DNA of 64,000 nt from positions 1 through 64,000 of the forward strand of contig JAPLRP010000090.1 of assembly GCA_026399095.1 (NCBI GenBank), written 5' to 3'. Below the pieces are notes generated by a model, which saw only the letters and a program-made list of their open reading frames with translations, was not told where the DNA came from and searched no databases. The position numbers were made by a program, and so were the translations under genes. Below, in pieces: positions 1-64,000 of the stretch. How positions within the stretch are numbered: position 1 is the stretch's first letter; the number at the start of each line of letters is the position of its first letter. This DNA is from Methylococcales bacterium. GTDB lineage: Bacteria > Pseudomonadota > Gammaproteobacteria > Methylococcales > Methylomonadaceae.

Positions 1-264
1 GTCAACTCCGTGTCGACATTTAATTTTCGTTCCGTCCTGCCCGAGGTAAGTGACCTAACCCCGAAGAAGCCGACCATTATAACCCACCTGATCAACTTGT
101 CAACCGTCCGTGTTAACCACTCTAACAAACCCATAACCCTTACAGGCCCTGCCTTGAAAGAACTGCGTATTATACAGCTATCTCGACTTTCGTCAAATGG
201 TTACGATTTTTCTTTTTTATACACTACCAATTACAGACAATATATTGGCCATAAAGCAACAATA

Positions 265-1766
265 TCAAGCTGTTAATTTTAATAGCTCAAATACCACCTT
301 GGCAAAACCGGCCGCCTTAACGGGATTTGCTAATAATTGCATCATCTGATTATTGTGCGCATCACCACTATCCATAATGGCATCATCAACGACTTTGCTA
401 AAATCACCAAACATGGCTTGCTCTGCCGTGTTATTGGCAATTTGTTCCATCACCAAGCCATTTTCACGAACTGTATCCTTAAACGTATTCACATAATTAA
501 CCATATCCACTTCGGTTAAATGATCGGTAATAAAAAGCTCATTCAAGCGAATGATAATCTGTGAGATAAATTCTTCCTGCTTGTCTTTTTTTTTGCGGAC
601 CCCAAACCTTCACCAGGTTCTAACCTATACTCGCCCGAATCTTCTTTTAACTGTAAATCCTGCTGACGAATTGCAGAGAGACGATAGTGACTCAACTCTA
701 CCTCACTTATATCAATATCGTCTTCTTCCGGTGACGATTCGCGTAAATGTGGTCGTAGATTTCGAGCATACAAACTCAATTTCTCCAAGTCCTTGTCGTC
801 ATAATCAATAATCTGCAACATAAACTCATAAAAGCGCACAAAGGTACCCAGATCTTTTTTAAAGATTTCCAAGCTATCCTTTTTTCTTTTTTACAGTCCT
901 TAAAACTGTTTTCAGCGTTTGCCATTAACACGGCATCGGTGGTCTTTTTGGTACGCTCGACCATGTCTTTGCTTTTCTTATAAGTATAAATAGCTGATTT
1001 GTAACGTTTTTTACAACGCTCAACGGTGGGTTTAGAAATACTGGCAATGTCGGCATTACTTTTATTTTTACAAAAAAACGCTGTGTAAAACTGTTCCACT
1101 TCTTGCCAATTAAAAATACCGCTCGTCTTTAGCTTTTCAAATAGATCAAAGATTAAATCCGGATCTGATACATCAGCCAGCTCTGCTGTTTGGTAATAAG
1201 GCTGAAAAGCATCAAGAATATCCTGTGGGTCGTTAAAAAAATCCAATACAAACGAGCCAATTTCTGCTTTACCGGGATAAGTCCGATTAAGCCGTGACAA
1301 GTTTTGTCAGACACTCCACCCCGCCCAATTTTTTATCCACATACATGCCACAGAGCTTGGGCTGATCAAAACCGGTCTGGTATTTATTGGCGACAATCAT
1401 GATTTGATATTCATCAGAATCAAAAGCCTTACATTGATCCCTGCCTTTAAGATTGGGATTCATATTGCTTTCGGTAAACTTCTCACCCAGCAAACCTACA
1501 GCATTTGGGTCTTTATCGTTAAAGTCAACCTCGCCAGAAAAGGCCACCATGGCATGAATGTTTTGGTAACCCTGCGCTTTAATATATTTATCAAAGCCTA
1601 ATTTATAACGTACCGCTTCTTTGCTGTCTTCCAATACACCTTCGAGTCGACGCAATAAGGTAAACGGCAGAATGATACGACCTTACTGACTTTTTTTAAA
1701 ATCACCACGCAGTAAATTAGCTAAGGACTAAATGAATACGGCAAGGTTGTTGGTGTTTTGGGTCAT
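265..1766 (-). pseudogene. Type I restriction-modification remnant: HsdM N-terminus fused to HsdR C-terminal half, with stops and frameshifts
   Basis: From ATG at 1764-1766 (minus) the reading is [47 protein letters not shown] (HsdM-like N-terminus), then EAVRYKLGFDKYIKAQGYQNIHAMVAFSGEV..MIVANKYQTGFDQPKLCGMYVDKKLGGVECL (HsdR-like). It continues in other frames through ORFs 776-1300, 543-872 and 265-546. Confidence 0.85.
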
Positions 1767-1859
1767 CGTTCGCTGTTTGTTGTGGTTTTATTAAACGTTA
1801 AAAAATTGACTGGCTTGATGTGTACATTGTTAGATCAGCTTATGTTGGTAGAGATAATA

Positions 1860-2350
1860 ACATCAATACTTTTTTTTAATTATTAAAATCAGTGGCTTAT
1901 TGATGGTTAACGGGTTTTTTTTTACGTCATAGATATTATTTTTGGTAATTTATAATATTAAGTTATCTTTCTTTATATTTTATTACTATTAGTTAGATAA
2001 CAATCTGTGAATAACCCCTTATTAAATATTTTAATCAGTGGCTTAGGTTTATTTTATAGTCGCTTGTTTACCTGTGTATAAGCGCTGTTTAAATAAACAG
2101 GAATATTAGTGTCCATTTTTATCCACATACTTGTTAACAAATTACGAGGCTTTATCCATAACGTTAACCACAAGCTATTACTTGAATTATAGGACAGCTT
2201 TAATCCCTTTCTGGCCTGTTATTTTGAGATTTTATCGGCATTCAGTGCGTTACTAATTGTGTTATTGCATCTTTGTTAATTCGAATTTACCAACACTTTT
2301 TTGTTATGTTTATAACAATTATTCTTAAATTAAGAAGGTTATCCCCAATG
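1860..2350. promoter_or_regulatory. AT-rich DnaA-box cluster; candidate replication origin or origin part
   Basis: Perfect TTATNCACA boxes at 2006-2014 (-), 2073-2081 (-) and 2119-2127 (+). One-mismatch boxes at 2152-2160, 2164-2172 and 2339-2347. Very AT-rich flank at about 1860-2000. Confidence 0.6.
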
Positions 2351-2370
2351 CAGCGTGGCTAAAAATAGGA

Positions 2371-2405
2371 AAAAAAAGGGCTTGTATTACTACAAACCCT
2401 TTTTC
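2371..2405. terminator. Terminator-like hairpin
   Basis: aaaaaaaGGGCTTGTAttacTACAAACCCttttt; stem flanked by A and T tracts. Confidence 0.6.
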
Positions 2406-2474
2406 ATTGCTGTTTTAATTGGTGAAAGTGAAATATTTTGACGCAAAAAACGGATATTAAATTGTTCCAATCAA

Positions 2475-2798
2475 CTAGCATAATAATGCTGTGATAATTG
2501 TTATTTGCAATAATCCGACGCCAACGACCCAACGGATTAATTCTGCTTTAGTTTCGGAAAAATCAAGTTTAAGCTCTGACCTTACTAATTCAATCTTTAA
2601 TTTAGTCTCTTTTATTCTTGCGTCCAAATCTTTATTGGTAACTACATTTTCAAGATTATGTTTATGCTTAACATAATCAATCGTCGCATTAGCCGCTTGT
2701 CTATGTAGGCGTGTAATTGCTTCCGCTTGTGACTCACTCAAACCAGCTTATTTTAATTCTGTAACAAATTCGTGGCTGTCAAAAGTTAATGTCATCAT
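2475..2798 (-). pseudogene. DUF1640-like coiled-coil/C-terminal TM protein, interrupted by an in-frame TAA
   Basis: Minus reading from 2798: MMTLTFDSHEFVTELK*AGLSESQAEAITRLHRQAANATIDYVKHK..; TAA at 2748-2750. The open part is 2475-2741. Coiled coil plus C-terminal hydrophobic segment. Confidence 0.6.
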
Positions 2799-2954
2799 CA
2801 TTACTACTACTAGGTATAAAATCAGATTACATTGTATAGTTAATAATCACCAGACATAAAAACGCCAGTATAAAACAACATAATTGACATTGATATGGCA
2901 ACACTGAAACTTTAATTCTACTTGTTGATTGTTATCCTTTTAAAAGCTGTTGGG

Positions 2955-3067
2955 GTAAGAAAAGGTAAAATAAAGGAAAATATTAGACAATAAAAAAGGA
3001 CGTGTATCGCTACAAGCCCTTATATAGTTTATTGGTTGTTTAGCTTGGTTATTTTCCTATGCAGAAG
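2955..3067. repeat. Distal direct repeat (att-like) of the mnmE 3'-end region
   Basis: Similar in the same orientation to 5507-5638. Includes ttattttcctatgcagaag (3049-3067), 17/19 identical to the mnmE terminus ttactttcctatacagaag (5620-5638). Confidence 0.7.
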
Positions 3068-3324
3068 ATTACCTAATTAAATAAATCAATATGTTATACT
3101 TTTACAGGGGTAAATACGGGGTAAAAAGTGATACTTTTTAGTATTTTGACTAAAGAAAACTTATATTAATGGAACTACTAATATAAATAATAAACCTTAA
3201 TGCCGGCATTACCAAACACAAAAAGGCCTATATCAAACCAGTATAGTAGTGTCCCGCGAGAAATTTCAGACATAAAAAAAGCCCTTCGATAATTCGTAAG
3301 ACATTGATTCTGATGGTCTTTTAT

Positions 3325-3372
3325 GATGGGTCGTGCGCGATTCGAACGCGCGACCATCGCATTAAAAGCCCC
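3325..3372 (-). tRNA. 3' fragment of a tRNA-Lys(TTT)-like gene (partial, remnant)
   Basis: Minus strand CTTTTAATGCGATGGTCGCGCGTTCGAATCGCGCACGACCCA: anticodon loop, T-arm with 5-bp stem GCGCG/CGCGC, and 3' acceptor half. The 5' half is absent. Confidence 0.6.
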
Positions 3373-3630
3373 AGATTCACCGCTTTAAACTTCTTCTATC
3401 TCCTTATAATCAAAACGATAGCATACATAAGAGGTAGTTCCAAGTAGTGGATTGTTTTATGGAGATGCGCATTATTTGTGCACCAAAATGCGATGTTTAC
3501 CCCTAAAAGCGATGTTTAGGTATAACCTCACTCTGGCACATACCCGCTTGACTAGTGCTAGTGCGCCTAATTTTATTGCTGATCATCACATAAAACATAA
3601 TACAGATTTGCAAAACCAATCGGTCAAATT

Positions 3631-3969
3631 TTATACCAGTTCTACCAACAATTCCCCAGATGCAATTTTCTCTACAATAATCGGCAATAATCTATTAAAC
3701 CATTCCAGTAATTCTTTACGTCTAGTATTACCTACCCTTATCCAAATTAACGGCACTGGTTGCTCATCAGCGTTATGTAGGGTTACAAAATCTTCATCTT
3801 TACTGATAATAATACTTTTATTCTGCTTAGCCCATTTCCAAATATTCTGATCCGATGTTTCCATCATGTTTAAATCAGCAACATGTTTAGATTCATACCC
3901 ATGCTGCTCTAACATTCGAGCCAAGCCAATGGGTAACTGTGCATCGACTAAAAAACGCATTTTAAGCAA
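3631..3969 (-). CDS. DUF5615 family PIN-like protein (putative toxin)
   Basis: MLKMRFLVDAQLPIGLARMLEQHGYESKHVADLNMMETSDQNIWKWAKQNKSIIISKDEDF is typical of DUF5615; overlaps the upstream DUF433 gene. Confidence 0.8.
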   Translation of the reverse strand: MLKMRFLVDAQLPIGLARMLEQHGYESKHVADLNMMETSDQNIWKWAKQNKSIIISKDEDFVTLHNADEQPVPLIWIRVGNTRRKELLEWFNRLLPIIVEKIASGELLVELV

Positions 3970-4186
3970 CGCTTAGAATAGGATGATCCATCTGATGGGC
4001 TGCATACTCAAGCGATGCCTTAATGTCATCTGCTTCAAGATAGGGATAATCTTCTAAAATTTCCTCCTTACTTGCTCCCGATGCCAACATATCCAAGACA
4101 TCTTTTACTCTAATGCGCATGTTGCGAATACAAGGACGACCTCCACATATTTTAGGGTCAGTAGTAATTCTATTTAATTTAGTCAT
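3962..4186 (-). CDS. DUF433 domain protein (putative antitoxin)
   Basis: MTKLNRITTDPKICGGRPCIRNMRIRVKDVLDMLASGASKEEILEDYPYLEADDIKASLEYA matches the DUF433 pattern. Confidence 0.85.
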   Translation of the reverse strand: MTKLNRITTDPKICGGRPCIRNMRIRVKDVLDMLASGASKEEILEDYPYLEADDIKASLEYAAHQMDHPILSVA

Positions 4187-4387
4187 TTGTTTTTCTTTTT
4201 ATGAAATATTTTTCCAAAACGCAATAACCCTTGAAAAGGTTATACGGCAAAACAACCAAGTTAGTAGTATAAAGCATCTAACATTGCCGGATCATTTCTT
4301 TTTGAAATAAACCTACAAAAGCAGTCACTTGTCGTTAAATTGACACTCCGCAATTACAAGAGGTAGTCATTTAAAAAAAAGCGGTAA

Positions 4388-4419
4388 CGTACTTCGCAAA
4401 AATGCCCAAGTGAAGTACG
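4388..4419. repeat. Short perfect inverted repeat downstream of the integrase remnant
   Basis: CGTACTTC (4388-4395) / GAAGTACG (4412-4419). Confidence 0.5.
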
Positions 4420-4427
4420 CTATGTGA

Positions 4428-5456
4428 TTAAGCATAACTAAAATTATTTTGCTGTGGGTATGATGTGCCGAATATTATCGGTCCCGAATGAAAGGTGATG
4501 TGCTTACTTATACCTGCCGCCATTGCCCAGCGTAGCAATTCGATATTCATATAAGCTGAGTATCTAAGGCTCTGGAACACTCGCCCATTTTTTTCAAAAT
4601 TATTGATTAAGTTGTAAGCCTGTGGGGGGATGTCTAAATATTGGAGTTTAGTGGTTTTCTTTTGATTAAAGGTGATTCGATGAACACCATTAAACTCACT
4701 GATCTCTGACCAATCCATTTTATTAATGTCTGACCACCTAAGCCCTGTTAAGCAAGAAAATAAAAATGCCTCTTTTAATATGTCATAACGACAATCTGTT
4801 TTCACTAAAGCCCTAAGCTCATTAAGCCCCAAATAAATGCGCTCACTACTTATGGCGGTTATTCCTTTGACTTGTTTTAAGGGGTTTTTAGTGATGATCT
4901 CTTTTGAATAAGCCTCATTTATAACCGCTCTCACCTTATTAAAATAACTGGATGCTGTTCCGGAACTGATAAGGTTACCTGTCTTTGTTTTAGCTTGTGA
5001 ATCAAAATAAGTTCTAACACCATTTACCCAATCAACTGTGACTTGCTCGAATGTTAAGTTTTCATCAGGATGATAGCGCTTAAGATGGATTAAAACCGCT
5101 TGCCATAAGTCATAGTTTTTAGAGCTGGCGTTAGTCTTTTTAGTCTCCATGACCTTATTGAAGAAACTGTAAAAATTGGTGCTGATTGTATTGGCGCAGG
5201 TAAAACCATGCTGACCGCATGCTGCTTCTGCAATTCGTTTAGCTTTAATCTGCTCGGCTAATAGAAGAGTTTCTTTATTGTGCTGTTTTTCGGGTTTGCT
5301 AGATGGGTGAGTATGCAGGAATAAATCTAATTGCTCACGATTTCTATCGTGCGTGGTTTTCCCGTTTTCATCGGTGCGACTGCCATACCATTAAACTAGT
5401 CTTATTGATTGTTTATCGCCATCTTTATTGATGCGCTTCTCGATTGTAATCTTCAT
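4428..5456 (-). pseudogene. Tyrosine recombinase/phage integrase remnant
   Basis: ORF 4428-5150 carries a SAM-like core-binding region and the TGLRWSDI motif (catalytic Arg box). In-frame extension upstream to ATG 5456 (MKITIEKRINKDGDKQSIRLV*WYGSRTDENGK) contains TAA at 5391-5393. The C-terminal R-H box is not recognisable and the ORF ends early. Confidence 0.8.
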
Positions 5457-5506
5457 TGAATTTTACCCATTTTTACCCCTGCAATATTTTCTGGGGTAAT
5501 ATAGGC

Positions 5507-5638
5507 GTAAGAAAAGGTAAAGTAAAGGAAAACATAAGACAATAAAAAAGGGTGTGTATCACTACAAACCCTTATATAGTTGACTTTGTTTAGTTGTTGT
5601 TTTCGGTTGTTTTACCTTATTACTTTCCTATACAGAAG
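5507..5638. repeat. Proximal direct repeat (att-like) overlapping the mnmE 3' end
   Basis: gtaagaaaaggtaaaGtaaaggaaaAcataagacaataaaaaagg..cttatatagtt..ttactttcctatacagaag, matching 2955-3067. Confidence 0.7.
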
Positions 5639-6963
5639 CTGGAAAATATCTTTCCCAATAAATCGTCAGAGGTAAAGGTTCCGGTAATTTCTGAAAGACT
5701 CATTTGTGCTTGCCTTAAATCTTCTGCAACCAACTCACCTGCTTGGGTAATTTGTAATTGGTTTAAAGCACTTGCTACAAACTCGCAGCCTATTCTTAGA
5801 GCTTCTATGTGACGTCTTCTGGCAATAAATACGTTGTCGGTGGCTTCATTAAAACCAACACTTTGTTTGAGATGTTCTTTTAATAAGTCCATACCCTCAC
5901 CGGTTTTTATGGACAAGTAACAACTGTAGCCATTTTCTGTTTGTTTTATTTCCGGCTCTTTGCATAACAGGTCTATTTTGTTGTAAACCTTGGTTATGTC
6001 AATATTGCTCGGCAAGGTTTTTAATAACTCTTCTGTTTCAGGTTCTCTGGCATCGATAAGTAGTAATATTTTATCGGCTTTTAAAAGTTCTTCGTGTGCT
6101 CTGCGTATGCCTTCTTTTTCTATCGAATTATCACTTTCCCGTAAACCTGCGGTATCTATGATGTGTAAAGGCATGCCATCAAGCTGAATACGCTCTCTAA
6201 GCACATCTCTCGTTGTTCCTGCTATATCGGTGACTATTGCCGCTTCGTGTCCTGCCAAGGCATTCAGTAAGCTTGATTTTCCTGCATTGGGTTTTCCTGC
6301 CAAAACGACCGTCATACCATCGCGCAGTAATCGACCTTGTTGTGCTGTTTTTTGTATCTGTTGGATGCTTTGTAATAATCTAACTATGCGCTTTTCAACA
6401 ACGCCATCGGTTAGAAAATCTATTTCTTCATCAACAAAGTCTATAGCGGCTTCAACGTAAATACGAAGCTCTGTAAGTTCTGTAACCAGTTCATTGATTT
6501 GTGTAGAAAAAACACCTTGCATGGATTTTTGTGCAGAACGAGCAGATTGTTCGGTAGTACTTTCTATTAAATCAGCAACAGCTTCAGCTTGGGCCAAGTC
6601 GAGTTTATTATTTAGAAAAGCGCGTTCTGTAAATTCACCTGGATTAGCTAATCGGGCACCGAGTGAAAGCACTCGCTGTAACAGCATGTCCAATACAACC
6701 GAGCCACCATGTCCTTGCAATTCAAGTATATCCTCACCTGTATAAGAAGCAGGTGCAGGGAAATAAAGACTGATACCGGAATCAATGATGCAACCATCAT
6801 TATCTATAAATGATGTAAATAATGCGTGGCGAGGAATTAATGATTTATTGAGGAGGTGTTTGGCAATTTCAGTCACATTTGTTCCTGAAATTCGAATAAT
6901 ACCAACACCGCCATTCCCTGGCGGTGTTGCAATTGCTGCAATGGTATCTGGATTTAAAAGCAA
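5620..6963 (-). CDS. mnmE: tRNA uridine-5-carboxymethylaminomethyl modification GTPase MnmE
   Basis: G1 [27 protein letters not shown] and C-terminal IFSSFCIGK. Confidence 0.98.
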
Positions 6964-6964
6964 A

Positions 6965-8677
6965 TTAACCTGCTTTTTCTATTTGCTTGGTAATGTAAGT
7001 TTGTTGAATGATAGACAGGGTGTTATTAATAACCCAGTATAAAACCAAACCTGCTGGAAAAAATAGAAAGAAAATAGTAAAGACGATTGGAAACATCTTC
7101 ATTACTTTAGCTTGAATCGGATCAATCGGTGCAGGATTTAAACTTTGCTGAATTTTCATGGTAACACCCATGATTAATGGCAAAATGTAGAACGGATCCT
7201 GTATTGATAAATCTTGTATCCACAGCATAAACGGTGCTTGTCTAAACTCTACTGTTTCACTTAATACCCAATACAAAGCCATAAAAACAGGAATTTGTAT
7301 CAGGATAGGTAAACAACCACCTAATGGATTAACTTTTTCTTTTTTGTACAAGCCCATCATTTCAGTATTAAAACGTGGTCTGTCATCAGCAAAACGTTCT
7401 TGAAGTTCTTTAAGACGCGGCTGAATTTTACGCATTTTAGCCATTGATTTGAAACTGGCTTGCGATAATGGGAAGAACAATAATTTAATACACAGTGTTA
7501 CACCTATAATGGCCACACCCCAATTACCGATAAAATTATGAATAATATTCAATAATGAGTAAATGGGTTTACCAATAAAGGTTAATACACTGTAATCAAC
7601 AGTCAGTTCCAGGCCTGGTGCTATTGCTTCCATCATCGGCTGGATTTTAGGACCGGCAAATAATTGGGAAACAAATTGTGCATTGGTATTTGCTGCAACA
7701 GTAACTGTTGGAGAGTAGGTACCTATGACATATCGACCATCTTTAAGTTCTTTAGTGTAAAAGTGATTTTCTTGATCAGCAGGTGGAATCCAAGCTGAAG
7801 CAAAATAATGTTGAATCATTGCTGTCCAACCGCCTTTACTGGTGACATCGAGCGTTTCATCTGCCATGTCATCAAAACTAATTTTTTGGTATTTGCTTTT
7901 TTCGGTATAAATAACGCCACCATCATAAGCTCTCATACCACCTGTCAGCATATTACCCTTGCCTTCGGTGTTTTGTGCTTTTAATAGTTGACTGTATTGT
8001 CTACCTGACCAGGGTTTTCCGGAGTTATTGTTAACTTTTTGATCGAGTTTTATCTCATAACTTCCACGTTTAAAGGTGAAAATTTTTGTTATTTCAAGAC
8101 CTTGGTTGTCCGTCCATTTCAACGGAACTATCAAACTATCCTGACCGGGTTCTAATGTATAACTATCTTGCTCATTAGCAAAAACAGTATAGTGATTAGG
8201 CGCTGCAGCAAAGCCGCTATCAGCTATCAATCCACTTTGTGCTACAAATATTTTTTCTTGATTATTATTAAATAAGCGCACAGGAGCTGAATCAATTTCA
8301 GCTACTTCCATTCCAACCATTTTACGTAAGCTATTAACTACGTTGTTTGCTTTTTCTACCGGGTAGTCTAATAAATCCAGATTAGTTACTGTGCCGCCTT
8401 GTAAATCAATTTCAAGGGCAATTACGTCTGTTTTAATTTTAACTGTTTTAGCGGTTGATGCTACTGCAACAGGAGAAGCTACAGGATTTTGTAATGTAGA
8501 TTCAGCTTGAAGTGAAGCCTCTGCAGTAGTTGGTAAATCTTCTTTAGCTTTAATGCCTTCCTGACTTACAATTGCAGCAACTTCGGGCTTTGGACCATAG
8601 TCTTGCTCCCAAGCCTGCCACAGCATAAATACAAGCATTGCAAAAGTAACGACGAGTACAAATCTTAAATTATCCAT
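6965..8677 (-). CDS. yidC: Membrane protein insertase YidC
   Basis: Full-length 570 aa with periplasmic P1 domain and C-terminal YidC/Oxa1 region; adjacent to yidD/rnpA. Confidence 0.98.
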
Positions 8678-8679
8678 TC

Positions 8680-8904
8680 TTATTTACCAAATTTTTCTGG
8701 AACGGGATCGATACCACCTTCATGAAAAGGGTGGCATTTTAATAATCTTTTGAAAGTGAGATAAGAGCCAATGATGAAACCATGGCTTTGAAGTGCTTCT
8801 AAGGAATAACTTGAGCAGCTTGGATAAAAACGACAGTTAGATCCAAGCAAAGGACTAATAAAGTATTTATAAAACTTTATTATTGCTATGAGCATGAATC
8901 GCAT
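8680..8904 (-). CDS. yidD: Membrane protein insertion efficiency factor YidD
   Basis: [40 protein letters not shown]. Confidence 0.97.
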
Positions 8905-9254
8905 CGGGATACCAACCTAAGCCAATGTTTTTCCAATGACTTTCTTAATAAGTCCTGAGGAGCATCAACTGCTTCCCTACGAGCAAGTACGACAATATCT
9001 ATATTTCCCAAGCTTTCTTGCTGTATTCTAAAATTTTCTCTCACAGCCCGCTTAATCACGTTTCTGTGTACTGCCTTTCTTATATTTTTTTTTGCAATCG
9101 CCAAACCTAGCCTTGGATGATCAAAATCATTTTTTATGGCTAAAAGGGTAAAATACGTATCACTGGACTTTACAGGTTTGGCAAACACTTTTTTATATTC
9201 GGCCGGTTTTTTTAACCTTAGCTCTGAGGGAAAATTAAAATTTTGCTCTGTCAC
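8886..9254 (-). CDS. rnpA: Ribonuclease P protein component
   Basis: [29 protein letters not shown]; position between yidD and rpmH. Confidence 0.97.
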
Positions 9255-9264
9255 TCAAATTCTA

Positions 9265-9399
9265 CTAAACAGTTAATTTTGCGCGACCTTTAGCTCTGCG
9301 GGCGTTAATAACGTTACGTCCACCTACTGTTGCCATTCTTGCACGAAAACCATGTGTTCTTGCACGTTTAATTTTGCTGGGTTGGTATGTTCTTTTCAT
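9265..9399 (-). CDS. rpmH: 50S ribosomal protein L34
   Basis: Not in the ORF list. Minus translation [44 protein letters not shown] (44 aa). Confidence 0.98.
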
Positions 9400-9567
9400 A
9401 GTATTTAAAGCCTAATCAGTTGGGTGTTAACAAAAACAGATAAAAAAGACTACGGATGATAAAATATTATCTATAGCATGTCAATTCTGTAGTGCAATGT
9501 TTTAATACTGTATAGTAATAAAACTTCGATTCCCTTTATAACATAAATTATTAAATTATCTACTTCA

Positions 9568-10884
9568 ATGAGTTCTATTTGGAATAACTGTCTTACAAAA
9601 CTTGAAGCTGAAATTGCCAGTTCAGATTTCAGTACATGGATTCGGCCTTTACAAGCCATAGAAAGTGTTGGACAAATAAAATTATTAGCCCCCAACCGAT
9701 TCGTTTTAGACTGGGTTAAGCAACATTTTTTTGTAAAAATCAAAGAATCTATTCATGAATTTTCAAACGGTACATGTGAACTAAGTCTTGAGATTGGCTC
9801 TAAAAAAACAATAACACCTACTGTTTCAAGTAGCATCAAATCAATTGAAATTAAAAAAACCAATCCTAATTTTCTTAATAAAGCATTTACTTTTGAAAAC
9901 TTTGTTGAAGGTAAATCTAATCAGCTTGCCAGAGCAGCTTCTCTTCAGGTATCTGAAAATATAGGAAAAGCTTACAATCCTTTACTAATCTACGGTAGTT
10001 CGGGTTTGGGTAAAACTCATCTTATGCATGCAATTGGTAATGCTGTGTTTAAAAAAAATCCTTCGGCAACTATTGTTTATTTGCACTCAGAAAAATTTGT
10101 ACAGGATATGGTTAGAGCATTACAGCAAAATTCAATTAATGCATTTAAAGAATATTACCGTGGTATAGATGTACTTTTAATTGATGATATTCAGTTTTTT
10201 GCCGGTAAAGAACGATCTCAGGAAGAATTTTTTCATACATTTAATACTTTATTAGATAAAAAACACCAAATTGTTTTGACTTGTGATAAATATCCTAAAG
10301 AAATTGTTGGTCTTGAAGACCGCTTAAAATCAAGATTTGGATGCGGTCTTCCTGTATCAATTGAACCACCTGATATGGAAACAAGAGCTGCTATTTTAAT
10401 GAAAAAAGCTACTCAGGTTAATGTCGAACTTCCTCAAGAAGTTGCTTTTTTTATTGCTAAAAAAATTCCCTTCAATGTTCGTGATCTTGAAGGTGCTTTA
10501 AGAAGAGTTATTGCTAATGCTCAATTTACCGGGCGTGAAATTACTATTGAATTTACAAAAGAAGCTCTACATGATTTGATTTCGTTAAAAGATAAACTGG
10601 TCAATATGGACAATATTCAAAAAATTGTTGCTGAATATTTTAAGATTCGTGTTGTCGATTTATCATCTAAGTCGAGAAAACAAACCATCACTCGCCCTCG
10701 CCAAATGGCTATGTGTTTAGCTCGAGAGTTAACGTCTCATAGTTTCCCTGAAATTGGAGATGCGTTTGGTGGTCGTGACCACACAACTGTAATGAATGCT
10801 TGTAAAAAAATAAACGAACTGAAAGAAGCAGATCATAAAATAGCAGAAGACTACTCTAATCTCTTAAGAACACTCTCTCATTAA
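9568..10884 (+). CDS. dnaA: Chromosomal replication initiator DnaA
   Basis: AAA+ [19 protein letters not shown]-terminal [15 protein letters not shown]. Confidence 0.99.
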
Positions 10885-10926
10885 GTTAATTCTGTACTCT
10901 ATTTTCCGTACACTTTATTAATTGTT

Positions 10927-11090
10927 TGTGGATAAAAAACTGGTTAACTCAATGATTGCTGGGGATATTGTTGTGTATACAAAATTACGTTTATTTAAAA
11001 TTAAGTTTAGACAATGGTTATCCACAACCTAATGCTCAACTAAAATAATTGTAGTTTATTGAAATATATCAATATATGAGGTTATCAACA
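10927..11090. promoter_or_regulatory. DnaA-box cluster in the dnaA-dnaN intergenic region
   Basis: Perfect boxes at 10927-10935 (-, TGTGGATAA) and 11018-11026 (+, TTATCCACA); one-mismatch boxes at 10972-10980 and 11082-11090. Confidence 0.75.
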
Positions 11091-11200
11091 GAAATTAGGT
11101 ATACTAATAGTAATAAATAAAAGGAATTAAGTATATATTATTAACAAACCAAATAAGCCTTCTTTCAGTTTTTAAAACTAACTGTAAAAATATAAAACAG

Positions 11201-12301
11201 ATGAAATTCATAATTAATAGAGAAGAAATATTAACGCCTTTGCAGCAAATAGTTAGTGTCATAGAAAAAAGACAAACTATGCCAATTCTTTCTAATGTTT
11301 TAATGGTTGTTGAGGAAGATTCACTTTGTTTAACAGGTACCGATTTAGAAATCCAGATTATTGCTAAAATTAATATTAAATCTGCGACTCCTGGATCAAT
11401 TACAGTTCCTGCGAGGAAGTTCTTAGATATTTGTAGGTTATTGCCTAGCGGTGCTGAAATTAAATTTGATCAGCAAGATGACAAGATTAAAATTTTATCG
11501 AATCGTAGTAGATTTTCTTTAAGTTGCTTACCAGCTGATAATTATCCAGAATTTTCTGAATCAGAATTTGCAAATAATTTTTTTATAAATGCAGGTAAAT
11601 TTAAAAAAGCTCTTGAAAAGACTGTTTTTTGTATGGCTAATCAGGATGTTCGCTATTATTTAAATGGATTATTACTTAATATTTCTAATAGTAAAATTAA
11701 ACTTGTTGCTTCTGATGGTCATCGTTTAGCAATTCATGAAGATACTTTAGATCAAGGCACAGGCTATGAGGCCAGGATTATTTTTCCTAGAAAAGGCGTC
11801 ATAGAACTAGGGCGATTACTCGAAGATCCTGATACTGAATTAAAAGTTGAATTTTCTTCCAACAATATAAGAATATTTATTAAAAACCTTATTTTTTCAG
11901 CTAAATTAGTAGATTCTAAATATCCTGATTTTGGCAAAGTATTTCAACAAGCTTTTTTTGAGCCTATCCCTATTACTAAACAAGTTTTAAAAGATACGTT
12001 AACTCGTGTTGCAATTTTATCGAATGAGAAATTTAAAGGCGTTACCTTGGACATAAGCTCCCAAGCCCTAAGAGTTAGTACTCATAATCCAGAGCATGAT
12101 GAAGCTGAAGAAGAATTTGCTATCGATTATTCAGGAGAGCCTATTTCAATCGCCTTTAATGCCCAGTATCTTCTTGATGCTGTTACCAATCTCGATTCTG
12201 AAATTGCAGTATTAACAATTGCAAGTAACTCCAGTAGTTGTTTTATTGCTGAGCCCAATGAAAGTAATTATAAATTCATTGTTATGCCAATGAGGCTCTA
12301 A
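11201..12301 (+). CDS. dnaN: DNA polymerase III beta subunit
   Basis: Full-length sliding clamp, C-terminal FIVMPMRL; follows dnaA. Confidence 0.99.
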   Translation: MKFIINREEILTPLQQIVSVIEKRQTMPILSNVLMVVEEDSLCLTGTDLEIQIIAKINIKSATPGSITVPARKFLDICRLLPSGAEIKFDQQDDKIKILSNRSRFSLSCLPADNYPEFSESEFANNFFINAGKFKKALEKTVFCMANQDVRYYLNGLLLNISNSKIKLVASDGHRLAIHEDTLDQGTGYEARIIFPRKGVIELGRLLEDPDTELKVEFSSNNIRIFIKNLIFSAKLVDSKYPDFGKVFQQAFFEPIPITKQVLKDTLTRVAILSNEKFKGVTLDISSQALRVSTHNPEHDEAEEEFAIDYSGEPISIAFNAQYLLDAVTNLDSEIAVLTIASNSSSCFIAEPNESNYKFIVMPMRL

Positions 12302-12311
12302 TTTAATTGTA

Positions 12312-13388
12312 ATGACCTTATTAAAGCTGGATATTCACGCTGTTAGAAATATCGTTAAAGAATCAATTGAGCCAACCTCATCTATTAATTTTTTTTATGG
12401 TGAGAATGGAAGTGGTAAAAGTGCAGTTATTGAGGCTATTTTTATCCTAGGTCGTGCCAGATCATTTCGTTCCACAAATATTAAATCTGTTATTAATTTT
12501 GAGCAGAGTAACTTAATAGTTACTGCTCAAACTCTTCAACCTAATGGCTCCTCTATCTATTTGGGTGTTCAGTTAGATGGAAAAAATTTTTGTTGTCGCA
12601 TCAATCAACAAACCATTCAAAATAGATCTGATCTTGCTTATGCTTTGCCATTACAAATTATTCATCCTAAAAGCTTTGAATTACTTGATGCGGGACCACA
12701 ATATAGACGTGAATTTTTAGATTGGGGTGTTTTTAACGACAATGATAAATTTATTTCCTCATGGCGTAATTTCAAAAAAGCACTATCTCAACGAAATTCA
12801 TTATTAAAATCAAAAGATACTGCCTATATTAATGTCTGGGATAAAGAACTCGTTAAATACGGTACAATAGTTGATGAATTTCGCCATCTTTATCTCCATA
12901 AGTTTAAGTCTGTATTTCTCAGTATCCTTAATCAATTCTTAACGATTGATAATGTTGAGATTAAACTTATAACTGGCTGGGATAATAATATTGGCTTACA
13001 ACAAGCATTAGATCAAGATCGTAATAAAGACCTTCGTTATGGGTTTACTCATAGTGGACCGCATCGTGCTGATTTACAAGTAGTTATCAATAAAAGGTTA
13101 GCACGGGATTTTGTTTCGCGCGGCCAATTAAAATTATTTGTTATGAGTTTAAAGCTTGCACAAATGCAGCTACTTTCAAGGGTACAAAGTAATATTGGAT
13201 GTTTCTTGATTGACGATTTTTCGGCAGAGTTGGATATTCCTAACCGCGCTAAATTATTACACTTTTTATCTAAAATGAACTGTCAGGTGTTTATTACAGC
13301 AACTACAATATCCGATTTTGGTGATTTGCAAAATATAAATAACTATAAAATGTTCCACGTGGAACATGGCAATATAAAGCAAGTGTAA
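12312..13388 (+). CDS. recF: DNA replication/repair protein RecF
   Basis: Walker A GENGSGKSAVIEAI; RGQLKLFVMSLKLAQ; between dnaN and gyrB. Confidence 0.97.
   Translation: MTLLKLDIHAVRNIVKESIEPTSSINFFYGENGSGKSAVIEAIFILGRARSFRSTNIKSVINFEQSNLIVTAQTLQPNGSSIYLGVQLDGKNFCCRINQQTIQNRSDLAYALPLQIIHPKSFELLDAGPQYRREFLDWGVFNDNDKFISSWRNFKKALSQRNSLLKSKDTAYINVWDKELVKYGTIVDEFRHLYLHKFKSVFLSILNQFLTIDNVEIKLITGWDNNIGLQQALDQDRNKDLRYGFTHSGPHRADLQVVINKRLARDFVSRGQLKLFVMSLKLAQMQLLSRVQSNIGCFLIDDFSAELDIPNRAKLLHFLSKMNCQVFITATTISDFGDLQNINNYKMFHVEHGNIKQV
13351..13366. promoter_or_regulatory. parS: parS centromere site 1 (inside recF 3' end)
   Basis: Perfect palindrome TGTTCCACGTGGAACA, matching the known bacterial parS consensus. 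Confidence 0.93.
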
Positions 13389-15848
<2,460 letters not shown>

Positions 15849-15850
15849 TT

Positions 15851-16633
15851 ATGTTAATTTTTCCTCAAATTGATCCAATTGCCTTAAGTTTAGGGCCAGT
15901 AAAAATTCATTGGTATGGTTTGATGTATGTTATCGGCTTTGCTGCTGTTTGGTTTTTGGGCCAAAAAAGGGCACAGCAACCGTGGTCACCAATTAAACCT
16001 GAAGCCATAGAAGATCTTGTTACTTATGGCGCAATGGGTGTTATTTTGGGGGGGCGAATTGGTTATATTCTGTTTTATAATTTTAGTGAGTTTTTAAGTA
16101 ACCCTATTATTTTATTTAAAATATGGCAAGGCGGTATGTCTTTTCATGGCGGAATGTTGGGTGTTTTTATTGCCATGTGGTTTTTTGCAAAAAAACAGCA
16201 TTGCACAATGATGCAATTAACCGACATTATCGCGCCATTGGCACCTATAGGATTAGGGGCAGGGCGCATCGGTAATTTTATTAATTCTGAACTATGGGGC
16301 AGAACGACAGATGTCTCTTGGGCGATGGTGTTTCCTAATGGTGGTCCGCTTGCACGTCATCCGTCACAATTATATGAAGCCTTTTTAGAGGGTATTGTGT
16401 TATTCGTTATACTTTGGATATACTCAAGCAAACCCAGACCTGTTATGGCGACTACCGGTATGGCCTTGTTTTTTTATGGTTGTTTCCGATTTTTTGTAGA
16501 GTTTTTCAGAATGCCGGATGCTCATTTGGGTTTTTTGGCTTTAAATTGGGTAACCATGGGGCAAATTCTGTCAACGCCGATGATCATTATTGGCGCACTT
16601 TTATTTTATTATGCTAATAAAATAAAAGCATGA
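15851..16633 (+). CDS. lgt: Prolipoprotein diacylglyceryl transferase
   Basis: [36 protein letters not shown]. Confidence 0.98.
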
Positions 16634-17463
16634 AGCAATATTTAGAATTACTCGATACAATTCGCACTGAAGGTACTTTAAAAGGCGATAGAACCGGTAG
16701 TGGCACGTTGTCTATTTTTGGTCATCAAATGCGCTTTGATTTGTCTCAGGGCTTTCCTTTGGTAACAACCAAAAAAGTTCATTTAAAATCAATTATTTAT
16801 GAGTTACTTTGGTTTTTAAAGGGTGAGACTAATGTTGCTTACTTGCATGAACATAATGTCAATATTTGGAATGAATGGGCTGATAACAATGGTGAGTTAG
16901 GGCCTGTGTATGGTCATCAATGGCGATCTTGGCCAACACCTGATGGACGACATATTGATCAAATACAACAAGTTATTGAGCAGTTAAAAAAGACACCTAA
17001 TAGCCGGCGAATTATTGTTTCTGCCTGGAATGTGGCAGATTTACCTGATGAGACCATCAGTCCTCAAGATAACGTTAAACAAGGAAAAATGGCATTAGCA
17101 CCATGCCATGCGTTTTTTCAGTTTTATGTGGCTAATGGAAAGTTGTCTTGTCAGCTTTATCAGCGCAGCTGCGACACGTTTTTAGGGTTACCGTTCAATA
17201 TTGCTAGTTATGCTTTATTGACGCATATAGTCGCTCAGCAGAGCGATTTGGGGGTGGGTGATTTTATTTGGACTGGTGGTGACGTGCATTTATATCTTAA
17301 TCATCAAGAACAAGCCACGTTGCAATTAACACGTCAACCTTTTGCACTACCGACTTTAACAATAAAACATAAGCCTGCATCTATTTTTGATTATAAGTAC
17401 GATGATTTTTGTTGCGAAAATTATCAAGCCCATGAGCATATCAAAGCAACTATTTCTATATAG
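16630..17463 (+). CDS. thyA: Thymidylate synthase
   Basis: [53 protein letters not shown]; 4-nt overlap with lgt. Confidence 0.99.
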
Positions 17464-17558
17464 GGCTGCTAATAAATTTTAATATAACCCTTAATCTATC
17501 TAACATAATCAGTTTTCTTTTAATAACTGAATAATCAAAACTAAAAAACCATAACACT

Positions 17559-18170
17559 ATGAATGTACAGCACAAAGCTCACCCCTGGCATGGTATTAAA
17601 CCAGGCGAAAATGCACCTACTATTGTTACCGCGTTTATTGAAATTGTTCCATCCGATACTGTTAAATATGAGATAGATAAAGACAGTGGTTATCTTAAAA
17701 TAGATCGGCCGCAAAAATTTTCTAATATGATTCCTACGCTTTATGGTTTTATTCCGCAAACCTATTGTGCTGAGAAAGTTGCTGAATATGCTTCTTTTAA
17801 ATCCGGAAAAGAAGTGCCCAAAGGCGATGGAGATCCGTTGGATATTTGTGTTTTGAGTGAGCGTAGTGTGACCCATGGAGATATTTTATTACAAGCTATT
17901 CCGATTGGTGGCTTTCGTTTGCTGGATGGAGGTGAAGCCGATGACAAAATTATTGCAGTAATGAAAGGTGACGAATTCTATCGGCAATGGAATGATGTAT
18001 CTGATTGCCCGGAATCCTATATTAATCGTCTTAAACATTATTTTTTAACCTATAAACATCTTCCAAGTGAAAAAAGCATTTGTGAAATAACTAATGTTTA
18101 TGGCAGAGAAGAGGCTCATGAAGTGATCAGGCGTTCCATGGAAGATTATCAAAATCATTTTGGGTGCTAG
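17559..18170 (+). CDS. ppa: Inorganic pyrophosphatase
   Basis: YEIDKDSGYLKIDRPQ..YGFIPQTYC; GDGDPLDICVLSE. Confidence 0.93.
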   Translation: MNVQHKAHPWHGIKPGENAPTIVTAFIEIVPSDTVKYEIDKDSGYLKIDRPQKFSNMIPTLYGFIPQTYCAEKVAEYASFKSGKEVPKGDGDPLDICVLSERSVTHGDILLQAIPIGGFRLLDGGEADDKIIAVMKGDEFYRQWNDVSDCPESYINRLKHYFLTYKHLPSEKSICEITNVYGREEAHEVIRRSMEDYQNHFGC

Positions 18171-18243
18171 AAATTTATCAAGAAAATATCTTTTTAAAAC
18201 AATTGGTTGAGGTGGGTTATATTAAAAAACCTCTTTTAACTTA

Positions 18244-20049
18244 TTAATGATTACGTTGGCCGTATTGATATTTAAATTTACGTTTTAACAAGCCTGCAGG
18301 ATCATCCGGGATTCGTTTAAGCCATTGTTCATTGGCCTGCTGTTCTTCAGATGAAGGTTTTTCTTGTGCAGACATTGATTTTTCTTTATCTGCTTTAGAA
18401 TCATCGGATTTCTTTTGTTCAGTTTGTTGGGCTTTAGCTTCTTCAGCTTGTTTGTTGTCAATTTTATCCTGTTGTTTTTTATCTTCGTCAGCCTTTTGGT
18501 CATCTACTTTTTGCTGTTCAGATTTTCTTTCGTTTGTCTGTTCTGGTTTTTGTTCAGAGGCTTTCTGTTCTTCAGATTTTTCTGATTTATTATTTGTCTT
18601 CTGTTGCTCGGAATTTTCTTTGGATTGATCTTCCTTTTTGTCCTGTTTTTGTTGATCTTTTTTTTGTTTTTCGAGTTCCTTTTCTACGAGCTCTTTATTG
18701 TATTTGGCATCTGCATCATCAGGCTTTAGCGTCAGTGCCTTTTCATAAGCTTTGACGGCTTGCTCAAACTGCCCTGTTTGTGCCAGTGCATTGCCTTGGT
18801 TATAAGCACTAAGTTCTGTCTGGTTGCTTTTCAGATTTTCCAGTGCTTTATCATATTCTGCGGCTTTGTAGTGAGCTACCGCTTTCCAGTCTTGATTTTC
18901 AAATAAATTTGCTGCTTGTACGAATTGGTTTTTTTTGTAAGCTTGCTGGGCTTGTTGATCTTTACTTTGCCATAAATCATGCCATTCAAAGGCGTAACTG
19001 TTTTTAGGTAAAGGTAATAATAGCAACAAACCAACACATAAAAAGCCTTTTCTAAAACTCAATACCGCCAAGGGTAAAACAAACAACAATAGCCAAGGAC
19101 CTTTATCTTCCCATTGATCTAGTAATAAGTTTTTATTTTCCTTACCTTCTTGTTGAATGGGTTTGTCTATATTTGCCAGTAAGGATTTTATATCAGAGTC
19201 ATTCGCAGTTATGGCTTGATATGCCCCTTTCCCTGCAGTAGCCAAGCTTTCCAGATCACTGGTATTTAATTTAGGAATGACAATACTGCCTTGTTTGTCT
19301 TTTAGAAAACCGCCCTCAGGCAGAGCTATTGGTGCGCCATCATTTGTGCCTACACCCAATATGGATAAAGAGTAGTTATCAAGATTTTTTGCTACGTTCA
19401 GGGCTTTGTCACCGTTAGTTTCATCAGTAACTAAAAGTATTTGACCTTTTTGAAGACCTGATTGTTTAAATAACTCAACCGCTTTTTCCAGTACTAATTC
19501 CGTGTTATTGCCATCACTAGGCATAATGTCAGTAGTGAGCGCTGATAATTGACTATTTATAGTCTCAGTATCATCGGTTAGAGGCGTTACAGTAAAAGCA
19601 TCACCGGCGTATACCAGTAGTGCTGTTTGCCCATCTGTGCGTAGCTTAAGAATATCTGCGATTTTGTAGCGAGCTCTAATTAATCGACTGGGTTTAATAT
19701 CTTCTGCATCCATTGAACGTGATAAGTCCAATGCAATCACTAAAGCTGATTCATTTCTGAATACCGGGGAAGGCATGCGCTGCCAAGTAGGCCCTGCCAA
19801 GGCAGTAATAATTAATAAAGTAGCAATTACACCTGTTGTTATTGGCCAACGACTTTGATTAACAGTTTTTTCTTGTAATAAATACGGTAATAAATCTACA
19901 TCGCACACAGTTGACCAGTTGCCTTGGCTAAGTTTGTTTCTTAGCATCAAAACAACGATTACAACAAAAGGAATAATGGCGAGTAACCAGTAGGGTCTGA
20001 TAAAGTGAAATTCAGCCAGATTCATGACAACCTCACACGCGAAAGGCAA
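18244..20049 (-). CDS. VWA domain plus TPR protein (BatB/BatC-like); real start probably ATG 20025
   Basis: MIDAS-type ALDLSRSMDAED, TPLTDDTETI; TPR repeats; long Lys/Glu/Gln-rich tail. MNLAEF start gives a 4-nt overlap with the upstream gene. Confidence 0.88.
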   Translation of the reverse strand: MPFACEVVMNLAEFHFIRPYWLLAIIPFVVIVVLMLRNKLSQGNWSTVCDVDLLPYLLQEKTVNQSRWPITTGVIATLLIITALAGPTWQRMPSPVFRNESALVIALDLSRSMDAEDIKPSRLIRARYKIADILKLRTDGQTALLVYAGDAFTVTPLTDDTETINSQLSALTTDIMPSDGNNTELVLEKAVELFKQSGLQKGQILLVTDETNGDKALNVAKNLDNYSLSILGVGTNDGAPIALPEGGFLKDKQGSIVIPKLNTSDLESLATAGKGAYQAITANDSDIKSLLANIDKPIQQEGKENKNLLLDQWEDKGPWLLLFVLPLAVLSFRKGFLCVGLLLLLPLPKNSYAFEWHDLWQSKDQQAQQAYKKNQFVQAANLFENQDWKAVAHYKAAEYDKALENLKSNQTELSAYNQGNALAQTGQFEQAVKAYEKALTLKPDDADAKYNKELVEKELEKQKKDQQKQDKKEDQSKENSEQQKTNNKSEKSEEQKASEQKPEQTNERKSEQQKVDDQKADEDKKQQDKIDNKQAEEAKAQQTEQKKSDDSKADKEKSMSAQEKPSSEEQQANEQWLKRIPDDPAGLLKRKFKYQYGQRNH

Positions 20050-21002
20050 ATAAAGGCTGTTAACCCGAGTGCCAGTGATAATGGCCAGTAGTAAAGTTCA
20101 CTACGTGGCCTGAAATATTGCTTATCTTTCTCTACAGGTTCAAGTTTATCGAGCAATAGATAGATGTTATTTAGTTCATCGGTATTTCTTGCCCGAAAAT
20201 AGCGTCCACCGGTACTTTCAGCGACCTTTACCAAGGTATTTTCATCCAGATCACGAGAAGGATTAACTTTGCGATTTCCAAAAAAACTGCGAACGATCAT
20301 TTCATCAGCACCTACGCCGATGGTATATATTTTTAGTTGGTTTGCTGATGCAAGTTCAGCAGCTTTTAAAGGTGAGACCTCACCGGCGGTATTGGCACCA
20401 TCTGTTAAGAGTATTAAAACTCGGCTATTGGCAGGTTGATTCTTAAGACGTTTTACCGCTAAACCGATAGCATCACCTATTGCAGTATTGTCACCCGCAA
20501 GTCCGATGACGGACTCGTCTAGCAAGGTTTGTACGGTTTTTCTGTCAAAAGTTAAGGGCGTTTGTAAATAAGCTTGAGTGCCGAATAAAATTAATCCGAC
20601 TCTATCACCGATACGTCGGTTTATAAAATCAGTGGCAACCGATTTTATTGCAGTGAGTCTATCTACGGGATTTTTATTAATAATAAAATCCTGTTCTTCC
20701 ATACTGGCTGATAAGTCTACGGCCAGCATTAAATCTCGACCACTCACCGCTTGTTCGATTGGTTCTCCAAGCCATTGAGGACGAGCACAGGCGATAACCA
20801 ATAAGAACCAAGCGATAGCAGCCAGTAACAATGGCCATTGTTGCGTTTGGGTGAATGCCTGCGTTTTGCCCTCAGAAAAATCATCCAAAAAAGGTACTTT
20901 TAATGCTGACTGTTCGATAGGATTTTTAGCAGGTACTAACCAGCGAATTAATAAAGGCAAAGGTAAGGTCGTCAAAAGCCAAGGCCATTCGAAATGAATC
21001 AT
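20022..21002 (-). CDS. VWA domain protein (BatA-like)
   Basis: MLAVDLSASMEEQDF, LILLTDGANTAG; N- and C-terminal TM segments. Confidence 0.88.
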   Translation of the reverse strand: MIHFEWPWLLTTLPLPLLIRWLVPAKNPIEQSALKVPFLDDFSEGKTQAFTQTQQWPLLLAAIAWFLLVIACARPQWLGEPIEQAVSGRDLMLAVDLSASMEEQDFIINKNPVDRLTAIKSVATDFINRRIGDRVGLILFGTQAYLQTPLTFDRKTVQTLLDESVIGLAGDNTAIGDAIGLAVKRLKNQPANSRVLILLTDGANTAGEVSPLKAAELASANQLKIYTIGVGADEMIVRSFFGNRKVNPSRDLDENTLVKVAESTGGRYFRARNTDELNNIYLLLDKLEPVEKDKQYFRPRSELYYWPLSLALGLTAFICLSRVRLS

Positions 21003-21490
21003 GATGTCAATATTCTGTTTGCTGATTTTGTTTGGGTGTTAAGCCAGTATTCACATAAATTGATGAGCTGATTCATTTCATGTTCTTCAGGCGGATTTTT
21101 TCTATAATTCGCATTAATCAGTAATTGGCCACAAGCACTACTAAAAGGAGCGCCTGCTAATGATTTATCCAAAAAGGCTAACCATTGGTGGCCGGTTAAA
21201 CTTGCTGCTTCTGCTCTTGGTGAAACACTAATAGCCACACGGCGAATCAGTATAGAAAGTTCACGTAATTTCTTGTCATTTTCCAGGCTGGAGTATTGTT
21301 TGATAATAGCCAATCTTTTTATAGCAGTTTTTATGGCAGATTTACGTGTAAGACGTTTATAGAGCCAATATAGAAATACAATAATTAGCGGAATAAATAT
21401 AGCTATTAGCCACCAACCGATTGCTGGGGGCCACCAACCAATGGTTTCAGGAAGATGTATGTCTTTTAGGGGAAGTTGTGTTGTTGGCAT
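20999..21490 (-). CDS. DUF4381 domain protein
   Basis: Short N-terminal-TM protein between DUF58 and VWA genes; HQWLAFLDKSL motif. Confidence 0.85.
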   Translation of the reverse strand: MPTTQLPLKDIHLPETIGWWPPAIGWWLIAIFIPLIIVFLYWLYKRLTRKSAIKTAIKRLAIIKQYSSLENDKKLRELSILIRRVAISVSPRAEAASLTGHQWLAFLDKSLAGAPFSSACGQLLINANYRKNPPEEHEMNQLINLCEYWLNTQTKSANRILTS

Positions 21491-21564
21491 TTGTTTTAAT
21501 CAAAATAACGATAGAAGATGTGGAGTAATTTAAGCGTCCCCACACGCCTTTTATTTCATATTTA

Positions 21565-22509
21565 TCATCGTAAGCATTGCAACGGATCTTCAGAGGTACT
21601 ACATTCAATAAATTTTAGCCCCCGTTTTTTTGCTAATAATTCCAAGCCTTGTTTTCGTTGATCAAAGCGTTGTTTGTAACTTAATAGTCGTTGTTGATCG
21701 TTAGTATCTATCACTACATCGCGAACATTGTCAGTAAAACGATAGCGACCTTTAGGAGGCAAGTTACTTTCTAGTGGGTCGTAGATAAAAATTAAAACGA
21801 CTTCACAATGTTCAGACAGCTTTGCTATATGGGTTTCAGCCTGATCGTTGATGCCTCGAAAATCACTGATGATATAAACCAGACTCCCTGGGCGAGCGTG
21901 TTGAGTCAATCTTGCTAATACTTGTTCCAAGGTGATTTTTGCAGTAGATTTAGTAGTTAATTTATTTATTGCAGAGCTTGAATCAGATTTACCAACAATA
22001 GCACTTAAAAATCGCAATACTGCATGTCTACCATTTTGGGGTTTTAATTCCTGACATTCCTGTTCAGAAAATATTTGACCGCCAATCCTGTCACCATGAT
22101 ATTCAGCGGCCCACGCCAATAATCCCGCAAGCTTTGCTGATAAAACCGACTTAAAAACACCTCTTGTAGCAAAGTGCATGTTAAGGCGGTTATCTAAAGA
22201 AATAAATACCGGTCTCTCGCGTTCTTCCCTAAATACCTTGGTATGCGTTTTTCCTGTACGCGCTGTTACTCGCCAATCGATACTGCGAATATCATCGCCG
22301 GGTTGATATAAACGGGCTTCATCAAATTCCATGCCGCGACCTTTAAAGCGTGACACATAACCACCATTTTGTCTGGAACGATTTTGAGCATGATGCAAAT
22401 TTATACTAGTTGATAATTTTGCTAAATTAATCAGTGTTTTTAACGAAACAGAAACCAGTTCATTCTTTGCTTGGCTAATAGGCTGAGCTTGTTTATTAAA
22501 AAGCATCAA
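21565..22509 (-). CDS. DUF58 domain protein
   Basis: FDEARLYQPGDDIRSIDWRVTARTGKTHTKVFREERERPV. Confidence 0.95.
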   Translation of the reverse strand: MMLFNKQAQPISQAKNELVSVSLKTLINLAKLSTSINLHHAQNRSRQNGGYVSRFKGRGMEFDEARLYQPGDDIRSIDWRVTARTGKTHTKVFREERERPVFISLDNRLNMHFATRGVFKSVLSAKLAGLLAWAAEYHGDRIGGQIFSEQECQELKPQNGRHAVLRFLSAIVGKSDSSSAINKLTTKSTAKITLEQVLARLTQHARPGSLVYIISDFRGINDQAETHIAKLSEHCEVVLIFIYDPLESNLPPKGRYRFTDNVRDVVIDTNDQQRLLSYKQRFDQRKQGLELLAKKRGLKFIECSTSEDPLQCLR

Positions 22510-23510
22510 GGTACAGCAATCCTGGAAATAAGTTCTTTAATAAAATGATCGGTAGTAATGCCTTCTGCTTCAGCTTCATAAGATAAAATAAGGCGATGCC
22601 TCAATACATCAAAAGCCATTTCCTGAATGTCTTCCGGGCCTACAAAGTCTCGTTGCGATAACCAAGCTTTAGCTCTTGAGCAGCGATCAAGAGCTATACT
22701 GGCTCTTGGACTGGCTCCATATTGCAACCATGAAGCTAGGTCTGATCCATAAGCCGAGGGATTACGAGTAGCGAGGATTATTTGTAGTAAATAATCTTCA
22801 AGACCTTCGGTCATGTATATATCAAGTACTTCATTACGCGCATCAAATAAGGTACTTTGACTAATCGGTTCAAATTTATTAGAGCTTTTTGTTGATTCTG
22901 AACGTGCCTCGGATCTTGCCAGATGCAGAATGCTTTTTTCATGCTCAGCTTTGGGATAATCCACTTTTACATGCAGTAAAAAACGATCCAGTTGTGCTTC
23001 AGGTAAAGGATAGGTTCCTTCCTGTTCAATAGGGTTTTGAGTGGCCATTACCATAAATAATTTTGGTAAAGGATAAGTAGCCTGCCCCACTGTTATTTGT
23101 CTCTCAGCCATTGCTTCCAATAACGCAGCTTGAACTTTGGCCGGTGAGCGGTTAATTTCATCAGCCAATATTAGATTATGAAACAAAGGTCCTTTTTGAA
23201 ATTCAAACGTGCCTTGTTGAGGTCGATAAATCTCCGTTCCTGTTAAATCTGCAGGCAATAAATCAGGGGTGAACTGTACGCGATGAAAATCACCCTGAAT
23301 ACCTTTACTTAACACATTAATGGCTCTGGTTTTGGCAAGCCCCGGCGCGCCTTCAACCAGAATATGACCATCGGCCAACAAGCCAATAAGCATCCTTTCA
23401 ACAAGGATATCCTGACCAATAATTTCCTGATTAATGTAATTTTTTAAACTAATTAACAGGGTTTGAGATGAAGCTTTAGAGAGATTTTGTTTGCTGTTAT
23501 GTTCTGACAT
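22506..23510 (-). CDS. MoxR family AAA+ ATPase
   Basis: GHILVEGAPGLAKTRAI, LADEINRSPAKVQAALLEAMAERQITVG, ATQNPIEQEGTYPLPEAQLDRF. Confidence 0.97.
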   Translation of the reverse strand: MSEHNSKQNLSKASSQTLLISLKNYINQEIIGQDILVERMLIGLLADGHILVEGAPGLAKTRAINVLSKGIQGDFHRVQFTPDLLPADLTGTEIYRPQQGTFEFQKGPLFHNLILADEINRSPAKVQAALLEAMAERQITVGQATYPLPKLFMVMATQNPIEQEGTYPLPEAQLDRFLLHVKVDYPKAEHEKSILHLARSEARSESTKSSNKFEPISQSTLFDARNEVLDIYMTEGLEDYLLQIILATRNPSAYGSDLASWLQYGASPRASIALDRCSRAKAWLSQRDFVGPEDIQEMAFDVLRHRLILSYEAEAEGITTDHFIKELISRIAVP

Positions 23511-23652
23511 GATATGAGTTATATTTAATCCATAGTATAAAAGCGATACATCCAGTTAACTTGACGTATATTATTCCGATAACCCTTAAGTGATAAACTT
23601 ACAATACCATTAGGTTGCCGCGTAATGTTATAAACAATCTTTTTACTAAAAG

Positions 23653-23687
23653 GTTCCCTATTCTAACCGGATATGAGTTTAGGGAAC
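23653..23687. repeat. Inverted repeat in the moxR-POT transporter divergent intergenic region
   Basis: GTTCCCTA (23653-23660) ... TAGGGAAC (23680-23687). Confidence 0.55.
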
Positions 23688-23848
23688 ATAATGTTATTGT
23701 TAAATTGTCTTAAATTAAGTATGTAAAATTATAACCATATAAATGAGTAGATTTCATAGTCTATTGATTGATGTCCAAAAAAAAGGCTGTGCAAATAATT
23801 TTATTGCCAGAATCATGAACAAAAATTATTTTTAATAAAAAAAGATAA

Positions 23849-25171
23849 ATGACTCATTTTAAAACATTGCCTGATGCGTCAAACACCTTGCCATCCGGCA
23901 TAACTTATATTATTGCTAATGAAGCTGCTGAACGCTTTAGTTATTATGGAATGCGGGCTATATTAGTGGTTTTTATGACCCAGTATTTGATGAATTCATC
24001 CGGCCAATTGGATGTTATGTCAGAAAATGAGGCGCAGGGTTATTTTCATTTATTTGTGTCGGTTGTTTATTTTATGCCGTTGTTCGGCGCCTTATTGGCT
24101 GATGGCTTGCTAGGTAAATACAGAACAATTATCTTTTTATCGCTGATTTATTGCTTGGGCCATTTTGCGCTTGCTATTGATAATACCCGAATGGGATTAC
24201 TGCTTGGACAAGCGCTTATTGCTATGGGAGCTGGAGGAATAAAACCCTGTGTTTCAGCACATATTGGAGATCAGTTTTGCATTGCCAACAAACATCTTAT
24301 GACTAAGGTCTATAGCTGGTTTTATTTTGCCATTAATTTTGGCGCGTTTACTGCAATGTTGATTATTCCTTGGTTATTGGATCACTATGGTGCGGCTGTT
24401 GCCTTTGCATTGCCGGGGTTATTAATGTTATTGGCAACAATAATATTCTGGTCAGGAAGGTATCGTTTTGTGCATATTCAGCCTACTGGAATAAACTTTG
24501 TTAAAGAAATGTTCAGTCAGGTTGGCATAAAAAGCCTAGGTAAACTTACCTCTATTTATGCCTTTATTGCCGTATTCTGGGCTTTATTTGACCAGACAGG
24601 ATCATCATGGATAGTTCAGGCTCAAAAAATGAATCGTATGGTATTTGGATTTGAATTACTACCGTCACAAATACAGGCGGCTAATCCTTTATTGATTATG
24701 TTGTTGGTGCCTTTATTTTCATACCGTGTTTATCCATTTTTAAATCGTTTTTTTGTTTTAACGGCTCTAAGAAAAATGACGATTGGCTTATTTATAACGG
24801 TTATTGCTTTTGCTATAACCAGTTTTATACAAATGCAACTGGATACGGGTTTAGTCCCTCATATATCCTTTCAGCTATTGGCTTATGGCTTGTTAACCTC
24901 AGCCGAAGTTATGGTTTCGATAACCTGTCTAGAGTTTTCTTATACCCAAGCTCCTAAAACTATGAAGTCTTTTGTGATGGCGTTTTATTTTTTGTCAGTA
25001 GCTATAGGTAATCTTTTTACCAGTGCTGTTAATTTTTTTATTCAAAATAACGACGGAAGCAGTAAGCTCGCTGGCGCTAATTATTTTTTGTTTTTTACCG
25101 GGTTAATGTTGATAACGGCAGTATTTTTTTTGTTGGTTAGTCGTCGTTACAAAGAAGATGCTTCTTCATAA
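23849..25171 (+). CDS. POT/PTR family peptide MFS transporter
   Basis: NEAAERFSYYGMRAILVVFMTQYL, GAGGIKPCVSAHIGDQF; multiple TMs. Confidence 0.93.
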   Translation: MTHFKTLPDASNTLPSGITYIIANEAAERFSYYGMRAILVVFMTQYLMNSSGQLDVMSENEAQGYFHLFVSVVYFMPLFGALLADGLLGKYRTIIFLSLIYCLGHFALAIDNTRMGLLLGQALIAMGAGGIKPCVSAHIGDQFCIANKHLMTKVYSWFYFAINFGAFTAMLIIPWLLDHYGAAVAFALPGLLMLLATIIFWSGRYRFVHIQPTGINFVKEMFSQVGIKSLGKLTSIYAFIAVFWALFDQTGSSWIVQAQKMNRMVFGFELLPSQIQAANPLLIMLLVPLFSYRVYPFLNRFFVLTALRKMTIGLFITVIAFAITSFIQMQLDTGLVPHISFQLLAYGLLTSAEVMVSITCLEFSYTQAPKTMKSFVMAFYFLSVAIGNLFTSAVNFFIQNNDGSSKLAGANYFLFFTGLMLITAVFFLLVSRRYKEDASS

Positions 25172-25328
25172 AATAACTTTATTGACTTAAAGGCAAGCAA
25201 AACTTACTTTGCAAGCTTATGAGATTTCAATTCTAGTTAAAAAGCTTATAACTCATTACCACTTTATTTGTGCGTGATATTTGGCGTCTAAAATGTGCCC
25301 AGCAGGACTTTAACCATTATTAAAATAA

Positions 25329-26057
25329 ATGACTGATTTTATTATTACAAGTTCATCAACAACCAATACAGCCGTTACTTGCACAAATTGTAATTTGGAT
25401 AATTTATGTATTCCTAAGGGACTGAGTCACAGTGAAGTCGCTGAGCTTGGTTTATTGGTTAATCGGAATAATATTCGTCAAAAAGGTGAGGTTATATATC
25501 ATGCTGGCAGTCCATTTAGGGGATTGATAGCATTGCGTTCTGGTAGTGCAAAATTAATGAGTTTTGATCAAACTGGCAATGAGTTACTTGTGGATTTTAT
25601 TCTGCCAGGAGAAATACTTGGATTTGATGGTTTGTCTTCTCAAATACATAATTGTACCGCTATCGCTTTAGAGACTTTGAATTATTGTTATTTACCAGCT
25701 CATAAGATTGAACAATTAGCTGCTAATTCACCCGCTTTAAGTTACATGTTGCTTCAAAGATCTTGTAATCAGTTCGATTCACAAGTAAATAAAGTCATGT
25801 TAAGTCGTCGAACTGCTGAAGAGAGGGTGGCATGTTTCATTTTGCATATTTCAGACCGGTTTCAACTTCGTGGTTACTCCGAAATGGAGTTTCGCTTGAG
25901 TATGTCTAGAGAAGAGATAGGAAATCATCTGGGTATCGCTCATGAAACAGTGAGTCGAATCATGCATCTTTTTCAAGCACGTAAACTAATTCAAGTAAAA
26001 TCCAAGCAATTAAAAATAATTAATAAAAAAGAGCTGTCTAATTTTTATACGACCTAG
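25329..26057 (+). CDS. CRP/FNR family regulator, FNR-type with Fe-S cysteines
   Basis: CTNCNLDNLCIPKG cysteine cluster, additional Cys in SQIHNCTAIAL, HTH LGIAHETVSRIMHLFQ. Confidence 0.92.
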   Translation: MTDFIITSSSTTNTAVTCTNCNLDNLCIPKGLSHSEVAELGLLVNRNNIRQKGEVIYHAGSPFRGLIALRSGSAKLMSFDQTGNELLVDFILPGEILGFDGLSSQIHNCTAIALETLNYCYLPAHKIEQLAANSPALSYMLLQRSCNQFDSQVNKVMLSRRTAEERVACFILHISDRFQLRGYSEMEFRLSMSREEIGNHLGIAHETVSRIMHLFQARKLIQVKSKQLKIINKKELSNFYTT

Positions 26058-26155
26058 TAATTAAAGAGCCCAATGTAACGAGGATTTTTTAAACGGCTTA
26101 AAAAATAATCAAAGATAAGCTTTAGTACTATAAAAAAAAAGATTTTAAATGTTGG

Positions 26156-26356
26156 TTAATTATTTTTGCTTACATGAGTTACAACATTGAATTCTTCAGC
26201 AATTGCTTTTGCAGTAGTTTCGTATTTGCCATGTTCATTGCTTTTAATAAAAACTACTAAAATAACCACTGCAAAAACAAGGCCGCCTACATAAAGCCAG
26301 AAATTATCTTTTTCTAGTGAATCTGTACTCATTTTTAATTCTCCATCGAATGTCAA
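26156..26356 (-). CDS. Small single-TM hypothetical protein
   Basis: 66 aa ORF with one hydrophobic helix; likely start MSTDSLEKDNFW (about 26332). Confidence 0.5.
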   Translation of the reverse strand: MTFDGELKMSTDSLEKDNFWLYVGGLVFAVVILVVFIKSNEHGKYETTAKAIAEEFNVVTHVSKNN

Positions 26357-26638
26357 TTTTAAGGAAACTGTAGAATGGCGTCAACAGGCTGCTATTTAAT
26401 CAATATTTAGAATTAAAAAATTGCGCTACATCAATAAATGTTTTTTGTCTGCGAACTCCGTCGACAATTAAAGTATCTTTGGCCGGTTTGACTTTAAATG
26501 TTGAGTAAATAAATAGTTTATACTTAGGTTATTGCGGCCATAGTTAATGTCTGCGTTATTTTATGCGTATTTCTAACTAGTTAAAATCGCTAAAAATTAT
26601 TTAACATTTTGTTTGTATAACCATCATTTAAGACAGAT

Positions 26639-27226
26639 ATGAGATTTACACTACTTATCTTGGGTTGCTTTTTTTCAGCTTTTGCTTTTGCGGGTATTTA
26701 TAAATGCACTGATGCTAATGGTAATACTGAGTATCGGGCTAGTCCTTGCCAAATAGGACGTGATAATGTTGAAATTAACATTAAAACAGGTACGGCTACC
26801 AATCTGGATGATAGAAATAAACAGCAGAATCTTGAGCAAAAAGATGAACAAGTTGAACTTGAAAAACAAAAACTGGAACAAGAGCAATTAGTTAAAAGGC
26901 AAGTTGAGATAAACCTAGAAGCTATTAGCGAAAGTTCAAAGAATCAGATGCTTATAAAAAATAATCCGGATAAATTTTCAGCTTATGCCATTCCTCCATA
27001 TGTTCCGGAAAAATTACCGGTTTTGGTAAAGGCTTACCAAGCCAGATTAGCCGATATTGAACGCCTTAGGAGGCAAGCGGCTGAAAAAGCGTTGGCCACT
27101 AATCAGTGTATTCGTGTTGAATCGGATGAATTAAACAGTAAAAGCACTAAAGATGAACTGACATTTTTAATTAATTGCAGCAGCGGTAAGTCTTTCTATT
27201 TTAATGAACGGGCACTAATAAAGTAG
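26639..27226 (+). CDS. DUF4124 domain-containing protein
   Basis: Signal peptide then GIYKCTDANGNTEYRASPC, typical of DUF4124. Confidence 0.8.
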   Translation: MRFTLLILGCFFSAFAFAGIYKCTDANGNTEYRASPCQIGRDNVEINIKTGTATNLDDRNKQQNLEQKDEQVELEKQKLEQEQLVKRQVEINLEAISESSKNQMLIKNNPDKFSAYAIPPYVPEKLPVLVKAYQARLADIERLRRQAAEKALATNQCIRVESDELNSKSTKDELTFLINCSSGKSFYFNERALIK

Positions 27227-27234
27227 TTGAACAC

Positions 27235-28065
27235 ATGAAAGTATCAAAAACAATCTTAATTACTGGCTGTTCTTCTGGCATCGGTTATAGCACTGCTTTA
27301 GAATTAAAAAATAGAGGCCATCAAGTTATTGCAACAGCAAGAAAATCAAAAGATGTTGCTCGTTTAAAAGAAGAGGGTTTTACAGCTATCCAACTGGATT
27401 TGGCAGATACTTACAGCATAAAACAAGCGGTAATTGATACGCTTGAATTAACGGGTGGGCGTTGTGATGCGTTATTTAATAATGGTGCTTTTGGCCAACC
27501 AGGCGCGGTTGAAGATTTAAGTCGTGATGTACTCAGGTTTCAGTTCGAAACGAATTTGTTTGGCACTCATGAACTGACTAATCTGCTTATACCAATAATG
27601 CGTAAACAAGGTCATGGCCGCATTATCTACAATAGTTCCATATTGGGTTTGGTCGCTATGCGATATCGTGGTGCTTATAATGCGAGTAAGTTTGCTTTAG
27701 AGGGATTGGCTGATACTTTGCGCTTGGAGTTATTTGGCACAAATATTCATATTTCACTGATAGAACCGGGACCAATTTTAAGCGAATTTAGAATAAACTC
27801 GTATGCCTTATATAAAAAAAATATAGACCCTGTACGCAGTTTTCATAATGATGCTTATGAAGCTATGGAAACTCGTTTGCAAAAAGAAGGTGCTGCTGTA
27901 GCTTTTACCTTGCCGGCTAAGGCAGTTGTAGATAAAGTAATTCATGCACTTGAATCAAAAAAGCCTAAGATGCGATATTACGTCACTTTTCCAACTTATT
28001 TATTTGCTGTTCTCAAACGCATTCTGCCTATGTGCTGGATGGATGCTCTACTTAGAAAGGTTTAA
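27235..28065 (+). CDS. SDR family oxidoreductase
   Basis: TGCSSGIGYSTALEL, YNASKFALEGLADTLRLEL. Confidence 0.93.
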   Translation: MKVSKTILITGCSSGIGYSTALELKNRGHQVIATARKSKDVARLKEEGFTAIQLDLADTYSIKQAVIDTLELTGGRCDALFNNGAFGQPGAVEDLSRDVLRFQFETNLFGTHELTNLLIPIMRKQGHGRIIYNSSILGLVAMRYRGAYNASKFALEGLADTLRLELFGTNIHISLIEPGPILSEFRINSYALYKKNIDPVRSFHNDAYEAMETRLQKEGAAVAFTLPAKAVVDKVIHALESKKPKMRYYVTFPTYLFAVLKRILPMCWMDALLRKV

Positions 28066-28068
28066 TTT

Positions 28069-28260
28069 ATGCAAGAATTGGACGAGATTATTATTTACTG
28101 CCCCTATTGTGGCGAAGCACTTGATGTATTAGTAGATACATCGGCTGGGCCTCAGCAATATTATGAAGATTGTGCCGTTTGTTGTGCGCCAATCTTATTT
28201 TTACTGTCCGAAGATGCGGATGGAGAACTGATAATTGATGTGAAAAGAGATGATGAATAA
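28069..28260 (+). CDS. CPXCG motif-containing cysteine-rich protein
   Basis: IIYCPYCGEALDVLVD..YYEDCAVCCAPILF. Confidence 0.9.
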   Translation: MQELDEIIIYCPYCGEALDVLVDTSAGPQQYYEDCAVCCAPILFLLSEDADGELIIDVKRDDE

Positions 28261-28345
28261 TTTTTGAAGGTCCATTAACAGAATAAATGTACTATCAGGA
28301 AGTTGATTTTTATTTGTTATGAATAGGAACTAATCTTTATGCCAC

Positions 28346-28524
28346 TCATGTTTTAGCTTCTTCTTCCGGCAAGAAATCACCGACTTGCATGGCCCACATG
28401 AGATGATATAACCCATTTTTAGCCAAGAGTTGGTTGTGTTCGCCATCTTCAACGATACGGCTCTTATCAAATACTAAACTCCGATCTAAATATGCAATAG
28501 TAGATAACCGATGGACAATAGTAA
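28346..28524 (-). pseudogene. C-terminal fragment of an ABC transporter ATP-binding protein
   Basis: Not in the ORF list. Minus translation IITIVHRLSTIAYLDRSLVFDKSRIVEDGEHNQLLAKNGLYHLMWAMQVGDFLPEEEAKT*; H-loop and D-loop-distal part only, in-frame stop upstream. Confidence 0.8.
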
Positions 28525-28583
28525 TGATATCGAGTTAGATATATTTTTCGCCAAATTATAGGTTATTTAATAACTAAAGCTAT

Positions 28584-30008
28584 TTAGGGGAAGTACGAAG
28601 CGTCGGTGGGTTTAGGAATATTATCTGATTTCTCTTCTTGTGCTATCCAGCCGCCTCCCATGGCAAGGTATAAATCAATAGTCGAGTTAAACGTTGCTGC
28701 AAGTGCCGAGGTTTCATCAATTTTAGCGTCAAATAGTTGTCTGATGGCATCTAATTCATTCATATAATCTACATAACCTTCTTCATAACGGATTCTAGAA
28801 AGATTGAAGTATTTTTTATTGGCCTCAACACGAGCGAGTTGCTTTTCGTTTTGCTCTTTGGTTTTTATCACACTGACCAGTGCGTTTTCAAATTCACTAA
28901 AGCCGGAAATAATGGTTAGTTTGTAATTGGCCAAAGCAGCTTGCTGAAAAGCTTCTGCTGCTTGCACTTGCCCTGCTATTTTACCGGCAGTAAATATGGG
29001 TGTGGCTATTGCTGAACCGATGGTCCAAAAATTCGCACCGGGTGCGAAAAGACTGGCTGCTTGTGAGCTAATCTGACCTACGTTTCCGGTTAGAGAAATG
29101 TTGGGGAAGTATTGAGCGCGGGCAACACCGATTTGAGCATTGGCGGAAATTAATTGTTGCTCTGCCTGTGCGATATCGGGTCGTCTAATTAATAAATCTG
29201 AAGGCAAGCCTGCAGGTATCGAGGGTAGTTTGAGTTTATCTATAGGTAAACCTCGCTTAATTGGGCCCGGATTTTTGCCTAATAAAACATTAAGTGCATT
29301 TTCTGTTAGGGCGATACTTTGTTCATATTGAGGAATTTGCGCACTACGACGTTGATATTCTGAATCAGTTTGTTGCACTTCCAAATTAGAGGTATAGCCT
29401 TCTTTGAAACGAATAGTGTTGAGGCGCAAGCCTTCTTTAAGCGATGCGACAGTTTCTATGGTTATTTCTAGTTGCCGGTCAAGTTGACGTAACTTGATGT
29501 AATTTTGCGCGACTTGACTAACTAAGGTTAACATGACGGCTTGTCGGGTGGCTTCTTGGCTCAGAAGATCTGCCATCGCAGCTTCGTTGGCGCGTCTTAA
29601 GGCACCCCATATATCAATTTGCCAGTTCATCCCCCCGCCTAAATTTAAATAATCACTGTTAGGTTTAAATTGCGGTGAAGTTGCCAATTGTGGGTGTTGG
29701 TAGTTAAATGAACCAGAAATTTGCGGAAACAAATTAGAGCGTGTCGAGCCATAAAGCCCCATGTATTGCTCGACATTGGCAATGGCAATTTTTAAATCAT
29801 AATTACCTTGAATAGATTGCTTTATCAGGTTGTCCAAGACAGGGTCACCTAGTTGATGCCACCATTGACTATTGGTAGCATTAAGAAGGGTATTTGTTTC
29901 TGTGTTGCGCCAATGAGTGGGTGTAACAATTTCGGGATGCTTATAATCAGGACCTACTTTAAAGCAAGCAGTTAGGAACAGGCTCAGTAACAAAAACAAT
30001 TTATTCAC
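28584..30008 (-). CDS. RND efflux outer membrane lipoprotein (NodT/OprM family)
   Basis: FLTACFKVGPDYKHPEI, two OEP domains. GTG start at 30008 is more likely than the listed 30077 because the longer start overlaps the RND gene. Confidence 0.92.
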   Translation of the reverse strand: MNKLFLLLSLFLTACFKVGPDYKHPEIVTPTHWRNTETNTLLNATNSQWWHQLGDPVLDNLIKQSIQGNYDLKIAIANVEQYMGLYGSTRSNLFPQISGSFNYQHPQLATSPQFKPNSDYLNLGGGMNWQIDIWGALRRANEAAMADLLSQEATRQAVMLTLVSQVAQNYIKLRQLDRQLEITIETVASLKEGLRLNTIRFKEGYTSNLEVQQTDSEYQRRSAQIPQYEQSIALTENALNVLLGKNPGPIKRGLPIDKLKLPSIPAGLPSDLLIRRPDIAQAEQQLISANAQIGVARAQYFPNISLTGNVGQISSQAASLFAPGANFWTIGSAIATPIFTAGKIAGQVQAAEAFQQAALANYKLTIISGFSEFENALVSVIKTKEQNEKQLARVEANKKYFNLSRIRYEEGYVDYMNELDAIRQLFDAKIDETSALAATFNSTIDLYLAMGGGWIAQEEKSDNIPKPTDASYFP

Positions 30009-33000
30009 GATTCTGCTCCTTTTGGTTGTCGACAATAATCTCGGTTTTTTTTCGATGAGATAGTTTTTCAACAACATAAAAACTTAAAGGAACAAAGAAT
30101 ATAGCAATAAATGAAGCAGTTGCCATTCCTCCAATAACAACATAACCAATAACTTGTCGCCCCAAAGCACCTGCACCATCAGCTAAGGCTAAAGGTACGC
30201 AGCCTAAAATAAAAGCAAAACTAGTCATTAAGATTGGTCGTAATCTGACACGCGCACCTTCCAAAGTGGCATCTATAATGGGTTTACCTTGTTCTACACC
30301 CATTTTGGCAAATTCAACAATCAATATCGCGTTCTTTGCCGCTAAACCAATCAGCATTACCAATCCGATTTGCGCATAAACATTATTGGCGTATTGCCCG
30401 ACCATTAAGGCAGCAAAGGCTCCAAATATTGCAATGGGCGTGCCTAATAAAACACTAAAAGGCAAGCTCCAACTTTCATAGAGTGCCGCTAAAATTAAAA
30501 ATACACAGAGTAATGAAAAACCAAAAATAACAATGGGTGAAAGACCTTGTTGGGCAATTTTTTCTTGATAACTCATACCCATATAATCGTAGCCCATAGT
30601 GCTGGGCATGGTTTGCGCAAAAACTTCTTCAAGTGCTTGCATAGCTTGTGCTGAAGTATAACCAGGATTGGCCGCAGCATTGATTAAAGCACTACGGTAA
30701 AGGTTGTAACGCATTGTAAATTCAGGCCCACTTGTTTCACTTATATTAGTTACCGCAGATAAAGGCACGGTGGTGCCGCTTTTGTTGCGTACATAAAACT
30801 GACCTAAGGGCTCGGGTGTTTTTCGATATTCACCTTCAGCTTCCAGATAAACCTGCCACTGTCGTCCAAAACGGTTAAAGTAGTTAATAAAACCGCTACC
30901 CATGTAATACTGCATGGTTTGGTAGACATCGGCCAAATTTACACCTTGTTTAATGACCTTATCTTTATCAACATCAACATATAACTGCGGTGTTGCAGCT
31001 ATAAGTGTCGTAAAAATTCCGGTCAATTCCGGTCGCTGCTGAGCTGCTTTTATAAATTTTTCAGTATTTTCGGCCAAAAATTCGACTGTACTTCCACCTC
31101 TATCTTCTAGCACAAAGCTAACTCCACCGGAGGTTCCGACGCCTGGTATGGCTGGTGGTGGAAATACTAAAGCTATCGCCCCTGGTAGTTTTCGCAATTC
31201 TTTATTGATCGATAACTTAATGGCTGTGTATTGTTCATCGGCTGCGGTACGATTTGCCCAATCATCAAGAGTAATAAAGAAAAATGCATTGTAAGTGGTA
31301 TTGGCTTGACTAAGCATGTTATAACCAAGCACTGTTGAATAATATTTAACACCTGGTGTGTTTTTTAATACGTCTTCAACTTGTTTGGCTATTTCACTGG
31401 TTCTTTGAAGTGATGAAGCATTTGGCAATTGCAGTGCACCGTATATGTACCCTTGGTCTTCATCGGGTAAAAAGCTGGCTGGTATTTTGTGCCCTAAAAA
31501 ACCTGCAGATAAGGCCAGTGCGAGTAAAATCATTAATCCAAAAAAACTGCGGCGAATAAGGGTGTTACAAACGCCAACGTAACCATCGGTAATGCGACCA
31601 AATATACGATTAAATCCATCAAAAAAACGTTGCAATAAGCTGGTGCTTTTTTGTTCTGCTTTTGGCTTTAGCATCAGTGCGCATAATGCAGGTGTTAGTG
31701 TCAAGGCATTAAAAGCTGATAGTGCCACAGAAACAGCCATTGTTACTGCAAACGGTTGATAAAGACGACCGGTAATTCCTGGAATAAAGGCTGTAGGTAT
31801 AAATACGGCGCTTAGAATAATGGCAATTGCAATAACGGGGCCGGATACTTCTTCCATTGCTTTAAGTGCAGCATCTTTTGGTGAAAGACCTTTCTCAATA
31901 TGATGCTCTACAGCTTCTACAACAACAATTGCATCATCAATTACCAATCCAACAGCCAGCACTAGGCCGAATAGCGATAAGGTATTGATAGAAAAACCAA
32001 ACAAGGGGAAAAAGGCAAATGTACCGATTAAAGCTACCGGAACCGCCAGCAAAGGAATCAACGTAGCCCGCCAACTTTGTAAAAACAGGTAAACAACGAT
32101 AATTACCAGCACTAAGGCTTCAAATAGTGTTTGAACAATATCATCAATCCCTGCTGTAACTGCCAACGTGGTATCTAGAGCGACGGCATAATCTAGGTCA
32201 GCTGGAAAACTCTTCTTTTGTTCAGCCATTAACGCTTTGGCACCGTTGGCAGCATCAAGTGCGTTGGATCCAGGTAATTGGTAAAGCGCAATCAGCGCTG
32301 TAGGTTGCCCATTTAGACGACTGGATACCGAGTAATTTTGCGCACCTAGTTCAATGCGACCAACGTCTTTAATTCGGACTGTTGAGCCGGTTTTATTAAC
32401 ACGTAAAATGACATTGCCAAAATCTTCTTCGGATTGTAATCGACCTTGCGCCCTTAAAGCATAAGTGAATTCCTGGCCAGTTGGTATGGGCTCTCCACCA
32501 ATTTGTCCGGCAGGATTAACGGTGTTTTGTGCTTGGATGGCATTTACAATTTCAGGGATTGTGATGTCTAACGATGCTAATTTATCAGGTTTAACCCAAA
32601 TACGCATGGCATACTGACCCGCTCCAAATACAGAAACAGTCGAAATTCCTTTAGTACGGGTGAGCTTGTCATTTAAATTGATGTAAGCATAATTGGCTAA
32701 AAACACATTATCATAAGTCCCTTTGGGTGAATAAAGGGCAAACATGATTAGTGGGGCAACAGTCGATTTTTGGACCGTTATGCCAAAATTATTAACTGGG
32801 GTAGGAAGTTGTGATGCCGCCTGTGTTTCCCTCATTTGGGAAAGAATTTGATCGGTGTTTGGATCAGTAGTGACATCAAAATCAACACGTAGATTTGTGT
32901 TACCGCTATTGGTGTTAATAGAATACATGTAAGTCATGTTATCAACACCTGACATTTGCTGTTCAATTGGTGTCGCTACCGCCTGCTCCATAGTTAACGC

Positions 33001-33159
33001 ATCTGCACCGTTATAAGTTGCGCTGATTTGTATTTCTGGAGGGGCCAAATTAGGAAATTGAGCAATAGGCAAACTAACCATAGCTACCAAACCAAGAATA
33101 ACCATTAGAATAGCTATAACCATAGCTACAATTGGCCTATTTATAAAAAATTTGGCCAT
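30001..33159 (-). CDS. RND efflux inner-membrane transporter (AcrB/MexB, HAE1)
   Basis: 1052 aa, MAKFFINRPIVAMVIAI, GLVIDDAIVVVEAVEHH, FAFILGCVPLALADGAGALGRQVIG. Confidence 0.97.
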   Translation of the reverse strand: MAKFFINRPIVAMVIAILMVILGLVAMVSLPIAQFPNLAPPEIQISATYNGADALTMEQAVATPIEQQMSGVDNMTYMYSINTNSGNTNLRVDFDVTTDPNTDQILSQMRETQAASQLPTPVNNFGITVQKSTVAPLIMFALYSPKGTYDNVFLANYAYINLNDKLTRTKGISTVSVFGAGQYAMRIWVKPDKLASLDITIPEIVNAIQAQNTVNPAGQIGGEPIPTGQEFTYALRAQGRLQSEEDFGNVILRVNKTGSTVRIKDVGRIELGAQNYSVSSRLNGQPTALIALYQLPGSNALDAANGAKALMAEQKKSFPADLDYAVALDTTLAVTAGIDDIVQTLFEALVLVIIVVYLFLQSWRATLIPLLAVPVALIGTFAFFPLFGFSINTLSLFGLVLAVGLVIDDAIVVVEAVEHHIEKGLSPKDAALKAMEEVSGPVIAIAIILSAVFIPTAFIPGITGRLYQPFAVTMAVSVALSAFNALTLTPALCALMLKPKAEQKSTSLLQRFFDGFNRIFGRITDGYVGVCNTLIRRSFFGLMILLALALSAGFLGHKIPASFLPDEDQGYIYGALQLPNASSLQRTSEIAKQVEDVLKNTPGVKYYSTVLGYNMLSQANTTYNAFFFITLDDWANRTAADEQYTAIKLSINKELRKLPGAIALVFPPPAIPGVGTSGGVSFVLEDRGGSTVEFLAENTEKFIKAAQQRPELTGIFTTLIAATPQLYVDVDKDKVIKQGVNLADVYQTMQYYMGSGFINYFNRFGRQWQVYLEAEGEYRKTPEPLGQFYVRNKSGTTVPLSAVTNISETSGPEFTMRYNLYRSALINAAANPGYTSAQAMQALEEVFAQTMPSTMGYDYMGMSYQEKIAQQGLSPIVIFGFSLLCVFLILAALYESWSLPFSVLLGTPIAIFGAFAALMVGQYANNVYAQIGLVMLIGLAAKNAILIVEFAKMGVEQGKPIIDATLEGARVRLRPILMTSFAFILGCVPLALADGAGALGRQVIGYVVIGGMATASFIAIFFVPLSFYVVEKLSHRKKTEIIVDNQKEQNRE

Positions 33160-33163
33160 AATA

Positions 33164-34378
33164 TTATCTCGTTACGCTTGAATTAGTTGGTGATTTTACT
33201 GCTTCATAAGGTTCCGGATTCACCTTCATTCCATCGCGAATTTTTTGCAATCCTTCAACGACTACTTGATCATTTACGTTCACCCCTTCTTCGATAATAA
33301 CCATTGATCCAATGGTTTCACCAGGTGTTATTGTACGTATACTGATAGTCTTATCCGCATTTACTATTGCCAATTGAGTGGCTGTTTGCATTTTAATAAT
33401 GGCTTGTTGTGGAACGACTAAGGCATTTTGCTTAACATCCGTTGTGGCTTGAATACGCGCATACATACCAGGCCGCAATACGTTGTCCGGGTTTGAAAAT
33501 AATACGGCAACTTTAATCGTACCAGTATTGACATCTACTTGACGATTAGCAAAGAAAAACGTGCCGTTGTGAGGGTAAATAGAGTTATTGGCTAGTTTTA
33601 ATTGTAAAGGAACCGGTTCAGGTTGGGATCTTCCTTGCTGTTGCTCGCGCTCTGTTAAATGTAAATATTGCTTTTCATTTAAGCCAATATACGCACGAAT
33701 GGGCTGTACCTGTGAAACCTGAGTCAATTCATTGCTGGTAGAGCCGGGGCCGACTAAATCACCTAGTTGCGCATTGGATAAGCCGGCTATGCCGCTAATT
33801 GGTGAGGTGATTTTAGTAAAACCAAGATTTAATTTGGCAGTTTCTACTGCGGCTTGTGCCGCTAAAACTTGAGCTTGTGCACTCGCTACCGCACCGACGG
33901 CGTTATCACGATCTAAAACACTGACTGCATTTTCGGGTAGCAGTCTTTTAATTCTGTTCATAGCAAGTTGATTGGTTGTCAATACTGCTTGCTGTTGTGC
34001 TAGATTTGCTTTTTCTTGTGCAAGAGTCGCTTCAAAAGTACGCGGGTCAATTTCGTAAAGTAATTGATTCTTTTTTACTAAATCACCTTCTTTATAATTT
34101 TGCTTGATTAAGTATCCAGTCACTTGTGCATTAATTTGAGCGTTGATCATACCATCAAGGGTTCCTACCCATTCTTGCTGGATGGGAACGTCTTCTTGAA
34201 TAACTTTGGTTGTTTTTACTGTGGTTGGAATTGTTACAACCGTTTCTTTGGGCTTTTCGCAGCCAGTGACAAGAAAAACTAATATAATTGTTAGCAGTAG
34301 ATTTGAATCCACAAACTTAAAGACTTTTTGTCGGTTAGATGCATTTGGATTTTGTGTGTTTTTCATAAAACCTTGCAA
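33164..34378 (-). CDS. RND efflux periplasmic adaptor (MexA/AcrA)
   Basis: Lipobox VTGC, QEWVGTLDGMINAQINAQVTGYL, GNTGTIKV-type beta-barrel region; true start may be internal. Confidence 0.93.
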   Translation of the reverse strand: MQGFMKNTQNPNASNRQKVFKFVDSNLLLTIILVFLVTGCEKPKETVVTIPTTVKTTKVIQEDVPIQQEWVGTLDGMINAQINAQVTGYLIKQNYKEGDLVKKNQLLYEIDPRTFEATLAQEKANLAQQQAVLTTNQLAMNRIKRLLPENAVSVLDRDNAVGAVASAQAQVLAAQAAVETAKLNLGFTKITSPISGIAGLSNAQLGDLVGPGSTSNELTQVSQVQPIRAYIGLNEKQYLHLTEREQQQGRSQPEPVPLQLKLANNSIYPHNGTFFFANRQVDVNTGTIKVAVLFSNPDNVLRPGMYARIQATTDVKQNALVVPQQAIIKMQTATQLAIVNADKTISIRTITPGETIGSMVIIEEGVNVNDQVVVEGLQKIRDGMKVNPEPYEAVKSPTNSSVTR

Positions 34379-34674
34379 TAATTCAAATTAATTTAACTCC
34401 ATTTTAGCGTTTTCCATGGAGCGGAACAGGATTTTTTTATAATAAGCTACTTGAGATTATTAAAATTACAGTAAAAGAGCAAGCTTGAATTAGGATTTAA
34501 AATTGAAGTTATGGTTTTTCATGGGTTAAATAACATGCAGATTTTGGATCATGTACCTAAATATTATTATTTTAAAATCAGCATAAAGCTGTTATTTGAG
34601 AATGCATTAAAATTTAAAAGCCACAGAATATATTTGTTTGTCGAAAAGGTATGAGATAATTATTATCTTATGGG

Positions 34675-36441
34675 TTGGTTTTAAATTGTGTGCAAATGAT
34701 AAAAACGAATAAGTCTGATTTGGAAGAAGCGTTAAACCTGTGTAAAGGTTCCTTTATATCAGCTGCATTATTTAGCATGGTCATTAACCTATTGCAACTG
34801 GTGCCAACCATTTACATGTTGCAACTCTACGACCGGGTCGTGCCAACGGGTAATCGTTCAACGTTACTCATGTTGACACTGATCATGTTAGTGTTGTTTA
34901 TGACTTTGGGCGCTTTGGAGTGGGTTCGCTCGCAGATATTGGTCAGAGTTAGTTCGCGTCTGGAAACATTACTTAACGAGCGATTATTTAATGTTGCGTA
35001 TAAACAATCGCTTTATTCGGGTGGGCAACGCGCCTCTTCACAGGCGTTGGATGATTTAACGTCATTAAGGCAGTTTTTGACGGGTAATGGTTTATTTGCA
35101 TTTTTCGATGTGCCATGGATTCCTGTTTATATTGCCGTTATGTTTATTTTTCACCCGTCTTACGGATGGGCGGCTATCGGCATGGCCATTATTTTAATCA
35201 TCGTTGCCATCGTCCAAGAAAAATCAACGGCTAAAATGATAGGAGAAGCCAACGCCTTAGCTAATGCAGGACGCGGACTGGTTAATAAAAATCTGAGAAA
35301 TGCAGAAGTGATTGAGTCCATGGGTATGTTGCAAAATATTCAGAAACGTTGGGTGGAAGGAACTCGGCAGGTTTTGGTGCTGCAGGCAACAGCCAGTTCT
35401 CGCGCAGGCTTGGTGAGCGGATTGTCAAAAGTTATTCGGACATCATCGCAATCATTAATTCTGGCCCTAGGTGCTTATTTGGTGATAGAGAATGAAATAA
35501 CCGGTGGCTTAATGATTGCGGGTTCTATTTTATTAGGCCGAGCCCTTGCCCCTATTGATATGATGATAGGCACCTGGAAAGGCTTTATTGGTGCCCGTGG
35601 CCAATACCATCGTCTTAATGAAATGTTACACCAGATTCCCGCCGAACCCGAAAAAATGACTTTGCCGGCACCTGAAGGACTTTTTCAGTTAGAAGCCGCC
35701 GTCGTCGTTCCGCCGGGCGCAAAAACACCGGCCTTGAAAGGCATCACCCTGACTATTGCCAAGGGTGATGTGGTGGGCGTCATTGGCCCCAGTGGCTCAG
35801 GAAAATCAACGTTCGCCCGTGCTTTATTGGGTATCTGGCCGACGGCAAATGGTAAAATTCGTCTGGATGGCGCTGAAGTTTTTGCTTGGAATCGGCATGA
35901 GTTGGGCCCCTATATCGGTTACTTACCGCAGGATATCGAGCTTTTTGAAGGCACCATTAGCGAAAACATCGCGCGTTTTGGTGATATAGAACCAGAAAAA
36001 GTCGTTAATGCGGCCAAAATGGCTGACGTGCATGACTTGATTTTGCGACTGCCTCAAGGTTATGACACGCATATCGGCGCCAGTGGCGGCAATCTTTCAG
36101 GCGGTCAGCGCCAAAGGATCGGCTTGGCCAGAGCATTATACGGTGATCCAGTTATTATCGTATTAGACGAGCCTAACTCTAACCTGGATGAGCAGGGTGA
36201 AGTTGCTTTAGGTAATACCATTAAAAGGTTAAAGCAAAAAAAGGCAACGGTCATTGTGATTACCCATCGTAATAATGTACTGGCAAATGTCGATAAGTTA
36301 TTGATATTAAATGATGGGCTTTTGTCCGTTTATGGTCCAAAAGATCAAGTGATCGCCCATTTACAGGAAAAGCAGGTCGTCGCTACACAAGACAATTCGC
36401 CTCCTCAGTCGCCGGTTGCTCCCTTACATTCACCCGAATAA
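34675..36441 (+). CDS. Type I secretion system permease/ATPase (PrtD family)
   Basis: Walker A GVIGPSGSGKSTFARALLG, signature LSGGQRQRIGLARALYG, N-terminal TMD. Confidence 0.95.
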   Translation: MVLNCVQMIKTNKSDLEEALNLCKGSFISAALFSMVINLLQLVPTIYMLQLYDRVVPTGNRSTLLMLTLIMLVLFMTLGALEWVRSQILVRVSSRLETLLNERLFNVAYKQSLYSGGQRASSQALDDLTSLRQFLTGNGLFAFFDVPWIPVYIAVMFIFHPSYGWAAIGMAIILIIVAIVQEKSTAKMIGEANALANAGRGLVNKNLRNAEVIESMGMLQNIQKRWVEGTRQVLVLQATASSRAGLVSGLSKVIRTSSQSLILALGAYLVIENEITGGLMIAGSILLGRALAPIDMMIGTWKGFIGARGQYHRLNEMLHQIPAEPEKMTLPAPEGLFQLEAAVVVPPGAKTPALKGITLTIAKGDVVGVIGPSGSGKSTFARALLGIWPTANGKIRLDGAEVFAWNRHELGPYIGYLPQDIELFEGTISENIARFGDIEPEKVVNAAKMADVHDLILRLPQGYDTHIGASGGNLSGGQRQRIGLARALYGDPVIIVLDEPNSNLDEQGEVALGNTIKRLKQKKATVIVITHRNNVLANVDKLLILNDGLLSVYGPKDQVIAHLQEKQVVATQDNSPPQSPVAPLHSPE

Positions 36442-36448
36442 AACACCT

Positions 36449-37777
36449 ATGAAAGAAAGGCTTGTACAACTGACTACCGAGAATGGCACCCCCATTATTA
36501 CTGATGATCGATCGGTACGGACGATAGGGATTATTATTCTGGTTGTTACCTTCGGCATTTTAGGTACCTGGGGTTATCTGGCACCGATTGATAGCGCGGC
36601 CTTGGCACCCGGTTATGTTGCTGTAAAATCGCATAGAAAAACCGTGCAGCATTTAGACGGTGGGATAGTCAGCCAGTTGCTGGCTAAAGATGGCGATGTT
36701 GTCAAAGCAGGTGATGTTTTACTTATACTGGATGGCACCGAAGTTAAGGCGCAACTTGAAATTCTTCGAGGTCAGCATATCACCTTAGCCGCGCAACTCG
36801 CCAGACTGATTGCTGAAAGAGATCAACTCAATCAAATCAAGTTCCCTGATGATTTACAAGACTTGTCCGATGCGCATATTGCCGAAGCAAGACAAGGTGA
36901 GAGTCAAATATTTACTTCCAGGAAAAGCGCTTATCAAGGCGAAATATCAGTATTAAACCAACGAGCAAGCCAGTTAAGTGCAAAAATTAAAGGCTTGGAG
37001 GGGCAGCGCACCAGTAAACAAGAGCTGATGAAATCCTATGGCGATGAAGTTCATGACTTAAAAGAATTATTGGCTGAAGGTTTTGCCAACAAACAACGGC
37101 TGCGTGATATTGAACGTAACTATGCAAATGCGACTAGTGATGTCGCCGCCTTAAGTGCTGAAATAGCCGGCAATGAAATTCAAATAGGCGAAACCAAGTT
37201 ACAAATTTTGCAGATACAAAAGAAATTTCAAGAAGAAGTTGCCGCTAAGCTCGGTGAAGTGCAAGCGGAGTTATATGATGTTGCCCAGCGTTTGCTGGCA
37301 ACTACCGACAAAGTAATAAGAACAGAAATAAAAGCGCCCGCTAATGGTCGTGTTTTGGGCTTATCTGTCCATAACGTGGGTGGCGTTATTACCCCAGGCA
37401 AACCCATACTGGATATTGTCCCGCAAAAAGAAGAGCTGATTATTGATGCTCAAGTTTCACCAATGGACATCGATAGGGTCATCGTTGGCCTATTGGCCGA
37501 AGTCAGATTCAGTGCCTTTAAACAAGCGTTAACCCCTAAAATGCAAGGTAAAGTAATCAACTTATCCGCTGACCGCTTAACGGATGAGAAAACCGGCATG
37601 CCTTATTATCAGGCGCAAGTTGAATTAACCCCAGATAGCTTTGAAAAATTGGGTGACATGGAATTAGTGCCCGGCATGCCGGCAGAAGTGCTGATTAATA
37701 CCGGTGAGCGTACGGTATTTGAATATTTGATGCAGCCCATTACCAATGCTTTTGCCCGTGCCTTTATTGAAGACTAA
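36449..37777 (+). CDS. HlyD family type I secretion periplasmic adaptor (PrtE-like)
   Basis: GYVAVKSHRKTVQHLDGGIVSQLLAKDGDVVKAGDVLLILD; start MKERLVQLTT is more likely than 36416. Confidence 0.95.
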   Translation: MKERLVQLTTENGTPIITDDRSVRTIGIIILVVTFGILGTWGYLAPIDSAALAPGYVAVKSHRKTVQHLDGGIVSQLLAKDGDVVKAGDVLLILDGTEVKAQLEILRGQHITLAAQLARLIAERDQLNQIKFPDDLQDLSDAHIAEARQGESQIFTSRKSAYQGEISVLNQRASQLSAKIKGLEGQRTSKQELMKSYGDEVHDLKELLAEGFANKQRLRDIERNYANATSDVAALSAEIAGNEIQIGETKLQILQIQKKFQEEVAAKLGEVQAELYDVAQRLLATTDKVIRTEIKAPANGRVLGLSVHNVGGVITPGKPILDIVPQKEELIIDAQVSPMDIDRVIVGLLAEVRFSAFKQALTPKMQGKVINLSADRLTDEKTGMPYYQAQVELTPDSFEKLGDMELVPGMPAEVLINTGERTVFEYLMQPITNAFARAFIED

Positions 37778-37783
37778 ACGGTT

Positions 37784-39124
37784 ATGAAAAACATAAAGTT
37801 GTTTATAGCTTGTCTTGTTCTTACTCAAGCAAATTTGGGCCATGCTGAAGATTTATTGACGATCTATCAACAGGCGATAGAGGCCGATCCGCAATTAAAA
37901 ACGGCGGCATTAAAAGTAGATATAGGCTCAGCACAAAAAGGTCAGGCTTTGGGTGTCATGTTGCCGCAAGTCAGTGCCAATACCAATTGGTCAGCGAATA
38001 ACCAAGCAAGGAATAAGCTTGCCAATAGTCGTACTCCGGCAGGTATAGATTCAAGTAGCTATCAAGGTACGCGTTATAATGTTTCTTTAACGCAAACGGT
38101 ACTGGATTTTGCCAAGTTTTGGGACTGGCGTCGCGCGCAAGAAGTTGAAAATCAATATGCTTCAGAAAATATAGTGGCACAACACGACTTAATGTTTAAA
38201 GTCGTTGAAAAATACTTTAATGTACTGGAAGCAGAAGATCAGTTGACTTTTTTACAGGCCGAAAAAGAGACGACCATCAGACAATTGGAACAAGTCCAAA
38301 AACAATATGCCAAACAATTGGTTTTAATTACCGATGTCTATGAAGTAGAAGCCCGATTGGATCAGATAAAAGCGACTGAAATTGAGGCTGAAACGCAGGT
38401 CGTCATCGCCAAAGAAAGTTTAAAAGAACTCACCAATATTGAACCCCTAGGGCTTTATAAGTTACGTGACGAAATAGACTATAAAATACTGGAAGGTAAG
38501 CTGGAAGACTGGATTGCCGTGGCCAAAAGTGAAAATCCACTCTTGGCAGCGCAAATTAGCGCGATTGCGGCGGCAAGTAATGATGTGGCGGTGCAAAAAT
38601 CACGCTATTTACCTGTGGTTGATATGCAGTTAAATTACAACAATACTAATACGGGGTATCAAAGTATCAATTTGGGCAGTACCGTAGAAACACAAGTGGC
38701 CGCTATCAATGTCAATATACCGCTCTTTTCGGGTGGGGTAACCACTAACCGAATGTATGAAGCACAATATAAGTTATCGATTAGTCAATACGAAAATGAC
38801 TCTAAAATAAGAGCCTTGATTAAAGAAACCAGTGATTCATTCTTAAGTTCAAATGCCAATGTAAAACGTATCAGTGCTTCACGCAAAGCACTGGAATCAG
38901 CGATTAAATCCAAAGAATCTTTAGAGACAGGTTTTAGCTATGGCGATCAAACCATCGGAGATGTTTTAAATGCCCAGCAAGCAGAATTTAAAGCCAAGCG
39001 CGATTTAGCACAGGCAAAATATGCCTATATAAAAAATAAAATGCGATTTATGCAGGCGATAGGGTTGATAAGTGATGAAAACATGGCTGAAGTTAATAGT
39101 TGGTTGCAGGTTAGCCAAAACTAA
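37784..39124 (+). CDS. TolC family outer membrane protein
   Basis: Signal peptide, DLLTIYQQAIEADPQLKTA, OEP repeats; downstream of PrtD/E. Confidence 0.93.
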   Translation: MKNIKLFIACLVLTQANLGHAEDLLTIYQQAIEADPQLKTAALKVDIGSAQKGQALGVMLPQVSANTNWSANNQARNKLANSRTPAGIDSSSYQGTRYNVSLTQTVLDFAKFWDWRRAQEVENQYASENIVAQHDLMFKVVEKYFNVLEAEDQLTFLQAEKETTIRQLEQVQKQYAKQLVLITDVYEVEARLDQIKATEIEAETQVVIAKESLKELTNIEPLGLYKLRDEIDYKILEGKLEDWIAVAKSENPLLAAQISAIAAASNDVAVQKSRYLPVVDMQLNYNNTNTGYQSINLGSTVETQVAAINVNIPLFSGGVTTNRMYEAQYKLSISQYENDSKIRALIKETSDSFLSSNANVKRISASRKALESAIKSKESLETGFSYGDQTIGDVLNAQQAEFKAKRDLAQAKYAYIKNKMRFMQAIGLISDENMAEVNSWLQVSQN

Positions 39125-39241
39125 CTATAAATAAAAGTGCTAGCAATTTTGGGCAAATAAAACAGTATGTTAATTTGAACCTTTTGCTCGCGTACTTCAA
39201 GTCACAATGGAAAGATCGAGTAGTTGTTATTACGTTCCTTC

Positions 39242-39280
39242 GTGCATTATAGCTCTGAAGAGACACTAACTATAATGCAC
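39242..39280. repeat. Perfect 11-bp inverted repeat between convergent genes
   Basis: GTGCATTATAG (39242-39252) / CTATAATGCAC (39270-39280). Confidence 0.6.
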
Positions 39281-39287
39281 AGATATA

Positions 39288-40328
39288 TTACTGTGTAATT
39301 TTCCGAACCTCGACATTATTCCAAATAGTTTCGATAAAATCTGGCTCCATTTCCGGCATACCGTCTTTTATCCAATTTACCAACACGTTACCGATATTCG
39401 GATAAGTTATGTGTATGGCATGATTGTCATACAGCCATTCTTCAATAACCGAGCTGTCCATATCATTCATGGTTTGACCATACCCTAATTGTTTTAGGGC
39501 TGCTGCATTAGAGATTTGCTCCATTTGGGCATGTAGCGGCTTGGCAAGAATTTTTTTACCTAGTTGTAGTGCTTCACTAGCCAATTCAAAACCAGCATTG
39601 CTTATAATTCCGGAGCTGTCATATACATCTTTCTGAAACTCTGTCCGTGAAAGTGGGTTGCATTTGATGTGTTCAAATGAAGATGGCGTCACTTCGGGTG
39701 AGTAGAGATGAAATTCAAAATTTTTAAAGGGAGCTAAAAGCTTGATTACCTCTTTTTGGTCTTCAAAAGGAAGGTATACAACAATTTTATTATTGATAAT
39801 ACTTTTAGGTGTTTCAGGCGTGTCAATAATAGGCGGCAATATGGGTTGACCAAAGTGATGCCAATGCAAGCCCACACCTCTATCGGCAGGGGCAAAATAT
39901 TTCATGACTTGATTGGCAATAGGATCAGATCCTGCTCTAGGAATATTATGGTTAAATGCGTATTGATGACCTATGCCTAAAACGGGTTTTTTCTGATTTT
40001 TTGCCGCCCACGCAGTAACCGGCTCAAAGTCGCTGATAACTAGATCATATCCACTTAAATCCAAAGATTTTATATCCTTAATAAAGGTAACAGGCTTTGC
40101 TTCAAGTGCAGTTTTAAAGTAATTAACCTGACCATTTTTAGTGTTAAATGTTAGGCCTGTGCGTAACTGATAGTCATTAAAAATCTCCATATCAAAATAT
40201 TTATCCACAGGTCGACCAGTAAACTGAAAGGTAACATCAAGGCCTGCGGCATAGAGTTCTTTTGCCATAACACGGGCGCGAGTTATATGGCCGTTTCCGG
40301 TTCCTTGTACGCCATAAAAAATTTTCAT
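39288..40328 (-). CDS. MJ1255/VC2487 family glycosyltransferase
   Basis: MKIFYGVQGTGNGHITRARVMAKEL, ISNAGFELASEALQLGKKILAKPLHAQMEQ. Confidence 0.88.
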   Translation of the reverse strand: MKIFYGVQGTGNGHITRARVMAKELYAAGLDVTFQFTGRPVDKYFDMEIFNDYQLRTGLTFNTKNGQVNYFKTALEAKPVTFIKDIKSLDLSGYDLVISDFEPVTAWAAKNQKKPVLGIGHQYAFNHNIPRAGSDPIANQVMKYFAPADRGVGLHWHHFGQPILPPIIDTPETPKSIINNKIVVYLPFEDQKEVIKLLAPFKNFEFHLYSPEVTPSSFEHIKCNPLSRTEFQKDVYDSSGIISNAGFELASEALQLGKKILAKPLHAQMEQISNAAALKQLGYGQTMNDMDSSVIEEWLYDNHAIHITYPNIGNVLVNWIKDGMPEMEPDFIETIWNNVEVRKITQ

Positions 40329-40843
40329 ATTTGTCCTAAACTAAAGATTGCTGTGCAAACACCTAAAATAATTCCAACTAAGATATCAGTAGGAAAATGT
40401 ACGCCAAGAACTACACGGGAGCATCCGACCAGAGTCGCCCAAAAATAAAGCGGAATTATTAACGCAGGCAAATAAAAGCTTAATAGGGTTGCCATCATGA
40501 AAGCTGCAGAAGTATGGCCGGAGGGAAAGCTGAATTGGTCTGAAGGTGTAATAATGCTCCGGAAGTTTTGTAATGCAGCTTGTGGGCGATTTCGTTGTAA
40601 ACTGTTTTTTAATAAAAAGTAAATAGGCCTTTCTATCAAAAAGGCCAGTAAAATAGAGTGAAGAAATGGGCTATCAATTCCTTCATGCCAATACAAAGCG
40701 CCTGTGATTAAAATATATAGTGAACCATCGCCTGTTTTTGATAAATATCGACTGGATTGGGTTAGCGTGCTGTGTATCTTGGTATTAATTAACCAAGTGA
40801 ACATAAAAACGTCGTATTTGTGGATGGAATAGAGCAGTTTCAT
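40325..40843 (-). CDS. PAP2 family phosphatase
   Basis: KNSLQRNRP, FPSGHTSAAF, SRVVLGVHFPTDILVG. Confidence 0.93.
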   Translation of the reverse strand: MKLLYSIHKYDVFMFTWLINTKIHSTLTQSSRYLSKTGDGSLYILITGALYWHEGIDSPFLHSILLAFLIERPIYFLLKNSLQRNRPQAALQNFRSIITPSDQFSFPSGHTSAAFMMATLLSFYLPALIIPLYFWATLVGCSRVVLGVHFPTDILVGIILGVCTAIFSLGQI

Positions 40844-41407
40844 TTTTTAACCTATAAAGTTAAATAGAGTTCTGCAAAATCGACTCAAAAGTTATTTGAT
40901 TAATGAAAATGCAGGTTTTTTTGATCTTAATCTACAGGTCAAAGAGTAAAGCTCTTCTATGACAGCAGCGTTAAAGTTTGTTTAAGCTTTTGTGACAATG
41001 ACGTTTTTCAAAATATTTGGTTATTTTTATGTAAGCCAAATAGTTATGCAGGGAATAGTGCTGGAAATAAATAATTTAGGGTTTTTAATAGAATCAATTT
41101 TATTGAAATTTTTATTATTTTCAGTAATGGTAATGACAGCTAATCTTATGTGTTAAAATTAAACGATAGTATAAAAGTTTGTTGTGTTGGAAATACACAG
41201 GGTCTTTTGTACAAGGATACAAAATTTTGATCTAAAAATGCTGATTAGGCTCTATCAAGAAAATAGATAGTATTGATTAGTGGAGAAGTGTCGGTTCAGC
41301 ATAGCAAAAAGAGGCGTTGCTATAATCTATTGTTATAACTTGCATTTTTTTAATTTTTCCAGTATTTTTTGTATCCTAACCCCCCCGATTAATTTTTCAG
41401 GTAAACA

Positions 41408-42091
41408 GTGGCAGAATCAAAAAACAAGATATCCAAAAAAATAGCAATGGTTTTACTTCTTATTGTTGTGATTGCTTGTAGTTTTTTAATCTACTCCATG
41501 CCATTAAAAGATGTACTCAATCAGAGCCATCAAATTAAATCTTGGTTGTCTCAAACTGGATATGCTGCGCCCGCCATATTCACGCTGGTAGCCGCTTTAC
41601 TTACCGTGATTGGCATGCCAAGGCTGATTTTATGTTCATTAGCGGGGGTGGTGTTCGGATTTACATGGGGATTTTTGTTAAGCCACTTTGCGACAGTGCT
41701 AGGTGCTTATGGAACCTTTATTTTTGCACGCTGGAGCGGGAGAGAATTTGTTCAGCAAAAATTTCCAAAAATCATCGCGTTGTCACAATCCACTCACGCC
41801 AATGGCTGGCGTTCAGTCCTTTTTATGCGTCAATTGCCAATTAGCGGTTTATATAACGATATTTTGTTGGGGATGAGTTCTGTAAGCCATTGTGACTTTT
41901 GGATTGGCACAGCGTTGGGCTTTTTGCCTCTTGGTGTGACTGCAACCCTAGTCGGTGCTGGTGCTATACAAGCGGATATGTCGCATCTAGCACAATATCT
42001 TGGCATAGCAGCTTGCACTTTCTTTTTATTGACCTTGTCATTGAAGTGGATTTTAGGTCAGAGACAACGGAAAAACATTGGCATAAGCTAG
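41408..42091 (+). CDS. VTT (DedA/SNARE-associated) domain membrane protein
   Basis: GMPRLILCSLAGVVFGFTWGFLLSHFATVLGAYGTFIFARW; probable GTG start. Confidence 0.85.
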   Translation: MAESKNKISKKIAMVLLLIVVIACSFLIYSMPLKDVLNQSHQIKSWLSQTGYAAPAIFTLVAALLTVIGMPRLILCSLAGVVFGFTWGFLLSHFATVLGAYGTFIFARWSGREFVQQKFPKIIALSQSTHANGWRSVLFMRQLPISGLYNDILLGMSSVSHCDFWIGTALGFLPLGVTATLVGAGAIQADMSHLAQYLGIAACTFFLLTLSLKWILGQRQRKNIGIS

Positions 42092-42111
42092 AATTATCTG
42101 GGCTGTAGCGC

Positions 42112-43974
42112 TTAGATTGGCTTAACATCTGTTTCGGATACCCATTCCAGCCATTCACTAAGCACACATAATGTCCAAATTGCCCGGGCATGGTCAGTCT
42201 TACGTAGTGAATGTTCCTGCAATAGTTCTAAAGCGACGTAACAGTTAATACCGGCTTTTTCTAAAAAGGGCGATGATAATTTTGATTTTGCCCAATCATA
42301 TAACGGCTCCCGTAACCAGCTACTTAAAGGCACAGAAAGCCCTCTTTTTTTACGATGAACAATATCTTTAGGCAGATATCGAAGGGCATATTTTTTTAAA
42401 AAAACTTTAGTTTGTAAGCCTTTTACACGTTCTTTTTCAGTGAGAGTGGCTGCAAACTCCATGACTTCCTGATCAAGAAAAGGTGCTCGTAATTCCAGTG
42501 CCGATTTCATACTGGCTCGATCAGCCTTGGTCAATAATCCTTCTGCCAATGAAGTTTCCAAATCATGCTGTTGAAGTCTATCCATCATTTCTGATGAAAC
42601 ATAATTAGGACGTGCAACTAAAGGTTGTGAGACACCCAAACGGTTTAATATCTCAGGCGAGATGCAGGAAGTCCAGAGAATATGACGGCCCAGAAAATCC
42701 AGATCATCTCCTTGAATAAAGCGCTTAAGTAGAAAAGGAATCGTCACTTTTTTATCGCTAACCGGCCAATTTTCAACAGTACTTCGAATCAAAGTCCTTA
42801 TTGGGCCAGGGAGCTTGGCATAATACCCTGCAAGCCCAGCCCCAAAGTAGGTCGGATAGCCTCCGAAAAGTTCATCGGCACCTTCGCCAACCAGCGCGAC
42901 GCGAACATCTTGTGCTGCACGTTTTGCCAGAAGAGCGCTAGGTACCCAAGCAGGATCAGCCAGTGGCTCACCTACCTGGCGAACTAGTTTTGCAATAGTC
43001 GGAGGGAAGTCCTCGGGACGCACCCAGACAGGGATAAAATCAACGCCTAATGTGTTCGCGACTTGCTCAGCATAATGTCCTTCATCATAAGAGGCTTCTG
43101 TAAAGCGAAGGCTATAAGCTTTTAGTGTTTTCTCTGGACGGATGGATTTAGTAACAGCAGTAATTAAAGAAGAATCAAGACCACCACTTAAAAACAATCC
43201 AAAATCGACATCAACTTCGCTTTGTTTTCTTACTGCTTCCCTAAAAACGTCATCGAAATCAGCTAAAGAACCACTTTGTTTATTAGTTTGTAAAGCATTC
43301 CATTGCCAATAGCGTTTACGTTTAATACCAAGAGCATTGATTGTGACCATTTCACCTGGTAATACTTTTCGAATTTCAGCAAAAGGTGTCTTTGGTGCTA
43401 CAAAAAAGCCAGATTGCAAATAACTGTGAATGGCATCAATACTTATATTAAAAACATTAGGGTTTGGTAATACCAACGCCGCTATTAAAGAGGCAAAAGA
43501 AACAATGTCCTCATTAACTGAGAAAAATAGTGGACGTTCACCAGCTCTGTCACGGTAAAGTAATAATTTTTTATCGCGTGGATCCCAGATTGCGATAGCA
43601 AAAGCGCCTTTGAGTCTTTCTACGAAAGCATCACCCAGTTCCAGATATAAGGCTGGAATTACGGCAACATCAGTAGTTTGTTTAACCGTGCGGCCACGAG
43701 TAAGCAACCATTCACGTAGCTCAAGATGGTTGTCAATTTCACCATTGCAAGCCATCATGACACCAGTATCATGGTCAATAATGGGTTGCTTACCATCGCT
43801 TAAACCTCGAATAGCAAGGCGGGTCATTCCAAAAACAGCTGAATTATCACCGTCAATGCCCGTGTCATCAGGACCTCGATGCATTAATGCATCGATCATT
43901 TGATTAACTTGCAAAATGACAGAATTACTTTCTTTAATGCCCTCGGGAGTTACTACGCCACAAATACCGCACAT
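42112..43974 (-). CDS. asnB: Asparagine synthase (glutamine-hydrolysing)
   Basis: MCGICGVV N-terminal nucleophile, MHRGPDDTG, FGLFLSGGLDSSLITAV. Confidence 0.95.
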   Translation of the reverse strand: MCGICGVVTPEGIKESNSVILQVNQMIDALMHRGPDDTGIDGDNSAVFGMTRLAIRGLSDGKQPIIDHDTGVMMACNGEIDNHLELREWLLTRGRTVKQTTDVAVIPALYLELGDAFVERLKGAFAIAIWDPRDKKLLLYRDRAGERPLFFSVNEDIVSFASLIAALVLPNPNVFNISIDAIHSYLQSGFFVAPKTPFAEIRKVLPGEMVTINALGIKRKRYWQWNALQTNKQSGSLADFDDVFREAVRKQSEVDVDFGLFLSGGLDSSLITAVTKSIRPEKTLKAYSLRFTEASYDEGHYAEQVANTLGVDFIPVWVRPEDFPPTIAKLVRQVGEPLADPAWVPSALLAKRAAQDVRVALVGEGADELFGGYPTYFGAGLAGYYAKLPGPIRTLIRSTVENWPVSDKKVTIPFLLKRFIQGDDLDFLGRHILWTSCISPEILNRLGVSQPLVARPNYVSSEMMDRLQQHDLETSLAEGLLTKADRASMKSALELRAPFLDQEVMEFAATLTEKERVKGLQTKVFLKKYALRYLPKDIVHRKKRGLSVPLSSWLREPLYDWAKSKLSSPFLEKAGINCYVALELLQEHSLRKTDHARAIWTLCVLSEWLEWVSETDVKPI

Positions 43975-43975
43975 C

Positions 43976-45745
43976 TTAATTTCCCGCCGGTGTGGGTATT
44001 AATACTGCCGAGTATTTAGAATCCAGATCATTAACTTCAACCCCTCGTTCAGCAGCAATTGATTGAAGCGTTGATAAATGATTTTTATCAGCAATTAAAT
44101 AAATGGGGTGTTTGCGTGTCGCTAACCAATTTTTTGATTGTGTCACGGGAACTATACCTTCGGGCCAAGGTTTACCAGAATTTAAGGTAAATATTACATA
44201 ATTACTGGTCAATTCATTGCCCGTATTACTCAAAACGGTTACCAAGCGTTTGAGATAAAAGGGCAGGCCATTGGGAAGACATTCCATGCAAACCAGTTCG
44301 GTATCAGTCGATAAAGTGGTCGGGATACTCTTTGCTAAAGTACGTGCAGAGCGAGACTCAGCATAAAGCGATAAGACATCAAAATTAACTGTCATTAAAA
44401 GTACAGGGAAACTAATAAATGCCGCAAAAATAAGTTTAGTATTTTGTTTCCACAGTGCGTAAACAGAAAGCACGGCAACCACTCCAAAGGAAAGTGCCAT
44501 GGGTAGAATCGTAGGCATAAAAAGATCAAAAAGCTCAGGTTTTAATGATAGTCTGCTCTTTAGTAATTCAGGGTTAAAAGAAATAATCACTAACAATACA
44601 GCCGCTAGTATACTTAGTAACAGTAAAGGTATCGTTGCATGCCACACGATTTTGGCTTCACGGCCAGTAGTGTTCTGCAAAGCCAATGCAAAAATACGCG
44701 CAGTCAAAACGCCAAGAGCCATGACGCCCGTTAGAATATAGCCGGGTAATTTTGATTGAGAAACCGAGAAAAATAATACAACAACGATCGCCCAAATAAT
44801 AAAAAGACGATCAGCACGAGACCAGTCTTTTCTGTTTCGCCAAGCTATAACAACAGATTCCGGTAGCAAGAAACTCCAGGCAAAAAAAGTACTGGCAATA
44901 ATAGGAGCATAATAATAAAAAGGTGCTGTGCGGTGAAATTCAGTGGTAGTGAAACGGGCAACGGATTCTCTCATAATGCCGTAATAAGGAAAGTCAGGGC
45001 GAAGCAGGGACAACCCGATAAACCATGGCAAGACAATAGCAAAAAAAACAAGCCAATTACGCAGGGCAAAAACGCGTTTCAAGGCGACAAGTCTACCTTC
45101 AAAGCCATTAAAAATAGCAATGACCAAAGTGGGAATTAAAAAACCTACCGGGCCTTTAACCAGAGTGGCACAGCCGGCAGCTAAAGCACCAATCAAATAC
45201 CATCGAATACGTTGCTTTCCTTCGTATTCTTCAGCTAGAAAACAGGCAAAAATAGTTGAGGATACAAAAAAGGCCAGTGTCATATCAAAAATGACAATAC
45301 GTGAAAATGCCATATACAGTGGAGTTGACGATATAATTAACACAGCTAACATGGCAGTTCGCAGGTCGTACATTTTACGACAAAAGAAAAATACCGCTAC
45401 AACCAGTGAAAATCCAAACAAAGCTGAAGAAAGTCTGGCAATACCTTCTGACTCACCAAACATTTCAAAAGACAGAGCCACTGTTTTAAAGTAAAAGGCA
45501 GGCTTGTCAAGATAAGTGAGTCCATCATAGGTTGGCACTAACCAGGAGTGTGACAAACTCATTTCTCTTGCAACTTCTGCGTTGCGTCCTTCATCAGGTG
45601 AGATTAAGGCGAGTCCGCCCAAGTGACCGAAAAGCATATAGGCACTAAGAATAAAGGTAAAAACCAGCATCCAGCGGTTGGACTTAAAAAAGTACAGACT
45701 GCCATCATCGACAGAGTGGCTTACTTGGTCAGAAGATAAATTCAT
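43976..45745 (-). CDS. ArnT/GT83-like membrane glycosyltransferase
   Basis: GGLALISPDEGRNAEVAREM, TYDGLTYLDKPAFYF; many TMs. Confidence 0.88.
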   Translation of the reverse strand: MNLSSDQVSHSVDDGSLYFFKSNRWMLVFTFILSAYMLFGHLGGLALISPDEGRNAEVAREMSLSHSWLVPTYDGLTYLDKPAFYFKTVALSFEMFGESEGIARLSSALFGFSLVVAVFFFCRKMYDLRTAMLAVLIISSTPLYMAFSRIVIFDMTLAFFVSSTIFACFLAEEYEGKQRIRWYLIGALAAGCATLVKGPVGFLIPTLVIAIFNGFEGRLVALKRVFALRNWLVFFAIVLPWFIGLSLLRPDFPYYGIMRESVARFTTTEFHRTAPFYYYAPIIASTFFAWSFLLPESVVIAWRNRKDWSRADRLFIIWAIVVVLFFSVSQSKLPGYILTGVMALGVLTARIFALALQNTTGREAKIVWHATIPLLLLSILAAVLLVIISFNPELLKSRLSLKPELFDLFMPTILPMALSFGVVAVLSVYALWKQNTKLIFAAFISFPVLLMTVNFDVLSLYAESRSARTLAKSIPTTLSTDTELVCMECLPNGLPFYLKRLVTVLSNTGNELTSNYVIFTLNSGKPWPEGIVPVTQSKNWLATRKHPIYLIADKNHLSTLQSIAAERGVEVNDLDSKYSAVLIPTPAGN

Positions 45746-46349
45746 CGTTTGTTTAGTGCCTGTATAAGGGGATTAGATAAGAATGGTGTTGATTTTCGTG
45801 TTGAGGAAGTTGCTTTATTTATTGTAGTTTCACTGATTATGAAATCCAGATCTGACGACCTCGCTCGATTATATTTTTTACTGAGCCATAGAAAATATAG
45901 CAATGTTATCATAGGCGTTATATGGCGTCGACTAACGGTTAAAATCGAAAGGTTGTAATCTACAACTATAAGAATTTATTTGTGATTTTCAGATATTAAT
46001 ATGTTTATGTTATTCGGGCATTAATCAGTTAAGAGTTCAAGTATTTCTCCCAAATAAGTAAAGATGGATAGAAAAGATTGAACTTGTCTCTAAAATAAAG
46101 TTTGTAGATATATTTCTTATAGTCTTGGAACTTAATTACTATTTTCAGTACTAACGCTCAGTTATTGAAAAATCTGGCAACTGTTTAAATAAAAAAGTTG
46201 CTTGTTCTTGCTCCTGGTTCTATATACCAGAATACAGAACTTCGTGTATTGCCTGAAATGCCCCGTTTATTTCCCGCCTACCGCTTTAACCTACAGCCGA
46301 CTTCCAGTCCTTATTACCATTAGCTTAGCTATCTGTTGTATTTGGATAA

Positions 46350-47456
46350 ATGACGGTATATCCAAAATTTTTAATGAATAAAACTAATTTTATGTCACAG
46401 CAGTTTGCTAATTCTATAAATAACCATCTCAAAAGAGAAGACCTAATCCAAAACATTTCAAAATATGCCAAAGCCGATAATCGGAAAGCTACATGGCAAA
46501 TATTGAATACATTCATTCCTTATCTTGGACTATGGGTTGCAATGATTTTTTCGGTATTATATGGCTTTTCATATTGGATAACCTTACTATTATCGATCTT
46601 TGCATCTGGTTTTTTGGTGCGCATCTTTATCCTTTTTCATGACTGTTGCCATGTCGCATTTTTTTCTTCACGTCATGCAAACCGAATATTAGGATACATT
46701 GCCGGGATCCTGACCTTTACTCCGTTTGAAGATTGGCAGCGCACTCATGTCATCCATCATGCCGCATCAGGTGATCTGGATCGCCGTGGGGTAGGTGATG
46801 TCTGGACCTTGACTGTGGATGAATACCTTGCTGCGTCCAGACTTAAACGATTTTCTTACCGAGTTTTTCGTAACCCTTTATTGCTATTTGGTGTCATACC
46901 TCTTGTTCTGTTTTTAATTCTGCAACGCTTCCCCAGTTCGGGAGCAAGAAAACGTGAGCGCGATAGTGTAATTCTTACCAACATTGCTATTGTCGTTATT
47001 ATTGCGGTAATGAGTTTGACGTTGGGCTTTAAAAACTATCTGTTAATTCAGATGCCTATCATTATGATGGCGTCAACTGCCGGTATCTGGTTGTTCTATG
47101 TGCAGCACCAATATGAAGATACTTACTGGACTCGACATGAAAGTTGGAATTTAACGATGGCAGGTCTGGAAGGAAGTTCTTATTATAAATTACCTAAGAT
47201 ATTGCAATGGATAGTAGGTAACATTGGATTGCACCACATACATCATCTCAAAGCTAATATACCTAACTATAATCTGCAATGTTGCTACGATGAAGTTTCT
47301 GCATTACAGGTAAAGACGCCATTGACCTTAAGTAAAAGTATTAAATCACTATGGCTCAACCTATGGGATGAACAAAAGCAAAAGTTGGTAAGTTTTCGTT
47401 CAATAAAAATGTTACCTAGGGTGAGTAGCCAATCCACTATAACTTTACTAAATTAA
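46350..47456 (+). CDS. Fatty acid desaturase
   Basis: Histidine boxes HDCCH, HVIHHAASGDLDRRG, GLHHIHHL; TM segments. A start at MSQQF.. is possible. Confidence 0.9.
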   Translation: MTVYPKFLMNKTNFMSQQFANSINNHLKREDLIQNISKYAKADNRKATWQILNTFIPYLGLWVAMIFSVLYGFSYWITLLLSIFASGFLVRIFILFHDCCHVAFFSSRHANRILGYIAGILTFTPFEDWQRTHVIHHAASGDLDRRGVGDVWTLTVDEYLAASRLKRFSYRVFRNPLLLFGVIPLVLFLILQRFPSSGARKRERDSVILTNIAIVVIIAVMSLTLGFKNYLLIQMPIIMMASTAGIWLFYVQHQYEDTYWTRHESWNLTMAGLEGSSYYKLPKILQWIVGNIGLHHIHHLKANIPNYNLQCCYDEVSALQVKTPLTLSKSIKSLWLNLWDEQKQKLVSFRSIKMLPRVSSQSTITLLN

Positions 47457-47607
47457 TAAGATAAATACGATTTAACAGATGAAATGAAGGTTGTTTGGCA
47501 TTTCCCAAGATATTGTTACTTAGATACTTGAAAGGTAATATTAAAGACACTTTCTTTACTAAAACGAGTAAATCCTATATGTATGTCGGCGCTATAGTAA
47601 TTGCCCC

Positions 47608-48189
47608 TCAATGACGCTGGTAGGTTCCAATAAGCTCTGTTTGTTCAATGACATGCCCAGATATTGCTTTTTCAAGCTCTGTTTTATTCGGTGAGTGGAG
47701 ATCAGGCAGCTCAATATCCAGTGCATAAAGTTTAAAAAAGTAACGATGTTTGCCAATCGGCGGACAGGGACCACTATAGCCTGTCTGCTTCCAATCATTT
47801 TTACCTTGTTGAGTGCCTATAGGTAACTTTTTTTCTGCAATACCACGGGATAATTCAGTAATGCTTGGTGAAATGTTATAAAGCAACCAGTGAACCCATG
47901 TCATTTTTGGTTTGCTTGGATCAGGTGCATCGGGATCATCGACAATTAACACCAGACTTTTAGTTAAACCAGGCATCCCACGCCAGTTTAAAGCAGGTGA
48001 AATATCATTTCCATCACAGGTAAATGTGTGAGGGATTTCTCCCCGGTGACTAATATCTACTGACGTTAGTACAAAAGTCATATTTTTCACACCTTCAGCC
48101 CAAATAAACCGACTATAAAAACTACAGAAAATTAAAAAAATTACTCCGATAAATACAGATTTCTTTTTTAAATACATAAACAACCTCAA
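47608..48189 (-). CDS. YbhB/YbcL family Raf kinase inhibitor-like protein
   Basis: GEIPHTFTCDGNDISPALNWRGMP, SLVLIVDDPDAPD, YSGPCPPIGKHRYFFKLYALD; signal peptide. Confidence 0.95.
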   Translation of the reverse strand: MRLFMYLKKKSVFIGVIFLIFCSFYSRFIWAEGVKNMTFVLTSVDISHRGEIPHTFTCDGNDISPALNWRGMPGLTKSLVLIVDDPDAPDPSKPKMTWVHWLLYNISPSITELSRGIAEKKLPIGTQQGKNDWKQTGYSGPCPPIGKHRYFFKLYALDIELPDLHSPNKTELEKAISGHVIEQTELIGTYQRH

Positions 48190-48384
48190 CAGTTATAGTT
48201 ATTTTTATGGGTATGAGAAAAGATATTTAGCTTCCACACAAAAATAATAGACCTGCCTTGACTTGCTTGCAATCCGTAAAAATACTTATAGCCCTCACCT
48301 AAGAGGTTTAAAAAAACTCCTTTTATGTGACTGGATTTCCCCTGTCATTTGTTAACTAAGGCCTCAACTATAGATCAATATTGC

Positions 48385-51069
48385 TTAAGCCAGACTTTTA
48401 CTGGCCACTTCATAAACATCTTTCGAAACGTCTTCAGTAGCTATTATTCTTTCAAGTTCTGCTTTTATTAGCGCTTGTCTGCCTGGGTCATATCGTCGCC
48501 AGGAAGTTAAGGCACTTAACATACGAGAGGCAACTTGTGGATTTAAAGTATTAAGAGCAATGATTTGATCAGCCAGAAATTGATAACCTTGGCCATTTGC
48601 AGCGTGAAAATGCAATGGGTTGGCTTGGCTGAAGGCTCCAATCAGAGATCTAACTCGGTTTGGATTTTTTAAATCAAAAGCAGGATGTTGCATTAAGGCT
48701 TGCACAACGGCAAAGGTATCCGAATTATGACTTGACGCTTGTAATGCAAACCATTTATCAATAACCAATGCTTCTTCTTTCCATTGTTGATAAAAACTAG
48801 CGAGGCATTCTTGCTTGGCAGGATGTAAGCTATTGACAACCACTGCCAAGGCAGCCATTTGGTCGGTCATGTTTTTAGCGCTGATAAATTGCTGTTGTGA
48901 CCACTGCTGTATTTCGGTTTGTTCAAGTCTACCTAAATAAGCCAAGCAAACATTCTTGATACGCCTGCGGCCTATTGCACCGGCGTCAAATAAACCAGAC
49001 TCTTCCCGATTATTTTGCAGATACAGGTTTTTAAATTTTGATTGTAATGCTTCAGCTAAAGATAATAAGACAAATTCCCTCGTCTTGTGGATGGCTTCAA
49101 CATCAACAACCTGCATTTGTTCAGCTAAATACGTCTCCGAAGGCAAGCTTAATAACAAGGAAAAATAAGACAAGTCATCCCATGATTGATCTAGTATTTG
49201 TTTAAATGCTTTGATAATAATCGGGTTTATTTTTAATTCATGTCCATTTTGAAAATCAGTAATCAATCCTGCAATAACTTGTCCGGCAAGTTGTTGCCCT
49301 GCTTCCCAACGATTAAATGTATCAGTGTCAAAGCTTAATAAAAATGCAAGCTCTTCAAGGCTGCGCTCTATAACCAACTTAACCGGCGCGGAAAAACTTC
49401 TTAAAATTGAAATGATCGGTTGTTCTTTAAGACCTTCAAAGACAAAATTTTGCTCGGCTTGGGTTAGTTGCAAAATAACTTCATCAGTCAAAGTACTGCC
49501 TTGTAATTTACAAGGTGCTTTTCCGCCGTCTTTGTTGATTAAACCAACCTTAACCGGTATATGAAGCGGTTCTTTAACGTCCTGTCCTGGAGTTGCAGGG
49601 CAATGTTGCTTGATAGTTATCGATAAGGTTTGTGCAACAGAGTCGTAAGTTTGTTGAACAGTTAATACAGGTGTTCCTGCTTGCTCATACCAGCGACGAA
49701 ATTGTGTTAAATCAATGTCATTGGCTGCTTCCATTGCGTTGACGAAATCATCACAAGTAACAGCTTGACCATCATGACGTTCAAAATATAAATCACTGCC
49801 TTTGCGAAAACCTTCCGCACCGACTAAGGTATGAATCATACGCACAACTTCTGCACCTTTTTCATAAACGGTTAAGGTATAAAAGTTGTTGATTTCTATA
49901 TAGGCATTGGGTCGGATTGGATGCGCCATAGGGCCGGCATCCTCTGAGAACTGGCGAGTACGAAGATTAATTACATCTTCTATCCGCTTAACCGCTTTGG
50001 ACGTTCTGTCGCCGGTAAACTCTTGATCACGAAATACCGTAAAGCCTTCTTTCAAACTTAGCTGAAACCAATCTCGGCAGGTAATACGATTACCTGTCCA
50101 GTTATGGAAATATTCGTGGCCGATAACACCTTCAATATGTTCATAATCAAAGTCGGTTGCAGTATCTGGACGTGCCAGTACAAATTTGGTATTGAACACA
50201 TTAAGGCCTTTGTTCTCCATTGCGCCCATATTGAAATGACCGACAGCTACAATCATGTATAAATCCAGATCGTATTCAAGACCATACACTTGTTCATCCC
50301 AGTGCATCGAATTTTTAAGTGACTGCATCGCATGGGCACATTTATCCAGATCATGTTTTTCAACGAAAATCTGCAAGCTGATTTTGCGACCTGACTGAGT
50401 TATATAACTATCCTCAACACAATCTAATTGTCCGGCAACCAGCGCAAATAAATAGCAGGGCTTGTTAAAGGGATCTTTCCAAGTGACCCAGTGCCGATTA
50501 TCGCTTAACTCACCTTGTGCGATTTTGTTACCGTTAGATAATAAAACCGGATAGTTGTCTTTGTCACCCGTCAGCGTCGTGGTGAATTTTGCCATGACAT
50601 CGGGTCTATCAAGAAAATAAGTGATTTTTCTAAAACCTTCTGCTTCGCATTGGGTGCATAACATGCTGTTGGAAAGATACAAACCTTCTAAAGCCGTGTT
50701 GGCTTTTGGGTTAATAGTGTTTTCGATGGTTAATACAAAATCTCGGTGTTGTGGGACTAGATGAATAATCAATGAATCAGTTGTTTGCTGATAGTCCTGT
50801 TCAGATAACGCCATGTCGTCATTCATAACTATACTGATTAATGTCAGGTTTTCACCTGCCAAAATAAGTGGTACATCGCCCGTTTTACTATCGGGATTTC
50901 TACTTAAAGTTAGCCGTGAGACAACCTTGGTATTCTCTTCAGCTAGTGTAAAATTTAAATCAACAGTCCTAATTAGATAATCTGGTACGGTGTAGTCTTT
51001 TAAATAAATAGTTTGTGGGCTAGTTTCGCGCATTTTCATACCTGCTGTGATGTTGTTTTTTGGATGCAA
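48385..51069 (-). CDS. pepN: Aminopeptidase N
   Basis: VGHFNMGAMENKGLNVFN, VIGHEYFHNWTGNRITCRDWFQLSLKEGFTVFRDQEF. Confidence 0.98.
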   Translation of the reverse strand: MHPKNNITAGMKMRETSPQTIYLKDYTVPDYLIRTVDLNFTLAEENTKVVSRLTLSRNPDSKTGDVPLILAGENLTLISIVMNDDMALSEQDYQQTTDSLIIHLVPQHRDFVLTIENTINPKANTALEGLYLSNSMLCTQCEAEGFRKITYFLDRPDVMAKFTTTLTGDKDNYPVLLSNGNKIAQGELSDNRHWVTWKDPFNKPCYLFALVAGQLDCVEDSYITQSGRKISLQIFVEKHDLDKCAHAMQSLKNSMHWDEQVYGLEYDLDLYMIVAVGHFNMGAMENKGLNVFNTKFVLARPDTATDFDYEHIEGVIGHEYFHNWTGNRITCRDWFQLSLKEGFTVFRDQEFTGDRTSKAVKRIEDVINLRTRQFSEDAGPMAHPIRPNAYIEINNFYTLTVYEKGAEVVRMIHTLVGAEGFRKGSDLYFERHDGQAVTCDDFVNAMEAANDIDLTQFRRWYEQAGTPVLTVQQTYDSVAQTLSITIKQHCPATPGQDVKEPLHIPVKVGLINKDGGKAPCKLQGSTLTDEVILQLTQAEQNFVFEGLKEQPIISILRSFSAPVKLVIERSLEELAFLLSFDTDTFNRWEAGQQLAGQVIAGLITDFQNGHELKINPIIIKAFKQILDQSWDDLSYFSLLLSLPSETYLAEQMQVVDVEAIHKTREFVLLSLAEALQSKFKNLYLQNNREESGLFDAGAIGRRRIKNVCLAYLGRLEQTEIQQWSQQQFISAKNMTDQMAALAVVVNSLHPAKQECLASFYQQWKEEALVIDKWFALQASSHNSDTFAVVQALMQHPAFDLKNPNRVRSLIGAFSQANPLHFHAANGQGYQFLADQIIALNTLNPQVASRMLSALTSWRRYDPGRQALIKAELERIIATEDVSKDVYEVASKSLA

Positions 51070-51424
51070 AAATAGCGATTAAAACCCAAGCCATCATAAA
51101 ACTGACTCCGCCTATTGGGGTAAATATGCCTAACCATTTTAAATCGAGTATTGCCAATAGATACAGGCTTCCAGAAAAAATGAGTATGCCAACAAACATA
51201 AGCCAGCCTGCCCAAATCAGTAATTTGGACTCAGGAACTTGCTGGCGTATGAGGGCAATAGCAATCAACCCTAGCGCATGCCATATTTGGTAAGTGACGC
51301 CGGTTTGATAGACAGCTAGCATTTCGGGACTTAAGATGGCTTTTAAACCATGAGCGCCAAAAGCACCCATTCCAACACCAATCAGAGCGCTGAGTGCGCC
51401 TAGAAATAAAAAACCGGATTGCAT
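51020..51424 (-). CDS. DUF423 family membrane protein
   Basis: GMGAFGAHGLKAILSPEMLAVYQTGVTYQIWHALGLI. Confidence 0.93.
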   Translation of the reverse strand: MQSGFLFLGALSALIGVGMGAFGAHGLKAILSPEMLAVYQTGVTYQIWHALGLIAIALIRQQVPESKLLIWAGWLMFVGILIFSGSLYLLAILDLKWLGIFTPIGGVSFMMAWVLIAIFASKKQHHSRYENARN

Positions 51425-51425
51425 A

Positions 51426-51947
51426 TTATTTTTCCATTAATCTGGGCATCAATTGAACTAGGTTACAAGGTCTGGTTCGATAATCCAGTTGTTCTTTAAT
51501 TAAGCTATCCCAAGCGGTTTTACATGCACCTGAGGAACCAGGCAAACAAAAAAGATAAGTAGCATTAGCGACTCCGGCAAGTGCTCTAGATTGTATGGTT
51601 GATGTTTTAATATCCTGATAAGACAGCATCCTAAAAGTTTCGCCGAAACCATCCAGTACTTTATCCAATAAAGGCGCCACGGCTTCAGGTGTTCCATCCC
51701 TGCCGGTAACACCTGTGCCACCTGTGCTTATCACCACATTGATGTTATCTGAGGCAATCCAGTTTGAGATAATAGCCCTGATCTGATAAATATCATCGGG
51801 TACTATTTTCTTTTCCAGAACATGGTGTCCAGCTTCTGTTGCACGATCTACCAACGTTTTACCCGAGGTGTCATCCGCATCCGTGCGCGTGTCTGAGACC
51901 ACTAATACGGCAATTTTTAAGGGGATAAATTGTTTTTCTGGACTCAA
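51426..51947 (-). CDS. moaB: Molybdenum cofactor biosynthesis protein B
   Basis: VSDTRTDADDTSGKTLVDRATEAGH, ISTGGTGVTGRDGTPEAV, FCLPGSSGACKTAWDSLI. Confidence 0.97.
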   Translation of the reverse strand: MSPEKQFIPLKIAVLVVSDTRTDADDTSGKTLVDRATEAGHHVLEKKIVPDDIYQIRAIISNWIASDNINVVISTGGTGVTGRDGTPEAVAPLLDKVLDGFGETFRMLSYQDIKTSTIQSRALAGVANATYLFCLPGSSGACKTAWDSLIKEQLDYRTRPCNLVQLMPRLMEK

Positions 51948-52021
51948 TGTATATGCTCAGTGTTTTGTAAATATCGGAGTAGTCTTTTGTATAAAGCAAC
52001 CGCCAAGGATTACCTTTACAG

Positions 52022-53386
52022 TTATCTTAACACAACAAAGAAGCCTTCCTGTCCGCGTTGAATATTAATGAGCAAGGCATTGTTGGGGTCGACAACTTTT
52101 TGTAATTCAGCAAGATTAAGTACACGATAGCGATTTGCGGAAATGATAACGTCGCCGGGACGTAAACCCATGCGCCAGGCATAAGACGAGTTTTGTATCT
52201 TCTCGATTAAAATACCTTCAGGTTGATCTTTTTCGGTTGTGGATAATACCGTACCTTTTAATAAGCGATGAAGTTTTTCGCCCGCCAATTGAGGCTGTTC
52301 CTGTTTACCAATAGTCGCAACCACTGATTTTTTTTCGTTACCACGAAAATATTCAATATTAACGTTATCGCCAATTTGCAATAAGCCCACTATATTGCGG
52401 ATATCTTGACTACTTTTAACTGGGTGACCGTTAGCCAGCACAATAATATCGCCTGGTTCTAATCCCGCTTTTGCGGCAGGTGAATTGCTTTCAATTCGAC
52501 TAATAGCCGCGCCTTGTTTATTTTCAAGATTAAATGCATTAACCAGTTCAGGTGTTAAATCCTGAGTGGTTACACCGAGCAAACCACGTTTAACTTCACC
52601 GTGTTTAACCAGTAAATCTTTAATGGGCATAATCATCTTGGTAGGGATTGCAAAACCTATTCCGACATTACCACCATTGGGCGCCAGAATTGCTGTATTC
52701 ATGCCGACTAATTCACCTCGAAGATTAACCAAGGCACCTCCCGAATTGCCCGGATTAATAGAAGCATCGGTTTGGATAAAATCTTCATAGCCTTCTATAC
52801 CAAGACCCGAGCGACCCAAGGCACTGACAATGCCTGAGGTTACGGTTTGCCCCAAACCAAATGGATTACCAATGGCAACCACGAAATCACCCACTTTTAA
52901 TTGACTGGAGTCAGCAATGGGAAGTTGCGTTAAATTGTTGGCAGGCACCTTAATAATAGCGATATCAGCTTCAGGATCCGTACCAATTAATTCGGCATTA
53001 AGTTGGCGGCCATCATTTAAAGTAACCATGATTTTATCTGCCTTATCAATAACGTGGTTATTAGTAAGCACCAAGCCTTGGCTACTGTCTATAATCACAC
53101 CCGAGCCCAGGCTGTTTTTCTGTTGCTGCCGTGATTGATTGGGCACATTAAAAAATTGACGAAAATACGGATCCTGCATTAAGGGATTTTCGTTAACTTG
53201 AATATTGGTTGAGGTGGAAATATTGACCACTGCTGGCATACTGTGTTCCAACATCGGCGCCAGAGAGGGTAATGGTTGCCCATCAACATAAGGCGGCAAA
53301 CCGGCAGCAGAGACTGTCAGTGGTGCAGACAAACAAGTGGAAAAGATAGACATCAAAAACAGTTTTTTTACTAATGGTGTACTCAT
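52022..53386 (-). CDS. Do family serine endopeptidase (DegQ/MucD-like)
   Basis: TNNHVIDKAD, ADIAIIKV, GNSGGALVNLRGELVGMN; two PDZ domains. Confidence 0.97.
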   Translation of the reverse strand: MSTPLVKKLFLMSIFSTCLSAPLTVSAAGLPPYVDGQPLPSLAPMLEHSMPAVVNISTSTNIQVNENPLMQDPYFRQFFNVPNQSRQQQKNSLGSGVIIDSSQGLVLTNNHVIDKADKIMVTLNDGRQLNAELIGTDPEADIAIIKVPANNLTQLPIADSSQLKVGDFVVAIGNPFGLGQTVTSGIVSALGRSGLGIEGYEDFIQTDASINPGNSGGALVNLRGELVGMNTAILAPNGGNVGIGFAIPTKMIMPIKDLLVKHGEVKRGLLGVTTQDLTPELVNAFNLENKQGAAISRIESNSPAAKAGLEPGDIIVLANGHPVKSSQDIRNIVGLLQIGDNVNIEYFRGNEKKSVVATIGKQEQPQLAGEKLHRLLKGTVLSTTEKDQPEGILIEKIQNSSYAWRMGLRPGDVIISANRYRVLNLAELQKVVDPNNALLINIQRGQEGFFVVLR

Positions 53387-53516
53387 CAGGATTTCTCAGG
53401 GATTGTTAAACACGCATGACAGACAATATAAGTTTAAAAACGTTTAATACAAGTGCAAAAAATTAGAAAAATGGTTAGGCGAGTGAAAAGATAGATCAGC
53501 ATAAAGCCCTACAAAC

Positions 53517-53550
53517 AAAAAAGGGCGAGAATATTGATCTCGCCCTTTTT
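53517..53550 (-). terminator. Rho-independent terminator
   Basis: aaaaaaGGGCGAGAatattgaTCTCGCCCttttt just downstream of the LeuB-like gene. Confidence 0.9.
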
Positions 53551-53573
53551 ATGCTGCTTAAAGAGTGAGTGTT

Positions 53574-54680
53574 TTAAACTTTTGGCATGGCTCTCAGTTT
53601 TTCTACAACCTTATCGCCAAATTCAACCGTATTAATCATGATAACACCAGTGCCTGGCTTTGAAAGATCAGCCGTTGAGTAACCATCAGCAAAGACGCCT
53701 TGCATGGCAGCCCAAACATTTTTGGCTTCTTCCGCCATATCAAAACTGTTTTCCAGCATCATCGCAACCGAACCAATCATAGAGTAAGGATTAGCAATAT
53801 TTTTACCGGCAATATCAGGTGCAGAGCCATGAGAAGGTTCATAGTAAGCTTTGTCATCACCCAAGCAAGCAGAAGGCATAAGACCTAGCGAACCTAAAAT
53901 ACCACCACCCTGATCACTCAAAATATCACCGAACATATTTTCCATAACCATAACATCAAATTGAGTCGGTCTCAGGCAAAGATTGGTCGCCGCTGAATCG
54001 ACTAATTGATGAATAACTTCAACATCGGGATATTCAACAGCAACTTCATCCAGTATTTCATTCCATAATACGCTGGATTTTAGAACATTACTTTTGTGGA
54101 TGTTATGTAATATTTTTTTACGTTTACTGGCTAATTTAAAGGCTTGGTGCAAAATACGTTTAATCTGTAATTCATCATATTCTAATGTTTCTTTTACATA
54201 GCGTAAGCCTTGTTCGTTAACACCCATTTCCTTGTTGCCAAAATACAGGCCGCCTACTAATTCACGCACCATAATAATATCAATGCCTTCACCGATAATT
54301 TCAGCTTTTAGGGGTGAAAAATGACCTAAAGCTTTGGGTAAAAAAACCGGCCTAAAGTTTGCATAAGTATTGTAACGGCGACGAAGAGGCAATAATGCCC
54401 CACGTTCAGGCTGTTTATCAATGGGAATCTTTTTGGATTCTTCATGACTTAAACCAATAGTACCTTTTAAAATAGCATCCGCTTGATCGCAAATATCAAT
54501 AGTTGCTTGTGGAAAGGCATCGCCAAATTCAAAATAAGCGCAGGCGCCAAAAGCCGCAGGCATCAGTTCAAAAGTAACATCATTGCGTTCTTCTATAACT
54601 TTAAGTACCTTGATGGCTTCTTTAGTAATTTCCGGACCGATACCGTCACCGGCCAGCACTGCGATTTTATAATTTTTCAT
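53574..54680 (-). CDS. Isocitrate/isopropylmalate dehydrogenase family protein (LeuB-like)
   Basis: VLAGDGIGPEITKEAIKVL, MVRELVGGLYFG, MENMFGDILSDQGGGILGSLGLMPSA, EPSHGSAPDIAGKNIANPYSMI. Confidence 0.95.
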   Translation of the reverse strand: MKNYKIAVLAGDGIGPEITKEAIKVLKVIEERNDVTFELMPAAFGACAYFEFGDAFPQATIDICDQADAILKGTIGLSHEESKKIPIDKQPERGALLPLRRRYNTYANFRPVFLPKALGHFSPLKAEIIGEGIDIIMVRELVGGLYFGNKEMGVNEQGLRYVKETLEYDELQIKRILHQAFKLASKRKKILHNIHKSNVLKSSVLWNEILDEVAVEYPDVEVIHQLVDSAATNLCLRPTQFDVMVMENMFGDILSDQGGGILGSLGLMPSACLGDDKAYYEPSHGSAPDIAGKNIANPYSMIGSVAMMLENSFDMAEEAKNVWAAMQGVFADGYSTADLSKPGTGVIMINTVEFGDKVVEKLRAMPKV

Positions 54681-54846
54681 GTGTACCTATTGATGTCTGT
54701 TTGAGATTCACGAAGTGAGGCTTTGTAAAACTGGCTATTTTACTGTATTTTTTATGTAGAGCCGTAAGAAAAACAAGTTGCAAGTAATAACGGCTAGAGT
54801 AAGAATAGATTTTGTTTTTTAATGCCAAGTTTAACAAGGTGATTAT

Positions 54847-55329
54847 ATGAAGCAACGTTTTTACAAGTTCATTGTTCTTAGCAGTATTTTGCTCTTTAAT
54901 ACGTTCGTTTTTGCTGATTCTTCCGGAATGAAGCTATATCCTCCGGCAGAGGATGGCTATAAAAGAATGGTAATCAATCTTCCATTACTAGTCGATGAAG
55001 ATGCCCATAAACTTGAATTAATTATTGGTAAAACGATTAAAGTAGATTGTAATCATCACTGGTTTGGCGGGCAATTGACCGAAGAAGTTGCCAAAGGCTG
55101 GGGCTACACGTATTTTATATTGAAATCAGTTCAAGGGCTTGCTTCAACATTAATGGCCTGCCCACCAGAAATGAAAGATCAGGAGACATTTGTTCAAGTG
55201 CGTGGTGATGGAAATTTATTGCGTTACAATAGCAAAGTGCCTATGGTCGTGTATGTACCTATCGATTTTGAAGTGCATTATAAAATCTGGGCGGCCAGTA
55301 AAGAATCAGAATTGGCTAAAGAGGAGTAA
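54847..55329 (+). CDS. eco: Ecotin family serine protease inhibitor
   Basis: Signal peptide, KLYPPAEDGYKRMVINL, VDCNHHWFGGQL, STLMACP, LLRYNSKVPMVVYVP. Confidence 0.92.
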   Translation: MKQRFYKFIVLSSILLFNTFVFADSSGMKLYPPAEDGYKRMVINLPLLVDEDAHKLELIIGKTIKVDCNHHWFGGQLTEEVAKGWGYTYFILKSVQGLASTLMACPPEMKDQETFVQVRGDGNLLRYNSKVPMVVYVPIDFEVHYKIWAASKESELAKEE

Positions 55330-55432
55330 GATCCTTATGCAGTTAAGGACGATTTTTCTTGTTAAAATGTTTCGGGTAACTTATTGTTCTTGAGCACCAC
55401 TTTTTCATTTTTTAAATTATTTAGGAAAAACA

Positions 55433-55876
55433 ATGCGTTTATATTTAAGTTACTTAAAAAAATCAGTGCTTTTTTCAGCCCTTTTGGCGATTTTTATTTC
55501 TCTTAACGGTTGTTCTTTTTCAGATAGTTCAGAAAGTATTTCAGATTCGACAAGTTCAATTATTAGTAGTCCGTCTTCGCTTTCTGGAAAAAGTAAAAAA
55601 TACCAAAATGAAATCGCCGATTACACCGTCGCTTATATAAAATCTTCTCAATCTAATGCCGGTTACGATACCTTTTTTAAAGGCGTCAGTGATATTGCCG
55701 CTAAAGACGGTATTACCAATTGGGATCAGAACTCTTCAACTTATCAAGGTATCGGAAAAGGGTTAAAAAAAGCTGACGTTGAGGGTGTCGCTTATGACAC
55801 TTATAAAAAAAACTTTACCGGCGGTGATGCCAATAAAATGGATGACGTGCAAACCGGTTATGATTCAGAAAAATAA
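55433..55876 (+). CDS. Hypothetical lipoprotein
   Basis: Signal sequence with lipobox LNGC, Ser-rich linker, no family recognised. Confidence 0.6.
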   Translation: MRLYLSYLKKSVLFSALLAIFISLNGCSFSDSSESISDSTSSIISSPSSLSGKSKKYQNEIADYTVAYIKSSQSNAGYDTFFKGVSDIAAKDGITNWDQNSSTYQGIGKGLKKADVEGVAYDTYKKNFTGGDANKMDDVQTGYDSEK

Positions 55877-55936
55877 CAGCGAGCCCTGTTAAGTATTAGT
55901 TTTTTCAAAAAGCTTCAGCATTGTGGCGTATTAAGC

Positions 55937-57862
55937 ATGCGCTTTGATCTGAAGCTTTTTATTATAGGACTGGTCTTTCTAGTCTTATTCCCCTCTGCCA
56001 TTTTGGCGGCCTCTTTTGAATATCTTTACGTGGAAGCCAGTGAGGGCAACTCCAGTGGTGGGCATAGCGCTATAGAATTTGGCGACGAAGTCTATCATTT
56101 TCAGCATCATGATTCCGGCTTGATTCGCTTGCTAAGGCAGGATAAACAAGAGTTCCATTTTCAGTATCGTTTCTTGCAAAATCGTCGTATTCATTTAAGT
56201 CATATCGAAATCACAGATGACACCTTTACTCGGCTTAGAAGCTATTTTAAATTACAGTTTTTGGCACAGAACCAGCAGTTTAATCAACTTAACCAGTTGC
56301 ATAAAGATCGCCTTTTATTAAGACGCTTACTCTACAAAACAAACCAAGATAACAACTTTTTAGATGCAGACTTTGCTACTGATTTACAACTCAAGGGTGC
56401 AGGGCTTTTTTTCGCCGAGCAACAATTAGGCAGTCAGGGCAAAGATTTGTTATTTAAATCGTCACCTTTTATTAAAATGTTGCGAAAGAAAATTGAGCAA
56501 CGCTATGACCCTAATTTTCTTGGTTCTCGCAAAGAACAAATCACGATTCACATTAAATTATTAATGCCCAGTCATTGGCCGGAAGCAATACCAGTTTTAT
56601 CGAAAGATAACTTTCCGGCAGTCATTGACTCCTTTGCAGATACCTATACCGATTATCTAAGCGGATTAGTCGTTTTAAAAGTTCTGCAAGAAGAACAGAG
56701 CTTACAGACAGATGCTTTTTTTGTAACCCATCAGATAGTGACTTTGGAAGAAAGGCTGGCCATAGAAAAAATCAGGGAACAATTGACCACAAGCCTGTTA
56801 GCGTCAGTTAGTTCAAGTCGACCTGATTGGGGTTATGCTACTTTAATTAATTTAGCCAGAATTATGGTGCTTGATCATACCCTGCAACTGGGTCGATGGG
56901 TTTTTCTTGATGATTTTTCACAAGACAGTGAATGGGTAAGTACTGATCAATCCGTCGGCCATGCAAAGCAAATCCAAATTCAGCTTAATGACGCAAAGAC
57001 TAATTTGGAACAGACCCGAAAAGAGCTATTAACACTTGATGACCTAAGCGAAGCACGCTACAGCCAAGTTGAAATGGCTGCCAATCGGTATTTTGAGTTA
57101 CTTAAAGTAGATAGAGATAAAAATATTCGTTACATCGGTGAAAAAGCGCTGCCAACAAAAAGCGTTAGTTTACCTGATTGGCAGGTACCAGCATTGTCGC
57201 AACAAAAATTAACGATAGCGTTAAGCGAATTGGCTGCTTACGAAAATAAATTACTCGAAGAATTAAATGAGCATTATCGTTACGATTTAATTACTCGGAA
57301 CTGTGTTACCGAGCTTTTTAGAACCATTGATCAAGGCTTGTTGCCAACCCAAAATATAGCGGTCAATCAAGTTGATTTACACCTTACAGAATCAACAAAA
57401 CGGTTGGGTGGTAATGTATCGGCTGACTATAATTTTATACCGTTTATCTCCTTTCAAGCGGTACAAAAAAACTATAAGGTCACCAAAAGTGAGGTGTTAA
57501 ATTCTTATCGTGATCAGCAATTAGCAAAGCTTTATGCCAAAAATGATGACTTAATCGTTTCTTTACGAGAAGCCAATACTTTAACCAGTACTATTTACAC
57601 CAATAATCCCGATGATGCTTTCTTTGTTTTTTTTACCGATGACAATTTAGTATTAAGACCTGTTTTTGGCTTGGTTAATACCGCCGCCGGCATTGGTCAA
57701 AGTGTCTTTGGCTTTTTAAGTTGGCCGTTTGACACAGGAAAAAATATTAAATCCGGTGCAACAGGGGTTTTAATGAGCTTGCCTGAACTATTGTTTTTTA
57801 ATATGCGCAAAGGCAGCTACAAATATTTGTCTTACAATCAGTTTGTCGCAGAAGGGCAGTAA
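55937..57862 (+). CDS. Large exported protein, putative papain-like fold (Lnb/DUF4105- or NlpC-like)
   Basis: Signal peptide; GNSSGGHSAIEFGDEVYHFQ and YDLITRNCVTELFRTID resemble separated His and Cys motifs. Confidence 0.55.
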   Translation: MRFDLKLFIIGLVFLVLFPSAILAASFEYLYVEASEGNSSGGHSAIEFGDEVYHFQHHDSGLIRLLRQDKQEFHFQYRFLQNRRIHLSHIEITDDTFTRLRSYFKLQFLAQNQQFNQLNQLHKDRLLLRRLLYKTNQDNNFLDADFATDLQLKGAGLFFAEQQLGSQGKDLLFKSSPFIKMLRKKIEQRYDPNFLGSRKEQITIHIKLLMPSHWPEAIPVLSKDNFPAVIDSFADTYTDYLSGLVVLKVLQEEQSLQTDAFFVTHQIVTLEERLAIEKIREQLTTSLLASVSSSRPDWGYATLINLARIMVLDHTLQLGRWVFLDDFSQDSEWVSTDQSVGHAKQIQIQLNDAKTNLEQTRKELLTLDDLSEARYSQVEMAANRYFELLKVDRDKNIRYIGEKALPTKSVSLPDWQVPALSQQKLTIALSELAAYENKLLEELNEHYRYDLITRNCVTELFRTIDQGLLPTQNIAVNQVDLHLTESTKRLGGNVSADYNFIPFISFQAVQKNYKVTKSEVLNSYRDQQLAKLYAKNDDLIVSLREANTLTSTIYTNNPDDAFFVFFTDDNLVLRPVFGLVNTAAGIGQSVFGFLSWPFDTGKNIKSGATGVLMSLPELLFFNMRKGSYKYLSYNQFVAEGQ

Positions 57863-58027
57863 CTTATTGATATTTTCATAGCCCATCATTTTTTAACGTT
57901 ACTTCGACCCTAGTTATTCTAAGTTAATGCGTCAGAATATATCCCTTAATCACCGTATAATTATGATCGGTATCTTGTTAACAATACATTTATCAACTTT
58001 ACACTATAAAAATAAGAGGCTATCTGA

Positions 58028-58549
58028 ATGATTAATGGAACGTTATCGAAAAACAAACACTTTATGGGAGAAGCTATTCTTTTCATAACATTTGTCCTTT
58101 CGTTAATCGGGATGGCTATTACCGATTTTTCCCCGCTTGAAAGTCATCGTTACTGGGACTGTATGATTGTGTTTTTGGCTATTGCCAGCATTGGCTTGGG
58201 TTGGTCGCAAGAACTCTACAAAGAAACTATTTTTCAAATGATTGTCCGGCAGCTTATTCATTGGGGAGCAACTTTGATAACCGTGTCTGGTGTTTATCTT
58301 TTGCTCTATACCGGACGTTTAAATTATGAAAGCACCGGACTTATCGTTGAACTTATCCTCGGCTTATCTTTATTTCTGGATGGACGAAATCTGGGATGGA
58401 GAATAAGTTTGTTAGGTATTTTGGTGGGGTGTACTGCAATTGTTGCTGCCTATGTTGAAGAATATATCTGGGTAATTCTGTTTGTGTCTGCTTGTCTTTG
58501 GGTTGTCACTTACTATTTAGAAAAACTTCATCATAAAAGTCGTTTATAA
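58028..58549 (+). CDS. Multi-TM hypothetical membrane protein
   Basis: 173 aa, about five hydrophobic segments. Confidence 0.65.
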   Translation: MINGTLSKNKHFMGEAILFITFVLSLIGMAITDFSPLESHRYWDCMIVFLAIASIGLGWSQELYKETIFQMIVRQLIHWGATLITVSGVYLLLYTGRLNYESTGLIVELILGLSLFLDGRNLGWRISLLGILVGCTAIVAAYVEEYIWVILFVSACLWVVTYYLEKLHHKSRL

Positions 58550-58668
58550 ATAGCATTTAGTGCCAAACAAAGGGAGAATAAAGATTAATTAAGAAGTTGG
58601 AGATAAAGGGATTGCGCCCGTTATCCCCACCCGATCCTGACTCGGCAATATAGACACAGTTATACCAC

Positions 58669-58863
58669 TTACACCACCCATACCTCTATGGGTGCACAGT
58701 AATCAGTTATTCCCTCTGAAGTAATGGCGGCCATTCGAACATAATACTTACAGCCCGGCGTTAGTCCGTCCACTTCATAGGTTGCATAGGCATTGATTCG
58801 AGCAGGATGAACGGAAGAATCTTTCGTAATTAGCCGTCCACCCTTCTTTTTACCACCGGCTTA
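58669..58863 (-). pseudogene. Orphan fibronectin type III-like fragment
   Basis: Minus translation AGGKKKGGRLITKDSSVHPARINAYATYEVDGLTPGCKYYVRMAAITSEGITDYCAPIEVWVV*; no start codon before an in-frame TAA. Confidence 0.6.
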
Positions 58864-58864
58864 A

Positions 58865-59725
58865 TCAAGCCAGTGTATGGCCAATCTTCTCGCCCAGCTT
58901 TACCACTTGATTAGCGGTAAAGTTACTCGCCCATTCTGCTTTATCTTTGCCGAATAAAACAATAATCGTTGAGCCCATATTAAAGCGTCCCATTTCTTCG
59001 CCTATTTTTAGGACAGGTGCCTTTTCTTGATATTGCCAGTTACGAACGGAAGTAATGCTTGGTGGGGTAACAACACCGTGCCAAACGGTTTCTATGCTGG
59101 AGACAAATATGGCGCCGACCAGTACCAAAGCCATTGGGCCGGTATCGGTATCAAATAGTGCGGCGACCCGTTCATTTCTTGCAAATAATCCGGGAACGGA
59201 ATTGGTGGTTGCCGTGTTTACACTAAATAAGCGACCCGGAATATGAACCATTTCTCTTAAAGTGCCGGTCAAGGGCATGTGTAGACGATGATAATCTTTA
59301 GGTGAAAGATAAATCGTAGTGAAAACGCCATTATTAAATGGTTCTGCGCGTTCTGCATCGCCACCCAACAAATCAGTCGCCGTAAAGCTTTTGCCTTTGG
59401 CTTGAATGATTTTACCGTCGGTAATATGACCTGCTTGGCTGACTGCGCCATCAGCAGGACAGGCAATGGCATTATGTTCTTCGGTTAAGGGTCTTGTGCC
59501 GGGTTTTAGTTCACGGGTAAAGAAATCGTTAAAGCTTTTAAAAGCATTGATATCCTGCTCAAGCGCTTCATTCATATTGACGCCATAATGCTTGATGATC
59601 TGTTTGATAAACAGATTTTTCCAGGCTTTATTTTCGCAATGCGTCAGTTTGCTCATCATTTTTGACAAGCTATGATGCGGTAAAATGTATTGGGGTAGGG
59701 TGGTTAATGCTTCTTTAAAAGTCAT
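58865..59725 (-). CDS. psd: Phosphatidylserine decarboxylase proenzyme
   Basis: FFTRELKPGTRPL, SPKDYHRLHMPLTG, GRFNMGSTIIVLF. Confidence 0.97.
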   Translation of the reverse strand: MTFKEALTTLPQYILPHHSLSKMMSKLTHCENKAWKNLFIKQIIKHYGVNMNEALEQDINAFKSFNDFFTRELKPGTRPLTEEHNAIACPADGAVSQAGHITDGKIIQAKGKSFTATDLLGGDAERAEPFNNGVFTTIYLSPKDYHRLHMPLTGTLREMVHIPGRLFSVNTATTNSVPGLFARNERVAALFDTDTGPMALVLVGAIFVSSIETVWHGVVTPPSITSVRNWQYQEKAPVLKIGEEMGRFNMGSTIIVLFGKDKAEWASNFTANQVVKLGEKIGHTLA

Positions 59726-59804
59726 GAATAATCAATGATGGCTAAGTCGGGTTGGCAATGAAACCCGACCTAGAGGGTTGGGTCTGTTTTAGCAGGAAAA
59801 TAGA

Positions 59805-60194
59805 CTAAGGCAGGTTAACAAATTCCGGTGCTTGCCAATCGGGATTTCTATGTTCTACAACAACCGTTGTATAGATGCCGCCGCGTACATTAAATTCAGC
59901 ACGAATACGCATAAAGCTAGGTGCTATTGCCTTAACAATATCGTTTAAAATTTCATTGGTAATGGCTTCATGAAATGCACCTTGATCACGGAAGGACCAC
60001 ATATAGAGCTTAAGGCCTTTTAATTCAACGCAAAGTGCAGCGGGTACATATTCAATTTGGATCGTTGCGAAATCCGGTTGACCGGTTTTTGGGCAAAGGC
60101 AAGTGAATTCGGGGATGTCAATGCGGATGGTATAGTCCCTTTCTGGCTGTGGATTAGGGAAGGTTTCCAGGTCTTTAGTGGGTTGTGTCGTCAT
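59805..60194 (-). CDS. queF: NADPH-dependent 7-cyano-7-deazaguanine reductase (short QueF)
   Basis: [51 protein letters not shown]. Confidence 0.96.
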
Positions 60195-60341
60195 TGTTTT
60201 AGTCTGTTATGTTAAGGTAATTATAATGGCTGTGATTAAATTTTTGAGCCAAATAATCACATCGTTAATAAGGCGGTATTTTATCAGCTTTAGTGTTGGG
60301 TATGATAATTACTGTATAGAAGGCTATTTTTTATCTGATCG

Positions 60342-61115
60342 TTATGAGGGGTCTTTGGCGGGCTCCTCAAGAAACTTTCGATAGTTAATTGAAACCTTAA
60401 GTCCGGCAAAACGGCCACTCATTCTAACCAGTTCATGCGTTTTTTTATCGAAACTGATTTGCACTTCGCTTAAAGCCCGATCTTCATAACCTTCTTCTAT
60501 ATGATGAGTTTCCAATAGAAAATGGTACACATAGATTTCTATTTCACCCTCATCTTTAATTTCTAAAGGCTCACCCAATTGGGCGATAACGGCTTGTTTC
60601 TTCGGTAAATCTGCAGAAATCTTATCTATAAATTTACTGCTGGCGCGTAGTTGTCTTTTTTCCTCATCAATTTCAGCACCACCAATTGAGCGTAAAGAAA
60701 TTTCTAAAAATTTTGGCGGAGCGATTTGTAAGAACAGTGATGAAAATGACCAGGCAATGATGCGCCCTTCTTTATTAAACTTTAATTCAGAATAAAATTT
60801 TATCTCCGGAACAATCAATTGATTGTTGGCATCAACCTTACGAAACCAATAGCGCCAGCGTCTTCCTTCTGGAGTTGGGAAGTCTTCACTGGGATGGAGT
60901 TTTGATAATGACACAAAATCTTTGCTGTATAAGATGGGTTCTTTAAATAGCAGCGTAAACTCGTCTGTCGTAACGGTGCTAAAGTAACGATCAAACTCAC
61001 CCATTTGTAAATAGGTTTGATATGCTTTTATCCAATAAATACAGCCAGTTAATGAACACGCTAGAATTAGTAGACAAATTACGCGAAAAAAACGCTTAAA
61101 TTTTGTATTGATCAT
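60342..61115 (-). CDS. Hypothetical lipoprotein
   Basis: Signal peptide with lipobox LTGC; 257 aa. Confidence 0.7.
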   Translation of the reverse strand: MINTKFKRFFRVICLLILACSLTGCIYWIKAYQTYLQMGEFDRYFSTVTTDEFTLLFKEPILYSKDFVSLSKLHPSEDFPTPEGRRWRYWFRKVDANNQLIVPEIKFYSELKFNKEGRIIAWSFSSLFLQIAPPKFLEISLRSIGGAEIDEEKRQLRASSKFIDKISADLPKKQAVIAQLGEPLEIKDEGEIEIYVYHFLLETHHIEEGYEDRALSEVQISFDKKTHELVRMSGRFAGLKVSINYRKFLEEPAKDPS

Positions 61116-61297
61116 CTTATGCCTAAGCTATAAATAGATTTAAATGGAGTAATGTTGGCAAAATATTGGGCTAGTTTACACCTTCGCTATAGATGCTTAT
61201 CTACAATAGCTACTTTTGACATTAAAACAGGTAGGTAAAAAGCGTTATGATTGGGTAAGAGGTTAAGATCTTAATAACGAATAATTAAAAAATATTA

Positions 61298-62212
61298 GTG
61301 ATGATTAAATTAAGAAAGCCCGAAAAACTGCCAGATGTTGTTCTTTCGATAGCTCATCGGGGCGCAAGAGCCTTTGCACCTGAAAATACTTTGGAGGCCT
61401 TTCAAAAAGCTAAAGCTTTTCATTGTCAGATGATTGAGTTAGATGTTCGACTATCAAAAGACGGAGTGTTAATGGTGCATCATGACGAAGACTTAATTCG
61501 ATGCACCGATGTTAAAGTTAAATTTCCTGATCAAGCCAGTTATTATGTCTGGGATTTTACTTATGATGAGTTAGCTACGTTGGATGCGGGCAATTGGTAT
61601 ATCAAACAGTTATCGTTACCTCAAAACCAAAGGCAAGCGTATTTACAAACGCTAACAGATGATGAAGTCAGTCACTTTGTAAGTCCGCAAGATTTTGATA
61701 ATTATGTTTCTGGTAATATAAGGCTGCCTACTTTGCAGCAAACACTTACCTTTGCAAAGCAAGCCGAGTTGATGGTTAATATTGAGCTTAAATCCCAACC
61801 ACATAGATCTACAGAGCTTGCAAATGCGGTAGTGAGCTTGGTTGAGTTTATGGAAATGGATCAGCAGGTTTTGATTTCGTCGTTTACTCATGATTTGTTA
61901 ATACAAGTGCGGCAACTGAGTAACACGCTTGCGATTGGTGTTTTGACCAGTGAGCGTATAGAGAATCTCAGTCAATATCTGCAGTTACTTGATGCGGATG
62001 CTTACCATCCTAATTGTTACAGTGATTCAAAGATAAACCCAGATAATAAATTAAATTTGGAGGGTGTGGCTTTTGCTCTTAACGCAGGCTGTTATGTCAA
62101 TGTTTGGACGTGTAACAATAAAGACGATATGCGCCAATTGATCGCTGCCGGCGTTTCCGGGTTGATTTCAGATTTTCCTAATCGAGTACGAGATGTTTTA
62201 TTGGCAGATTAA
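61298..62212 (+). CDS. Glycerophosphodiester phosphodiesterase
   Basis: IAHRGARAFAPENTLEAFQKA, IELDVRLSKDGVLMVHHDEDL. Confidence 0.95.
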   Translation: MMIKLRKPEKLPDVVLSIAHRGARAFAPENTLEAFQKAKAFHCQMIELDVRLSKDGVLMVHHDEDLIRCTDVKVKFPDQASYYVWDFTYDELATLDAGNWYIKQLSLPQNQRQAYLQTLTDDEVSHFVSPQDFDNYVSGNIRLPTLQQTLTFAKQAELMVNIELKSQPHRSTELANAVVSLVEFMEMDQQVLISSFTHDLLIQVRQLSNTLAIGVLTSERIENLSQYLQLLDADAYHPNCYSDSKINPDNKLNLEGVAFALNAGCYVNVWTCNNKDDMRQLIAAGVSGLISDFPNRVRDVLLAD

Positions 62213-62330
62213 AACGTAAGAAATTTTATCATTGGCTTTATGATTTTTTATTGACGTCTTATCCGTTACAATTAGCGAAATGTTTTGTGCTTGAAAGTTA
62301 AAAGCATAACCACCTTGTCGAGATTTAACT

Positions 62331-62825
62331 ATGTTTTTAAAAAAACGATTTCTAAGCGCATTAATTATTTTGGGCGCGTTATTAAGTTATTCTGCTAGCG
62401 CAGAGGAATTTAATTTAAAGCCGTTTGATGCAGGCAGTTATCAACAAATATTGGCAAGCAATGCTAACAAGCCTTTTATCCTTGTTGTTTGGTCGATAAC
62501 CTGTTCTTCTTGTTTAAAAGAAATGCCTTTAATAAGTCAGCTGCATCAAAAGCGGTCTGAACTTAATATAATTATGCTGGCTGCTGATGATATTTCTGAA
62601 GTTACTAAGATCAAGTCCATTCTGCAAAAAAACCAATTAACCGGAATTGAAAATTGGGCTTATGCCGATGAGAACAGAATGAAGCTACAGTTTTCAATTG
62701 ATCAAAAATGGTATGGTGAAATGCCAAGAACTTATTTTTTTGACAAAAAGCATCAGCAAGAAGGAATAAGTGGCGTGCTTTCAGAGGCTGATTATGAGGC
62801 CAGAATAACAAAAATTTTAAAATAA
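62331..62825 (+). CDS. Exported thioredoxin-like protein
   Basis: Signal peptide, WSITCSSCLKEMPLISQL (CxxC). Confidence 0.88.
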   Translation: MFLKKRFLSALIILGALLSYSASAEEFNLKPFDAGSYQQILASNANKPFILVVWSITCSSCLKEMPLISQLHQKRSELNIIMLAADDISEVTKIKSILQKNQLTGIENWAYADENRMKLQFSIDQKWYGEMPRTYFFDKKHQQEGISGVLSEADYEARITKILK

Positions 62826-62922
62826 ATAGCGCGATAAAGGTTTAGTTTTTATGACTGCATTGAGTAAGTCAGAGAGTTGAACTTACGTTAAAATGGCGCA
62901 GCATATATAAATTGTTCCGGAG

Positions 62923-63711
62923 GTGTTAATGATGAAAAAAAATGTTCTTGTTTGGATAGGGTCGTCTCTATTAAGTGCCTGTATTACTAGCCCTACCGGT
63001 AGAAGCCAATTTGTTTTTATGCCTGATGCGCAAGTTAATCAAATGGGTCTGGACGCTTTTGATACCTTAAAGAAAGAAAAAAAGATCAGCAATAACAGCC
63101 AATACAATCAACTGGCAAGTTGCATTTCCAAGGCGATTGTCAGCGAGCAAGCAGGAAGTTGGGAAGTGGTTGTTTTTGAAGATAAGACACCCAATGCATT
63201 TGCTTTGCCAGGTAATAAAATTGGTGTACATACCGGGATGTTGATATTAGTTGATAATCAGGATCAATTAGCCGCCGTTATTGGACATGAAGTTGGACAC
63301 GTTCTGGCTAAACATAGCAATGAAAGAGCATCACAAGAAATGGCCGTCAGCCAAGGTATGGCTATGATTCAAGCAATAGGTTCGCCGCAATCGGCTTTAG
63401 GCCAGACTGCATTTGGGCTGCTGGGTGTTGGTGCAGAATATGGGGTACTGATGCCCTATAGCCGTATACAAGAAAGCGAAGCCGATATAATTGGCGTGGA
63501 TTTAATGGCAAAAGCAGGCTTTGATCCAAGACAAAGTATTGGCTTATGGCAAAAAATGGAACAAGCCTCCCAAGGCCAGCAACCGATAGAGTTTTTGTCG
63601 ACGCATCCTGCCAATGCGACACGTATTCAAAGCTTGGAACAACACATGCCGCAAGCCATAGCATTATATGAACAAGCTAAAGCTTCGGGTAAAAAACCGC
63701 AATGTAATTAA
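62923..63711 (+). CDS. M48 family metalloprotease (lipoprotein)
   Basis: Lipobox LSAC, AAVIGHEVGHVLAKHSNER, ESEADIIGVDLMAKAGF. Confidence 0.95.
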   Translation: MLMMKKNVLVWIGSSLLSACITSPTGRSQFVFMPDAQVNQMGLDAFDTLKKEKKISNNSQYNQLASCISKAIVSEQAGSWEVVVFEDKTPNAFALPGNKIGVHTGMLILVDNQDQLAAVIGHEVGHVLAKHSNERASQEMAVSQGMAMIQAIGSPQSALGQTAFGLLGVGAEYGVLMPYSRIQESEADIIGVDLMAKAGFDPRQSIGLWQKMEQASQGQQPIEFLSTHPANATRIQSLEQHMPQAIALYEQAKASGKKPQCN

Positions 63712-63848
63712 ATGATTGAACACGGGTAATTATTTTTATATATTTCCTTAAAGGACATTATAAAAGGTTTTTATGAGGAGTTTACCACCTCTATTCTCTA
63801 CTTCCTTGAGCAAGAAGTTAGATTTTCAAGACTCTGGACTGCGTAGCA

Positions 63849-64000
63849 ATGACTCCTAATTTAAAGCACTTACATCCTTACCCATTTGAGAAACTGGCAC
63901 AACTCAAACACGGCATTGTTCCACCTGCAAATAAGTCACCTATTGTGTTGTCGATAGGTGAACCTACTCATAAAACGCCACATTTTATTGCAGAAGCGCT
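63849..64000 (+). CDS. dapC: Succinyldiaminopimelate transaminase, N-terminus (runs off window)
   Basis: MTPNLKHLHPYPFEKLAQLKHGIVPPANKSPIVLSIGEPTHKTPHFIAEA. Confidence 0.85.
   Translation, partial: MTPNLKHLHPYPFEKLAQLKHGIVPPANKSPIVLSIGEPTHKTPHFIAEA

Follow-up and report, generated by a model that had tools for sequence, protein, structure and literature searches.

A probable second copy of the chromosomal oriC module in a mobile-element hotspot downstream of mnmE in a Methylobacter-type bacterium

The stretch of DNA analysed here (the window) comprises positions 1-64,000 of a 73.5-kb contig from the draft genome (2.77 Mb, 94 contigs) of a methane-eating Methylobacter-type bacterium. By comparison of MnmE, its nearest named relatives are Methylobacter and unnamed Methylococcaceae (M. 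psychrophilus Z-0021, 93%; Methylobacter sp. KS41, 89%). The dnaA gene (9568-10884, plus strand; assigned from the ORF list and synteny) is followed rightward by dnaN, recF and gyrB. Leftward of dnaA lie rpmH, rnpA, yidD, yidC and mnmE on the minus strand, the last at 5620-6963 (from the ORF list, with orthologues in 80 loci). The subject of this study is a cluster of DnaA boxes at 1860-2350, approximately 3.4 kb from the mnmE stop codon, 9 kb from the dnaA-dnaN gap and, in this fragmented draft, 2 kb from a contig end.

Repeat comparison revealed that the last 18 bases of mnmE (5620-5637, minus strand) form an att-like site, TTCTGTATAGGAAAGTAA, with a second copy, TTCTGCATAGGAAAATAA, at 3049-3066 (minus strand) at the end of a 2.6-kb element remnant. 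Between the att copies (3049-5637) are a DUF5615/DUF433 gene pair and the remnant of a tyrosine integrase (4416-5456, minus strand; Pfam Phage_int_SAM_5 and Phage_integrase), which is broken by two in-frame stops and shares 71% identity with the integrase of a related genome, G008. The 3′ end of mnmE thus carries an att repeat and adjoins a tyrosine integrase, but the box cluster lies outside the att pair, beyond the bounded element. To its left are the frameshifted and truncated remains of hsdR (type I restriction subunit R; 265-1655, minus strand), recognised from ORF pieces and, for one piece, a T1R_D3-like Pfam match. Over 265-1740 the gene is split into several frames, in part at homopolymer runs, an arrangement that both decay and assembly error would fit. 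Moreover, three copies of a hairpin were found (2372-2404, approximately 2990-3020 and 5544-5573), which in relatives marks the left end of mnmE-integrated elements; this suggests stacked insertions. A first-pass annotation of this DNA had read the cluster as an alternative or bipartite oriC, on the grounds that many gammaproteobacterial origins lie in the mnmE-mnmG neighbourhood. That rationale does not apply here, as mnmG is absent from the vicinity of mnmE and the cluster, next to a decayed hsdR, is separated from mnmE by an integrative element inserted at the 3′ end of that gene.

The boxes themselves are as the first-pass annotation described them. Three perfect TTATNCACA boxes were recovered, namely box 1 (TTATTCACA, 2006-2014, minus strand), box 2 (TTATACACA, 2073-2081, minus strand) and box 3 (TTATCCACA, 2119-2127, plus strand), together with one-mismatch boxes, all on the plus strand, at 2152-2160 (box 5, TTATCCATA), 2164-2172 (box 6, TTAACCACA) and 2339-2347 (TTATCCCCA); a fourth one-mismatch box, at 2307-2315, had been missed. 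The stretch is indeed AT-rich (27.5% GC), and no ORF of at least 60 aa is present in 1656-2474. There are 122 perfect boxes in the whole 2.77-Mb genome, giving an expectation of about 0.005 per 122 bp, and the three found here within 122 bp are far in excess of it, forming the sole such cluster among the matches listed (100 of the 122 sites). This is also the densest 350 bp of the window for boxes with at most one mismatch (7, against 5 at dnaA-dnaN). Across the window, 8 perfect boxes were observed where 4 are expected, a number reached in 6 of 100 shuffles. Such window-wide counts are weak evidence by themselves; what is decisive is homology to oriC.

When the region was compared by blastn with 61 related genomes, matches of approximately 72% identity (71-73%) over about 190 bp were obtained, with E values down to 1e-20; mapping by reference to mnmE places them between dnaA and dnaN in the relatives. 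A profile, R1, was built from an alignment of 27 relatives' dnaA-dnaN modules, leaving out the window and all ectopic rows. Searched against the window with filters off, R1 matched 1934-2179 on the plus strand (96.7 bits, E 4.4e-29), above the window's own dnaA-dnaN copy on the minus strand (90.5 bits), with the next match, at 19 bits, being the start of dnaN. The same two sites lead genome-wide, the ectopic copy again being the best match (98.7 bits) ahead of the canonical module in the dnaA-dnaN gap (about 10919-11157, minus strand; 90.5 bits, E 1.6e-25). The homology spans the whole module of approximately 245 bp, and direct alignment shows the ectopic module (about 1940-2178, plus strand) to be inverted with respect to the canonical one. 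The first-pass observation of box clusters at both places, about 9 kb apart, holds, and the module carrying the boxes is homologous to the relatives' dnaA-dnaN oriC. This homology rules out a chance cluster of boxes.

Four DnaA-trios, a trio-proximal box, an IHF-like site and flanking boxes are all in register with the relatives. On the AT-rich side, the trios TAA TAG TAA TAA are read on the minus strand as CTAATAGTAATAA (1992 to 1980), and the trio block TTATTActATTAg is kept in all copy classes. Box 1 adjoins the trios with a spacing of 14 nt; for the basal unwinding system, from which the definition of trios near a box is taken, published box-trio spacers are commonest at 10-13, in a search that allowed up to 16 (PMC8287927). 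Boxes 1, 2, 3, 5 and 6 all fall in the R1 match, with a TGTTTAAATAA block between boxes 2 and 3, whilst boxes 4-6 are degenerate and the one-mismatch box at 2339-2347 is not part of the homologous module. The IHF-like site, AATCAGTGGCTTA (2033-2045, plus strand), has one mismatch to the IHF consensus WATCAANNNNTTR, by which alone it was assigned, and is aligned with a TCAAT..nTTa block that is conserved in the relatives.

The canonical copy of the window has its trios, a box 1 of TTATCAACA, an IHF-like block with two mismatches and two perfect boxes, against three in the ectopic copy. On a tree of the modules (226 columns, with many open forks, of which only starred groups were used), the end branch of the ectopic copy is 0.28 and that of the canonical copy 0.44. 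The shorter branch and greater number of perfect boxes are mildly unlike what a decaying duplicate would be expected to give, one pair of branches being no test.

Two other identities for the region were tried and rejected: a non-coding RNA, as a search of 1700-2500 against Rfam gave no match, and a plasmid or phage origin, as plasmid and phage records gave no meaningful match, the one hit being of 46 bp within a Cytobacillus gene. Homology and register together point very strongly to the cluster being a displaced second copy of the chromosome's oriC module, in inverted orientation and lodged in a mobile-element hotspot on the downstream side of mnmE.

Cumulative GC skew bears on which copy is the origin. 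Calculated over local stretches, with a resolution of a few kb and gene orientation as a confounder, it reaches its minimum at 9,993, within dnaA, and its sign between the ectopic module and dnaA is that expected of an origin at dnaA-dnaN. The ectopic module does not, then, lie at the skew switch, and the proposal of a second oriC stands only in part: the module is of oriC type, homologous both to the relatives' origins and to the host's own, but the skew minimum that had been put forward as its check is at dnaA and not at the cluster. Because of where that minimum lies, the dnaA-dnaN gap is probably still the main long-term origin. Amongst relatives, the minimum is at dnaA-dnaN in G019 and at a second module, upstream of moxR (see below), in G068; the skew between modules is near-flat and gene orientation again confounds it.

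Comparable second modules occur in related genomes, namely those of Methylobacter sp. KS41 (L059), the L061 bin, G017 (L044), M. psychrophilus (L055), G019 (L168), G008 (L184) and G003. Their settings differ. In M. psychrophilus, G019 and G008 the module lies 157, 145 and 120 bp, respectively, inside the distal att repeat of an mnmE element. The KS41 module comes straight after mnmE, where no integrase is present, that of the L061 bin comes after the remnant of an integrase, that of G017 lies 2.4 kb beyond an att copy, and that of G003 sits amid unrelated chromosomal genes, 38 kb from dnaA-dnaN. The copies in the window, KS41 and L061 are on the same side of mnmE in the same orientation. We do not claim them as orthologues by position, because their flanks share no homology past the module and the tree offers no support. 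Some relatives (L054:4934-6042, L055:4983-6036, L033:4168-5343, L168:405-1410 in G019, and L036) carry two or three tandem modules in the dnaA-dnaN gap, where the window has one.

The element-borne modules raise the question of whether mnmE-targeting elements take up oriC copies as cargo and rely on the host's DnaA for replication, or for persistence once excised. The three modules just inside a distal att would fit this, as would the G008 module (L184:5473-5694), which is sister to the dnaA-dnaN module of its own host (support 100/94), a placement that capture from the host predicts and that suggests a recent event of this kind. The window module, though, is outside the only att-bounded element there (3049-5637), with no distal att found; the G017 module is likewise beyond its att copy and that of KS41 is without an integrase. 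Moreover, the mnmE elements at L109 and L091 contain no oriC module, a scan of viral contigs for the G008-type integrase yielded a single contig (L215) that also lacks one, and plasmid and phage records gave nothing meaningful. Element cargo is an unlikely account of the window copy.

The same survey bears on the idea that the copy is a relic, caught in the mnmE hotspot, now functionless and turning over. At least three independent gains of ectopic copies are forced on the tree within the window's genus, their places and orientation vary, and the copies in M. psychrophilus and G019 are shortened (44 bits). The second copy is also absent from some complete relatives: G006, G012 and G022, all well assembled and of the window's genus, have the dnaA-dnaN module alone, so that a second module is not essential in them. 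The broken integrase and hsdR fragments around the window copy would suit a relic too. Against this, the window copy is preserved at least as well as the canonical one, and we regard the relic reading as improbable.

Beyond the genus, R1 matches were found in 92 of 121 related genomes, a count that depends on assembly completeness. In at least 10 genera outside the window's own, a second module is present in the gap upstream of moxR, adjoining a POT transporter or SDR gene (L169-L173, L175, L178-L182, L197, L201 and the loci of M. tundripaludum, M. marinus and M. luteus; for example L082:17622-17855, L110:19057-19245, L171:12954-13158 and L181:10572-10810). These modules keep TTAnTATTA (trios), CTGTnGATAAG (box 1), ATCAAnnnnTTa (IHF-like) and a TGTGGATAA box. 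They group on the tree with 2 label changes, and a single clade was not rejected (p 0.50). The moxR module is an older second copy, separate from the ectopic class of the window. The window's own moxR-POT gap (23493-23848) contains no module by R1 search, and its moxR block is on the opposite side of dnaA from that of the other genera. A further oriC-like module in G084 (L177:7841-8034) has no dnaA, dnaN, mnmE or moxR within approximately 6 kb and lies about 40 kb from that genome's own moxR module. Among open-licence papers we found no report of oriC copies at moxR or mnmE, which is not proof that none exists.

What might the ectopic module do? DnaA is predicted to bind its boxes 1-3 and IHF to bend the DNA, whilst a DnaA oligomer on the trios could open the AT-rich side. 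Were this so, the site could serve as an auxiliary origin or, at a minimum, as a place where an orisome assembles, with dnaA-dnaN most likely remaining the main start. That the module has retained origin capability is, taken singly, a proposition to which we give slightly less than an even chance; the combined reading, an oriC duplicate that has kept such capability, is the one towards which we lean, if only a little. A copy of oriC could alternatively have become a titration or regulating locus, binding DnaA near the origin and tuning the timing of initiation without firing. In favour of this are the grouping of boxes and an IHF-like site at a distance of 9 kb from oriC, the position of most second copies in the family 2-40 kb from dnaA-dnaN, and a skew that speaks for initiation in the dnaA-dnaN gap. 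Known loci of this kind, datA and the B. subtilis clusters, are also near oriC and lose their function when moved to the terminus (PMC5010248). Titration alone, though, needs neither the trios nor the trio-proximal box, both of which are kept in the ectopic and moxR classes, and we consider it rather unlikely, if the most credible of the alternatives.

Bacteria are generally taken to have a single origin on each chromosome. It is conceivable, although we would not expect it, that methanotrophs of this family carry two DnaA-dependent origins per chromosome with initiation at either, an ancient moxR module having been kept in many genera and lost at least once in the window's genus, with mnmE-side copies in its stead. 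A family that keeps a duplicated oriC module at a conserved second locus in many genera, and has regained one near mnmE in another, brings the two-origin question within reach of cultured strains (for example M. marinus A45, M. luteus, M. tundripaludum and M. psychrophilus), and might serve as a natural experiment on whether two usable origins can be maintained on a single bacterial chromosome. Copies that do not fire would form a natural series from origin copy to DnaA-control locus or decay.

Several known systems resemble this arrangement in part. In the bipartite oriC of B. subtilis and H. pylori, two complementary parts make up one orisome. There, too, two box clusters lie near dnaA, but they form a single origin around that gene, whereas here there are full sets 9 kb apart; since trios and boxes are present in both copies, "duplicated" fits better than the "bipartite" of the first-pass annotation. 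Pseudomonas aeruginosa has two autonomously replicating origins, and double oriCs have been put forward for Dehalobacter, Ralstonia and Ochrobactrum (PMC4403523); these likewise have two oriC-like regions per chromosome, one of them in a genomic island in Dehalobacter. The present case differs in that the two are sequence paralogues of one module and that second copies recur across the family. SGI1-type islands integrate at the 3′ end of trmE (= mnmE) (PMC8409611) and share with the window element this target and a tyrosine integrase beside mnmE; the window element, likened to them by its target and integrase, is a remnant. The box-spacer-trio layout of the ectopic copy is the same as that of the basal unwinding system (PMC8287927). 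datA, DARS and the B. subtilis DnaA-box clusters also place DnaA boxes (with IHF in E. coli) near but outside oriC, yet they need no unwinding element, whilst the cluster described here keeps its DnaA-trios and is a paralogue of oriC. With the relatives' dnaA-dnaN oriC the cluster shares the module of about 245 bp, with trios, box 1, IHF-like site, box 2 and the three-prime boxes; it differs in its inverted orientation, in its position 9 kb off in a mobile-element hotspot on the downstream side of mnmE, in having no dnaA adjoining and in the degenerate state of boxes 4-6.
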